A stretch of DNA of 64,000 nt, taken from positions 930,001 through 994,000 of the forward strand of contig BSDZ01000022.1 of NCBI GenBank assembly GCA_030268105.1. The letters run 5' to 3'. The notes under the pieces were generated by a model. The model made no database searches. It saw nothing but the letters and a program-made list of their open reading frames with translations, and was not told the origin of the DNA. Of this stretch, positions 1-64,000 are shown one piece after another (position 1 is the first letter of the stretch; every line of letters starts with the position of its first letter). The stretch comes from Volvox africanus. Lineage: Eukaryota > Chlorophyta > Chlorophyceae > Chlamydomonadales > Volvocaceae. The translations under genes and the position numbers were made by a program.

Positions 1-976
1 GACACCCGAGCTAGCGCCCCCACGCGCCTGGCGTTGCCGGTTGCTGCGTCGCGTCGCGGCAGTAGGCGTGGGGCGAGTCACTCCGAGTTCCTGGTCGAGA
101 GCTACAGCTTCCCCAAGCGGATCCTGCACATACACGGCATTTGCACGAGGGACAGACTTGACTTCTTCCTCACCGGCAAGGAGTCGTATCTCCGTACCCT
201 TAGCAAAAATGACCAAGGCATCATATGACTTGATCGGCACCCCAGCCAAGTCAGTAGCGCACCATTTAGCCAACAGTTTCGTCAGGCCTCGCTTAAACCA
301 AAAGACACGTTCAGTTTCGGTGAGATCAGCAATGGGGGTCACTAGTGCTTCGAAGCGTGACTGGTACGCAGGTACATTTTCACCCCGACGCATGTGGTAA
401 CTACCAGCCGCCAAGACCTTACGAGCCTCCACATCACGTGCTTGAACCTCAGTAGCGAACCGTGCGAGCAAAGCGGCGATCATCTCGTCAAAAGTATAGT
501 CACCCCGGGCGGTGGTCCATTCGCGATACCAGTCCTTCGCTGAGCCCTGGAGGGTGTTACCAACGAAGAGACACCTGATACCATCATTATCGCCACCATG
601 AACAGCCTGGAGATACTTTTTAGCGTCACGCACGTACGCACGAGTTGCATCGGCTATGCTATGTCCTGGTGTCTTTTCAGTCAGCGAAATATTGAGCCTA
701 GGAACGGGAATTGACAATCTCATCACCTCAGGGATGTCATCGTGACCTCGAGCTTGAGGTAATGGCAGAACTCTTGGTCCAGCAGTGTTGTCCATATTGG
801 TGTTAACTGCTAAATGCGGCACAATTAAGTGAGCAGGGGTCTGAAGGACAAGGGGATCTTGAGTGGCTCGCAGTCTCAACAGTCTCAAGACCTCTATCCG
901 GAGCTCTAGCAGCCACAACAAAATCGGGTTGGCTAGCTAAGCTAGTGTGCGGCGTATCGTCGCCTTCCACGGACAT
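1..976 (-). pseudogene. E1 gag, frameshifted, cut by window edge
   Basis: The capsid (gag) gene of a Ty3/gypsy element, which would package element RNA into cytoplasmic particles. The start codon at 976-974 begins MSVEGDDTPHTSLASQP, colinear with the E6 gag start at 33336. About 80 bases in, at the GLETV motif, this copy has one extra base relative to E6, so the rest of gag is out of frame. Homology to E6 gag, including the FVGNTLEGSAKDWY block, continues to position 1. Its zinc knuckle, if present, lies outside the window. The frame is visibly broken, so it is a pseudogene. Confidence 0.8.
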
Positions 977-1420
977 GGAACCCGATGCAATACCCTAGAT
1001 TTGCATAATAGAAGCCGACTTCTATTGCAAAGGCAAGAGTACAAAACGATTCGGTGAGCCTACCAACAGTACTCTTGAGAAGATTCAGTAAACTCAGCAA
1101 GTACTTGCCCAGCTGAGTCCTGATCTCCGTAGTTTGGGCGATGAGAGTCGCCAACTGGTCCGGACGAAAGCCGGTCTCAGTCACCGCGGCAAGCAATGCC
1201 GGTGCACTGAGATTACCTGCGACTCAGGGCGTGCACTTACACAACAAGTGCAGCAATCTAAGCAAAAGCAATTAAACAATTACAAACCGGAAGCAGCGGC
1301 GTCCAAAACGGCGCGGCCTAGGTCTTCGGCAAAAGTATCTAGCGGTCCTCGTGGTTCGTCGCTGGAACTCGCCATAGAAAGAACCTACTTCCGATTAGAC
1401 AAAGAGAGACAGTTAGGCAA

Positions 1421-1439
1421 CGAACCTGTCTCGATACCA
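1421..1439 (-). other. E1 primer-binding site
   Basis: Minus-strand TGGTATCGAGACAGGTTCG lies three bases inside the 5' LTR. It has the form expected of a sequence complementary to the 3' end of a tRNA: TGG opposite CCA, then acceptor stem, then T-arm start. The same motif follows LTRs in E5, E6 (one change) and E7. Confidence 0.7.
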
Positions 1440-1442
1440 ATT

Positions 1443-2276
1443 TGTTGTACCTCTCCTTCGTGTTTGCTCATAAGTATCTGTTTGTCTGAAGGCTTTCGAC
1501 ACCGATGCGCGAGCACTTGCAAGTACAGCAAGACAAGCGCGAGCAAACAGAGACAGCGGAAGACATCAAGACAGGAAGAGATATAACTTACAGTCTTACA
1601 GATCGAAGCGGTGCAATGGACGTAATCGCCGTCAGCGCCGGAAGCAAGCAATCATCACGTGGCTGTGGATTGCGAAGTTTAGGCTTAGCTCGGGCTAAGC
1701 AGACTAGCGTATAGAAATAATAATGTAGAACACACGAGTGTTCTCCGGTATCGAATGTCTTGTCTTGCTTAGCCGTCCTCGCATCTGTTATACTCGCAGC
1801 ATCGCAATGCCGTACGATTCACACTAGGAGGCCGATCCTAAGTGTGACAACCCTACTGCGTATAGGCGATGTCCAAGCATAACAACGTATAAGCCTTTCC
1901 GGCATTCGCATGATGCAAGGGTCCGAATAACGATATTCGGTTGCAAGGCATGCATTGCGACGAGTGCGGCGCTCTCAACGTGTGCTGTAATGAAGTAATA
2001 TTATATCAAATAATATTACTTATCGTTTCATAGCACGAGCATAATGCGCACTTCAATGATTCGGTATTTCATGCATGCTAGGCGGATTTGCCATGATGCG
2101 ATGTCGCGATGGATAATGATAACATGCCAAATGCATATATAAATGTATGCGAATACATCTATATCGTGCAGGTTCATTCATATGCAATAGTCATTCATGC
2201 GTTCATCAAGATAACACTTCACCTTGTAGGGTCGCATCGACCTACGCATCGGCGGGAAATGAACCGTAGCACAACA
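1443..2276 (-). repeat. E1 5' LTR (Gy-A, 834 bp)
   Basis: On the minus strand it begins TGTTGTGCTACGG and ends GAGGTACAACA. It aligns end to end with the two E6 LTRs and the solo LTR at 37543. The ends TGTTGT...ACAACA form short inverted repeats. Confidence 0.88.
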
Positions 2277-3495
2277 TCCCGGAGACAGCACTACATGGAC
2301 ATTGGGTGCCGCGACATAACGACAGTACCGTGCGCGCATCGATATGGAGTCCAGCACAATTAGCCATTGTGCAAAAGGGAACCTATCGCCTAAGGTACCT
2401 TGTCTGTCGTACCAAGATGTCACACCGGAGGAGGGCGGAATTGTGCGGAGCCTGTGGTTAATGTTGGTTAAGCGGTGTCCGTTCGCCGAAATAAAGAACC
2501 CAAGCTTGAGGGGTGTAAGGCAATCTTATCAATGATAAGGAAAAACACCCATGAATTGCTTGTGAGGCCTTGGGTGCAATCAATTGCTACCACCGCACAG
2601 TCTCTTGCGAAAGATTCTGAGGTCGCAGCCCCCTATCGCCAAAATTATACTGATGCATTTGTCATCTTGGGGCTCCCACCTATGTTCCCTGCTGACTATA
2701 CGATCCCTCTTGTGCCCGAGCACCCCGTTTCACAACCTACGTACAGGCTAAGTCCGCTAAAGTTGAGCGGATGAAACGGCAAGTGAGGGATCTGCTCGCA
2801 AAGGGTATGATTCGGCCCAGCACGTCGCCATATTCGGCTCCGATATTGTTTGTCGGTAAGAAGGATGGGACGCTGCGTATGTGAATTGATTATCGGGGCT
2901 TAATGCGACCACGAATAAAAATTGCTACCCTTTGCCGCGCGTCGATGACCTGATCGATAAGTTGAAAGGTTCAGCTTACTTTTCCTCGATTGACCTTCAA
3001 CAAGGGTATAATCAGATACGCATTGCTGCCTCTGATATCCCGAAAACCGCTTTCCGGACTCCCTTTGGTCACTTCGAGTACACGGTCTTGTCGTTTGGAC
3101 TTACTAATGCGCCCGCCACATTTCAAGCAGTGATGGATCGCATGTTCAGACCGTATATCGACAGGTTCGTCGTTTGTTATTTGGATGATATTTTAATATA
3201 TTCCAAAACGCGCGAGGAGCACCTGAAGCATCTCGAGCTCGTGCTTGAGGTGATGAAACGGGAGCAATTGTTTGCTAAACACGCCAAGTGTTTTTGGGCG
3301 CAGCCTCAGGTGGAGTATTTGGGCCACATCGTGTTGGTCACTGGGGTCAGGATGGACCCACTGAAGGTAGCTGTGGTTCGCAAATGGCCTGCGCCTCAGA
3401 ACCTCACCGAACTACGCCAGTTCTTGGGTTTGACCAACTACTTCCGTAAGTTTATCAAAACTACTCCATTATTGCGGCCCCGCTTACAAATTTGA
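2277..3495 (+). pseudogene. E2 pol: protease tail and reverse transcriptase
   Basis: RNA-dependent DNA polymerase of a chromovirus. Positions 2277-2760 match the protease-RT linker of E5 and E7 but carry stops. The RT core at 2932-3495 shows the SSIDLQQGYNQI block (palm aspartate), LTNAPATFQ and the catalytic YLDD near position 3178. One cysteine codon in the CIDYRG block has become a stop (TGA, about 2882), and a one-base deletion near 3466, before the sequence encoding YSIIAAP, shifts the frame into RNase H. The linker frameshift before RT is shared with E4, E5 and E7. This copy cannot make a full polyprotein. Confidence 0.82.
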
Positions 3496-5514
3496 CGAAG
3501 AAAGGAGGTTTCGCTTCACTCGAAGCCTGGACACCCGCGTGTCAGCGGGCATTCGAAGAGCTCAAGCGAATCATCGCCGATGACGTTACCCTCTCTTTCC
3601 CTGATTACTCGTTGCCATTCCGTGTTGAAGTTGTATTGGATGCTTCTTTGCATGGAAGCGGCGCTGTATTGTTGCAGGAAGGACGACCGATCGCCTTCAC
3701 GAGTAAGAAGTTCTCGGGTGCGGAGACCCGATATACAACCGGAGAGCAGGAGCTGTTGGCAGCTCTGCATGCTTTGAAGGAATGGTGTTGTTACCTCGAG
3801 GGCCGCCCTCTTACGCTGAAGACCGATCATAAGCCGCTGACATTCTTGCAGAGTGTTCCCACGCTTAACCGACGACAAGCCCGGAGGATGGAGTATCTAT
3901 CTCGTTTCGACTGTACGTGGGAGTATATCGCCGGCAGAATTAATATTGCTGACACCCTCAGTCGACATCCATCATTGCACGCTGCAATTCTGGCAGCACC
4001 GGTCACTCGTTCGCGCAGTCAGGAGGTGCCGATAGCAGTGGACCTCGTGCAGCAACTCAAGATAGCGTATCAAGCCGATCCATGGTTTGCTTCACTGAGT
4101 AATGTGGAACATTTGCACAAGCGCAATAATTTGTGGCTACGAAAGGATGGCTCGACCACACAAATCGTCGTGCTGAATGACGACGCTTTGCGCTACGATA
4201 CTTTTGCACGGTTCCACGAGGACCCGTTAGCAGGACATCCTGGAAGCACGTGTTTGGCAGAGCTTGTACGACGCTCATTCTGGTGGCCGCGCGTGGTGAA
4301 GGATGCGGAAAACTTCATGCAAAGGTGCAGTCTCTGTCAGCGCAATAAAGCACTATCCGGTAAGGGCCAGGGTTTACTACAACGTTTACCTATACCAGAT
4401 GCCCCTTGGGAAAGTGTTTCTATGGACTTCGTAGTCGTGCTGCCCAAAACTGAGGGGGGATACGACTCGGTGTTCGTTATGGTCGATCGCTTAACCAAGA
4501 TGGTTCACTTAGCCCCCTGCACCTCGTCTTGCACCGCTGAGCAAACAGCACGATTATTTTTCGATAATGTGGTACGATTGCATGGCGTTCCTAAAAATGT
4601 GATATCCGATCGCGGCGGTCAATTCACGTCTAAGTTTTGGGAAGCGCTATGTGAACTCGTCGGTATGCACGTTCATTTGAGCACAGCATATCATCCACAA
4701 TCCGATGGGCAAACTGAACGCACAAATCGCATGCTGGGCGACATGTTAAGGAATTTCGCGGGACACATACCCTCTGTTTGGGATACGTTTCTAACTTCGG
4801 CAGAATTCACGCTTAACAATGCTGTTAACCGCTCAACAGGTCAAAGCCCCTTCTTTCTGAATTATGGATTCCATCCTGCGCTACCCATGTGGCGAGAGTT
4901 GGAGATAAATATTCCGCGGCTAAAACCTTTGCCAAGTCGTTCCTATCCTGCATGACAGACGCGAAGGCATGTTTGGATGCGGCACAACAACGGACGACGG
5001 ACTACTATAACAAATCCAAACGAGACGTAACATTTTGGGTGGGACAAATGGTACTGTTGAGCACTAAAAACCTGCGTTCACTCGCTGAAGGTTCCTGTAA
5101 ATTGTTACCTCGCTGGATCGGTCCTTATCCCGTTGTTCGCATGATAGGGAACGTAGCCGTGGAGCTATCCCTACCCTCTGACATGAATATTCATCCTACG
5201 TTTCATATCTCCCTCATTCGTCCTTATCGCGGCACAGCACCCGTTACAAGCGACACCGATGCCCCTGCAGTAATGGACCCCAGTCCCGAGACCTGGATCG
5301 CAGGCAAGCAAAAGGTGTATGATGTGGAGCGAATGTTGGATTATCGTGTTCGTCGTGTAGGTCGACAGTGATGAAAGTGGAAGGTGCACGAATATCTGGT
5401 CAAGTGGACTGGCTATTCTAGCGAGCACAACTCTTGGGAGCCGACACATAATTTCTCGCCAGAGATGAAGCCCCTATTGGAGGAAGCTCGTGTACATGCC
5501 ACGCAGACCCAATG
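3492..5514 (+). pseudogene. E2 pol: RNase H, integrase, chromodomain
   Basis: RNase H degrades the RNA template and integrase inserts the cDNA; the chromodomain would steer integration to modified chromatin. In order: RNase H with the SGAVLLQEG and TDHKPL blocks; the integrase zinc domain (FHEDPLAGH, then CSLC); the catalytic core with SMDF, SDRGGQF and QTERTNR supplying D, D and E; the GPY module (WIGPYPVVR, about 5115); and a chromodomain with YLVKWTGYSSEH ending at 5514. A missing base at about 4914 (CCGCGGC) shifts the frame into the integrase C-terminus, and a TGA at 5369-5371 cuts off the chromodomain. Both lesions recur in E5. Confidence 0.85.
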
Positions 5515-5560
5515 ATCTCTGCAGTCGATGCTGTTCAATGCAGCGAGGACGCTGCATACA

Positions 5561-5574
5561 GGAGGGGGGATAGT
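5561..5574 (+). other. E2 polypurine tract
   Basis: GGAGGGGGGATAGT directly abuts the 3' LTR, the expected plus-strand priming site. The same tract precedes the 3' LTRs of E5, E6 and E7. Confidence 0.75.
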
Positions 5575-6388
5575 TGTTGTATGCGGGTTCGATCACCGTT
5601 TGCACTGAAGTAGACCACAATCCATTTGAGCATCATGAAGCATGATATGATTAAATTAGCATGATATACTCGAGTATATCTAGCTAATCAGGCATGTCGC
5701 ATTATCATCTACGATATCACGCTGTCGGTCAACATGTTTGACTCAAGGCTGATAATTAATGCGCGATCTATCAATTGGCATATTATATCACGTAATAATA
5801 CTTTGAATAGTATTACCTCATCTGTGTCATAAACCATACGCGTATGCAAGAATGCGACGATCGCGATGGTTGGGTCGGCAACCGAATATCAATATTCAGA
5901 CCTTTGCATATTGCATGCGTTGCATCCGATAATATCACGAATGACACGATATTTAGAGCAGTATTACCAAGGTACTCACACTTGAGATCGTAATCCAGTG
6001 AGACCTGTACTGCGCATCGGTATCGCGACGTGATAGGTGCGAGGACGGCCGCCTAGAGACCGAAGTCGGCTCAACGCTACTTTGGATTAAGTACCCGTGT
6101 GCTTAACTCTATTCGATACGCATACATACGATATACTCATATATATTCGGCCTGAGCTATTCTAGCATCTCATTTGCAGCCGAGTAATGAACATTGCCCA
6201 CGGGGTCTGAAGGCAGACTTCTAATTTGCAATCGAAGAACATTGTAAGTTAAATCTTTCCTTATCGTTGAGTCTTCAGCTGTCTATTACTCGCATTGGAT
6301 TGCCTTGCTGTTCGTAAGCTTGGTACGCACGCAGTTAACACCTAGACGTGCAGAGCTAATACATGATTGAAGAAGAAAGGATACAACA
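5575..6388 (+). repeat. E2 3' LTR (Gy-B, 814 bp)
   Basis: Starts TGTTGTATGCGGG and ends GATACAACA. It contains the family's perfect 18-bp palindrome at 5663-5680. Its last 120 bases share diagnostic bases (acacctagacgtgcagagc) with the LTR at 20958-21771, marking a subfamily. AGTTG follows at 6389-6393. Confidence 0.88.
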
Positions 6389-6723
6389 AGTTGGATCTTT
6401 CCTTATTCTGGAGTCTTCCGCTGTCACTTTGCCCGCATTGAATCGCCTTGCTGTTCGTAAGCTTGCTGCGCACTAGCTAACATCCAGACGTGCAGATTCA
6501 GTGCATGATTGAAGAAGGAAGGATACAACAACTAATTTCTTCTTATAGTCAACACAAGATTGCGTCGCTGCTGGAAGGTATGCAAGGTGTCCTCCGATTC
6601 GAGTCGGACACCGCTTAGTTCAATGGTGTGACGGGAAAACCTTACCCAAACTATCTTATGCTGCTGAAGTTTGGTTTGAGGCCCCTCTTTTGGATTCTAC
6701 CAGGTTCGAGCCTGCTATAGGGT
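6389..6723 (+). mobile_element. E4 left piece: Gy-B LTR tail plus gag-protease fragment
   Basis: 6389-6393 is AGTTG, the right copy of the E2 target duplication. 6394-6530 is the last 137 bases of a Gy-B LTR, ending GATACAACA. At 6531 the sequence jumps without leader or gag start to the gag-protease linker (LLEGMQGVLRFESD, then FEAPLLDSTRFEPA). It stops at 6723 with AGGGT, where E3 was inserted. The rest of E4 resumes at 27060 with the same AGGGT. Confidence 0.8.
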
Positions 6724-7263
6724 TGTTGAATCCTTCCTTCTTCAATCATGCATTAGATCTGCACGTCTGAATGTTAGCTGAGTGCATACCGAGCTTACGA
6801 ACAGCAAGGCAATCCAATGCGAGTAATAGACAGCTGAAGACTCAACGATAAGGAAAGATTTAACTTACAATGTTCTTCGATTGCAAATTAGAAGTCTGCC
6901 TTCAGACCCCGTGGGCAATGTTCATTACTCGGCTGCAAATGAGATGCTAGAATAGCTCAGGCCGAATATATATGAGTATATCGTATGTATGCAAATTATA
7001 TAGAGTTAAGTACACGGGTACTTAATCCAAAGTAGCGTTGAGCCGACTTCGGTCTCTAGGCGGCCGTCCTCGCACCTATCACGTCGCGATACCAATGTGC
7101 AGTACAGGTCTCACTGGATTACGATCTCAAGTGTGAGTACCTGCGTAGCACTGTTCTAAATACCGCGTAATCCGTGATATTATTGGATGCAACGCATGCA
7201 ATATGCAAAGGTCCGAATATCGATATTCGGTTGCCGACCCAACGATTGCGATCGTCGCCTTCT
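6724..7263 (-). repeat. E3 3' LTR remnant
   Basis: On the minus strand this is the last about 540 bases of a Gy-B LTR, ending at 6724 (TGTTGAATCC on the plus strand, one change from the canonical end). It stops abruptly at about 7263. The missing first part of this LTR lies in opposite orientation at 8827-9060. Confidence 0.8.
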
Positions 7264-8767
7264 ATAAGGCAGAATTAATATTGCTGACGCCCTCAGTCGA
7301 CATCCATCATTACATGCTGCGATTCTGGCAGCGCCGGTTTCTCGTTCGCGCAGTCAGGAGGTACCGATGGCAACGGATCTCACGCAACGACTCAAGAGGG
7401 CGTATCAGGCCGATCCATGGTTTGCTTCACCAAGTAATGTGGAACATTTGCACAAGCGCAACGATTCGTGGCTACGGAATGATGGTTCGACCACACAAAT
7501 CGTCGTACCAAACGACGACGCTTTGCACTATGATATTCTTGCACGGTTCCACGAGAACCCGTTAGCAGGACATCCTGGAAGCACGCGTCTGGCAGAGCTC
7601 GTACGATGCTCGTTCTGGTGGCCTCACGTGGTGAAGGATGCAGAAAACTTCGTGCAAAGGTGCAGTTTATGCCAGTGCAATAAAGCACTATCCGGTAAGG
7701 GCCAGGGTTTATTACAACCTTTACCTATACCAGATGCCCCTTGGGAAAGTGTTTCTATGGACTTCGTAGTCGCGCTGCCCAAAACTGAGGGGGGATACGA
7801 CCCGGTGTTTGTTATGGTCGATCGTTTGACCAAGATGGTTCACTTAGCCCCCTGCACCTCGTCTTGCACTGCTGAACAAACAGCACGATTATTTTTCGAT
7901 AACGTGGTATGATTGCATGGCGTTCCTAAAAATGTGATATCCAATCGCGGCGGTCAATTCACGTCTAAGTTTTGGGAAGCGCTATGTGAACTCGTCGGTA
8001 TGCGCGTCCATTTGAGCACAGCATATCATCCACAATCCGATGGGCAAACTGAACGCACAAATCGCACGCTGGGCGACATGTTAAGGAATTTCGTGGGACA
8101 CACACCCTCTGTTTGGGATACGTTTCTAACTTCAGCAGAATTCACGCTTAACAATGCTGTTAACCGCTCAACAGGTCAAAGCCCCTTCTTTCTGAATTAT
8201 GGATTCCATCCTGTGCTACCCGTGAGGTGAGAGTTGGAGATAAATATTCCGGCGGCTAAAACCTTTGCCAAGTCGTTCCTATCCTGCATGACAGACGCGA
8301 AGGCATGTTTGGATGCGGCACAACAACGGACGACGGACTACTATAACAAATCCAAACAAGACATAACATTTTCGGTGGGACAAATGGTATTATTGAGCAC
8401 TAAGAACTTGCGTTCGCTTGCCGACGGTTCCCGTAAATTGTTACCTCGCTGGATTGGGCCATATCCCGTTGTTCGCATGATAAGGAATGTAGCTGTGGAG
8501 CTATCCCTACCCTCTGACATGAATATCCATCCTACATTTCATATTTCTCTCATCCGTCCTTATCACGGCACGACGCCCGTTTCAAACGACACCGATGCCC
8601 CTGCAGTAATGGATCCCGGTCCTGAGACGCAGAAGGTGCACGAATATCTGGTCAAGTGGACTGGCTATTCTAGCGAGCATAATTCGTGGGAGCCGATGTG
8701 TAACTTCTCGCCAGAGATGAAGCCCCTATTGGAGGAAGCTCGTCTTCGTGCCACGCAGACCCAATGA
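7264..8767 (+). pseudogene. E3 inverted block: integrase and chromodomain
   Basis: Starts within RNase H (sequence encoding the end of the AGRINIAD block) and runs through the integrase zinc domain, catalytic core, GPY module and chromodomain. Lesions: a TGA at 7910-7912 where relatives have CGA; the second catalytic aspartate changed to N (VISNRGGQF, about 7940); a TGA at 8228-8230 before ELEINIP; and an in-frame loss of about 30 codons between the PAVMDPGPET block and the chromodomain. It lies on the plus strand although it belongs to minus-strand E3: its RNase H edge continues that of 9061-9450, as expected of an inversion. Confidence 0.8.
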
Positions 8768-8812
8768 TCTCTGCAGTCGATGCTGTCCGATGCAGCGAGG
8801 ATGCTGCATACA

Positions 8813-8826
8813 GGAGGGGGAATAGT
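8813..8826 (+). other. E3 polypurine tract (in inverted block)
   Basis: GGAGGGGGAATAGT abuts the LTR start at 8827, showing that the element's 3' end, from integrase through the LTR head, moved as one inverted unit. Confidence 0.6.
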
Positions 8827-9060
8827 TGTTGTACGCGGGGTCGATCACCATTTATACCAGAGTGGACTGCAACCCATTTGAGCATCATGAAGCATGATAT
8901 GATTATATTAGCATGATATACTCGAGTATATCTAGCTAATCAGGCATGTCGCATTATCATCTACGATATCACGCTGTTGGTCAACATGTTTGACTCGACG
9001 CTGATAATTAATGCGCGATCTATCCATTGGTGTATTATATCACGTATTATAATACTTTGA
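8827..9060 (+). repeat. E3 3' LTR head (in inverted block)
   Basis: First about 234 bases of a Gy-B LTR (TGTTGTACGCGGGG). It ends at 9060, where antisense RNase H begins. Together with 6724-7263 it accounts for one LTR less about 40 bases, the apparent loss at the inversion breakpoints. Confidence 0.75.
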
Positions 9061-9450
9061 TGTACTCCCATGTACAGTCGAAACGAGACAGATACTCCAT
9101 CCACCGAGCTTGTCGTCGGTTAAGCGTAGGGACACTCTGCAAGAATGTCAGCGGTTTGTGATCAGTCTTCAGTGTAAAAGGGCGGCCTTCGAGGTAACAG
9201 CGCCATTCCTTCAAAGCATGTAGAGCCACCAACAGCTCTTGCTCTCCGGTCGTATATCGGGTCTCCGCACCCGAGAACTTTTTACTCGTGAAGGCGATCG
9301 GTCGTCCTTCCTGCAACAATACAGCGCCGCTTCCATGCAAAGAAGCATCGAATACAACTTCAACACAGAATGGCAAGGAGGAATCAGGGTAAGAGAGGGT
9401 AACATCGTCAGTGACGATTCGCTTGAGCTCTTTGAATGCCTGCTGACATG
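9061..9450 (-). pseudogene. E3 RNase H fragment
   Basis: Minus-strand RNase H of Gy-B pol: FKELKRIVTDD, SGAVLLQEG, SKKFSGAETRY and TDHKPLTFLQS blocks read from 9450 to 9061. Interrupted at 9450 by the E7 5' LTR; the upstream coding sequence resumes at 22465. The left edge at 9061 is an inversion breakpoint within WEYI(AGRINIAD). Confidence 0.82.
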
Positions 9451-9908
9451 TGTTGTTCGTGGGTTCGATCCCCACTTGCTCCGAAGTAGACCGCATTATA
9501 TTCGAGCATTACGAAGCATGATATAATCATATTAGCATGATATATTCGAGTATATCTAGCTAATCAGGCATGTCGCATTATCATCTACGACATCACGCTG
9601 TCGGTCAACATGTTTGACTCGAGGCTGATAATTAATGCGCGATCTATCCATTGGTATAATATTCCGCGTAATAATGCTTTGAATACTATTACCCCATCTG
9701 TGTCATAAACCATACGCGTATGCAAGAATGCGACGATCGTGATGGTTGGGTTGGCAACCGAATATCGATATTCGGACCTTCGCATATTGCATGCGTTGCA
9801 TTCATTAATATCACGGATTACGCAGTATTTAGAATAGTGCTATGAATATACTCACACTTGAGATCGAAATCCAGTGAGACCTGTACTGCACATCGGTATC
9901 ACGACGTG
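9451..9908 (+). repeat. E7 5' LTR, part 1
   Basis: Gy-B LTR start (TGTTGTTCGTGGG) to about LTR position 458, where the DIRS element begins. Continues at 14554. Confidence 0.85.
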
Positions 9909-9934
9909 TTAGCTCCTGCTACGAGACTTTGCCA
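9909..9934 (-). repeat. DIRS split direct repeat B2 (26 bp)
   Basis: Plus strand starts TTAGCTCCTGCTACGAGAC and is identical over 26 bases to 10217-10242. It forms the outer end of the element. Confidence 0.85.
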
Positions 9935-10058
9935 TTTCTGTTACAGATTGGCTGTGCTCTAACGGCCTGACCAAAGAAAGGTCGTTCCGAACCAAAGGAA
10001 AGAAATAACGTAGCAGAGCGACAGGCGGGTGACGCGACTACCAGGGTGGGAGGGCAGG

Positions 10059-10193
10059 GCGCGAGCTGAACAACAAAAACAAGATAAGTAATAAAGCTAG
10101 CGAGTGCTATTTATAGTGAACCTGAGGACACGGATCGCCCTCCTCGAGTCGTACCACTCATCGGACGTAAGGTCCTGTACCGCAGCTAACCCG
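10059..10193 (-). repeat. DIRS split direct repeat A2 (135 bp)
   Basis: Nearly identical to 14419-14553, with only a few substitutions. Lies between the B copies, so the A-ORFs-B-A-B arrangement is complete. Confidence 0.85.
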
Positions 10194-10200
10194 GCTTAAG

Positions 10201-10856
10201 CTACGCATAGCCCGCATTAGCTCCTGCTACGAGACTTTGCCAAAGGAAGAGAAAGCCCCTCTCAGCGGTTGAAAAACTGTCCCGCCACTGGCAGCCACGA
10301 ACCCCCAAGTCGAGGTAGTGCTCCCGCAACGCTGAGGAACCTGCGGCCCAGCCGCCGAAGGCTTCGATAATATCCAGGGGCACCCCCGCGAAGCACCGCC
10401 GTGACACAGACTGTACAGGGTATGTACGGGCTGAAGCCGCTCCAAACCGCACTGCGACAAAACACGACCAAACCAACGCTCCGCCCCTTGCGTTGTCTGG
10501 CGCACCGGCCAGAGACGCGATGTATCCCGCGCAAATAACTGGGAAAGAGCCACCCGTAGGTGCGGTAGATTGCCCAACGGAAACTGCAATACCGGGGCCA
10601 ACTCAGGCGCGACTAAGCGGCCTTTCCAGTGCAGGGGCTTGTACTGGAAGGTCGACTCACCATCAACAACAGACACACGCGCCCAAACGACGGACAGTAG
10701 GGAGTCCGGCCGGAGAAACAGACAAAAACTAAGTACGACAAACAGGAGAGGGATAAACAGGTCGGACGCGACTGGCACCGACGGGAGTCGCTCATATAAG
10801 GACCACGCGTCTATGGCACTGAAGGCGAGGACCAGGGCGGAGGGCGGGGCTCCCAA
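10201..10856 (-). pseudogene. DIRS tyrosine recombinase, catalytic domain
   Basis: Would cut and rejoin DNA to integrate a circular element copy. The first part, read from 10856, has FLRPDSL with the first catalytic arginine, then YSLCHGGASRG near 10420-10390, where the family has an H-x-x-R type box; arginine is replaced by cysteine (TGT for CGT). The reading then shifts frame, and the C-terminal segment GVPLDIIEAFGGWAAGS...LREHYLDLG, with the nucleophile tyrosine, is in a second frame ending near 10201. A further frameshift near 10830 separates this domain from its N-terminal part in the upstream frame. Two frameshifts and a lost arginine make the enzyme dead. Confidence 0.75.
10217..10242 (-). 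repeat. DIRS split direct repeat B1 (26 bp)
   Basis: Inner copy of the B repeat, 23 bases from A2, beside the recombinase end. Confidence 0.82.
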
Positions 10857-12268
10857 CCCCTGCGAAACGCCGACAAAAGCACGTTGTCTCCGTCACACGG
10901 CTTTTGAAAGCCTAATAAATCATGCACTGTGTTAACTGCACTAAAATAAGGTTGCGCGGTGTGCACCTGGACAGTCCCCCGGGCAGCCAGGAATTGCGCC
11001 CATAACAACCCCGTGTAGCGGGAGGCAGGCAAGAAGTCCATACCCTCCCCGATACAAAAACACACAAACGCTGAAAAACGAGAGGCATAAGACTGCCAAG
11101 TCTTGGTACCGATACGCGCCATGATGACTGTGGCGATCTGCTCCAGGCGCGAGGAGTGATCCCGACCAGGAGCCGCCGCTTGCAGATGTTTGACTAGTAA
11201 CCCGGTGACCACCGGGGGGGCAGTCGCCAAACGCGTGTCCAACGCATAGCGAGGCACGGGGGTAGCAGCTCCGCGTGCGCCGCGCATGAGCGCCCAATCT
11301 ACCATTGCACTCGTACTGCCACCACCTGCCACTGAGGGGGGGGTAAGGTAGCGGCTCGACCCGCCCTCGCCGGGAGCGAACAGCTCCGTATTGGAAGGCA
11401 GGAAGACCAGATCCACCGGTAGCTCCATCAGCAGCTGCCACCATGGTTGTGCCGTCCAATAGGGCACCACCAACGTGACGCACGCTTGCTCCTCCCGGAC
11501 CTTCTGCACCACGGCCAACAAGAAGTCCGTGTCCAAGGGCGGGCAGCCGTAAGCATTGGACCCATCCCAGGGCTGCAGCAAGGCGTTGACCCCGGCCGAG
11601 CCAGGGCAATGAAAAAGCGTGTCGAGGTGTGTGGCGAACAGATCCACATCGAACGGACCAAACCAGCGCTTTAGCAAACGAAAATAACGAGGGTGGAGTC
11701 GGTAGTCACCCCGATCAACCCAACGGGAAGCCACATCCGCCTGATTAGCTGCACTATCGACACGCTCGACTTGCAAGATGATGCCGTGCTTCTGAAGAAA
11801 ATCCCACAAGCACTGGAGCTCAGCATGCATAGCGGGCGACCGAGAAGAAAGGCGGCCTATAACGGCCTGCGTACACATGTTATCCTCCCGAATCAAAACG
11901 ACTTGCTGCTGCACGTAAGGCAAAAAGGACTCCAATGCATGACGTACGGCACGCAGCTCCTTCCAATTGATGTGCGCAGGCACCTCAGCACTCGACCAGT
12001 AACCGCGCGCCGTGCGACCATGCAGCACGGCGCCCCACGAGTGACGGGATGCATCCACAGACAGCTCAACAGCCGCGGGGCCTAAGTGAATGGCCGCAGA
12101 ACAGTGTCGGGTAGGCACCGCCGTCCACCAATCAAGATCCCGCATAGAACCCCGAGACAGGCGCACCCTGCCAGACCAGCCCACCGGCTGCTTGAGGTCA
12201 TCATAGAAGTTGCGCAGGAAAAGGGGGGCGGGGTGAGGGCCAGCTTCACACTCTGAGCGAAACCACAC
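10811..12268 (-). pseudogene. DIRS RNase H and recombinase N-terminal domain
   Basis: Continuation of DIRS pol in a frame shifted from RT. From 12268: the RT connection (YDDLKQPVGWSG), RNase H with AVELSVDASRHSWGAV (first acidic residue), NWKELRAV and the acidic site in REDNMCT, then VDSAANQADVASR. A linker follows with FDVDLFATH and VPYWTAQPWW, seen in other DIRS pols. The end, WQSYASRFSAFVCFC onward, looks like the SAM-like N-terminal domain of a tyrosine recombinase. The switch from the RT frame lies in a GGGGGG/AAAA run near 12225, consistent with a slippage indel. A second shift near 10830 separates the recombinase core. Confidence 0.78.
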
Positions 12269-13275
12269 AACTTAGCCAGCTCTCGCTTCTGAACCAGGCG
12301 GCGATTCTTCTTGGCTGTAATGCGCAGTCCAATCGCCAGCCGGCGCAACTTGGCCAACTTCTCCTGGGGCACCTCGAACAAACCATCCGCCGTATTAACG
12401 GTGATACCTAAATGGTAAACGGACTGAGACGGCGTCCACTGGCACTTCGTGGGATGGCAAGATAGGCCCAAGAATTCAATGCTCTCCTTGACCCACTGGG
12501 CTCCAACACGGGCTTGTTGCTCGGAAGCAAAAACAAACAGGAAATCATCAAGGTACGGCAAGACACGCACACCCAACCGGGCGGGCCGACCACACCGCGC
12601 CGGGGAATAAAACTGGTGTGGGGGAAGGGGGGGTTTCAGGTGAGGACGCCCACCACCAACCGAGGCCAGGGGATCACGCCAGAAACGCACGACGTTGCGC
12701 ATGATCTTGGAAAACCAATAAGGGCTGTTGAGCCAGCCCATTGGTAGTGCGTTCACCTGGTACAACACACCGCAGAAACGAAACACAAAGAAACGACGGT
12801 CGGCCTCACGAATGGGAATGTGGTAGAAGGCATCCGCCAGATCCACCTTAACCATCCATGAGCCTTGAATACCCATCCGTCGCAGCGTTCGGAGGGACTC
12901 ATAACGACACTTGTATGCCTTCTGCGCAATATTCATGCGCTTCAGGTTGACAACCAACCGCCACGACCCACTACCCGGTTTGGGCACACAGAACGCGTTC
13001 ACCACATGCTTGACTGCCTGAGGGGCCTCCACCCGGGATATAGCGCCAAGCGCGATCAACCGGGGCTCCTCTTGTTCTAACCACCAACGGCGCTGCTCAA
13101 TGGTGACCGGGAAACTGGGTAGATCGAACGCAGGTGGCGGACGGTCCCCCAAGAACTCCACCGGGACACCATGCTTCAACACATGTAACGTGCGTGTATC
13201 CGCGCCAATAGCTTTCCACGCAGCCAACCTAGCAGTGACCCGCGCATGCAGGGGTGTAGCGGAATGCAAGGGCAT
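12082..13275 (-). pseudogene. DIRS reverse transcriptase
   Basis: Copies element RNA into DNA. ATG at 13275-13273 lies one codon after the gag TAG and in the same frame. Blocks in order: VVNAFCVPKPGSGSWRLVVNLK, VDLADAFYHIPI (catalytic aspartate), LPMGWLNSPYWFSK, LPYLDDFLF (catalytic YLDD, near 12560) and YHLGITVN thumb-like segment, about 397 codons. About 40 codons at its end, after SVKLALTPPP, are out-of-frame readthrough; the true continuation is in the frame at 10811-12268. The catalytic residues are intact, so inactivation here is only the frameshift. Confidence 0.8.
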
Positions 13276-13278
13276 GAT

Positions 13279-14223
13279 CTAATGGCCCTGCCCCCACCCC
13301 GTCTGGGTCAAGGCACCAGAAGCCGCGACGGTGCACGCAGGCTGAACAACACGACCACCGACGCCACGTCCACGACCCCGGCGGCCAAGGCCACCATGCC
13401 CACGGAACTGTCCCCTATTGCTGCTCCGATGAACCTCCTGCTCAGCTAAAGACCTAAGGGTCACCTTTGCTCTAGCCTTCGCGTACTCTGCATCAAACTC
13501 CCGAGTAACGTCATCCAGTAACGGACGTTCCGACTGGGCGAAGTAGCGCTGATGGAGTGCGACGAGACCATCGCGGCCCCGACGGCTAAATTCCGCCAGG
13601 CAATTGATTCGGGCCGAAATGATGTTATACATCCAGGCAACGTCATAAAGCAGGGTGTCACAAGCGCATGATAGCGCAACCAACCAATCCTGTCGAAGGT
13701 TACAGTGGCCTATAAAGCGCCGAATAATGGATAATCCGGAACGAACTAACTCGACCACGCTAAGTAGAGTGAGCAGAATGCTCATCTCGTAGACGAGCGA
13801 TCCGGCGCGATCCGGATGACCCCTCTGCGCCTGCTCCAAGTGCTGCCATTCCAGGATCCCACGGTAGTTGTGTAATACCAGGTTGTCAGCAGACATGGTT
13901 CCCGGTAAATTGTGAAGGAGAAAGTCGGGAAACGGGTACCGGGCGCCGCTAGGCGACCGTTGCACTTGCGGCGATGCGTAATCCTCTAGCAATGCGCGCA
14001 GGTCAAACTCAGGGCCAGACGTCGCACCTTGACTGTTGAGTCGGGCATTGACACTGGCTAAGTCCTGCTGCATTTGTGACAGCATGCCGATGATGTCTGG
14101 TCCCCCTGGCGCGCCTTGAGCCGATATCTGCCTGGGCATCGAGCCCAGATGCACTGCTCCGAGAGGCGTGTTACCGCTGCTCATTAGTCCAGAATGCTGA
14201 GAGAAGTATTGTTCGGGCGTCAT
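13279..14223 (-). CDS. DIRS gag-like protein
   Basis: Putative nucleic-acid-binding structural protein of about 314 residues. I chose ATG at 14223-14221 (MTPEQYFSQHSG) over near-cognate codons upstream. The middle is alpha-helical in composition and the C-terminus is rich in RG/GRG (GQFRGHGGLGRRGRGRG), as in RNA-binding gag tails; no zinc knuckle is visible. The stop TAG at 13281-13279 is followed by ATC and then the pol ATG in the same frame, so pol could come from readthrough or re-initiation. No internal stop is seen. The family call rests on its place upstream of DIRS RT. Confidence 0.72.
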   Translation of the reverse strand: MTPEQYFSQHSGLMSSGNTPLGAVHLGSMPRQISAQGAPGGPDIIGMLSQMQQDLASVNARLNSQGATSGPEFDLRALLEDYASPQVQRSPSGARYPFPDFLLHNLPGTMSADNLVLHNYRGILEWQHLEQAQRGHPDRAGSLVYEMSILLTLLSVVELVRSGLSIIRRFIGHCNLRQDWLVALSCACDTLLYDVAWMYNIISARINCLAEFSRRGRDGLVALHQRYFAQSERPLLDDVTREFDAEYAKARAKVTLRSLAEQEVHRSSNRGQFRGHGGLGRRGRGRGVGGRVVQPACTVAASGALTQTGWGQGH

Positions 14224-14418
14224 GGCAGTTACTTCACAAGCATAACCGCCGACCACCGAAGATGAGCAGACTGGATGCCAAATTTGCCACCGATGATGGC
14301 AACCAAATATTATGTCCCGCAGCGGGTACTGAACTCAAAGAGTCTTGCTGAAGAGCCGAAGGCACAGCGGTTACTAACAGAAAGCGCGCCTAAGGCGCGG
14401 GACCTGTTTAGTTGTTCA

Positions 14419-14553
14419 GCGCGAGCTGAACAACAAAAACAAGATAAGTAATAAAGCTAGCGAGTGCTGTTTATAGCGAACCTGAGGACACGGATCACCC
14501 TCCTCGAGTCGTACCACTCATCGGACGTAAGGTCCTGTACCGCAGCTAACCCG
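14419..14553 (-). repeat. DIRS split direct repeat A1 (135 bp)
   Basis: Outer A repeat at the gag end. An imperfect palindrome (gttgttcagc...gctgaacaac) spans its outer edge at 14411-14434. Confidence 0.85.
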
Positions 14554-14908
14554 TGGTGCGAGGACGGCCGCCTAGAGACCGAAGTCGGCTTGACACTAAT
14601 TTGGATCAAGTACTCGTGTACTTAACATAATCTAATTCGTATACATACGTTTTACTCATTTATATTCGGCCTGAGCTATTCCAGCACAGCATTCCCAGCC
14701 GGATGATGAACATTGCCCGTGGGGTCTGACGGCCATCTACCGCTTTGTAAACGAAGACTATTGTAAGTTGAATCTTTCCTTATTCTTGAGTCTTCCGCTG
14801 TCACTTTGTCCGCATTGGATCGCCTTGCTGTTCGTAAGCTTGGTGAGCACTTAGTTAACATCCAGATGTGCAGATTCAGTGCATGATTGAAGAAGGAAGG
14901 ATACAACA
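14554..14908 (+). repeat. E7 5' LTR, part 2
   Basis: Resumes the Gy-B LTR after the DIRS element and ends GATACAACA. Parts 1 and 2 add to 813 bp, one short of a complete family LTR. Confidence 0.86.
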
Positions 14909-14912
14909 AATT

Positions 14913-14931
14913 TGGTATCGAGACAGGTTCG
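14913..14931 (+). other. E7 primer-binding site
   Basis: TGGTATCGAGACAGGTTCG four bases after the LTR end, matching the motif after the E5 LTR exactly. Confidence 0.75.
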
Positions 14932-15397
14932 TTGCCTGACTGCCTAATGATGCTCGATCGGAAGTAAGTTCTTTCTAGGACGACTGTCGACGATGGGCGA
15001 CGTAGCCCACTAGACATTATCGCCGAAGAACTTGTCCACGCTATATTAGATACTGTTGCTTGCAAATTGTGATTGCTTTTATACCTTTGTGGTTTACTGC
15101 AATTGTGGTGTGAGCCTTCACTCTGAGTTGCAGGTGAAACTAGTGGTCCGGCACCGCTTGCGATAGCTCCTGGTTACAACTTGCGTTCTAATCAGCTGGA
15201 GGCTCTGATCGCGCGGACTACAGGGACCAACTGAGTACGTATCTGCCATATCTACTCGAAGTCTGCAAGAGTATTATAGGTTTGCTGACCGAATTGCTGG
15301 TGCTCTTGTGCTAGATTCATGTGAATCGCTTGCACACTTGCTTTAATTATGAGCATCGTTTATTGTCACGCAATTTGAATATATTGGTCAGTATTCC

Positions 15398-16550
15398 ATG
15401 ATGGCGGGACGTGACAACCCGTCGTTTGTAGGCTTGGCATGTCAACCTGAGCTGGGTACCGTTCTTAGAATGTTTGATAGGGATCCTGAGACTATTGACA
15501 CAATTACTGCTCAAGATCCTCTTGTGTTTCAGGCCCCTATCCATCTTACTACGCCACACTTGGCAGCCCTGACGGTTACAGATGGAATTGCCGATCAATG
15601 GGGTTTGCTATTGCCTCAAATGCAAGACCATGCCGACGGTAATGAGGTGAAGTGGTTTACTATCCCGGCACCGAAATTGTTTATCTTGCATGATATGAAT
15701 GTTGGACGTGACATTGTGAATGCAACTCGTTTCTAACTACGTGATATTTGGATGTACCTGCAGTTGGTCCGTGGCGGTGAACAACAGGTGAGGTGTCTCT
15801 TTGTTGGGAATACCCTCGAGGGTATAGCAAGGACATGGTATGATCAAGGAATCACTGCATGGGAAAACTTCACGTTTGATGAGTTGACTGTCACCCTGCT
15901 TGCGCGCTTTACCCCAGAAGCTCAGTCACGTGATATTGAGACACACTGTATGTTAGCCTTTGGCTCATTTTTCATGTTTCCGAATGAAACTGTAACTGCC
16001 TACTAATCACATTTTGAGGCTCTTGTGATGCCAATTGTCCTAAGAGCTGAGATGCGTATTCCAGCTAGACAGAATGCTTTGAGATCTGTGCCTCATGTGA
16101 CTGCCATGCAAGCGCAGGACTCATGACTGACAAAAGGGGAGTGCATGCAATCCAAGGTTGTGCGTTGGAAGGAGATCACTCTCTGTTGGAGATGTGCGGT
16201 GGGTCATCTCATGAGGGATTGCCATTGTTGCCGCCTTTGGCCCCACGGTCAAAGTAGGGGGATGCCTGGATTGATGCGGAGTTGACTCCATCCGGGACAG
16301 CTGAACAAATGCATGGTCGGTGGTCATTCGTATGTCCAACTGTGAAGCATCGTTGCTTTTAGTCCTTGAGAACGTATCGTTTGTTCATCCCCTCATCTCA
16401 AAGTGAGCCGTTCAAAGAGCTGGTCAGGTACAGGAGATGTAGACATCAATGTCCGGACACTCCTGCATGTTTGTTGCTACCATTTCACAGCCAGCGTAGG
16501 GCTACCGCTTTGTTAAACAGTATGCAACGTGTCCTCTGATTCAAGTCAGA
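15398..16550 (+). pseudogene. E7 gag
   Basis: Capsid protein of Gy-B. ATG at 15398 (MMAGRDNPSFVGLACQP). The FVGNTLEGIARTWYDQ block lies near 15800 and a zinc knuckle at about 16194-16232 (CWRC, then AVGH, then LMRDC), spaced CX2CX3HX4C. A TAA at 15734 replaces a tyrosine codon found in E5 (FYLRDIW). A second TAA at 16004-16006 interrupts the TAYQSHFEAL-type block, and further shifts follow. The second TAA and most later lesions are identical in E5, so they arose before the two copies separated. The leader 14932-15397 has no coding. Confidence 0.82.
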
Positions 16551-16557
16551 CACTATA

Positions 16558-17073
16558 TTGATTGATGATGTGAACGTGGCGGGATCCGCAGTTCTGTTGC
16601 CAGAATTGTCCTATGCCTTTGATGTCTGGTATGAAGCCCCTGTAGCGGTTCTTGTTAATTTTGAGCCCGCCCTGGAATCACTTTTGTTATCTGTGGAGTC
16701 GACTCTGACAGATTATTGTGTTTCCGTTATTGAAGTTGGCCTCGCTGGTCGAATGATGAAGGCACTTGAGGATACTAGTGCCAGTGACGACTTCATCTCA
16801 GCAAAGGAGGTGAATGTGTTGGGGTCGACCCCACAGTCGTCTGATTGTGACAGGTTACCCTCGTTGATGAGGGTAAGCATCCCATCGTGGGCAGGATCAC
16901 CCTTAGTCGTCGAAGGACCCTCTGTGTTGTTAGGGCCCAATGAGTGCAACAAGGTCTCTCGGAGACAGCACTACATGGACATTGGGTGCCGCGACATAAC
17001 GACAGTACCGCGCGCGCATCGATATGGAGTCCAGCACAATTGGCCATTGTGCAAAAGGGAACCTATCACCTAA
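16558..17073 (+). pseudogene. E7 protease
   Basis: Retropepsin-type aspartic protease that would cleave the polyprotein. Domain entry at LSYAFDVWYEAP, active site at about 16767-16790. The active-site box reads ALEDTSASDDFISAKEVN, where the intact relative in E4 has ALVDTGASDDF; the glycine next to the catalytic pair is serine. After TPQSSDC the frame shifts by a lost base, so the flap region is out of frame. The 171-codon frame here is the same, residue for residue, as that at 30442-30957 in E5, disabling changes included. Confidence 0.83.
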
Positions 17074-18579
17074 GGTACCTTGTCTGTCGTACCAAGATGT
17101 CACACCCGAGGAGGGCGGAACTGTTGCAGAGCCTGAGGTTAATTTCGCTTTGGCGGCGATTGTCAGCGGAAATCAAGAACCCAAGCTAATTGGGTGCAAA
17201 GAAACCGATCGGATGATACGGAAAGGCGCCCATGTGTTGCTTGTGAGGCCACGGGTGCAATCGAATGCTACCACCGTGCAGTCTACCGTGAAGGATCTTG
17301 AGGTCGAAGCCCTGCTGCATAAATATGCTGATGTCTTTGGTGACATCCCAGGGCTCCCACCTATGTTACCTGCCGACTATATGATCCCCTTTGTGCTCGA
17401 GCACAACCCATTTCACAACCTATGTACAGGTTAAGCTGCCAAAGTTGGGCGGATGAAGCAGCAGGTGGGGGATCCGCTCGCAAAGGGTATGATTCGGCCC
17501 AGCACTTCGCCATATTCTGCACCAATATTGTTTGTCGGTAAGAAGGATGGGACGTTGCGTATGTGCATTGATTATCAGGGCTTGAATGCGACCACGATTA
17601 AAAATCGCTACTCTTTGCCGCGTGTCGATGACCTGTTCGAAAAGCTGAAAGGCTCAGCTTATTTTTCCTTGATTGACCTTCAAGGGTATAACACAAGGGT
17701 ATAATACAAGGGTATAATCAGATACGCATTGCTGCCTCTGATATTCCGAAAACCGCTTTCCGGACCCCCTTTGGTCACTTCGAGTACACGGTCTTGTGGT
17801 TTGGACTTACTAATGCGCCCGCCACATTTCAAGCAGTGATGGATCGCATGTTCAGACTGTATATCGACAGGTTCGTCGTTTGTTATTTGGATGATATTTT
17901 AATATATTCCAAGACGCGCGAGGAGCACCTGAAGCATCTCGAGCTCATGCTTGAGGTGATGAAGCGGGAGCAATTGTTTGCTAAACGCGCCAAGTGTTTT
18001 TGGGCGCAGCCTCAGGTGGAGTATTTGGGCCACATCGTGTCGGCCACTGGAATAAGGATGGACCCACGGAAGGTAGCTGTGGTTCGTGAGTGGCCCGCGC
18101 CTCAGAACCTCACCAAACTACGCCAGTTCTTAGGGTTGACCAACTACTTCCGTAAGTTTATCAAAAATTACTCCATTATTGCAGCCCCGCTTACGAACTT
18201 GACGAAGAAAGGAGGTTTTGCTTCCCTCGAAGCCTGGACACCTGTGTGTCAGCGGGCATTCGAAGAGCTCAAGCGAATCGTCGCCGACGACGTTACCCTC
18301 TCTTTCCCTGATTACTCGTTGTCATTCCGTGTTGAAGTTGTATCGGATGCTTCTTTGCTTGGAAGCGGCGCTGTATTGTTGCAGGAAGGACGACGGATCG
18401 CCTTCACGAGTAAGAAGTTCTCGGGTGCGGAGACCCGATATACAACTGGAGAGCAGGAGCTGTTTGCAGCTCTGCATGCTTTGAAGGAGTGGCGCTGTTA
18501 CCTCAAAGGCCGCCCTTTTACGCTGAAGACCAATCACAAACCACTGACATTCTTGCAGAGTGTCCCCACGCTTAACTGA
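17024..18579 (+). pseudogene. E7 reverse transcriptase and RNase H
   Basis: Linker at 17024-17434 (SYQDVTPEEGG, KYADVFGDIPGLPPM) ends in the shared frameshift after PFVLEHNPFHN. RT from about 17453: [17 protein letters not shown], then the SLIDLQ block, where CAAGGGTATAA is present three times (about 17685-17715) and breaks the frame. The frame resumes by 17794 with LTNAPATFQ and YLDD (about 17886). RNase H follows (SGAVLLQEG, TNHKPLTF, with the usual TDHKP aspartate changed to asparagine) and stops at a TGA at 18577-18579 where relatives read CGA. Confidence 0.83.
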
Positions 18580-18594
18580 TGACAAGCCCGGTGG

Positions 18595-20222
18595 ATGGAA
18601 TATCTATCTCGTTTCGACTGTACGTGGGAGTATATCGCCGGCAGAATTAATATTGCTGACCCCCTCAGTCGACATCCATCATTACATGCTGCGATTCTGG
18701 CAGCACCGGTTACTCGTTCACACAATCAGGAGGTGCCGATAGCAGCCGATCTCGCGCAACGACTTAAGATGGCATATCAGGCCGATCCATGGTTTGCTTC
18801 ACTGAGTAATGTGGAATATTTACACAAACGCAACAATTTGTGGCTACGAAAGGATGGCTCGACCACACAAATCGTCCTACCAAACGACGACGCTTTGCGC
18901 TACAATATTCTTGCACGGTTCCACGAGGACCCATTAGCAGGACATCCTGGAAGTACGCGTTTGGCAGAGCTTGTACGACGCTCATTCTGGTGGCCGCGCG
19001 TGGTGAAGGATGCGGAAAACTTCGTGCAAAGGTGCAGTCTCTGTCAGCGCTATAAAGCACTATCCGGTAAGGGCCAGGGTTTATTACAACCTTTACCTAT
19101 ACCAGATGCCCCTTGGGAAAGTGTTTCAATGGACTTCATAGTCGCGCTGCCCAAAACTGAGGGGGGATACGACTCGGTGTTCGTTATGGTCGATCGCTTA
19201 ACCAAGATGGTTCACTTAGCCCCCTGCACCTCGTCTTGCACCGCTGAGCAAACAGCACGATTATTTTTCAATAACGTGGTCCGATTACACAGTGTTCCTA
19301 AAAATGTGATATCCGATCATGGCGGTCAATTCACGTCTAAGTTTTGGGAAGCGCTATGTGAACTCGTCGGTATGCACGTTCATTTGAGCACAGCATATCA
19401 TCCACAATCCGATGGGCAAACTGAACGCACAAATCGCATGCTGGGCAACATGTTGAGGAATTTCGCGGGACGCACACCCTCTGTTTGGGATACATTTCTG
19501 ACTTCGGCAGAATTCGCGCTTAACAACGCTGTTAACCGCTCAACAGGTCAAAGCCCCTTCTTTTTTAATTACGGATTCCATCCTGCGCTACCCGTGTGGC
19601 GAGAGTTGGAGATAAATATTCCGGCGGCTAAAACCTTTGCCAAGTCGTTCCTATCCCGCATGACAGACGCGAAGGCATGCTTAGACGCGGCACAACAACG
19701 GACGACGGACTATTATAATAAATCCAAACGAGACATAACATTTTCGGTGGGATAAATGGTATTATTGAGCACTAAGAACTTGCGTTCGCTTGCCGACGGT
19801 TCCCGTAAATTGTTACCTCGCTGGATTGACCATATCCCGTTATTCGCATGGTAGGGAATGTAGCTGTGGAGCTATCCCTACCCTCTGACATGAATATCCA
19901 TCCTACATTTCATATTTCTCTCATCCGCCCTTATCGCGGCACAGAGCCTGTTACAAACGACACCGATGCCCCTGCAGTAATGGACCCCGGTCCCGAGACC
20001 TGGATCGCAGGCAAGCAAAAAGTGTATGATGTGGAGCGAATGTTGGATTATCGTGTTCATCGTATAGGTCGACAACAACGAACGCAGAAGGTGCACGAAT
20101 ATCTGGTCAAGTGGACTGGCTATTCTAGCGAGCACAACTCTTGGGAGCCGACACATAATTTCTCGCCAGAGATGAAGCCCCTATTGGAGGAAGCTCGTCT
20201 TCGTGCCACGCAGACCCAATGA
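18595..20222 (+). pseudogene. E7 integrase and chromodomain
   Basis: RNase H end, integrase zinc domain (FHEDPLAGH, CSLC), core with SMDF, SDHGGQF and QTERTNR (all three acidic residues present), then a TAA at 19753-19755 where the relatives have CAA in VGQMV. A lost G at about 19827 shifts the frame in the WIGPYPV block. The last frame, 19848-20222, has the post-GPY region and an intact chromodomain (YDVERMLDYR, YLVKWTGY, SWEPTHNFS). Of the Gy-B integrases here it is the least damaged in its catalytic core. Confidence 0.85.
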
Positions 20223-20266
20223 TCTCTGCAGTCGATGCTGTACGATGCAGCGAGGACGCTGCATAC

Positions 20267-20281
20267 GGGAGGGGGGATAAT
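20267..20281 (+). other. E7 polypurine tract
   Basis: GGGAGGGGGGATAAT directly before the LTR start at 20282. Confidence 0.75.
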
Positions 20282-20957
20282 TGTTGTACGCGGGGTTGAT
20301 CCCCACTTGTACCGAAGTAGATCACAATCCATTCGAGCATTACGAAGCATGATATAATCATATTAGCATGATATACTCGAGTATATCTAGCTAATCAGGC
20401 GTGTCGCATTATCATCTACAATATCACGCTGTCGGTCAACATGTTTGACTCGACACTGATAATTAATGTGCGATCTATCCATTGGCATATTATATCACGT
20501 AATAATACTTTGAATATTATTACCTTATTTACGTCATAAACCATACGTGTATGCGAGAAGGAGACGATCGCGATGGTTGGGTCGGCAACCGAATATCGAT
20601 ATTCAGACCTTTGCATATTGCATGCGTTGCATCCAATAATATCACGGATTACGCGGTATTTAGAACAGTGCTACGCAGGTACTCACACTTGAGTTCGGAA
20701 TCCAGTGAGACCTGTACTGCACATCGGTATTGCGACGTGATAGGTGCGAGGACGGCCACCTAGAGACCGAAGTCGGCTCGCGCTGCTTTGGACTAAGTAC
20801 TTGTGTACTTAATTCTATCTAATTGGCATACATACGATATACTCATATATATTCGGCCTGAGCTATTCTAGCATATCATCTGCAGCCGAGTGATGAACAT
20901 TGCCCGCGGGGTCTAATGGCCATCTACCGATTTGTAAACGAAGACTATTGTAAGTTG
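20282..20957 (+). repeat. Gy-B LTR, first 676 bases, interrupted
   Basis: Starts TGTTGTACGCGGGG at the E7 polypurine tract and ends at AGTTG (20953-20957), where a second LTR begins. Its sequence differs at many sites from the E7 5' LTR, so the two are not a simple LTR pair. Confidence 0.82.
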
Positions 20958-21771
20958 TGTTGTACGCGGGTTAATCACTGTTTACATTTATGAAGGCTGC
21001 AATGCATTCAGATATCATGAAGCATAATACAATCATATTAGCATGATATACTCGAGTATATCTAGCTAATCAGGCATGTCGCATCATCATTCACGACATC
21101 GCGCTGTCGGTCAACATGTTTGACTCGAGGCTGATAATTAATGCGCAATCTATCCATTGGCATATTATATCACGTAATAATACTTTGAATAGTATTACCT
21201 CATCTGTGTCATAAACCATACGCGTATGCAAGAATGTGAGGATCGTGATGGTTGGGTCGGCAACCGAATATCAATATTCAGACCTTTGCATATTGCATGC
21301 GTTGCATCCGATAATATCACGGATTACGCGATATTTAGAATAGTGCTATGAAGGTACTCACACTTGAGATCGTAATCCAGTGAGACCTGTACTGCGCATC
21401 GGTATCACGACGTGATAGGTGCGAGGACGGCCGCCCGGAGACCGAAGTCGGCGCGATGCTAACTTTGGACCAAGTATTCAAGTACTTAACTCTATCCGAT
21501 AAGCATACATACGATATAATCATTTATATTCGGCCTGAGCTATTCTAGCATTCCATCTGCAGCCGAGTGATGAATATTGCCCACGGGGTCTGACGGCAGA
21601 CTGTAATTCTGTAACTGAAGAACATTGTAAGTTGAATCTTTCCTTGCTATTGAGTCTTCCGCTGTCTACTATTCGCATTGGCTTGCCTTGTTGTTCGTAA
21701 GCTTGGTACGCACGCAGCTAACACCTAGACGTGCAGAGCTAATACATGATTGAAGAAGGAAGGATACAACA
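20958..21771 (+). repeat. E8 5' LTR (Gy-B, 814 bp)
   Basis: Complete LTR (TGTTGTACGCGGG...GATACAACA) inserted after AGTTG in the preceding LTR. It belongs to the same subfamily as the E2 3' LTR. Confidence 0.85.
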
Positions 21772-22110
21772 AATTTGGTAGCGAGACGGTTCGACTCACG
21801 GCTGTCTCATCGTCACTAGCGAAGAGTTGGTTCTCGCACGAGTGAGTGGCGGCGAAGAGTATCACGAGATAACCTCACCGGAAAGCTGATACGGTACTAT
21901 CCTCTACCTGAACTCCTGATACAATATCGGTCTGTTAAATAACAACCATACTTTTGTTACCCGCAAGGTCTTAAGTCCGCAGAAGAAATTCTGTTGCCAT
22001 CACACTTGAAGTCGCCTCCTCGATAGAGTTGGGTATCGGACAGGATCAGTTGCTGAAGAGATATCAATTTGAAGGTGACAACATACTGGTGGGTTACGCA
22101 GCTAACCTGC
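21772..22110 (+). other. E8 leader fragment ending at a DIRS-like junction
   Basis: Begins with a variant primer-binding site (TGGTAGCGAGACGGTTCG, 21776-21793) and leader sequence weakly like that of E7. No coding frame is recognised. It ends cgcagctaacctgc, close to the DIRS outer end (cgcagctaacccg at 14541-14553), and joins LTR sequence at the same LTR coordinate as the DIRS insertion. Confidence 0.5.
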
Positions 22111-22464
22111 GGTGCGAGGACGGCCGCCTAGAGACCGAAGTTGGCTCGACGCTACTTTGGATTAAGTACTCATGTACTTAACATAATCTAATTCGTATAC
22201 ATACGTTTTACTCATTTATATTCGGCCTGAGCTATTCCAGCATAGCATTCCCAGCCGGATGATGAACATTGCCCGCGGGGTCTGACGGCCATCTACCGCT
22301 TTGTAAACGAAGACTATTGTAAGTTGAATCTTTCCTTATTCTTGAGTCTTCCGCTGTCACTTTGTCCGCATTGGATCGCCTTGCTGTTCGTAAGCTTGGT
22401 GAGCACTTAGTTAACATCCAGATGTGCAGATTCAGTGCATGATTGAAGAAGGAAGGATACAACA
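22111..22464 (+). repeat. Gy-B LTR, last 354 bases
   Basis: From ggtgcgaggacgg to GATACAACA, nearly identical to E7 5' LTR part 2 (14554-14908). This is the outer right end of E7, as shown by the acacg duplication that follows. Confidence 0.82.
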
Positions 22465-23651
22465 ACACGCGGGTGTCCAGGCTTCGAGGGAAGCAAAACC
22501 TCCTTTCTTCGTCAAATTCGTAAGCGGGGCCGCAATGATGGAGTAAGTTTTGATAAACTTATGGAAGGAATTGGTCAAACCCAAAATCTGGCGTAGTTCG
22601 GTGAGGTTCTGCGGCGCGGGCCACTCGCGAACCACAGCTACCTTCCGTGGGTCCATCCTTATTCCAGTGGCCAATACGATGTGGCCCAAATACTCCACTT
22701 GAGGCTGCGCCCAAAAACACTTGGCGCCTTTAGCAAACAATTGCTCCCGCTTCATCACCTCAAGCACGAGCTCGAGATGCTTCAGATGCTCCTCGCGCGT
22801 CTTGGAATATATTAAAATATCATTTAAATAACAAACGACGAACCTGTCGATATACAGTCTGATCATGCGATCCATCACTGCTTGAAATGTGGCGGGCGCA
22901 TTAGTAAATCCAAACAACAAGACCGTGTACTCGAAGTGACCAAAGGGGGTCCGGAAAGCGGTTTTCGGAATATCAGAGGCAGCAATGCGTATCTGATTAT
23001 ACCCTTGTTGAAGGTCAATCGAGGAAAAATAAGCTGAACCTTTCAGCTTATCGATCAGGTCATCAACGCGCGGCAAAGGGTAGCGAGTTTTAATCGTGGT
23101 CACATTCAAGCCCCGATAATCAATGCACATCCGCAACGTCCCATCCTTCTTACTGACAAACAATATTGGTGCGGAATATGGCGATGTGCTGGGCTGAATC
23201 ATACCCTTTGCGAGCAGATCCCCCACTTGCCGCTTCACTTCATCTAGCTCCAACGGGCTTAACCTGTACATAGGTCGTGAAACGGGTTGTGCTCCGGGCA
23301 CAAGAGGGATCGTATGGTCAACAGGTTGCATAGGTGGGAGCCCTGGGATGTCGCCAAAGACATCAGCATATTTATGCAGGAGGGTTTCGACGTCAAGATC
23401 CTTCACGGTGGACTGTGCGGTGGTAGCATTCGATTGCACCCGTGGCCTCACAAGCACCATATCATCCGATCGGTTTCTTTGCGCCCAATTAGCTTGGGTT
23501 CTTGATTTTGGCGGACGATCGCCGCCAAAGCGAAATTAACCTCAGGCTCCACAACAGTTCCGCCCTCCTCTGGTGTGACATCTTGGTACGACAGGAAAGG
23601 TACCTTAGTCAATAGGTTCCCTTTGCACAAACTAAGTGTGGTGGACTCCAT
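22465..23651 (-). pseudogene. E3 reverse transcriptase
   Basis: Read from 23651: linker (FLSYQDVTPEEGG, DVFGDIPGLPPMQPVDHTIPLVP, without the deletion seen in E2/E4/E5/E7), RT fingers ([19 protein letters not shown]), SSIDLQQGYNQI, LFGFTNAPATFQ, and YLND near 22825 in place of the catalytic YLDD. It ends within RNase H (TKKGGFASLEAWTPA) at the E7 insertion. A one-base shift lies at about 23455 between linker and RT. The D-to-N change alone should abolish polymerase activity. Confidence 0.85.
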
Positions 23652-25781
23652 ATCGATGCGTGCGCGGTACTGTCATAATGTCGCGGCACCCAAAATGTAC
23701 TGTGCCGTCTCTGAGAGACCTTGTAGCACATACGGCTGGGCCCTAACACGCACAGGGCCTATCAAGAGGCTCAGGGTGATCCTGCCCACGATGGGATGCT
23801 TACCTCCATCAGCGAGGGTAACCTGTGCACAATCAGACGACTGAGGGGTCAACCCCAAAGCATTCACCTCCTTTGCCGAGATGAAGTCGTCGCTGGCGCC
23901 GGTATCCACGAGCGCCTTCATCAGTCGACCTCCGTGGCCGATTTCAATAATAGGGACACGATTCCCTGTCGGAGTCGACTCCGCGGAAAGCAAAAGTGAT
24001 CCTATAGCAGGTTCGAACCTGGTAGGACTCAAAAGAGGGGCCTCAAACCGAACTTCAGCAGTATAAGATATTTTAGGCAGTACCGTCGGTTTACCCGTCA
24101 CATCTACACCGTTAAACAAAGCGGTGCCCGACTCGAATCGGAGGACACATTGCATACCCTCCAACAGAGACGCCACCTTACGTTGGCTAAAAGAGGGAAT
24201 TAATACGCAAGCTGCAGTGTCCGAATTTTGACGGCGGTACCTCTTATACCTGGTGAGCTGCTCGCACAGCTCACGGGAAGATGAAGGGATAAATAGCGTA
24301 ACGTGGCCAGCTAAATCGAGGGAAGAAAGAGGGCAGCGCGGTGCAAATAAATTATACAGCGGGTCAAAGTGGTTTAGTCCCGTGCGCCCGTCGAGCGAAA
24401 AATGTCGTCCGATAACCAGCTCTATTTGTCCAAAGACGGAAGGTAAAAGAGCCTTTACAGGCGGACGCAACGATGGCCAGCGGCCACGTTCACTTTCTTC
24501 AATCCCGGGAGGAGTCCCTTCCTCCACATCCCGGGCAACTTCCTAAGTCGTCTTAGGCACGAAAGGCGGTAACAAAGGGCAGTCGCAAGTAGGGTGCTCT
24601 CCCGCACACCTCAAGCAAAGATTAGCGAACTTCCGACGGTCAAACTCTGAACGTCGGCAATCCCACTTTTGCATATATGGGTCCTCTGTCCGGGACTTTT
24701 TAACACTAGGAGCCACGTTCTGCATTGCAGCTACAGACGGCGCGCTCCCCCTTCACTTTCCTTTCGCATGGCCCGAGCTCGACCCAGCTCCCGCGGACCC
24801 ACGATTACTTGGGCTTTGGCGTCCGCGAATATCATACCGTCTTTCCTTCCAAACGGTATTCACGGCCGCCGCAGGGCGTTGACGATCGGATCCCTGGTCC
24901 TTCAGTGTCGACTCCGAAGGTGGTTCCTGCGCTCGCATCGCGTGAATACGAGGATTAAGTTGCTTAGCGTCCTTTCCAGCCAGATTCCGAATTTCTGCAC
25001 CTCTAGCAAAAGCTACTAAGGCATCATAAGATTGAAATGGAATCCCACTGAGGTCAGTGGCACACCATCGCGCAAGGGATTCAGTGAGACCGTGATGAAA
25101 CCAGAAGATACGATCCTCCTCAGGAAAATTAACGATAGGAGTTATCAGTGCCTCGAAACGGGACTGATAAGCAGGAACAGTCTCGTGTGGACGCATATGG
25201 TACGTGCCTTGTGCCAGCGTCTTACGAGCCTCATGGCTACGCGAGCGAACTTCCGTAGCAAAGCGGGCGAGGAGAGCATCGATCAGGTTATCAAACGTGT
25301 ACTTGCCTCTAGCGGTGGTCCATTCGTCATACCAATCCTTTGCGGCACCCTCGAGGGTATTCCCAACGAACAGGCATTTAATAGAGTCACATCCCCCGCC
25401 GTGCACCGCTTGCAGATATTGCCTAGCGTCGCGAACGTAAGCCCATGTCCTATCCGCGACACTATGCCCTGAATTCTTTGCCTTTTCATCAGCGGAAATA
25501 TTGAGCTTAGGCACGGGGATAGTCAACTTCATTACCTCCGGTATTCCGATGGGTTCTTGAACTGCGGGTGTTACCGGGGCCCATTGTGCTCCAACTCCTT
25601 CACTTGTTGTAGCCGCTGCCGACAGTGGTACAATTAAGTGTGAAGGGGTCTGAAGAACAATGGGATCAGGCATAATACGAGTCCCGACGGTATCGGGATC
25701 GGCAAAAGCAGGTCTAGCGGCAAGACCGCCATCGGGCTGGCTGGCGGTGCCCAGATAGGAACTATCTTCGCGTCCCGACAT
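23652..25781 (-). pseudogene. E3 gag and protease
   Basis: ATG at 25781 (MSGREDSSYLGTASQP). Gag blocks: VMKLTIPVPKLNIS, FVGNTLEGAAKDWYDEW and PEEDRIFWFHHGLTESLARW. After a shift near 24755, the zinc knuckle CLRC-AGEH-PTCDC (CX2CX3HX4C) lies at about 24620-24585. A TAG at 24545-24543 interrupts the frame but reading continues in phase. The protease has the intact box ALVDTGASDDFISAKEVN (about 23900) and ends at a TGA at about 23675, where E4 has CGG. Gag, zinc knuckle and protease lie in one polyprotein order with no programmed break visible. Confidence 0.83.
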
Positions 25782-26222
25782 AAGGCACGAACTTATACGG
25801 GTGAACAGGAATTTACTAAAAGATCTGTGAACAGGTAACGCAAGAGGAATTTTCGATTACTTGCGTACCGACAGAACTCCTGAGTAGCTCGAGAAGAAAA
25901 GCGACGTAATCCATAAGGCCGTCTCTTATCTCAGTAGTCTTCTGAATCAAGGCCTTAATCTGATCCGAATTTAGGTATTGTCCGGCCAACACAGCGTTTA
26001 GTGTTGGCGTACGCTCACCTGCGGCTCACAGTGCAAGCTTGCAACGAGAATGCAGCAACTAGTTACCAACAGATATCTAGGATTACAAACTGGAAGCGGC
26101 GGCATCCAGGACGGCGCGGCCAAGATCCTCCGCGAAGGTGTCTAAAGGACTGCAGCGAGTGTCGTCGTCGCTCACCATCGCGAGAACCTACTTCCGATGA
26201 GGGACAATGCGGCAGTCGTGAC

Positions 26223-26241
26223 TTAACCCGTCTCGATACCA
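26223..26241 (-). other. E3 primer-binding site
   Basis: Minus-strand TGGTATCGAGACGGGTTAA, a variant of the family motif, four bases inside the LTR. Confidence 0.6.
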
Positions 26242-26245
26242 AATT

Positions 26246-27059
26246 TGTTGTATCCTTCCTTCTTCAATCATGCATTAGATCTGCACGTCTGAATGTTAGC
26301 TGAGTGCATACCGAGCTTACGAACAGCAAGGCAATCCAATGCGAGTAATAGACAGCGGAAGACTCAACGATAAGGAAAGATTCAACTTACAATGTTTTTT
26401 GATTGCAAATTAGAAGTCTGCCGTCAGACCCCGTGGGCAATGTTCATCACTCGGCTGCAAATGAGATGCTAGAATAGCTCAGGCCGAATATATATGAGTA
26501 TATCATATGTATGCAAATTATATAGAGTTAAGTACACAGGTACTTAGTCCAAAGTAGCGTTGAGCCGACTTCGGTCTCTAGGCGGCCGTCCTCACACCTA
26601 TCACGTCGCGATACCGATGTGCAGTACAGGTCTCACTGGATTCCGATCTCAAGTGTGAGTACCTGCGTAGCACTGTTCTAAATACCGCGTAATCCGTGAT
26701 ATTATTGGATGCAACGCATGCAATATGCAAAGGTCTGAATATCGATATTCGGTTGCCGACCCAACCATCGCGATCGTCACCTTCTCGCATACACGTATGG
26801 TTTATGACGTAAATAAGGTAATAATATTCAAAGTATTATTACGTGATATAATATGCCAATGGATAGATCGCACATTAATTATCAGCGTCGAGTCAAACAT
26901 GTTGACCGACAGCGTGATATTGTAGATGATAATGCGACATGCCTGATTAGCTAGATATACTCGAGTATATCATGCTAATATAATCATATCATGCTTCATG
27001 ATGCTCAAATGGGTTGCAGTCCACTCTGGTATAAACGGCGATCGAACCCGTGTACAACA
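26246..27059 (-). repeat. E3 5' LTR (Gy-B, 814 bp)
   Basis: Complete minus-strand LTR, from TGTTGTACACGGG at 27059 to GATACAACA at 26246, flanked on the right by AGGGT. Confidence 0.87.
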
Positions 27060-27976
27060 AGGGTCACTTCTACTTTCTGCGGAGTCGACTCCGACAGGAA
27101 ACCGTGTTCCTATCATCGAAATCGGCCTCGGTGGTCGATTAATGAAGGCGCTCGTGGATACCGGCGCCAGCGACGACTTCATCTCGGCAAAGGAGGTGAA
27201 CGCATTGGGGTTGACCCCTCAGTCGTCTGATTGTGCACAGGTTACCCTCGCTGATGGAGGCAAGCATCCCATCGTGGGCAGGATCACCCTGAGCCTATCA
27301 ATAGGCCCTCTGCGTGTTAGGGCCCAGCCGTATGTGCTACAAGGTCTCTCAGAGACGGCACAGTACATTTTGGGTGCCGCGACATTACGGCAGTACCGCG
27401 CACGCATCGATATGGAGTCCACCACACTTACTTTGTGCAAAGGGAACCTATTGACTAAGGTACCTTTCCTGTCGTACCAAGATGTCACACCAGAGGAGGG
27501 CGGAACTGTTGCGGAGCCTGAGGTTAATGTCACTTTAGCGGTGATCGTCAGCGGAAATCAAGAACCCAAGCTAATTGGGCGCAAAGAAACCGATCGGATG
27601 ATACGGAAAGGCGCCCATGTGTTGCTTGTGAGGCCACGGGTGCAATCGAATGCTACCACCGTGCAGTCTACCGTGAAGGATCTTGAGGTCGAAGCCCTGC
27701 TGCATAAATATGCTGATGTCTTTGGTGACATCCCAGGGCTCCCACCTATGTTACCTGCTGACTATATGATCCCCTTTGTGCTCGAGCACAACCCATTTCA
27801 CAACCTATGTACAGGTTAAGCCCGTTGGAGCTAGATGAGGTGAAGCGGCAAGTGGGGGATCTGCTCGCAAAGGGTATGATTCAGCCCAGCACATCACCAT
27901 AGTGCCCACCGATATTGTTTGTCGGTAAGAAGGATGGGACGTTGCCCATGTGCATTGATTATCGGGGTTTGAATGC
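27060..27976 (+). pseudogene. E4 right piece: protease and start of RT
   Basis: Continues E4 from 6723 after the AGGGT duplication. The protease region is the best preserved Gy-B copy: RVPIIEIGLGGRLMKALVDTGASDDF, then SETAQYILGAATLRQYRARI, without a break. The linker frame ends at 27817-27819 through the frameshift after PFVLEHN shared by E2, E5 and E7. RT begins ([22 protein letters not shown]), hits a stop where relatives read the PYSAPILF block (about 27900), and is cut at 27976 in IDYRGLNA by the E5 LTR. The remainder of E4 is not found in the window. Confidence 0.8.
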
Positions 27977-28792
27977 TGTTGTACGCGGGGTCGATCCCCA
28001 CTTGTACTGAAGTAGACCGCATTATATTCGAGCATTACGAAGCATGATATAATCATATTAGCATGATATATTCGAGTATATCTAGCTAATCAGGCACATT
28101 GCATTATTATCTACGACATCGTGCTGTCAGTCAACATGTTTGACTCGAGGCTGATAATTAATGCGCGATCTATCCGTTGGCATAATATTCCACGTAATAA
28201 TACTTTAAATATTATTACCTCAGCTGTGTCATAAACCATACGCGTATGCAAGAATGCGAGGATCGCGATGGTTGGGTCGGCAACCGAATATCAATATTCA
28301 GACCTTCGCATATTGCATGCGTTGCATTCATTAATATCACGGATTACACGGTATTTAGAATAGTGCTATGAAGATACTCACACTTGAGATCGAAATCCAG
28401 TGAGACCTGTACTGCACATCGGTATCACGACGTGATAGGTGCGAGGACGGCCGCCTAGAGACCGAAGTCGGCTTGACGCTATTTTGGGGTCAAGTACTCG
28501 TGTACTTAACTCGGTCTGATTCTGATATATACGTTTTACTCATTTATTATCGGGCTGAGCTATTCCAGCATAGCATTCCCAGCCGGATGATGAACGCTGC
28601 CCGCGGGGTCTGACGGCAGACTCCTAATTTGCAACTGAACATCATTGTAAGTTGAATCTTTCCTTATTTATAAGTCTTCCGCTGTCACGTTGCTTGCACT
28701 GAAGTGTCTTGCTGTTCGTAAGCACCATGCACGTGTAGCTAACACTCAGACGTGCAGATTCAGTGCATGATCAAAGAAGGAAGGATACAACA
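27977..28792 (+). repeat. E5 5' LTR (Gy-B, 816 bp)
   Basis: TGTTGTACGCGGGG...GATACAACA, complete. Confidence 0.87.
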
Positions 28793-28796
28793 AATT

Positions 28797-28815
28797 TGGT
28801 ATCGAGACAGGTTCG
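28797..28815 (+). other. E5 primer-binding site
   Basis: TGGTATCGAGACAGGTTCG, four bases after the LTR. Confidence 0.75.
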
Positions 28816-29283
28816 TTGCCTGACTGCCTAATGATGCTTGATCGGAAGTAAGTTCTTTCTAGGACGACTGTCGATGATGGGCGACGTAGCCCACTAGACA
28901 TTATCGCCGAAGAACTTGTCCACGCTGTATTAGATACTGTTGCTTCCAAATTGTGATTGCTTTTATACCTTTGTTGTTTACTGCAATTGTGGTGTGAGCC
29001 TTCGCTCTGAGTTGCAGGTGAAACTTGTGGTCCGGCACCGCTCGCGATAGCTTCTGGTTACAACTTGCGTTCTAATCAGCTGGAGGCTTTGATTGCACGG
29101 ACTACAGGGGCCAACTGAGTACATATCTGCCATATCTACTCGAAGCCTGCAAGAGTATTGTCGGTGTGCTGACCAAATTGTTTGTACTCTTGTGCTAGAT
29201 TCGTGTGAATCGCTTGCACACTTGCTTTAGAGTTATGTGCATCGTTTATTGTCACGCAATTTGAATATATTGGTCAGTGTTCC

Positions 29284-30440
29284 ATGATGGCGGGCCGTGA
29301 CGACCCGTCGTTTGTAGGCTTGGCATGTCAACCTGAGCCAGATACCGTTCCTAGAATGCTTGATAGGGATTCTGAGACTATTGACACAATTACTGCTCAA
29401 GATCCTCTTGTGTTTCAGGCCCCTATCCATCTTACTACGCCACACTTGGCAGCCCTGACGGTTACAGATGGAATTGCCGATCAACGGGGTTTGCTATCGC
29501 CTCAAATGCAAGACCGCGCCAACGGTAATGAGGTGAAGTGGTTTACTATCCCGGCACCGAAATTGTTTACCTTGCATGATATGAATGTTGAGCGTGACAT
29601 TGTGAATGCAACTCATTTCTATCTACGTGATATTTGGAAGTACCTGCAGTTGGTCCATGGCGGTGAACATGATGAGGTGAGATGTCTCTTTGTTGGGAAT
29701 ACCCTCGAGGGTATAGCAAGGACATGGTATGATCAATGGATCACTGCACGGGAAAACATCACGTTTGATGAGTTGATTGTCGCCCTACTTGCACACTTTA
29801 TCCCACAAGTCACGTGATATTGAGGCACACTGTATGTTAGCCTTTGGCTCATTTTTCATGTTTCCGAATGAAACTGTCACTGCCTACTAATCACATTTTG
29901 AGGCTCTTGTGATGCCAATTGTCCTAAGAGCTGAGATGCGTATTCCAGCTAGACAGAATGCTTTGAGATTTGTGCCTCATGTGACTGCCATGCAAGTGCA
30001 GGACTCATGACTGACAAAAGGGGAGTGTACACAATCCAAGCTTGTGCGTCGGAAGGACATCACTCTCTGTTGGAGATGTGCGGTGGGTTATCTCATGAGG
30101 GATTGCCATTGTTGCCGCCTTTGGCCCCACGGTCAAAGTAGGGGGATGCCTGGATTGATGCGGAGTTGACTCCATCCGGGACAGCTGAACAAATGCATGG
30201 TCGGTGGTCATTCGTATGTCCAACTGTGAAGCATCGTTGCTTTTAGTCCTTGAGAACGTATCGTTTGTTCATCCCCTCATCTCAAAGTGAGCCGTTCAAA
30301 GAGCTGGTCAGGTACAGGAGATGTAGACATCAATGTCCGGACACTCCTGCATGTTTGTTGCTACCATTTCACAGCCAGCGTAGGGCTACCGCTTTGTTAA
30401 ACAGTATGCAACGTGTCCTCTGATTCAAGTCAGACACTAT
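29284..30440 (+). pseudogene. E5 gag
   Basis: ATG at 29284 (MMAGRDDPSFVGLACQP). A 177-codon frame covers the KLFTLHDMNVERDIV and FVGNTLEGIARTWYDQW blocks, then ends after FIPQVT because bases present in E7 are missing near 29812. Downstream it carries the same TAA in the TAYQSHFEAL-type block (29888-29890) as E7 and the same degenerate zinc-knuckle region (about 30078-30116). Sequence from about 30005 onward is almost identical to 16121 onward in E7. Confidence 0.82.
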
Positions 30441-30441
30441 A

Positions 30442-30957
30442 TTGATTGATGATGTGAACGTGGCGGGATCCGCAGTTCTGTTGCCAGAATTGTCCTATGC
30501 CTTTGATGTCTGGTATGAAGCCCCTGTAGCGGTTCTTGTTAATTTTGAGCCCGCCCTGGAATCACTTTTGTTATCTGTGGAGTCGACTCTGACAGATTAT
30601 TGTGTTTCCGTTATTGAAGTTGGCCTCGCTGGTCGAATGATGAAGGCACTTGAGGATACTAGTGCCAGTGACGACTTCATCTCAGCAAAGGAGGTGAATG
30701 TGTTGGGGTCGACCCCACAGTCGTCTGATTGTGACAGGTTACCCTCGTTGATGAGGGTAAGCATCCCATCGTGGGCAGGATCACCCTTAGTCGTCGAAGG
30801 ACCCTCTGTGTTGTTAGGGCCCAATGAGTGCAACAAGGTCTCTCGGAGACAGCACTACATGGACATTGGGTGCCGCGACATAACGACAGTACCGCGCGCG
30901 CATCGATATGGAGTCCAGCACAATTGGCCATTGTGCAAAAGGGAACCTATCACCTAA
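30442..30957 (+). pseudogene. E5 protease
   Basis: The predicted 171 residues equal those at 16558-17073 in E7, including the altered active-site box (EDTSAS for VDTGAS) and the frameshift after TPQSSDC. An enzyme made from this frame would lack the substrate-binding flap. Confidence 0.83.
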
Positions 30958-32043
30958 GGTACCTTGTCTGTCGTACCAAGATGTCACACCAGAGGAGGGC
31001 GGAACTGTTGCGGAGCCTGAGGTTAATTTCGCTTTGGCGGCGATTGTCAGCGGAAATCAAGAACCCAAGCTAATTGGGCGCAAAGAAACCGATCGGATGA
31101 TACGGAAAGGCGCCCATGTGTTGCTTGTGAGGCCACGGGTGCAATCGAATGCTACCACCGTGCAGTCTACCGTGAAGGATCTTGAGGTCGAAGCCCTGCT
31201 GCATAAATATGCTGATGTCTTTGGTGACATCCCAGGGCTCCCACCTATGTTACCTGCTGACTATATGATCCCCTTTGTGCTCGAGCACAACCCATTTCAC
31301 AACCTATGTACAGGTTAAGCTGCCAAAGTTGGGCGGATGAAGCAGCAGGTGGGGGATCCGCTCGCAAAGGGTATGATTCGGCCCAGCACTTCGCCATATT
31401 CTGCACCAATATTGTTTGTCGGTAAGAAGGATGGGACGTTGTGTATGTGCATTGATTATCAGGGCTTGAATGCGACCACGATTAAAAATCGCTACCCTTT
31501 GCCGCGCGTCGATGACCTGCTTGATAAGTTGAAAGGCTCAGCTTATTTTTCCTCGATTGACCTTCAACAAGGGTATACTCAGATACGCATTGCTGCTTCT
31601 GATATTCCGAAAACTGCTTTCCGGACCCCCTTTGGTCACTTCGAGTACACGGTCTTGTTGTTTGGACTTACTAATGCGCCCGCCACATTTCAAGCAGTGA
31701 TGGATCGCATGTTCAGACCGTATATCGACAGGTTTGTCGTTTGTTATTTGGACGATATTTTAATATATTCCAAGACGCGCGAGGAGCACCTGAAGCATCT
31801 CGAGCTCGTGCTTGAGGTGATGAAGCTGGAGCAATTGTTTGCTAAACGCGCCAAGTGTTTTTGGGCACAGCCTCAAGTGGAGTATTTGGGCCACATCGTG
31901 TCGGCCACTGGAATAAGGATGGATCCACGGAAGGTAGCTGTGGTTCATGAATGGCCCGCGCCTCAGAACCTCACCAAACTACGCCACTTCTTATGGTTGA
32001 CCAACTATTTCCGTAAGTTTATCAATAAATACTCCATTATTGC
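30908..32043 (+). pseudogene. E5 reverse transcriptase
   Basis: Linker frame 30908-31318 with the shared frameshift, then RT from 31337: [42 protein letters not shown] and YLDD (about 31745). It is an uninterrupted 262-codon stretch, the longest intact Gy-B RT here. It runs into E6 at 32043 within NKYSIIA, and the reading continues at 40129. Confidence 0.84.
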
Positions 32044-32876
32044 TGTTATGCTACGGTTCGTTTCCCGCCGATGTGTAGGTCAATGCGATCCTACGAGGCG
32101 AAGTGCTATCTTGATGAACGCATGAACCATCAATGCATATGAATGAACTTGCATGATATAAATGTATTCGTATATATTTATATATGCATTTGGCATGACA
32201 CCATTATCCATCGCGACATCGCATCATGGCAAATCCGCCTAGCATGCATGAAATCCCAAATCATTGAAGTGCGCATTATGCTTGTGCTACGAAATGATAA
32301 GTAATATTATTTGATATAATATTACTTCATTACAGCACACGTTGAGAGCGCCGCACTCGTCGCGATGCATGCCTTGCAACCGAATATCGTTATTCGGACC
32401 CTTGCATCATGCGAATGCCGGAAAGGCTTATACGTTGTTATGCTTGGACATCGCCTATACGCAGTAGGGTTGTCACACTTAGGATCGGCCTCCTAGTGTG
32501 AATCGTACGACATTGCGATGCTGCGAGTATAACAGATGCGAGGACGGCTAAGCAAGATAAGATATTCGACACCGGAGAACACTCATGTGTTCTACATTAT
32601 TATTACTATACGCTATTCTACTTAGCCCGAGCTAAGCCTAAACTTCGCTATTCACCGCCGCGTGATGATTGCTTGCTTCCGGCGCTGACGGCGATTGCGT
32701 CCAATGCACCGCTTCGATCTGTAAGACTGTAAGTTATATCTCTTCTTGTTTGAAGTCTTCCGCTGTCTCTGTTTGCTCGCGCTTGCCTTGCTGTACTTGC
32801 AAGTGCTCACGCATTGGTGTCGCAAGTCTTCAGACGTGCAGATACTGATGAGCAAACATGAAGGAGAGGTACAACA
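32044..32876 (+). repeat. E6 5' LTR (Gy-A, 833 bp)
   Basis: TGTTATGCTACGG...GTACAACA. Contains a 12-5-12 inverted repeat at 32299-32327. Confidence 0.9.
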
Positions 32877-32879
32877 AAT

Positions 32880-32898
32880 TGGCATCGAGACAGGTTCG
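32880..32898 (+). other. E6 primer-binding site
   Basis: TGGCATCGAGACAGGTTCG, one base different from the Gy-B motif. Confidence 0.75.
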
Positions 32899-33335
32899 TT
32901 GCCTAACTGTCTCTCTTTGTCTAATCGGCTCTTTCTATGGCGAGTTCCAGCGACGAACCACGAGGACCGCTAGATACTTTTGCCGAAGACCTAGGCCGCG
33001 CCGTTTTGGATGCCGCCGCGTCCGGTTTGTAATTGTTTAATTGCTTTTGCTTAGATTGCTGCACTTGTTGTGTAAGTGTACGCCCTGAGTCGCAGGTAAT
33101 CTCAGTGCACCGGCATTGCTTGCTGCGGCGACTGAGACCGGCTTTCGTCCAGACCATTTGGCGACTCTCATCGCCCAAACTATGGAGATCAGGACTCAGC
33201 TGGGCAAGTACTTGCTGAATTTACTGAATCTTCTCAAGAGTACTGTCGGTAGGCTCACCGAATCGCTTTGTACTCTTGCCTTTGCGATAGAAGTCGGCTT
33301 CTATTACGCAAACCGAGGGTATCGTTTCATGCTCC

Positions 33336-35378
33336 ATGTCCACGGAACACGACGATACGCCGCACACTAGCTTAGCTAGCCAACCCGATTTTGTTGTGGC
33401 TGCTAGAGCACCGGATAGAGGTCTTGAGACTGTTGGTGCGCGAGCCACTCAAGAGCCCCTTTTCCTTCAGACCCCTGCTCACTTAATTGTGCCGCATTCA
33501 GCAGTGAACACGAATATGGACAACACTGCTGGACCAAGGGTTCTGCCATTACCTCAAGCTCGAGGGCATGATGACATCCCTGAGGTGATGAGATTGTCAA
33601 TTCCCGTTCCTAGGCTCAATATCTCTCTGACCGACAAGACAGCAGGACATAGCATAGCCGATGCAACTCGTGCGTACGTGCGTGACGCTAAAAAGTATCT
33701 CCAGGCTGTTCATGGTGGCGATAATGATGGTATCAGGTGTCTCTTCGTTGGTAACACCCTCGAGGGCTCAGCGAAGGACTGGTATCGTGAATGGACCACC
33801 GCCCGGGGCGACTATACTTTTGACGAGATGATCACCGCTTTGCTCGCACGGTTCACTACTGAGGTTCAAGCACGTGATGTGGAGGCTCGTAAGGCAGCCG
33901 GTAGCTACCACATGCGTCGGGGTGAAAATGTACCTGTGTACCAGTCACACTTCGAAGCACTTGTGACCCCCATTGCTGATCTCACCGAAACCGAGCATGT
34001 CTTTTGGTTTAAGCGAGGCCTGACGAAACTTTTGGCTAAATGGTGCGCTACTGACTTGGCTGGGGTGCCGATCAAGTCGTATGATGCCTTGGTCACTTTT
34101 GCTAAGGGTGCGGAGATACGACTCCTTGTCGGTGAGGAAGAAGTCAAGTCTGTCCCTCGTGCAAATGCCGTGCAAGTGCAGGATCCGCTTGGGGAAGCTG
34201 TAGCTCTCGACCAGGAAATCGGAGCGACCCGCCCCACGCCTACTGCCGCGACGCGATGTAGCAACCGGCAACGCCAGGCGCGCGGGGGTGCTAGCTCGGG
34301 TGTCCGCGGGTCAGGAGGAACAGGTCCGAGCTCGGACCCGGCTAAGAGCAGGAAGCGTGGTGGTGCGCCGTCGTTGGCAGCCGCACAGCGCTCTGACCCC
34401 AATGCGAAGCGGACTCGCACGGATGACTCGTTTATGCCAAAATGGAATTGCAATCGTTCCAAGTTCGAGCGAGTCATTGCGCGACGCATCACGCTTGACG
34501 GACGCACGGGACTTCTCTGCTTCGATCCGTTGTGTAATTTGTTTACACCTCGCCGTCCCCTGTCGTCTATCGATCTGTCTAACCACGTGGTTTTGTTCAT
34601 CCCCTCGTCTCTGCGTGAGATGTCGGAACAGTTGGCCGTTTACAGGAGATGTAGGCGTCAATATCCAGGCACCGCCGCATGTGTATTACTCCCCGCTTTC
34701 TGTCGGTGCAAGGCAGAGGCATCGTTAAGGGGTATGCGGCGTGTCCACCGGTTCGAGCCGGGCACCGTTTTGTTTAATGGTGTGGATCGGGAGGGTACGC
34801 TGGCTCCGTGGCCAGGCACATCCTACTCGGTTGACGTTTGGTACGAAGCTCCTGATGAGGGTGCCGTAGGTTACAGACCCGCCCTAAGTGCACTAACGTT
34901 ATCTGCTGGGCAGTCGCTCGTAGATAACCGTGTCCCAGTGGTTCAGATCAGTTTGAATGGCCGTACTCTGAAGGCACTTGTTGACACCGGTGCCAGCGAC
35001 GACTTCATCTCTGTCGCAGAGGTGAATGCGCTGGGGTTGACCCCAGAGTCGTCTGATTGTCCGTAGGTTACCCTTGCTGACGGGGGTAAGCATCCCATCG
35101 TGGGCAGGATTACCCTTAGCCTATCGATAGGCCCTTTGCATGTTGTGACCCGGCCGTACGTGCTGCAGGGCTTAGCAGAGACTGCACCGTACATAATGGG
35201 GTCTTCGACATTACGGCAGTACCGCGCACGCATCGACATGGAGACCGCAACCCTGCATATGTGCAAGGGTACTCTGTCGATTAAGGTACCTTTCCTGTCG
35301 TTCGAATGTGTCACACCAAAGGAGGGTGAAGCTGAGGCGGTGCCTATGGTTAATTTCGCTGTGACCGCAATGGCCACG
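33336..35378 (+). pseudogene. E6 gag and protease
   Basis: ATG at 33336 (MSTEHDDTPHTSLASQP). Gag blocks include VPRLNISLTDK, FVGNTLEGSAKDWYREW and HVFWFKRGLTKLLAKW. The zinc-knuckle segment present in E3 is absent: KWNCNRSKFE joins directly to RVIARRITLDGRTG, an in-frame loss of about 70 codons. The protease follows in the same frame, with VDTGASDDFISVAEVN at about residue 549-564. A TAG at 35064-35066 (CAG in relatives) and a TGA at 35379 interrupt the one long frame. No programmed frameshift or stop is needed between gag and pol. Confidence 0.85.
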
Positions 35379-37542
35379 TGAATCGAACCAGAGCTAGTCG
35401 GGCGTAAGGAGGCCGTCCGTTTGTTACGGAAGGGTGCCCACGGACTGCTTTTGAGGCCGCGGGTGGGCTGTTGTGCCACCACCGCGCAGATTTCTGTGGA
35501 TCCTGAGGTTGAGGCCCTACTGTCGCAGTATGAGGACGTCTTTAAAGATATCCCTGGCCTACCACCTATGCGTCCTGTTGATCACACAATCCCTCTCATG
35601 CCTGGAGCGCAGCCTACGGCCCGGCCAATGTACAGGTTGAGTCCATTGGAGCTGGACGAGGTGAAGCGCCAGGTGACGGATTTGCTCGCGAAGGGTATGA
35701 TACGCCCCAGCACATCCCCGTATTCTGCACCGATTTTGTTTGTCGGTAAGAAGGATGGGACCTTGCGCATGTGCATCGATTACCGGGGTTGAATGTGAGT
35801 ACGGTGAAAAATCGCTACCCTTTGCCACGCGTTGACGACCTGTTGGATAAGCTGAAGGGATCAGCTTATTTTTCCTCGATTGACTTGCAACAGGGCTATA
35901 ATCAGATCCGCATCGCTGCCTCTGATATTCCGAAAACCGCTTTTCGGACGCCCTTCGGTCATTTCGAGTATACGGTCCTATCGTTTGGTTTGACTAATGC
36001 CCCTGCGACGTTTCAGGCGGCTATGGACCGAATGTTTAGGCCATTTATCGACAGGTTCGTTGTTTGCTACCTGGATGACATCTTGGTTTATTCTAAGACG
36101 CGCGAGGAGCACTTGGAGCATCTTCGGCTCGTGCTCGACGTTATGAGGCGGGAGCAATTGTTTGCTAAACGCGCCAAATGCTTTTGGGCGCAGCCTCAGG
36201 TGGAATATTTGGGCCACATTGTGTCGGCCACTGGTGTGAAGATGGACCCGCGGAAGGTCGCCGTGGTTCGCGATTGGCCCGCGCCTCAGAACCTCACGGA
36301 GCTGCGTAAGTTCCTTGGCTTGACCAATTATTTCCGAAAGTTCATTGAAAAATATTCCATCATTGCGGCCCCGCTTACTAACTTAACTCGCAAAGGCGTT
36401 TTCATTTCGCTCGAGTCGTGGACGTCGCAATGCCAGCGGGCATTCGAAGAGCTCAAGCGAACCGTTGCCGAAGATGTCACCCTTGCATTCCCTGATTACT
36501 CGTTGCCGTTTCGTGTTGAGGTAGTGTCTGATGCCTCAGTATTTGGAAGCGGCGCTGTATTGTTACAGGAAGGGCAACCGATCACCTTCACGAGTAAGAA
36601 ATTTTCTGGTGCGGAGATTCGCTACACCACCGGGGAACAGGAGCTTCTGGCAGTGCTGCATGCTTTAAAGGAATGGCGCTGTTACCTCGAGGGACGCCCA
36701 TTTACTTTAAAGACTGACCACAAGCCCCTAACGTTTTTGCAAAGCGTTCCGACGTTGAACCGCCGTCAGGCTAGGTGGATGGAATAACTAGCTAGGTTCG
36801 ACTGCACCTGGGAGTACATTTCTGGTAAACTGAATATTGCCGATGCTCTCAGTCGACATCCGTCACTACACGCTGCAATTTTAGCAGCGCCTGTCGTGCG
36901 ACCGCATAACGAGGAGGTGCTGATCGCGACGGACCTCGCGGAGCGGTTGAAGGTGGCCTACAATGCTGATGCCTGGTTCACGGAGCCGGCTAATGTAGAA
37001 AACCTTTGCAAGCAGAATGGCCTTTGGCTACGGACGGAGGGTGCAGCTACGCAAATCATCGTTCCGAACGACGACGCGCTACGCTACGACATCCTTGCGC
37101 GGTTCCACGAGGACCCGTTAGCAGGACACCCTGGTAGCAAGCGGTTGGTCGAGTTGGTGCAACGTTCCTTTTGGTGGCCTCGTTTGGCTAACGATGCGGC
37201 GAACTTCGTACAGACATGCAGTCTGTGCCAGCGCAATAAGGCTTTGTCCGGTAAGGGTCATGGGTTATTGCAACCGTTGCCTGTCCCGGATGCGCCTTGG
37301 GAAAGTGTTTCCATGGACTTCGTAGTCGCGCTGCCCAAAACTGAGGGGGGATATGATGCGGTGTTCGTAATGGTCGATCGCCTGACTAAGATGGTCCACC
37401 TAGCACCATGCACATCGTCCTGCACGGCTGAACAAACCGCACACTTGTTTTTCGACAATGTGGTTCGGTTACACGGGGTTCCCAAAAATGTGATCTCGGA
37501 CCGTGGTGGGCAGTTCACCTCTAAGTTTTGGGAAGCGCTCTG
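35379..37542 (+). pseudogene. E6 reverse transcriptase, RNase H, integrase N-terminal part
   Basis: The linker (DVFKDIPGLPPMRPVDHTIPLMP) lacks the deletion seen in most Gy-B copies. RT fingers LRMCIDYRG end in a one-base loss at about 35790. The next frame, 35771-36787, carries SSIDLQQGYNQI, LTNAPATFQA, YLDD (36068-36079), and RNase H with SDASVFGSGAVLLQEG and TDHKPLTF. A TAA at 36785-36787 replaces a tyrosine codon. Integrase then reads in phase: FHEDPLAGH and CSLC zinc domain, SMDF and SDRGGQF, up to the solo LTR at 37543. Confidence 0.86.
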
Positions 37543-38366
37543 TGTTGTGCTACGGTTAGTTTTCCACCGACGCGTAGGTCGATGTGATCCTACAAGGCGA
37601 AGTGCTTTTGTGATGAACGCATTGCATATGAATGAATCTGCATGATATAAATGTATTCGTGTACATTTATATATGCATTTGGCATGTTGTCATTATCCAT
37701 CGTGACGTCGCATCATGGCAAATCCGCCTAGCATGCATGAAAGCCCGAAGCATGGAAGTGCGCATTATGCTCGTGCTACGAAACAATAAGTAATATTATC
37801 TGATATAATATTACTTCATTTAAGCACACGTTGAGAGCGCCGCCTTCGTCGCGATACATGCCCTGCAACCGGATATCGTTATCCGGACCCTTGCATCATG
37901 CGAATGCCGGAAAGGCTTATACGTTGTTACGAGTAGACATCGCCCATACGCAGTAGGGTTGTCACATCTAGGATCGGCCTCCTAATGTGAATCGTACGGC
38001 ACTGCGATGCTGCGAGTATAACAGATGCGAGGACGGCTAAGCTAGACAAGACATTCGATACCGGAGAACACTTGTGTGTTCTACATTACTATTACTATAC
38101 GATATTCTACTTAGCCCGAGCTAAGCCTGAACTTCGCTAATCACCGCCGCGTGATGATTGCTTGCTTCCGGCGCTGACGGCGATTTCGTCCATTGCATCG
38201 TTCTGATCCGTAAGACTGTAAGTTATATCTCTCTTCGTCTTGAAGTCTTCCGCTGTCTCTGTTTGCTCTCGCTTGCCTTGCTGTACTTGCAAGTGCTCGC
38301 GCATCGGTGTCGATAGTCTCCAGACGTGCAGATACTTATGAGCAAACGCGAACGAGAGGTACAACA
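37543..38366 (+). mobile_element. Solo Gy-A LTR inside E6 integrase (824 bp)
   Basis: TGTTGTGCTACGG...GTACAACA, flanked by CTCTG at 37538-37542 and 38367-38371. An LTR with a perfect duplication and no internal region is the product of recombination between the two LTRs of a full insertion. Confidence 0.9.
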
Positions 38367-38371
38367 CTCTG

Positions 38372-39236
38372 CAAGCTAGTTGGCATGCGTGTCAACCTGA
38401 GCACAGCGTACCACCCGCAAACTGATGGTCAAACCGAACGCACAAACCGCACGTTGGGTGATATGTTGCGCAATTATGCTGGTCGCACACCACTCGTTTG
38501 GGATACATATTTGACTGCAGCAGAATTCACGCTTAACAACGCTGTTAACCGCTCTACAGGCAAAAGTCCGTTCTTTCTTAACTACAGGTTTCATCCCGCG
38601 CTACCCGTGTGGCGTGAGTTGGAAGTGAACGTGCCTGCTGCTAAACTTTTTGCCAAGTCTTTTATGTCCCGAATCACAGACGCGAAATCGTGTTTGGACG
38701 CGGCGCAACAACGAACGACGGAATACTACAACAAATCCAAGCAGGATGTGACGTTTTCGGAGGGGCAACTCGTGTTGCTAAGCACCAAGAACTTGCGTTC
38801 CTTGGCCGACGGATCCCGAAAACTCTTACCCCGCTGGATTGGTCCGTATCCTGTCGTGCGCATGGTTGGGAATGTGGCTGTGGAGCTTGCATTGCCCACT
38901 GATATGACCATTCACCCCACGTTTCACGTATCGCTTGTTCGTCCTTATCGTGGTACGGAACCCGTCCCTGAGCCTACTAACGCCCCCGCAGTGATCGAAC
39001 CAGTTCCCGAGACCTGGATCGCTGGTAAACAGAAGTTTTACGATGTGGAGCAGGTGTTAGATTATCGCGTACGTCGTGTGGGCCGACACCGACGTAAGCG
39101 GACAGTACACGAGTACTTGGTCAAGTGGACAGGGTATACCAGAGAGCACAACTCATGGGAACCGGCACGCAACTTCTCGCAGGACATGAAGCCCCTGCTC
39201 GAAGAAGCCCGCAAACGTGCCACGCAAGCCCAATGA
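38372..39236 (+). pseudogene. E6 integrase C-terminal part and chromodomain
   Basis: Continues integrase after the solo LTR: STAYHPQTDGQTERTNR with the catalytic glutamate, the GPY module (LLPRWIGPYPVVRM, about 38826-38867), SLVRPYRG and an intact chromodomain (YDVEQVLDYRVRR, YLVKWTGYTREHNSWEP), ending TGA at 39234-39236. There is no break in this segment. The chromodomain marks the element as a chromovirus and probably reads histone methylation. Confidence 0.88.
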
Positions 39237-39280
39237 CCCTTGCAGTCGATGCTGTATGAAGCAGTGAGGATGCTGCATAC

Positions 39281-39295
39281 GGGAGGGGGGATAAT
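39281..39295 (+). other. E6 polypurine tract
   Basis: GGGAGGGGGGATAAT abutting the 3' LTR. Confidence 0.78.
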
Positions 39296-40128
39296 TGTTG
39301 TGCTGCGGTTCGTTTCCCGCCGATGTGTAGGTCGATGTGATCCTACGAGGCGAAGTGCTATCTTGATGAACGCATGAACCATCAATGCATATGAATGAAC
39401 TTGCATGATATAAATGTATTCGTATATATTTATATATGCATTTGGCATGACACCATTATCCATCGCGACATCGCATCATGGCAAATCCGCCTAGCATGCA
39501 TGAAATCCCAAATCATTGAAGTGCGCATTATGCTTGTGCTACGAAATGATAAGTAATATTATTTGATATAATATTACTTCATTACAGCACACGTTGAGAG
39601 CGCCGCACTCGTCGCGATGCATGCCTTGCAACCGAATATCGTTATTCGGACCCTTGCATCATGCGAATGCCGGAAAGGCTTATACGTTGTTATGCTTGGA
39701 CATCGCCTATACGCAGTAGGGTTGTCACACTTAGGATCGGCCTCCTAGTGTGAATCGTACGACATTGCGATGCTGCGAGTATAACAGATGCGAGGACGGC
39801 TAAGCAAGATAAGATATTCGACACCGGAGAACACTCATGTGTTCTACATTATTATTACTATACGCTATTCTACTTAGCCCGAGCTAAGCCTAAACTTCGC
39901 TATTCACCGCCGCGTGATGATTGCTTGCTTCCGGCGCTGACGGCGATTGCGTCCAATGCACCGCTTCGATCTGTAAGACTGTAAGTTATATCTCTTCTTG
40001 TTTGAAGTCTTCCGCTGTCTCTGTTTGCTCGTGCTTGCCTTGCTGTACTTGCAAGTGCTCGCGCATTGGTGTCGCAAGTCTTCAGTCGCGCAGATACTGA
40101 TGAGCAAACACGAAAGAGAGGTACAACA
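39296..40128 (+). repeat. E6 3' LTR (Gy-A, 833 bp)
   Basis: TGTTGTGCTGCGG...GTACAACA, the same length as the 5' LTR and very close in sequence. Confidence 0.9.
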
Positions 40129-42173
40129 ATTGCGGCCCCGCTTACAAATCTGACGAAGAAAGGAGGTTTTGCTTCTCTCCAGGCCTGGAGACCCGCGTGC
40201 CAGCGGGCATTTGAAGAGCTCAAGCAAATCATCGCCGACAACATTACCCTCTCTTTCCCTGATTACTCATTGCCGTTTCGTGTTGAAGTTATATCGGATG
40301 CTTCCCTGCATGGAAGTGGCGCTGTATTGTTGCAGGAAGGACGACCGATCGCCTTCACGAGTAAGAAGTTCTCGGGTGCGGAGACCCGATACACGACTGG
40401 AGAGCAGGAGCTGTTGGCAGTTCTGCATGCTTTAAAGGAATGGCGCTGTTACCTCGAAGGCCGCCCTTTTACACTGAAGACCGACCACAAACCGCTGACA
40501 TTCTTGCAGAGTGTCCCCACGCTTAACCGACGACAAGCCCGGTGGATGGAGTATCTATCTCGTTTCGACTGTACATGGGAATATATCGCCGGCAGAATTA
40601 ATATTGCTGACGTCCTCAGTCGACATCCATCATTACATGCTGCAATTCTGGCAGCACCAGTTACTCGTTCACGCAGTCAGGAGGTGCCGATAGCAGCGGA
40701 TCTCACGGAATGACTCAAGATGGCATATCAGACCAATCCATGGTTTGCTTCACCGAGTAATGTGGAACATTTGCACAAGCGCAACGATTTGTGGCTACGG
40801 AATGATGGTTCGACCACACAAATCGTCGTACCAAACGACGACGCTTTGCGCTATGATTTTCTTGCGCGGTTCCATGAGGACCCGTTAGCAGGACATCCTG
40901 GAAGCACGCGATTGGCAGAGCTAGTACGACGCTCATTCTGGTGGCCGTGCGTGGTGAAGGATGCGGAAAACTTCGTGCAAAGGTGCAGTTTATGTCAGCA
41001 CAATAAAGCACTATCCGGTAAGGGCCAGGGTTTGTTACAACCCTTACCTATACCAGATGCCCCTTGGGAAAGTGTTTCTATGGACTTCGTAGTCACGCTG
41101 CCCAAAACTGAGGGGGGATACGACTCGGTGTTCGTAATGGTCGATCGCTTAACCAAGATGATTCACTTAGCCCCCTGCACCTCGTCTTGCACCGCTGAGC
41201 AAACAGCACGATTATTTTTCGATAATGTGGTACGATTGCATGGCGTTCCTAAAAATGTGATATCCGATCGTGGCGGTCAATTCACGTCTAAGTTTTGGGA
41301 AGCGCTATGTGAACTCGTCGGTATGCACGTTCATTTGAGCACAGCATATCATCCACAATCCAATGGGCAAACTGAACGCACAAATCGCACGCTGGGCGAC
41401 ATGTTAAGGAATTTCGCGGGACACACACCCTCTGTTTGGGATACGTTTCTAACTTCGGCAGAATTCACGCTTAACAACGCTGTTAACCGCTCAACAGGTC
41501 AAAGCCCCTTCTTTCTGAATTATGGATTCCATCCTACGCTACCCGTGTGGCGAGAGTTGGAGATAAATATTCCGCGGCTAAAACCTTTGCCAAGTCATTC
41601 CTATCCCGCATGACAGACGCAAAGGCATGTTTGGATGCGGCACAACAACGGACGACGGACTACTATAACAAATCCAAACGAGACGTAACATTTTTGGTGG
41701 GACAAATGGTACTGTTGAGCACTAAAAACCTGCGTTCACTCGCCGACGGTTCCCGTAAATTGTTACCTCGCTGGATCGGTCCTTATCCCGTTGTTCGCAT
41801 GATAGGGAACGTAGCCGTGGAGCTATCCCTACCCTCTGACATGAATATTCATCCTACTTTTCATATCTCCCTCATCCGCCCTTATCGCGGCACAGCACCC
41901 GTTACAAGCGACACCGATGCCCCTGCAGTAATGGACCCCGGTCCCGAGACCTGGATCGCAGGCAAGCAAAAGGTGTATGATGTGGAGCGAATGTTGGATT
42001 ATCGTGTTCGTCGTGTAGGTCGACAGTGATGAAAGCGGAAGGTGCACGAATATCTGGTCAAGTGGACTGGCTATTCTAGCGAGCACAACTCTTGGGAGCC
42101 GACACATAATTTCTCGCCAGAGATGAAGCCCCTATTGGAGGAAGCTCGTCTACGTGCCACGCAGACCCAATGA
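40129..42173 (+). pseudogene. E5 RNase H, integrase, chromodomain
   Basis: Resumes E5 after E6. RNase H: LTNLTKKGGFASLQAW, SGAVLLQEG, TDHKPLTF, up to a TGA at 40711-40713 (CGA in relatives). Integrase 40720-41613: zinc domain, SMDF, SDRGGQF, QTERTNR (intact triad). A missing base at about 41574 (CCGCGGC) shifts the frame as in E2, the GPY region follows in 41547-42029, and the TGA at 42027-42029 is also shared with E2. The chromodomain (YLVKWTGYSSEH) then reads to 42173. Confidence 0.85.
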
Positions 42174-42218
42174 TCTCTGCAGTCGATGCTGTTCAATGCA
42201 GCGAGGACGCTGCACACA

Positions 42219-42232
42219 GGAGGGGGGATAGT
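42219..42232 (+). other. E5 polypurine tract
   Basis: GGAGGGGGGATAGT directly before the 3' LTR. Confidence 0.75.
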
Positions 42233-43047
42233 TGTTGTATGCGGGTTCGATCACCATTTGCACTGAAGTAGACCACAATCCATTCGAGCATTATGAAGCA
42301 TGATATAATCATATTAGCATGATATATTCGAGTATATCTAGCTAATCAGGCACATTGCATTATTATCTACGACATCGCGCTGTCAGTCAACATGTTTGAC
42401 TCGAGGCTGATAATTAATGCGCGATCTATCCGTTGGCATAATATTCCACGTAATAATACTTTAAATATTATTACCTCAGCTGTGTCATAAACCATACGCG
42501 TATGTGAGAATGCGACGATCGCGATGGTTGGGTCGGCAACCGAATATTGATATTCGGACCTTCACATATTGCATGCGTTGCATCCATTAATATCACGGAT
42601 TACGCGATATTCAGAACAGTGCTACGAAGGTACTCACACTTGAGATCGGAATCCAGTGAGACCTGTACTGCACATCAGTATCACGACGTGATAGGTGCGA
42701 GGAAGGCCGCCTAGAGACCGAAGTCGGCTCGATGCTACTTTGGACTAAGTACTCGCGTACTTAACTCTATCTAATTCGCATACATACGATATACTCATTT
42801 ATATTCGGCCTGAGCTATTCCAGCACAGCATCTCCAGCCGGATGATGAACATTGCCCACGGGGTCTGACGGCCGACTGTCCATTTGTAAACGAAGACTAT
42901 TGTAAGTTGGATCTTTCCTTATTGTTGAGTTTTCCGCTGTCACTTTGCTCGCATTGGATCGCCTTGCTGTTCGTAAGCTTGGTGTGCACTTAGCTAACAT
43001 CCAGACGTGCAGATTCAGTGCATGATCGAAGAAGGAAGGATACAACA
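42233..43047 (+). repeat. E5 3' LTR (Gy-B, 815 bp)
   Basis: TGTTGTATGCGGG...GATACAACA. It abuts E9 gag at 43048 without a matching target duplication. Confidence 0.87.
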
Positions 43048-45491
43048 CAGCCCCGCCAGCCCGGCTGCATCGTGGCACCCATCTCACCACACTGGATACC
43101 TATGAAAGGCGCTAGAGACTACGCACGGGCCTACGATGGGGCATCTGATGGTTTCACGGCCTTTAAGTCCCATGCGCTGAGCTATGCCAAATGCGCCCTG
43201 TACCCGCTGACCCACGAGAAGCGAAAGGGTGCTGACTACTTGGAGGTCCTGCGCAAGTTGGTCTCTGACTTTCTTCCTGTCAACACGCCCCTCCGGAGCA
43301 CATACACTCCTGAGGAGCTGGGCCGCATGGTGGATCGTCACTACACGCACTACATCGCACATGGTGGGGTGCATGCCGACTACCAGGGCAGCGGGCTGCC
43401 AGAGGCGGCCAGGACCTCATCGCGTTCTGGCTAAAGGAGGTGCAGGCGCGTGTTCTCCCGAATGCGCAACACCTGCAAAAGGACTTCGACCAGTGGGCCT
43501 ATCCCACTGGAGTGGAGCCCAACCTCGCAGTACAGGGCTTTAGTAACAAGTTTGACCAGCTGGACGCCCAGCTGTACCCGGAGGTCCGCAAGGCCCAACG
43601 GTTCTTCGACGCTGCGATTGCAGCACTCGCGGGGCATGACTTCCTGGTCCGGCGCAAGGAGGACATTATCGCGGAGGACAAATGGAACGCGCTGACGATG
43701 GAGCAAGCTCTGCGGTTCCTAAACGCCATGGTCAACGCCAAGGGTTCGGAGGGCCTGCTGCCACGCAGCACAGGCGGCACTGGCGGTGGGGGATCGTGGG
43801 GAAATGCTGGCGGTGGAGCTGCCGGCAGTGCTGGTGGCACCACCGCCGGTGGCAGTGGCGGCGGTGGCAGCAGTCGCAACAAGATCATCACGGTGCCTGC
43901 GCATGTGCTAGCGCCCGCCAAGGGCAAGGGTGGAAAAGCAGGCGGTGGCGGCAGCAGCCCGCCCACCCCACCGGAGGGGAGCGGTGTCAGCACTGAGGCT
44001 GTCGCCAAGGCCGACTTGTTCTGCCGCGAAGGTCAGTGGCAGGTGCACCAGCACAAGACTTGTCGGTTGCATGTCCTCGCACGGACGCCGCACACCCAGG
44101 CGGCGTGCAAGGTCTCGGCATCACGGATCTCCACAGACCCCCAGGGGTTGCTCCGTGACATGTGCCGCAAGTTACAGGAGGCGCAGCAGGCGGGACAGGT
44201 GCTGCGTGATCTCTCTGGCAGCGTCGTGCAGGCGCAGCAGTTCTTGGCTCGGGCGGCGGCGCCCTCCATGACAGTCATGATTGAACAGGCGAAGCTCCAG
44301 CGCATTGAGGACACACTCCAGAGCGTCCTTGCCATGCAGCAGCTCCCATCCTCGGCCGTCTCAGAGGTCGCCGCACCCATGCAACCCGCAGCCCTGGCTT
44401 GGCGCTCCCCTGCACCACCTGCACCTCTGGTCGCCCCCTCCATCGCCCCCTCCCACGTCACGGCCACAGGGGTCCATGCCGGCCCGCCAGCCGCTGTCTA
44501 CCGGCCCCCACACACACCAGTACAGTCACCACTGATGCCGCCTCCACACACGCACCCGCCCTGGCAACCGGGCACTTGGCCACTCGATGCCGTCGCCCCT
44601 GCCGGCTCCTCTGCGCCCGGCGACACTGCAGTGATGCCCTCCCTGGCCATCCCAATGCCTTTTGCCGGGTACTCCGTCTTTCCCATCGGCGCCACAGTCG
44701 TGGAACGCATGCCCATGGGATTTCCTCAACTCCCCCGGGCTGCCGTGGCGGGGACAGCGGAGGTGGCTCATGCTCTTCACCCGCCCACGCCCCCAGGCGC
44801 TGGCGATGCAACGGCCGTGGCAACGATTCCAGAGCCCAGGTCCGAGCTAAGACCTGACGATTCCAGACTGGATGACATCCAAGGATGGCTGTTGGCGGCC
44901 CTTGCTGGCCTGCACTCCCTTCGCCGCAGGGTGCTGCCTTCAGCCACGCTGCCGCCACCGTATGCCTCACCGGTGGCCGCAGCGGTCTCACACTCAAGTG
45001 CAGCGGCCCCCCTGTGCGTGGCTGCCCCATTGCCGTACCTTCAGCAGAACTCAGCCGCGGAGGGACTGCTGGTGGAAGGGCAGCTACCATCGGAGGTGTT
45101 GGTGGACATGGGCAGCGCATAGGTCCTTGTTGCGCAGCGGCTGGCGGATCGTCTCGGGCTGCAGCTTGACACAGACGGTGAGTTTGTGGTTACCACCGCT
45201 GCTGGCCGTTCACACCTGAAGGGCTTGGTCGCTGGGGGGCTCCATGTGGTGTTTCGCGCAGGCACGCCTGACGTGTTTGCTGCCAACGTCCCAGCACTAG
45301 TGGTGGCCAATGCGGGCGCGGAGGCGTTTGAACTGCTGCTGGGTATGCCTGCGCTGGGCCCACATCAGTGCTACCTGGATATGGAGCAAGGACGTGAGCA
45401 TTTGCGGCTGCGGCCACCGGGCCGCGACCCTATCGTCCTCCCGGTCGTTGTACGGTGGCCCGCGTTAGTGGAACCCCCGTCGTCTGCTTAG
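43048..45491 (+). pseudogene. E9 gag and protease
   Basis: Frame 1 (43048-43434) encodes the gag N-terminus (KGARDYARAYDGASDGF, LRKLVSDFLPVN). A lost base near 43400 moves the reading to a second frame that runs to 45491 with one TAG at 45120. Features: a helical capsid-like stretch (QKDFDQWAYPTG, ALTMEQALRFLNAMV), a Gly/Ser-rich linker at about 43775-43985, a possible zinc-binding C-x7-H-x-H-x2-C motif (about 44021-44062), a Pro/Ala-rich linker, and a protease-like site VLVDMGSA followed after the stop by VLVAQRLADRLGL; DMGS resembles DTGS with T changed to M. Retropepsin identity is inferred from motif and position. Confidence 0.65.
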
Positions 45492-45574
45492 CTACAGCCG
45501 CCCCAAACTGGCGAGGGCGGCCGGTCATCATGAGTGCCCCGGCACTTGCGGCGGGGCGCCACTAACCCGTCGCT

Positions 45575-46358
45575 GACCCGCTGCCGCCGCTCATCGACGA
45601 CAGCGACCATGAGGGCAACGACTCTGACAATGACAACGATGGTTTTCTGGAGCCGGCGGATTTTACACCAGAAGGGCGGTGCACACTCCCGCCCGAGGCC
45701 AAGTTCACGGTCACCGCTGGCAGGTGGTTGCTGTGCGACCACCCGGACATGCCGCCGGAGCTGGCCGCGCAGTTTAAGGAATTGGTAGATCGGTGTAACG
45801 GCGTTTTCGCCCGCAGCATGGCGGATCTAGGAGAGTATTGCGGTGACGTGGGCCCTGCCCGCATCGAGCTTGCTCATCAGCGCCCCATCTACCAGCGGCC
45901 CCGTTCCCACAGTCAGGAGTACGCCGCCATGGACGCGGCCTGCCAGGAGCTGCTGGATGCCGGGATCATCGAAGAGAGCCGCTCCAGCCAGTACACCATG
46001 AACTCCACCCTGCCGCCCAAGCGGTCGGTGGATGGTACCTGGACGCAGCGGCGGTTTTGTCAGGACGCACGGGAGCTCAATGCTGCCACCCTGCCCGACC
46101 TGCACCTGTCGCCGCTGCCGGAGCAGCTGTTTCAGCAAGTGGGGGACTCGCTGTGGCTTACCAAGATGGACTGCTGGGCTGCCTTCCTGGAGATTCCGCT
46201 GGCACCTGAGCATTGGGAGCGCACTAGCTTCTGGTGGCGCCGGCGGCTGATGCAGTACAGGTGTCTGGTGTACGGCCTGCGGAACGCCACAGCGCACTTC
46301 CAGCGTGTCCTGGACCACGCCATTCACCAATACGGTTTGGAGCAATTTGTCGCCTGCT
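45575..46358 (+). pseudogene. E9 reverse transcriptase, N-terminal part
   Basis: Follows a +1/-1 change of frame from the protease. Motifs: an acidic linker (about 45580-45660); IELAHQRPIYQRP; LLDAGIIEESRS; QRRFCQDARELNAATLPD; LTKMDCWAAFLEIPL (palm aspartate); RTSFWW; and YGLRNATAHFQRVLDH. It ends FVAC at 46357, where the next codons of the intact gene would be Y-V-D-D. Those are found at 56131 onward after the inserted element. Confidence 0.8.
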
Positions 46359-46408
46359 CACTATAACAAGGAATTCGTGCGTTAGCTCGCGTTAGGCTCG
46401 CGTTAGGG
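46359..46408 (+). repeat. CACTA element left terminal inverted repeat
   Basis: Pairs with 56079-56128 in inverse orientation with only a few mismatches over about 50 bases. Confidence 0.85.
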
Positions 46409-46935
46409 ACCCCTAATGCAAGCCTAACGCAAGCTGAACGCGAACTAACACGAGCTAACGCAAAGCCTAACGCAAATCAAACGCATTGCGTTATTGTTTG
46501 CATATCGCTAACGCAATCCTAACGCACCTAACGCAATCGCAAATAAACGTTTTTGGGAGGGAACGAAAATGTTTGCGTTTACTTTGCGTTAGCTAACGCA
46601 ACCTAACACGAACTTACGCAATGTCAAACGCACCCACATAGATTCTAAGGTGTGCGTTAGGCCTAACGCAACGCAAGCGTTAGAGACCCATACGCAAGCA
46701 AAAATACATAGCGTGCATGGAAGTTAATGCACTTAAAGTTCTCTAACGCACAATATACGCACGCCTAACGCGCATTAACGCGCATTAACGCATGCTTGTG
46801 TATGCTGCGAATAATGCGTACACAGCTAGCAGTTGTGGGTTGCGTAAAAGTTTTATACGCATGTAACTAACATATTCGCACGCTTTCGCAAGGTCTTACG
46901 CATGCGATAGCAACATTCGCGCCACTTTCGCTTTG
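46372..46935. repeat. Left subterminal TAACGC repeat cluster
   Basis: The heptamer GCGTTAG/CTAACGC and variants occur over twenty times on both strands in about 560 bases. Such arrays bind transposase or its partner in known CACTA elements; that role here is inferred. Confidence 0.75.
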
Positions 46936-47421
46936 CGTACGAGGCAGACTCGCATTCTTGCTCACTGCAACTACTTTTGGTCGTTCTGGTTATTTCTTTA
47001 CTGTTTCAGTTATCGTTCCTGTTATCGTTTTCTGTTTTGCCCACCCGCTGCAGAATTATTTTTGTGTGTACGGAAACCATCCTGTCATAATGTACGTAGC
47101 TGTTATGAAGAATATCAATAGGATTTCAGTTTTGATAGATGAAGATATTTTAGGCAATAATTTACAGCTCATTATTCGGAAAGCATCCAGGTAAGCAGCC
47201 ATTGGTGAGTGACTACCCATTAATTCAACAAAACAATCAAATTTCTACACATCCAATCCTGCCAATCAAATTTTGTTTATGAGTTAAATAATCATTTGTA
47301 CCATGCACCAATCATTTCAATCATCATTAGGTACATACATCCTAACTTCATCTGCCACCGCACATTTAGCAGCCCGCTCTAACATAAGCTTAGAAACAAA
47401 CATGATAGATGTTAGTTCTAT
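46936..47421. other. Non-coding interior of CACTA element
   Basis: No credible gene. A minus-strand TGTAA at 47166-47162 lies about 256 bases downstream of the stop of the multi-exon gene and could be its poly(A) signal. Confidence 0.35.
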
Positions 47422-50155
47422 CTAATAGTCTTCTATTTCACTATCATCGTTGTCGTCGTCCTCTCGCGCACTGGTGGCATCATCCTGCTCGTCCTCACTC
47501 ATCTCGTCCTTGCTCACCTCCTCCTCAAACAACTCCTGAAAAGTTCAGAAAAGGAAAATTATACTTATTTACATGCATATATATAAAGGTAAATTAAGCC
47601 GACACGACCCAGCAATCATTTTCAGTTACGATATTTTTAATCATGTCTAGGATGGGCAGTGTCTAGGTACTATGTATGTGGACACTTTGTTACCTGTTTC
47701 TTCTTACTCCCTGAGCCCCCACGTTGACGTCGTGCCCGTGTACATCGCACATCTTCCGAAGCACTCTTGACCTTTATCAGTCGAAACAACACATATTAGA
47801 ATATTACATTCATACAAGCAGGAAATTAAGACAACAAGCTGAACTCAGGAAATTTACCTTCTTTCGCCGGTGGTCGTAACTGTCATTATTGTCGTCACCG
47901 TCCGTAGACTTGTCTTCCACCGGCACCTGCTGGTCCAAAATACGTGAAGGGACTAGGTAGTGATAGCAAATATAATTAAAAAGTAATTAATGCCGGGCCT
48001 CAATATATTGTACCTTTCTTTTGATGCCCGTGCTTGTCCGTCTCACTTTCGTGGATGGCCGCACATCGCCGTCGTTTGTTACCTTCAAGGGCCACCGTTA
48101 ACATACATATATGATTTTAGAAATGATAAGCTTATATTTTCTTTTTAAAAAGAGAAAAACAAATCGACGTATACCACATCAAACCACAAAGCACGCAGCA
48201 AATTAAAAGAATAGAACGAAACATATAATTACAACTCACTAAAACGGGAAGACAGGATGAATATTCATTAATGGGCTGTACCTTTTTCGCTGCCGCCTTG
48301 CTTGAGTTCGTAGCATTCCTGCTGGAGTTCCTTGCCTTAGAGGGCTGTGGACTCTTTGCCTACATGAAAAGGAAGTATGTTTGAGGAAAATAGGAACAAT
48401 TACATAAAAGACAAAAAGGAGAAAACAGGTTAAAGGACATTAATGACCTGTACATCCCTGTACATGCAATCCATAATGTACATCACCCATCCTGCAATAA
48501 CCTTGCTAAGCGCGCCTGGAAATTTGCACACCCCATCAACCACTCTCTTTACCACTATTATTTGGACTAACCTGTCGGCGTCTAGCGGCCTGGATCTCCT
48601 CCTTCTGATGTATGCGAGCTGCATTGGTAGCCAGCACCATCATCAATGCATCTTCACCATGTGCGGGCTACTTTTGGCGTTTGCTAGTGCGCCCATCCTG
48701 AGTTCCTGGCGGCTCGTCATTTCGGCCGCTTTTCTGCAGTTTGGTAGCAATTAAGCATTTTGTAAACAAGGAAATAAAGGCATGAAAACATTGTTATTGT
48801 TGTACTAGCTAAAATAAAAAACAACGGTTATGCATGAACTGTGATGTACTTTCTGCAATCATACTAAGAAGTACGTACTATTATGGTGGCGAAGCAGCAG
48901 CAATAATTAAAGTGAACACATGCATAATCGCATCTTACCCTAGTGCCTTTTGGCAACTCCAGTGCACCAAGGCCTGGTGTATGCTGAGCTGTTCCACCAG
49001 CTCCAACCGGCACTGGAGTGGCTGGTACGGCAAAGGATGTCTTACTGCTTTCAATCTGCTTCCGCTGCACAAGTGTATTAATAAGCTCCTGTTGCCGATC
49101 TGTCACATTCAAATCCTCCATCACAATGCGGCGCTCACTGGGACCCGCATCTGGGTTATCTGGCTGAGCGTACTTGAAGCTCCTCCAGGCTGCCCAAGAC
49201 TCCTTGTTCCACAGCTTCTTCCATGGCTTCTTCTCAAACTCATCTACATAAAAATAATGTGAAGACGAACATCAACGCCAGATGCCATGATACACATCAT
49301 TGTCGAAAGTTTTCGTAATCCCGTACATAGCGTAAGCGGCATGGCATGTCCTTTGTCGTAAAACAAATCTTTGGCCCGCGTTTACCCCATATTCCATTTT
49401 TCAAAATACATAGAAAGGATTTTTTTATCAAACAACCTGATCAAAATATGTTGTAAAAAAGTATATGGATGACAAGTAGCAGTACGAGCTCACAAACCTG
49501 GCTTGCAGGCAAGTTCCTCCTTTTGGGTGGCCTTCACCTTTTCGTACCTTGCATGTTGGGCATTGTAATCCGTTGCGTATCTACAAAGTACATGGGATAC
49601 ACCGAATAAAAGTGCTTACTTTTTATACTGTGCATGCTTCATTCTATTGTTGTCTGTCCCCACTGAAAGTAAGCTAATGATATGGATGGCATGTATGATG
49701 ACCACAAACAAGATAATCACTAGAAGCATAACAGTAGGAAAATAAACATGTACGTACTTTTGCCATTTCTTCTTGAAGCAGTCGACCGTAACTCTTGGCT
49801 GTAAGTCAGCCACTTGTGCAAAGCCAGCAGCAAAGCACTTATCCCAAACGGGCTGCAGATGCGGCACACATTGAATATCCTTCGCAATGAGGACCCGTGG
49901 ATTCTTCAGGCTGCTGTCGAGGTTGTACGGCACGTTGTCGCGGACGGCTTTGTTGATGGCGGCCTGCTCATATGACCTGTTCCGCTTTGATGGCTCACCA
50001 CGATCATGATCCTTTCGTATACTGATTCTGCTTACTTCAGGGGATACCAATTGAACAGATGGCTGTTTTAGGGATATATGGATAGTTAGTTTCTTCTGAG
50101 CCTGGTTCCAAGCCTTCCCCTTAAAATGTTCATTACGTTTTTTATGCGATGACAA
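47422..50155 (-). CDS. Unrecognised multi-exon gene carried by the CACTA element
   Basis: Nine exons join in one frame with GT...AG at every junction: up to 50155-49758, 49580-49498, 49243-48939, 48733-48572, 48359-48282, 48082-48014, 47929-47858, 47765-47694, 47535-47422, together 451 codons with the stop. Introns after exon 3 are all phase 0. The N-terminal third has KRNRSYEQAAINKAVRDN and a tryptophan/lysine-rich helical stretch (CFKKKWQKYATDYNAQHARY) that recalls Myb/SANT-like DNA-binding proteins, only weakly. The C-terminal half is made of short basic exons (KRK, HRRKK, SKKK) and ends in an acidic tail (EDDDNDDSEIEDY). Exon 4 has one in-frame TAG at 48670-48668, so this copy may be disabled. 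The first exon is uncertain: no ATG is in phase. A TATA-like tatata lies near 50352. Function unknown. Confidence 0.62.
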
Positions 50156-50548
50156 AATAATAACCGTGCTGAAAATTGTGGCGTGAATCCGTTGAAGTAT
50201 TCATTCCCGTGCAGCGATTGAACTAATCTGCCTTGCAATATGTCTGGATTTGGGAAGCATTGGGGTCATAGAGTACGTCTCACACATGGTCAATTTTCAT
50301 GGTCAATTTTCACACCTACGCAAAGCTGCTATGGTGCTTGCCGGAAAAGGCTATATAATTTTGGGGGCCTGCTCGATGTGTAACTGTGGCTCTTGGTGAC
50401 TTTGTTTGGGTCTCCATCTGGCAACATTGTTGCCTGGCTACTGTGTAAGGTTTGCTGTTGCCAACTTTCCGCGATCCTTACCCACGCTTGCTAACTCCGG
50501 CAGCTTGCTGCTCAATAATTAGAAAGCCTTCCATAACTAGAAAGGTAG
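50156..50548. other. Probable 5' region of the CACTA gene
   Basis: No clear coding. On the minus strand an acceptor-like ttttcag lies at about 50177-50171 and a TATA-like sequence near 50352, so an upstream exon may lie here. The copia insertion cuts this region at 50549. Confidence 0.35.
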
Positions 50549-50789
50549 TATTGAGATGTAGACTATCAGACATAAGGAAGCCTGAAGTAATTACGAGAAA
50601 GTAGAGTTACATATTATCTGATAGTAAGGAGTCCGAATAGTTCGTTCTGGAGTCGGCACATATACTTGTGCGTATAGCACTACAAACAGTACGAACGCGG
50701 GTCGATAGCTTACCGCCGAGTACAGCTACAACAGCGGGATTTTTGCTAGTATGGATCGCTATATCCAACTGATATACCATTTTATAACA
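50549..50789 (-). repeat. Copia 3' LTR (241 bp)
   Basis: On the minus strand TGTTATAAAATGG...CTCAATA. Its TG...TA ends differ from the usual TG...CA. The purine tract GAGGGGGCG precedes it at 50790-50798. Confidence 0.85.
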
Positions 50790-50904
50790 CGCCCCCTCGA
50801 GACATGCCTAGCAACAAGTGAAAGAAGATAATTCCAACCAGGGATTCTTCTTGAAACTGAAAAGCTAAAGCCAAACGAGTTCGCCCCAAACAAACTTAGA
50901 AAGC

Positions 50905-52509
50905 TTACTCGGCCAACCCCATCGCCGTAATGCACTTCTTAAACTTTATCTCTCCAAGTGCCTTGGTTAGCACATCTGCTACCATATCCTCCGTCGAACA
51001 GTGCGATAAGGCAACTTCCTTCCGCAGGACTCGTTCCCGCACTAGATGATGTTGCACGTCGATGTGCTTAGAACGAACCGACATTATCGGGTTATTCCCA
51101 AGGCTCATTGATCCCTCAGAATCCGTTCGAATCTGAATAGCCTGTGTCCTCAGACCCAAGTCTCTGATCAGCTTGCGAAGCCAAAGTGCCTCCCGCACTG
51201 CAGCTGCCGTGGCCTGGTACTCTGCCTCCACTGTTGAAGCTGCCGACGTGCGCTGCAATTGGCTGTTCCAGCTGATAGCTGCGCCGTTTAGCAAGAATAC
51301 GTAGCCAGTTGTGGACCTCCGAGTGGCTGGATCTCCAGCCCAGTCGGAATCACTGTAGCCCACCATGGTGAGATCACCATCTCCGTCATAGCATAATCCG
51401 AGCTCCTTGGTACCCGCCAGGTATCGCAGCACCCCCAAAGCCAAGCCCATGTGAACCTTAGATGGGTTGCCCATGAAGCGCGCCAGAACGCTCATTGCCT
51501 GCGCGATATCCGGTCTTGTGCTCGTCGCCAGGTAGTTCAATTCGCCGACAAGCGCCCTGTACTTGGTGTTGTCTACGAGCTCCTTGTTGTTGTCTTCTGC
51601 TGGCAGGGCTCTAGTACCAGGAGGTAGTGGGGTCTTTCGAGGCTTTGCATTGACGAGTTGATGTCGCTGCAGCAGCTCCTCAATGTAGCGTCGCTGCGAT
51701 AGTTTTACCTCCCCGTGCGCTCCCCGGCTGATCTCCATGCCCAGGAAAACTTTTGCCTCTCCAAGATCTCGAATCTTGAAGGCTTGTCCGATTTCTGTTT
51801 TCACTCTCCTGATCATTGCCTCGTCTTCTGAGGTGATGATGATGTCGTCCACGTGCACCAGCAGGTAGACGATCTCCTTCTCGTCCTTTTTGATGAACAG
51901 TGCTGGGTCCACTACTGACGGTTTGAACCCCAGCTTGTCCAGCTCCGCCGCTAGCTTCATATACCAGCAGCGTGGGGCCTGTTTCAGCCCGTAGATTGAG
52001 CGTAGAAGCCTGCACGCCTGCTCTGGATCTGCTGACTCGTAACCAGGCGGCTGCTGCATCCAGAGCTCCTCCTCTAGCTCCCCGTTCAGGAAAGTTGTTG
52101 AAACGTCTAGCTGATGGATCGGCATTGCTTTAGCCGCAGCCACCGCCAGGAGCATACGAAGTGAAGCAAAACGCGAGGTTGGAGCAAAGAGCTCCCCATA
52201 ATGAATCCCCGCCCGCTGCTCGTAGCCCTTCGCCACCAAACGTGCCTTGTAGCGCTCGATCTCGCCATCCTCTGCACGTTTGACCTTATACACCCACCGA
52301 CAAGGCAGAATCCGCGCACCTGGCGGTGGTTTTGCTAGCTCCCAGGTCCCATTTGTGAGCTGTGCTGAGATTTCCTCATCCATGGCACTTCTCCATTCCT
52401 CAGCATATGGGCCGTCAGTGGCCTCCTGGTATGAAGCTGGCTCTGGTACTTCTTCCTCGATTGCAGCGCCCGAACGTAACCCTTCCGTTGGGCTCATGCC
52501 TCCATTCAA
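50905..52509 (-). pseudogene. Copia reverse transcriptase and RNase H
   Basis: Read from 52509: RT motifs EEWRSAMDEEI, CRWVYKVKRAEDG, ARLVAKGYEQRAGIHYGELFAP, HQLDVSTTFLNGEL (copia usually has A before FLNG), YGLKQAPRCWY and LLVHVDDIIIT (catalytic DD, about 51845). RNase H shows YSDSDWAGDPATRRSTTGY, VEAEYQA, RTDSEGSM and MVADVLTKAL, ending TAA at 50907-50905. About 534 codons without an internal stop, but the frame is offset from gag-integrase, with the overlap around 52415-52509, so one indel separates them unless frameshifting is used. Confidence 0.88.
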
Positions 52510-54938
52510 TCAGTCGCTTTCGCTCACGTAGTGGATAGCGACGTTCCTGCATATTAACGTCTGCACCGTCGTTGTTGTGGTTTTGCTGCTGCACCGGCCC
52601 TTCGCCTGTCATAGCGACTCCACCATTGCCTCCGCGGGACTGCGCTGTATTTTGCGTCCTGGGAAACTGTGCTGCTGGTATGCCTGCGTGCCTCTGTGGC
52701 GCCGCTGTCTGGCCGCTGCTGGTGGATGCACCATGGTTCACTTCAGCAGCTCCCTGGTCCATGTCGGTGTTGACCGGTGTATCTCCGCCGCCCCCTGGCG
52801 ACGGAACGCCGCCAGACTCCTCAACATCCTCCTCGTCGGAATCCTCATAGCGATCTCCAACTGTTGACTCGTCGAACTTGACTGTCAAGTGGGTGCTGAT
52901 GAGATTGTTGATCAAGATGCGGTACTGCCTCCCTTGCTCGTATCCAACCAGCACTCCTTTTTTACTCACGGGTTGCAGTTTGTTCCGCTTCTCCTTCAGC
53001 ACGTGTGCATATGCGGTACTGCCGAAAACTCTCAGATGGCTTATGTCCGGCTTCACCCCCATGAACGCCTCATGGGGCGTTACTGATGCCCCCACGACTG
53101 GTGAAACGTTGCGCAAAAGATTTGCCGTAGCCATGGCTTCTGCCCAGAGCTTCTGCGGTAGTCCTGACTCCGCCAGCATTGCCCGGGTCTTCTCCAATAG
53201 GGTCCTGTTGAGGCGCTCCGCCGCCCCATTCTGCTCCGGCGAATACCCAACGGTCGTACCATGGATAATCCCTTTTTCGCCGAAGTAGGCGCTCATGGCT
53301 GAGTTAAGGAACTCGGTCCCACGATCCGTGCGTGCCTCCTTCACGCGATGGCCAGTCATATTCTCCAGCGCCTCGATCATTGTCTTGACCTTCTTTTGAA
53401 CTGCGTCCTTGGTCTCTGTGAACGCAACAGTAGAAAATCCCGTGCAGTCGTCCAGCAATGTAGTAACGTACCGGGATCCACCTATCGAAGTCTCAGGCAT
53501 AGGTCCACAGACGTCCAGGTGTATCAGGCCCAGAGGTTTCGCCACCTTGTGTCCAGTGGACGGGAATGGTCCACGTGTTTGCTTTGCATAAATGCAGGGC
53601 TCGCAGATCCGCGACCTGGCTGCTTCCAGACTCAAGCGATCCAAATCCATGCCGGTTACCATGTGTTCCCGGCACATACGTTCCAGGCTCTTGTAGCCCA
53701 GATGCCCCAAGCGCCGATGCCACAGCGCTGCCTTCAAGCCTTCTGACCCGACCACCGCACATGAGCGGCCTTTCTTGGCTAAACGCCCTGCTGTGTGATG
53801 GCGAACAACATAGAGGCGTCCCACTTTGTCTGCGCGTAGGATTGTCCTCCCCTTTGCTTGCACGAGTGCTTTGTTGTGGCCCAGCTGGATGGTGGCGCCA
53901 CGCTCATCAAAGATCCCTGCTGAGATCAACTTCACTGTCGCCTTGGGCACCACATAGACGTTCTTGAGCTCAATTTGCAGCCCCTTGACGGTGTTACTCC
54001 ACATGGTGTAACGGCCCACGTGGGTTGGCTTATACTTGGAGCCATCGTAGCCAACCACCGTGAACATTTCTTCTGGCTGCACAGCTCTCACGTCCTCCAG
54101 CTCTGTCGCGTCGTGGGTGATATGCCATTCTGACGCTGAGTCCAGGTGCCAGGCGTTCGACCGCGACTCGTTTCCAACTGCATACGCCATTTTTGTGGGC
54201 TCCCTGCGCTGAAGGTTGCCCCCGCCGCGTCCATAATTTTGTTGTTGGTCTGCCAGGCGCTTCTTGCATACTCCGATAAAATGCCCTGGCTTGCCGCAGT
54301 AATGACAGATAGCGTTTGACTTGCTCCTCTGCTTACTTTGTTGATTACGGCCTGTAGAGCTTGCGTTGCCACCACTTCGGTGTGTGATGTATGCGGATGA
54401 TGACTCCCTGTTGTCATCGTCCGGTATCACATACGCCATGAGTCGCGCGACCACTTGTGAGAAGTCCAGCTCTCCTTCACGCATTGTCAGGGCTGTTGTT
54501 ACCACATGATACTTGCTCGGAAGTCCTTTGATGACAATTGTAGAGAGCTCCGTGTCTGCGACTGCGTGTCCCACATCCAGCAAGTCCGACTGTAGCTGTC
54601 GCGCGCGGCTGATATAAATTGGCAGCTCCTCTCCATTAGCCATTTTAAAATCACTTAGCTCCTGTCGTAGTGCTACCTTTCTCGTGTTGCAGGTTGATGC
54701 GAACGTAGCCGCCAAAGCGTCCCAGGCGGCCCGAACAATTTGTTTGGAGGTGATGGTTCTTTACGTTCTTGGCCATCACACTCTTGACCTTGTCGGAGAT
54801 GATGACATCCGCCTCTGCAATTGGTGCTTGTAGCAGGGCGCGACTGTATCCAAGCTCCGCGCACAACAATTGGAATCGTAGTTTCCAAGTTGAGTAGTTG
54901 TGTAGGTCCAGCGGCTCGTCCAGCCTATCCTTTCCCAT
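52415..54938 (-). pseudogene. Copia gag, protease, integrase
   Basis: ATG at 54938 (MGKDRLDEPLDLHNYSTWK) gives the gag start. A frameshift near 54750, before RAAWDALAATFAS, moves into the long frame 54715-52415. That frame holds gag helices, a zinc knuckle CHYCGKPGHFIGVC (CX2CX4HX4C, about 54310), a protease with WHLDSASEWHIT where copia normally has DSGAS, the integrase zinc region (HRRLGHLGY, CEPCIYAK) and the core with HLDVCGPM, ARTDRGTEF and SPEQNGAAERLNR supplying D, D and E. The G-to-A change at the protease site and the frameshifts suggest recent loss of function. Confidence 0.86.
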
Positions 54939-55010
54939 TGTGAAGACCTATAAACGCGAAGATCAACACTAGAATGGGCAAAAGATGTCAGGCTCCGCGG
55001 TCAACGATGA

Positions 55011-55025
55011 CCGGGGCTCATAACC
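55011..55025 (-). other. Copia primer-binding site (internal tRNA type)
   Basis: Minus-strand GGTTATGAGCCCCGG touches the 5' LTR. It is complementary to a methionine tRNA anticodon stem-loop (CTCATAA loop with GGG/CCC stem), not to a tRNA 3' end, as known for half-tRNA-primed copia elements. Confidence 0.65.
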
Positions 55026-55266
55026 TATTGAGACGTAGACTATCAGACATAAGGAAGCCTGAAGTAATTACGAGAAAGTAGAGTTACATATTATCTGATA
55101 GTAAGGAGTCCGAATAGTTCGTTCTGGAGTCGGCACATATACTTGTGCGTATAGCACTACAAACAGTACGAACGCGGGTCGATAGCTTACCGCCGAGTAC
55201 AGCTACAACAGCGGGATTGTTGCTAGTATGGATCGCTATATCCAACTGATATACCATTTTATAACA
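55026..55266 (-). repeat. Copia 5' LTR (241 bp)
   Basis: Matches 50549-50789 with about two substitutions. Confidence 0.88.
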
Positions 55267-55271
55267 GGTAG

Positions 55272-55689
55272 CCATGAAGAGACATGTGTGGCACTTCAGA
55301 GTTTTATGTTACAAAGTAAGCCACATGTACAGGTTCTAAATCCATATAATGGTAGCGATTTAGCGATGTTAACAAGCGTTCACCAGAGCAATCTCTTGTA
55401 CAACGACTAGTATTCATAGCGCTATCCTAAATTGAAATTAACTTTGAAGATATTTTATGCACATGTACAGGTTCTAAATCCATATAATGGTAGCGATTTA
55501 GCGATGTTAACAAGCGTTCACCAGAGCAATCTCTTGTACAACGACTAGTATTCATAGCGCTATCCTAAATTGAAATTAACTTTGAAGATATTTTATGCAC
55601 AAAGTCTCCAATGCTACTGCACAATAAGAGCAAGTAAGCAAACTAAATAAATCCGGCGAACCCGTGCTCCGAACATTATTATGCGCTAT
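55272..55689. repeat. 138-bp tandem duplication in CACTA element
   Basis: 55322-55459 is repeated head to tail at 55460-55597 with no difference seen. No coding potential. It could include upstream sequence of the multi-exon gene, since removing the copia element brings it next to 50548. Confidence 0.75.
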
Positions 55690-56115
55690 CTACATAAACT
55701 TTGCGTAAACTGCGTTACAGTGCGTTACGTGCGTATGGTAACGCACTGTACGCAAGATATACGCAAGCTGTTTGCGTAAAGTTAACGCGTGCGTTAGGTT
55801 TGCGATCGCGTGCGTTAGGTTTGCGATCGCGTGCGTTAGGTTTGCGTTAGGCTCGCGTTAGAACATACGCAAGCCCCCGATTTTCGAGCACCACGAAACG
55901 TAATAAAAATTGCAGGGAACTTTTATACTCATTATAAATATTGTTTTCATTTAAACAAACTTGAAAACGACGCACTATAACAGACGTTCTGTCAAGTTTT
56001 CTATTTCTTTGCGTTAGGCTCGCGTTAGGCTAACGCAATCTCTAACGCACAAAACGCAGCCTTACGCACACATACGCGCCCTAACGCAGCCTAACGCGAG
56101 CCTAACGCACGAATC
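55690..56115. repeat. Right subterminal TAACGC repeat cluster
   Basis: The same GCGTTAG/CTAACGC motif as the left cluster. It includes nearly three copies of a 21-bp unit (gcgttaggtttgcgatcgcg plus t) at 55791-55846. Confidence 0.75.
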
Positions 56116-56128
56116 TCTTGTTATAGTG
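56079..56128 (-). repeat. CACTA element right terminal inverted repeat
   Basis: Ends GTTATAGTG at 56128, followed by the GCT duplication. Confidence 0.85.
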
Positions 56129-56398
56129 GCTACGTCGATGACCTGCTTGTCTTCAGTAGCACGGCGGAGGAGCATCTGCAGCACCTGCAGCGTGTGTTTG
56201 CCATGCTGCAGGACATCGGCATCAAGTTACACCTGGAGAAAACCCTCATCGCGGGCGACTCGGTTGAATTCCTGGGTTTTATGGTCTCGGCGCGTGGCCT
56301 GTCCCCTACCCGCGCCAAGGTGGAGGCACTGCTGGCGTTGGAGCCGCCTACGTCCTCTGCTGGTGTGCGGCGGCTGCTGGTGTGCGGTGGCGGCACAT
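56129..56398 (+). pseudogene. E9 reverse transcriptase, C-terminal part
   Basis: Begins with the GCT duplication, then YVDDLLVFSSTAEEHLQHL, the catalytic box and following helix of a Ty3/gypsy RT, LEKTLIAGDSVEFLGFMVS and RAKVEALLALEPP. It joins in phase to FVAC at 46357 once the CACTA element and one GCT are removed. It ends near 56398, where antisense gag begins; RNase H and integrase are missing. Confidence 0.82.
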
Positions 56399-57165
56399 GA
56401 CATAGATACCCCAGGATATATGTCCGAGCAGATGCAGCCTGCATTTTCTTGGGTGGGAGCGCTGGGGTCTCATCCTCAGGCTCCTCACAGGCCATTTCCT
56501 TTATTGACAATGTGTTCAGTGTGGGGAGGGCCTGCTTTTCAGCATTCCTACAAGCAATTAACCTGGTGTCAGCTCCCAGGGTGAACCGAACCAAGTCCTT
56601 GTAGGACTCAAAGGCATTACCCGTCAGGTCCGTTGCACAGTCCCCACGAAGATCAGTTGAAAGACCTTGCTGGAACCAAAACACACGCTCACTATCAGAC
56701 AGTCCCACAATGGGCGTGATAAGGGCCTCAAAACGGCTCTGTTAGGAGGAGACAGACTCCCCAGGGTACATGCGCCAGTATTTGCCAGCAGGCAGTTTGT
56801 GACGTGTGACTCAGTGGCATGTGACTGGATCTGGGGTGCAAAACCGGCAAGTAGCGCTCCCAGCAGTTCCTCAGATGTATAGGATTCCCTCACGTTCGTC
56901 CACTGGTCATGCCATGTCTTCATCACACCCTCAAGGGCATTGGCCAGGAAAAGACAGCGCATAGAGTCCTGGTGACCCCCACTGACAGCTTCACAGGTGA
57001 AGCTGTATTTCCGAACATCACGAGCAAAGAACCCGATGCGCAATGCAGTAGCTTGCCCTAAGTCAGAAAGCTTCACATCTGCAGAAATATTAAGCTTAGG
57101 CACCGGAATCGTCATTTTCATCACCTCATCCTCATGTCCAGTGTGAGGGGGCGCAGGAAGCTCGG
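56399..57165 (-). pseudogene. Antisense gypsy gag relic (E10)
   Basis: Read leftward from about 57160: EVMKMTIPVPKLNISADVK, CLFLANALEGVMKTWHDQW, then after a frameshift near 56740 SERVFWFQQGLSTDLRGDCATDLTG and SYKDLVRFTLGADTRL. These align with gag of E3 (VMKLTIPVPKLNIS, FVGNTLEGAAKDWYDEW, RIFWFHHGLTESLARW). It is diverged and has no LTR, protease or pol, so it is an old fragment of a third gypsy family. Confidence 0.75.
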
Positions 57166-58426
57166 AAGAAGTGTGGATTCATTCAAGTAAAATGAAATGC
57201 ACACATCAGAGAATGGCATGGGTCTAGCTAATGTGCGTGGGGAATGAATGCAATGTTGTAGCGGGATTATTTTTCTTATTCCCCCCTGCTTGGTATCTCG
57301 ACGACCGTTGACAAGTAATAACTGTATGTTGGGAAAGCAGGTATAATCTTGAGGAATGGTTTGAAATATAAACACCGTAACGGAATTTCACCTCGGTACG
57401 CAGACCTTGACTTAATTTCTCGAGGGAAATTGGATCCACGGAATGAAGGAATTGGATCCATGTCTACGAACCCTATCATCCCTGATGTATAATAGATATT
57501 TATCACCTTGCTACCAGAATATAACTTTTCATATAATTGTTGCTATATACATAGCTAAAGTTGCAAGTCATTCTTGGAAAACATTGTGACTATGCAATTG
57601 ATGTTATTGTGGTATGATGTTATCTTGTATGGCAAGTCCGCAGCCCGCCGAGCGACTCTGTCGTACGCGAAGGTTCGCCGTGGCGTTATACCCTCCTGCG
57701 GCGCTTTGGCTGGGTTCCGCAACGCGTGATTAAATGAAAATGATTATTTTATTATTGATGGTTAAATACGATGGTGGAGCCAGTGCCTTGAGCGAGTTCG
57801 TAATTTGTTATGTCGCTGGCAGTACTACCGTGCAAGATACTGATGTAGCGAGCAGAGCTCTGGTAGCGAGCGACTGGGCGGTCTTGGGCGGTCTACTAGA
57901 GGGATTTTGATTATGTCCACTTGAACAAGTCGCCGCCATAAATCCTTTCCAGGATATGGATTATGAGAATGCTTCTCAATGGGCTGCTTGCAAGTCATTA
58001 TTGATGAAGCATACAAATAAGCCCTCTGCCAGAGAATAATGCATATCCACACTCAATAAAAAACATAAATTCAATAATCAATATTAGAATTTTTAATCTG
58101 TCCAAGATCAAGTTGTAAGTGATTCCTTACCTCCTTGGACATGCATTGTACGAGAGGCGGGCGATCACTTGGATTCAGGTTAGCGGCAATAATAAATAGC
58201 CGGCTGTAACACCAAGAGATAGAACTTAAATATTGATATAACTTACTATAGTGTAGTTGAATAGCTAACTGGATTGAGGCCTGACGCCGCGAGGCGGCGC
58301 CATAGGAAGGCAGCAGCTGACAGCAGCTAACATAATCCTCTTTTATCCGCTTTGTGGTGCTGGGTGCAATCCATTATATCCTGAACTAAGTTATAGATAC
58401 TTGGATACACAAAGAAGAGGCTTAAA
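57166..58426. other. Intergenic region before the glycoprotein gene
   Basis: AT-rich in parts. I see no convincing gene or transposon; short open frames lack motifs and codon character. A TATA-like ttatat at about 58374 lies roughly 50 bases upstream of the ATG at 58427. Confidence 0.4.
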
Positions 58427-60453
58427 ATGAATCGCTGGACGATGGCCGCCGGAGCACGCCTACGGATGTACGGTCTGTTGGCCATCGCAGTGCAGCTGCT
58501 GCTGGGACTTCTAGCTTCCTCAGCTACATGTAAGTTATGCAGTTTGTTTAAACATATTCTATCATGCATATTAACTGCTTGATTTGGGTACTGGATGCAT
58601 CGATCTATCTTTGGCCGGAAGCACCATGCATGTCAAGGAGCCGCAAGCACCATTCCACATATGCTTACACCTAAAGAACCACCGCCTTATGAAATTAGAA
58701 AATTCATTTGCTATTTATTATTGTCTTTGTCGTCGCTAAAGTAAGGATTTAGATCACACACACGAAAGAATGACCACGGCCCGAAACTGTGAGAACGTTA
58801 GTAAACATCGCTCATCAGCTCACTCCACAACTGACTCCCACCCCTCAATAACTGCACAATTTTACAGACACTATCACGGTATACAGCAACGTTGCTGTAA
58901 CTGGGAAGGCCGGGGTAGCGGACAGTGTCAACAAGCTCCTGACCGACTTCCCGCGGGCAATTTCCGTAAGCAGTCTCAAGCAGAGCAACTCCCAGCCCAG
59001 CTCCTCCGAGCTCGCCAGCAGCAATGCTTTCATTATCTACGCCGCCGGATTAGGGTCATACTTCAAAACCGAGGGACTGGCCTCAAATCCCGCCAAACTT
59101 TCGGCCTTGGCTGAGTGGATCAAGGCTGGCGGCTCCCTGATCCTCGCAGACGGCGCCTACAGCGCCAACGGCTTGCTCCAAAACTCCTTCACCCCCCTAA
59201 TAGACGCATTATTGGGACCGGGTCAGGAGGCTGGCTGCAAAGCCGCGGCTTTTGACCTTACCACCCGCATTTTCCGCCGCTTTAATCCGCCGTCCTTCTT
59301 CGGGTACCTGCCCGTCAAGAACTTCCGATACCAGGCTGACGACACGTTCAGTGCGCTGGCGTGTAAGTCCGGGTTTCAGATCTACTCATCCAACGCAACC
59401 AAGAAGACCTTCAGTCGTGCAGCGGCGCTTACGTGGGGGCTAGGCAAGGGCGCAATTACCTGGAGCGGTGCGAAGATCCTGGAGAATCCTAGTGGACCAA
59501 TAGCGGTGAGTCTGTTTGTGGTTCCGTCTGTCTGTCTATCTATCTGTCTGCATCCATCTGTGTATCAGTCTGCGCGTCCATCAGCTGAACAATAACAACA
59601 ACAAAGGCAACAGTACACGACACAACATAGACTTTGCGCATAGGGGTATGGACATAACCCTTGCTATGTACGGAATTAAGCTCATGATGCAGATATACAG
59701 GCGCTGAGGCAAACTGCGTGTCACTGATTACTGGCTGGCTTCCTTCATGTGTCATGTGTCACTTTGATTGTCGTGTGATTACGTTGAAAGCCTTCAGTCG
59801 CAGCCTTGGGTGCCTTCGCGTTCACGGCCGCATGCAGTTGCGGTAGGAGAAAGGAGATGCGCGATTCGAACGAAGGGTTCCATAAACCGATTACAGCTCC
59901 GCTGAGTACACAGAAGGTATTGAACTGATTGCTCCCTTTGCGGTTCGTGCCCCGGCAGCTTGTGGTGGCAGCGGCTGTGGTTGTGGAGCCTCTGGCGCTG
60001 CCACCCCCACCACCCGGACGTAACCCGCCGCCACCACCGCCGCCTGTCCGCTCTCCGCCACCCCCACCGTTACGGGCATCCCCACCGCCGCCGCCATCAC
60101 CTGCCCGCTCTCCGCCGCCGCCACCACCTGTACGATCTCCGCCGCCGCCACCACCTGCCCGCTCTCCACCGCCGCCACCACCCGCCCGCTCGCCGCCGCC
60201 GCCACCACCTGCCCGCTCTCCGCCGCCGCCACCACCCGCCCGCTCGCCGCCGCCGCCACCACCTGCCCCCTCGCCGCCGCCGCCTGCGTTATCGTCACGG
60301 CCATCTCCCCCATCTCCCCGAGGACGACTTCCATCCGCGCCGCTATCCCGGCCGCCGCCACCAACCAAGTCCCCAACAGGTCGCCGGCGGCCGCCGCCGC
60401 CTGAGGAGGCGCCTCCCCCCTACGGGGACTACGCTCCCCCTCCTTTGGGCTAA
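58427..60453 (+). CDS. Secreted hydroxyproline-rich glycoprotein with novel N-terminal domain
   Basis: Three exons, GT-AG junctions, continuous frame: 58427-58529, 58868-59505, 59959-60453 (stop TAA), 411 residues. Residues 1-34 form a signal peptide (MNRWTM, then the hydrophobic LLAIAVQLLLGLLASSA). Residues about 35-247 form a globular domain starting TITVYSNVAVTGKAG, with IIYAAGLGSYFKTEG and LAEWIKAGGSLILADG, a pattern reminiscent of glutamine-amidotransferase-like or ThuA-like folds; I do not assign it. Residues 248-411 are proline-rich, with repeated ARSPPPPPP units as in volvocine wall and matrix glycoproteins (pherophorin-like rods). Probably secreted to the extracellular matrix and hydroxylated/arabinosylated there (family inference). 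Intron 2 has a TCTG/TCTA microsatellite. Confidence 0.75.
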
Positions 60454-60756
60454 CTCCCTCCTGGCCCCCCGCCGAGGAGCCCCGTAATGATGACCAGCCG
60501 AATAAGGCATCCACCCAGGGGAACGAAAGCGGAAACCCAGGGGCGTGTGTTTTGGCCGTCAGATCGATGGCAAGTGAGACATATACTAAGGAAAAGCGGT
60601 TCCTGTTTACATACATGACGAGGTAGTGCACCGTATGGGGAGCATGTCTCCATCACCTGAATTCCATCAGTCGCACCTATTAGTATCGTAAAAGACATTC
60701 CCACGGACGGGCGGAATATTCGGATCAGGCGACCCCGCCGCCTAAACCTTGTCCGT

Positions 60757-60761
60757 TGTAA
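60757..60761 (+). promoter_or_regulatory. TGTAA poly(A) signal of glycoprotein gene
   Basis: TGTAA, the volvocine polyadenylation signal, about 300 bases after the stop codon. It is the best candidate by position only. Confidence 0.45.
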
Positions 60762-62251
60762 ACTTACTTAAAGTATGCTGAGATCGTTGCTTAAGTTCGT
60801 TAGCCGTTGGGGTGCGGCAAGGGGGCAGCAAATATCTATGCCTGAGTAGTCACACGGGATGCTCAGGCTCAGGAGAAAATCCGTTTTATTACCGTTTATT
60901 TGATTTCGATTAGTTCCCTTGTCTATTTATTGGAGGGATAACTCTGGTGTCGTTACGCACCTGTTATATTCCTTCGCCACCTCCACCTCCACCCCACCCA
61001 GTGGTTTTCTACCGTCCCCTTCATCTGAGCCTTTCCTTCGTTGCCGCTGCGGAAATTGTAATCTGATGCATTGCTACCCCGCGGCTTGCGCAACGAATTC
61101 TGGGGCAGCTTATGCTGCACGTGTGCCATTGGTGAGAGCATCGCGTTCTTCAGCATCAGTGGGTGGTGTATTCTGTAGCCTTTGGGGCTAGGCAGGGCCG
61201 ACGAAAACTCCCCTGAATCGAATCTCTTATCCATCTGAGTTGCTTATTGATGGTGAAGGTGAAATCAATTATTTATGACTAATCAGTTCGACAAATCGTA
61301 AGCGCTCGCTCGGAGGCATGTAACAATTGACGCGAATGGACGTTGTTTCAATGCAGTACAGTGCCACACAAAACTTACTTGCTCAGGGACGGCAGACAGG
61401 CCGAGGGCCGGTGGGGGGGGCGGCCGCTTGCCCCTACCCTTGGCCCTGGGCCTTTGAGGGAGAGCCAAAGCAATAGTCATGATCTGCCAGGGGGCGATCC
61501 ATCCATCCATTTATCCATCCATCCACAAGCCCCGATGATGTTCCTCGAGAGCTACCCGATCACCACCAGCGCTCAGCCAGTTTAACCAGTCCATCCACAT
61601 CATTAACAAATAGCTTATACAAGAATGCGGCTGCATTTCCCTTTCCCATCACCGAGGGCTACCGCAGCCTCAGCTGAGGCCTGAGTGCCCACTCCCAATC
61701 CGTTCATTCGCATAACCGCACTTCGATTTCGGGCGTTTGGATAAGGACCAATATCGTAAAATGTCGTTTCCGGACCACACGCAGGTGCTGATAAACCTCT
61801 CCATCACTCGGCCTGGTTTGGGTGGGGAGCTGACTATGTTTGCCTCCGCTTACCACAGGTTTGCCCTGCCAGCAGAGACAAGCCCGTGGGACGTTACCAA
61901 TTGTGAAGCCGGTAATATTTAAGTTAAATCTGCGCCCCTTGTTCAAGCGTTAGATGCCTTCGATGGAAAGACTCCGTGGACTCGTGCTGAGTATTGGTTT
62001 GAGGCACAGTATGAAGTGCTTCTCCCTGCCGCATCTCTTGACGGCGGGCCGGAAGACAAGTTTGCAGGGCCTACAGCAGGTTGAATGCTATCTCTAGGTG
62101 TATTGGTCACGACCATCATGATATGTCAATGCGGGATAATCCTGTGTTGCTAGAATTGCTAGCTAGCATGGGGGCAAGGAAATCACGTGGGACCCGGTTT
62201 AGGATGTGTGTGTGGATGTGGTACGACATGTCCGGCTCGCTTTCAGTTTCT
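60762..62251. other. Intergenic region
   Basis: No gene recognised. Contains a short ATCC-rich run at about 61498-61525 and a C/G-rich stretch near 61390-61450. The short frame 61758-61922 (MSFPDHTQVLINLS) and the segment to 62080 look weakly coding but have no recognised motif. Confidence 0.4.
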
Positions 62252-62258
62252 TATAAAA
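62252..62258 (+). promoter_or_regulatory. TATA-like box of the acetyltransferase gene
   Basis: TATAAAA, 72 bases before the ATG at 62330. Confidence 0.45.
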
Positions 62259-62329
62259 ATAAAGTCTTCGATGAAATTAGCTATGGGCATAAACATATAA
62301 ATCCCGCTTGCCAAAGTAGTGTCCTGAAA

Positions 62330-63213
62330 ATGACACGCAGCGAAAACAATCAGGGCAACGATAGCCTGTTACCTGAAGTCAATATTCGCAAAGGCAGGAT
62401 TGAAGATCTTGATAACGTGGTTATTTTTAATTCTGCAATGGCTAAGGTAGCTTTCGCTGCTTCAAGGCTTTATGACAGTGACGTCCTGGCGATTGTAAGT
62501 CGCTCTTCATTTTGGCAGTGTCATTCCTCAATTCCTATTAAAACATGACACAGGAGACGGAAGATATTGACTTACCACCAGAAACTGTTGAGGCCGGAGC
62601 ACGTGCAGTTTTAGAAGGCGGCGTTGGGGCGTCGTACTACTTGCTAGAATTGGCGGGAACAGTTGTGGCCCAGCTCATGATCACCCTCGAGTGGTCCGAC
62701 TGGTAGGGCTGCCTGAGCTGCTCCCTTGCGGATGCCATTTTTCGTTTTCAGCTCCAGCTGGTCGGCGCCCCAGGTTGCGTTGGTTGTATGATACTTATAT
62801 CATACACCTTACTGTGTTACGATCATCACACTAAGGCATTCCTCAAGGCTTTAACAGATCCAGAAACGAATATGACCAGCCAGTGACTCGAAATGTAGAC
62901 CTGGGCCATTTTGCCCGCATTACCACCGATGCCGTTCTCACCTAAATCCCCTTTCGCCATTGCTGCCAGCACCACTCCGAAGCCCACTGCGCTGCTCCCT
63001 TGTCGGTCTCCTTGAACCTCTTCTCCGTCCATAAACCACTACAGGCGAGCCTGCAACCTCTGGTGGATCCAGTCCGTCTACGTTCTGCCGGAGCACCGCC
63101 GTCGGGGGCTGTTCAGGGCGCTGTACAATCACGTGCGGCGGGAGGCACAGACTACAGGCGCTGCGGGTCTCCGGCTATACGCTCACATAACCAACGAAGG
63201 GGCACACGCTACG
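62330..63213 (+). CDS. GNAT-family N-acetyltransferase (3' end not found)
   Basis: Would transfer an acetyl group from acetyl-CoA to an amine substrate that cannot be named from sequence. Exons 62330-62446, 62554-62702 and 63045-63213 join in frame with GT-AG introns of 107 and 342 bases. The product reads VNIRKGRIEDLDNVVIFNSAMAK, then ETEDIDLPPETVEAGARAVLE, then AGTVVAQLMITLEWSDW, then WWIQSVYVLPEHRRRGLFRAL, then LRLYAHITNEGAHAT. This is the order of a GNAT domain; RRRGLF fits the acetyl-CoA-binding loop and NEGA precedes the final helix. The start ATG is in frame with a short leader. The last GNAT strand (usually a Y-x-x-L-G-M box) was not found before the window end; a short exon at 63261-63296 is possible but gives no GNAT ending. 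Confidence 0.72.
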
Positions 63214-64000
63214 GTAAGATAGCGACACGCGCTGCCAGACATTTTGGTTGCTGCTTGCAGGGGTGCACGATTGCATGCGAGCTATGCAGAGGGTAAAAGC
63301 TCCCTTCGGTGAATCCGTGTAGGTCAAGTTGCAGATCGCGCATGAAGTAGATAGCACCATCTGGATCACTGGCTCACGAAGGCTATCATTGTTGAAACTC
63401 TTGATCTCAACCCTTAAACCCTAAAACCCTAAAAGATGAATATCGGACGAAAGCCGAATTTGACGGTAGGAAGGTGTGGGAAAGATTCCCCGACCACGAT
63501 CACCTCCGCCCTGCAACTCGAATCTGGGCGCGTGCTGGGACTTGGGAAGTTGCCTCGATGAGACGTAAGAGCTGTAAGTCTGGGCGGTCGCGAGTTCGGC
63601 GGAATCCTATGGGCCTCGGGGTCCTATGCTGGCCACCCGCCCTGGTCCAGCAGGTGTGAGGGCTGTCTGCCTGGTGGAAATTCCCATCGAATAAGACGCG
63701 GTTGGGAACTAGCAGTAGCATTATTGTAGCGTGTTCCCCAACTAGTGGCTAACGTCACTCAGTACCTCTACTCTTAAGAGTAAAGATGCGAGTATTAAAT
63801 ATTAACATAAGCGAGCTGCTGTATGTATCTCAGCCAGCCTACTTGTTGCGACGTTAGCTTGTGACCGCTTGTAGCTTTGACCGTCTCAATACATATATGA
63901 ACGCTGCCCGGGGTATTCCTTGTCCTTGGATACGCCACCCACCATCGGCCAACCTTACAATCGATTTGTCTGTTCCCCCATTCACCTGCCCTTCCATCTG
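63214..64000. other. Region after the acetyltransferase exons
   Basis: Begins with a donor-like GTAAGATAG. Apart from the telomere-like repeat, nothing is recognised; short frames here lack motifs. Confidence 0.4.
63411..63434. repeat. Interstitial telomere-like repeat
   Basis: CCCTTAAA, CCCTAAAA, CCCTAAAA in a row: three 8-bp units, one with a mismatch. The complement TTTTAGGG is the telomere unit of Chlamydomonas and Volvox. Confidence 0.75.

What the first reader, a model, noticed from the sequence alone, without database searches (positions are those of the whole stretch)
47422..50155. Intron-rich gene of unknown family carried inside a CACTA-type transposon
Nine minus-strand segments each begin after AG, end before GT and join in one frame (451 codons), which is unlikely by chance. 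The product has a tryptophan/lysine-rich helical part, many basic clusters and an acidic tail, as expected of a nuclear DNA-binding protein, yet matches no transposase I know. It may be the element's own mobility protein or a captured host gene. It is the best candidate here for something undescribed. One in-frame TAG in exon 4 suggests this copy is freshly disabled or that an intron is misplaced.
Basis: partly seen in the sequence, partly recalled or inferred. Interest (0 to 1): 0.75.

Follow-up and report, generated by a model that had tools for sequence, protein, structure and literature searches.

The report
Broken helper gene of algal transposon
The many-intron gene is a real but beheaded leftover of a helper gene from a two-gene jumping element of the CACTA kind in a multicellular green alga; intact copies of that gene, beside a transposase-like gene, sit elsewhere in the same genome.

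Summary
The window lies in the Volvox africanus genome. The nine-segment gene is real: the same eight GT-AG junctions and frames recur in other copies, in an intact relative in the same genome, and (in part) in predicted proteins of V. africanus and V. reticuliferus. It is most likely the element's own second gene. The element (46359-56128, CACTA termini, 3-bp target duplication, 35 subterminal TAACGC sites, nested copia) is a deletion derivative of about 4.87 kb without transposase; 13 two-ended copies were read, all 13 with matching 3-bp duplications. The parent, 13.4 kb at one locus by end coordinates, carries the intact second gene head-to-head with a transposase-like gene (predicted product 954 aa). 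The window's gene lost its start codon and about 90 codons; a stop shared by 37 of 44 copies read shows it is not freshly disabled, and 7 of 12 copies checked have further lesions. Best reading: remnant of a TNPA-like accessory protein that would bind the subterminal repeats (function inferred, untested). No Pfam model reaches its cut-off on either protein and no usable fold was obtained. A divergent new variant of a known kind; moderate interest. Side finding: two large arrays of element-derived units on contigs C10 and C19.

The parts
46359..46385 (.). left terminal inverted repeat (CACTATAACAAGGAATTCGTGCGTTAG), 27 nt, 93% complementary to the right one
   Evidence: pair I4
46359..46900 (.). 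left subterminal region with 19 TAACGC/GCGTTA sites in 542 bases (none in 47001-50548)
50123..50548 (.). inner part of the element's right-end region, not homologous to the intact gene's exon 1; continues after the nested copia
49758..50122 (-). exon 1 fragment (KGKAWNQ...KKKWQK), 5'-truncated, no in-frame ATG
49498..49580 (-). exon 2 (ATDYNA...CKP)
48939..49243 (-). exon 3 (DEFEKKPWKKLW...ELPKGT), tryptophan/lysine-rich
48572..48733 (-). exon 4, with in-frame TAG at 48670-48668
48282..48359 (-). exon 5 (AKSPQPS...AAAKK)
48014..48082 (-). exon 6 (VTNDGDV...IKRK)
47858..47926 (-). exon 7 (VPVEDKS...RRKK)
47694..47771 (-). exon 8 (VKSASED...KKKQ)
47422..47535 (-). exon 9, acidic tail (ELFEEEVSKDE...EIEDY*)
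50549..55266 (-). nested copia LTR retrotransposon (LTRs 50549-50789 and 55026-55266, 2 differences in 241 bases, 5-bp duplication GGTAG); an insertion into the element, not part of it
55641..56128 (.). right subterminal region with 16 TAACGC/GCGTTA sites in 488 bases
56102..56128 (.). right terminal inverted repeat; 3-bp target duplication GCT at 46356-46358 and 56129-56131

Best explanation
The gene is the 5'-truncated remnant of the second (accessory) gene of a CACTA-type DNA transposon of Volvox africanus. Shown: the window element keeps both ends, the subterminal repeats and about five-sixths of this gene's coding part, but no transposase; longer elements in the genome (13.4 kb at one locus by end coordinates) carry the intact first exon of this gene head-to-head with a gene for a 954-aa transposase-like protein; the truncated form has many copies with 3-bp target duplications. 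Inferred: the intact protein works like TNPA of maize En/Spm, a basic nuclear protein that binds the repeated TAACGC sites at both ends, pairs the ends and brings in the transposase; the derivative arose by internal deletion, is moved in trans by proteins from the parent, and its own gene copy is a passenger.
For: Ends and 3-bp duplications in 13 of 13 two-ended copies plus the window; joining the flanks less one GCT restores the frame QFVACYVDDLL of the target gene. Subterminal sites 19 + 16, none in the 3548 bases tested between. In L059 the same left end is followed by the accessory gene with an intact 258-codon first open frame, then divergent transposase-like exons. One parent by coordinates: left end C5:2975142, N-terminal exon C5:2971117-2971386, transposase exons, right end C5:2961734. 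The right end lies 4197-4229 bases beyond the C-terminal transposase exon in the 8 copies that could be paired. Truncation junction in 34 of 39 copies read, intact in 5 (two of these are neighbouring array units); stop in 37 of 44, sense codon in 7. Lesions and pN/pS near 1 in truncated copies. In En/Spm both proteins can act in trans on deletion derivatives, and TNPA-type proteins of different CACTA families share little sequence similarity (PMC2613891, passages seen).
Against: No direct test of DNA binding or expression. No Pfam model matches the protein above its cut-off, and AlphaFold gave a mean pLDDT of 40, so no fold supports a DNA-binding domain. The transposase-like protein has no Pfam hit to Transposase_21 up to E=10; its catalytic motifs were recognised by eye from recalled patterns. 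The letters of the parent's right end could not be read, so target duplications of the parents were not tested and the internal-deletion origin of the derivative is inferred.
Confidence: 0.85

Rival explanations
1. The gene is a captured host gene carried as a passenger by the transposon (Pack-CACTA-like transduplication).
For: No similarity to a known transposon protein or Pfam family.
Against: The 85 genome matches to the N-terminal exon show no recognisable divergent host paralogue down to E=10 (N-terminal 90 residues only). In the copies mapped the gene lies beside the transposase-like gene. The 8 protein-database relatives among 350 candidates are all from Volvox.
Confidence: 0.06
2. The truncated gene is still functional in the 4.87-kb elements, through a new upstream start or an alternative acceptor at the end of the TAG, giving a short basic protein that regulates (for example represses) the parent element.
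For: The stop is nearly fixed in the amplified subfamily, which is compatible with a useful short product; an acceptor AG at the stop could also skip it.
Against: No in-frame ATG in the window's truncated exon 1; frameshifts, a lost donor or an extra stop in 7 of 12 copies; pN/pS around 1.
Confidence: 0.07
3. The intact protein is mainly an anti-silencing or demethylating factor rather than an end-binding factor needed for the cut itself (this concerns the function, not the remnant status).
For: TNPA of Spm also reactivates methylated promoters (PMC1636069, passage seen); basic clusters and acidic tail fit either role.
Against: Nothing here separates the two roles; the dense subterminal repeats favour at least an end-binding role.
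Confidence: 0.2

Closest known systems
En/Spm and other plant CACTA elements (TNPA + TNPD)
   Same: CACTA termini, 3-bp target duplication, many subterminal short repeats, a multi-exon accessory gene besides the transposase, non-autonomous deletion derivatives (features as in the passages of PMC2613891).
   Different: Here the two genes lie head-to-head on opposite strands, whereas Spm makes both from alternatively spliced transcripts of one unit (PMC2613891, passages). The accessory protein has no Pfam match above a cut-off and the transposase does not hit Transposase_21.
Jordan and Idaten, CACTA-like elements of Volvox carteri
   Same: Same genus; PMC5093975 describes Jordan as resembling En/Spm and CACTA elements, with terminal inverted repeats (passages).
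   Different: Idaten and the CCCTA termini of both are recalled, not seen here; no sequence comparison was made, so kinship is open.
SmTRC1 and other non-plant CACTA (TRC) elements
   Same: Accessory proteins without similarity to TNPA, proposed to act like it (PMC1636069, passages).
   Different: 2-bp rather than 3-bp direct repeats at the ends and a recognisable Transposase_21 domain (same passages).

Membership tests
CACTA (EnSpm) superfamily | terminal inverted repeats beginning CACTA | tested here: met
   27-nt inverted repeats CACTATAACAAG... in the window; 13 two-ended copies, of which L006 begins AACTA at the left
CACTA (EnSpm) superfamily | 3-bp target-site duplication | tested here: met
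   13 of 13 two-ended copies and the window; not tested for the long parents
CACTA (EnSpm) superfamily | subterminal short repeats in both orientations | tested here: met
   19 left, 16 right, 0 in the 3548 bases tested between
CACTA (EnSpm) superfamily | DDE transposase of the Transposase_21 type | tested here: inconclusive
   P0009 has motifs that look like it by eye (recalled pattern), but no Pfam Transposase_21 match up to E=10; genome search with PF02992 found nothing and its controls were silent too; fold model unusable
TNPA-like accessory protein (functional class) | encoded by the same element beside the transposase, multi-exon | tested here: met
TNPA-like accessory protein (functional class) | binds the subterminal repeats and is needed for excision | not testable with these tools
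   needs expression and binding assays
TNPA-like accessory protein (functional class) | sequence homology to TNPA | tested here: inconclusive
   no Pfam hit above a cut-off and no homologue outside Volvox among 350 candidates, but no direct comparison with TNPA was made; published TNPA and TNP1 share little similarity either

The most novel reading that the evidence does not exclude
The parent represents a separate, divergent CACTA lineage in which an accessory gene with no relatives found outside Volvox and a transposase with an extra N-terminal ubiquitin-like domain (the source's own name for P0009) are expressed from a shared divergent promoter, and both N-termini carry small alpha/beta domains through which the two proteins pair; the array of about 325 kb on contig C10, which repeats the accessory gene's 5' part and the transposase's N-terminal half but not its catalytic part, could be a selected regulator or structural (for example centromeric) locus.
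Probability: 0.12. Interest if true: 0.6.

Novelty: new variant of a known kind. Interest (0 to 1): 0.38.

Why it matters
Accessory proteins of CACTA elements diverge so fast that they are hard to recognise; this gives an intact one with its transposase-like partner, its likely target repeats and a series of deletion derivatives. The papers listed in my searches (listings and some passages only) did not describe this family. It also shows a transposon feeding large tandem arrays.

Tried and rejected
Captured host gene: no support (with the limit named above). Intronless retrocopy at C4:3962222: at first sight a spliced copy, but its exons are fused by a deletion that leaves intron residues. 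The C88 copy ending at L059 8826 as a complete element: rejected; of 15 other right flanks read, 14 continue with one common sequence and L075 departs from it after 8 bases, while C88 is broken there. Pfam on exons and pieces: nothing above a family's cut-off. Solved structures by sequence: nothing meaningful. AlphaFold of both proteins: mean pLDDT 40 and 35, so no fold search was run. Viral contigs: no match to P0009. Rfam on the window: no match at the gathering score. The first database search with transposase pieces scored nothing: I had typed the exons in the wrong order, and the 954-aa relative was also beyond that query's length limit; repeated in the right order and longer.

Full report
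Where it is. The window is G000:C22:930001-994000 of a 141-Mb, 126-contig genome. Database relatives of the gene are named Volvox africanus and lie on contigs with lengths equal to contigs of this genome (for example 5,130,913 bases, C10), so the organism is taken to be Volvox africanus.

The element. Bases 46359-56128 are bounded by 27-nt inverted repeats starting CACTATAACAAG and by the 3-bp duplication GCT; joining the flanks with one GCT restores the frame QFVACYVDDLLVFSS of a reverse-transcriptase gene. A copia retrotransposon with LTRs of 241 bases that differ at 2 positions and duplication GGTAG is nested at 50549-55266. Among the 20 loci fetched by DNA similarity, 13 have both ends found, 4732-5124 bases long (L004 measured to its outer right end; its nearer one gives 4869), with 3-bp duplications in 13 of 13. 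The motif TAACGC/GCGTTA occurs 19 times in the left 542 bases, 16 times in the right 488, and not in the 3548 bases tested between.

The gene. Exons are listed under parts and checked: 441 codons from 50122 to 47422 including the final stop. The splice sites and frames hold in the other copies with the exceptions named. Exon differences from the relative C88 are 0.034-0.042, intron differences 0.052-0.059 (12 copies, L004 left out). The database proteins P0001-P0003 and P0005 (V. reticuliferus, 337 aa) share many exons but not all. Eight proteins were found among 350 candidates, all from Volvox.

The intact gene and its partner. An array on C10 and dispersed copies hold the gene with a longer first exon starting METHSPVV.... 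One search lists 15 dispersed copies of this exon with the full 258-codon open frame and 29 in the C10 stretch 4.2235-4.548 Mb, among 85 matches. At C88:383927 the same left end is followed by this gene on the minus strand and, head-to-head, by exons of a transposase-like gene. The database protein P0009 (VaNZ11_007950, 954 aa, 26 member sequences, named ubiquitin-like domain-containing by a source) covers that gene and continues it. It has a C2H2 zinc-finger-like stretch (zf-C2H2_7, E=0.0007, below the family cut-off) and stretches (CTDLPVAHRSKRRF..IPGPEEP; ADTPANRKLSLW..C..C) that by eye resemble CACTA transposases as I recall them. P0010 (340 aa, a metagenome source) is 40% identical over 42% of the query. 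The exon YWDFGVEN... is in 18 places; the C-terminal exon is full or nearly full (285 or more of 291 residues) in 15 of 25 matches. In the 8 copies for which a right end appeared in the printed list, it lies 4197-4229 bases past the C-terminal exon (C4, C5, three on C10, C11, two on C15). At C5 both ends are known: 2961734-2975142, 13,409 bases.

How the window copy arose. The truncated copies share one junction, where right-end sequence runs into KGKAWNQ of exon 1: 34 of 39 copies read; 5 have the intact exon. The stop in exon 4 is in 37 of 44 copies read; 7 have a sense codon, among them one truncated copy (L016), so the truncation probably came before the stop. Relative to C88, 5 of 12 truncated copies have a frameshift in exon 1 (L006, L008, L011, L013, L016), L010 has lost a donor and L005 has an extra late stop; 5 of 7 exon indel events are not multiples of three. 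Pairwise pN/pS between 8 truncated copies scatters around 1. Other relatives, mostly 72-87% identical in the N-terminal exon and mostly with stops, are scattered too. A motif from the derivative's right-end region is found in 239 places with up to 3 mismatches, and near several of those other relatives at about 1.7-1.8 kb from their N-terminal exon (for example C27:1029294 and 1031054; C10:184374 and 186161), so this region belongs to the family at large. Whether the long parents carry it was not seen, because the printed list was cut.

Mechanism. Shown: a mobile, multi-copy CACTA-type element; longer two-gene relatives with an intact first exon of the accessory gene; a form without transposase that has spread. 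Inferred: trans-mobilisation and a TNPA-like role for the intact gene. The passages of PMC2613891 say that TNPA binds subterminal repeats, that both proteins are needed and can act in trans on deletion derivatives, and that TNPA and TNP1 share little similarity; so lack of homology is expected and is no test. I give about 0.6 for an end-binding role of the intact protein and 0.85 for the statement that this is a remnant of the element's own accessory gene.

Literature. Searches for Volvox with CACTA, Idaten and transposon, V. africanus with transposable element and V. carteri with Jordan listed no paper on this family by title or abstract start. I saw passages of PMC2613891, PMC1636069, PMC8226300 and PMC5093975 and no whole paper; subscription papers are mostly not held, so this is weak evidence of novelty.

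Results against the reading. No fold, no Pfam support and no expression data; the parent's right end was not read; the transposase domain test was inconclusive; the search for a host copy was complete only for the N-terminal exon. On recheck the odds for the two sequence-level rivals were set to 0.06 and 0.07 in view of the limit and the extra lesions counted.

Noticed in passing
L051 (C10:4223500-4233499) and C10:4.2235-4.548 Mb: Blocks of tandem units of about 5.0-5.3 kb made of the inner part of the parent element; two neighbouring units are 99.96% identical at a period of 5018; 29 copies of the N-terminal accessory exon with the full 258-codon open frame lie in this stretch; a parent-type right end and transposase exons lie at its edge.
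   Followed up: partly
C19:2.81-3.07 Mb: Second array of element-derived units: right ends repeat mostly every 3564 bases between 3035624 and 3071240.
   Followed up: no
L004: A copy of the element inserted into the right subterminal region of what looks like another copy of itself, with 3-bp duplication CAT.
   Followed up: no
window 10201-14334, minus strand: Long open frames of a reverse transcriptase and a recombinase-like part that resemble a DIRS-type retroelement (recalled: Kangaroo of Volvox carteri); by eye only.
   Followed up: no
window 2890-42029: Many interrupted copies of a Gypsy-like retrotransposon with a chromodomain-like end; by eye.
   Followed up: no
window 58740-60453: Gene with a proline-rich repeat (27-bp tandem unit, 7.4 copies) that looks like a volvocine cell-wall (pherophorin-like) protein; by eye.
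   Followed up: no
L059 8826 (C88:392225): The C88 copy is broken at a sharp point and joined to a sequence whose only other full match, at C5:2476141, starts at the same point.
   Followed up: partly
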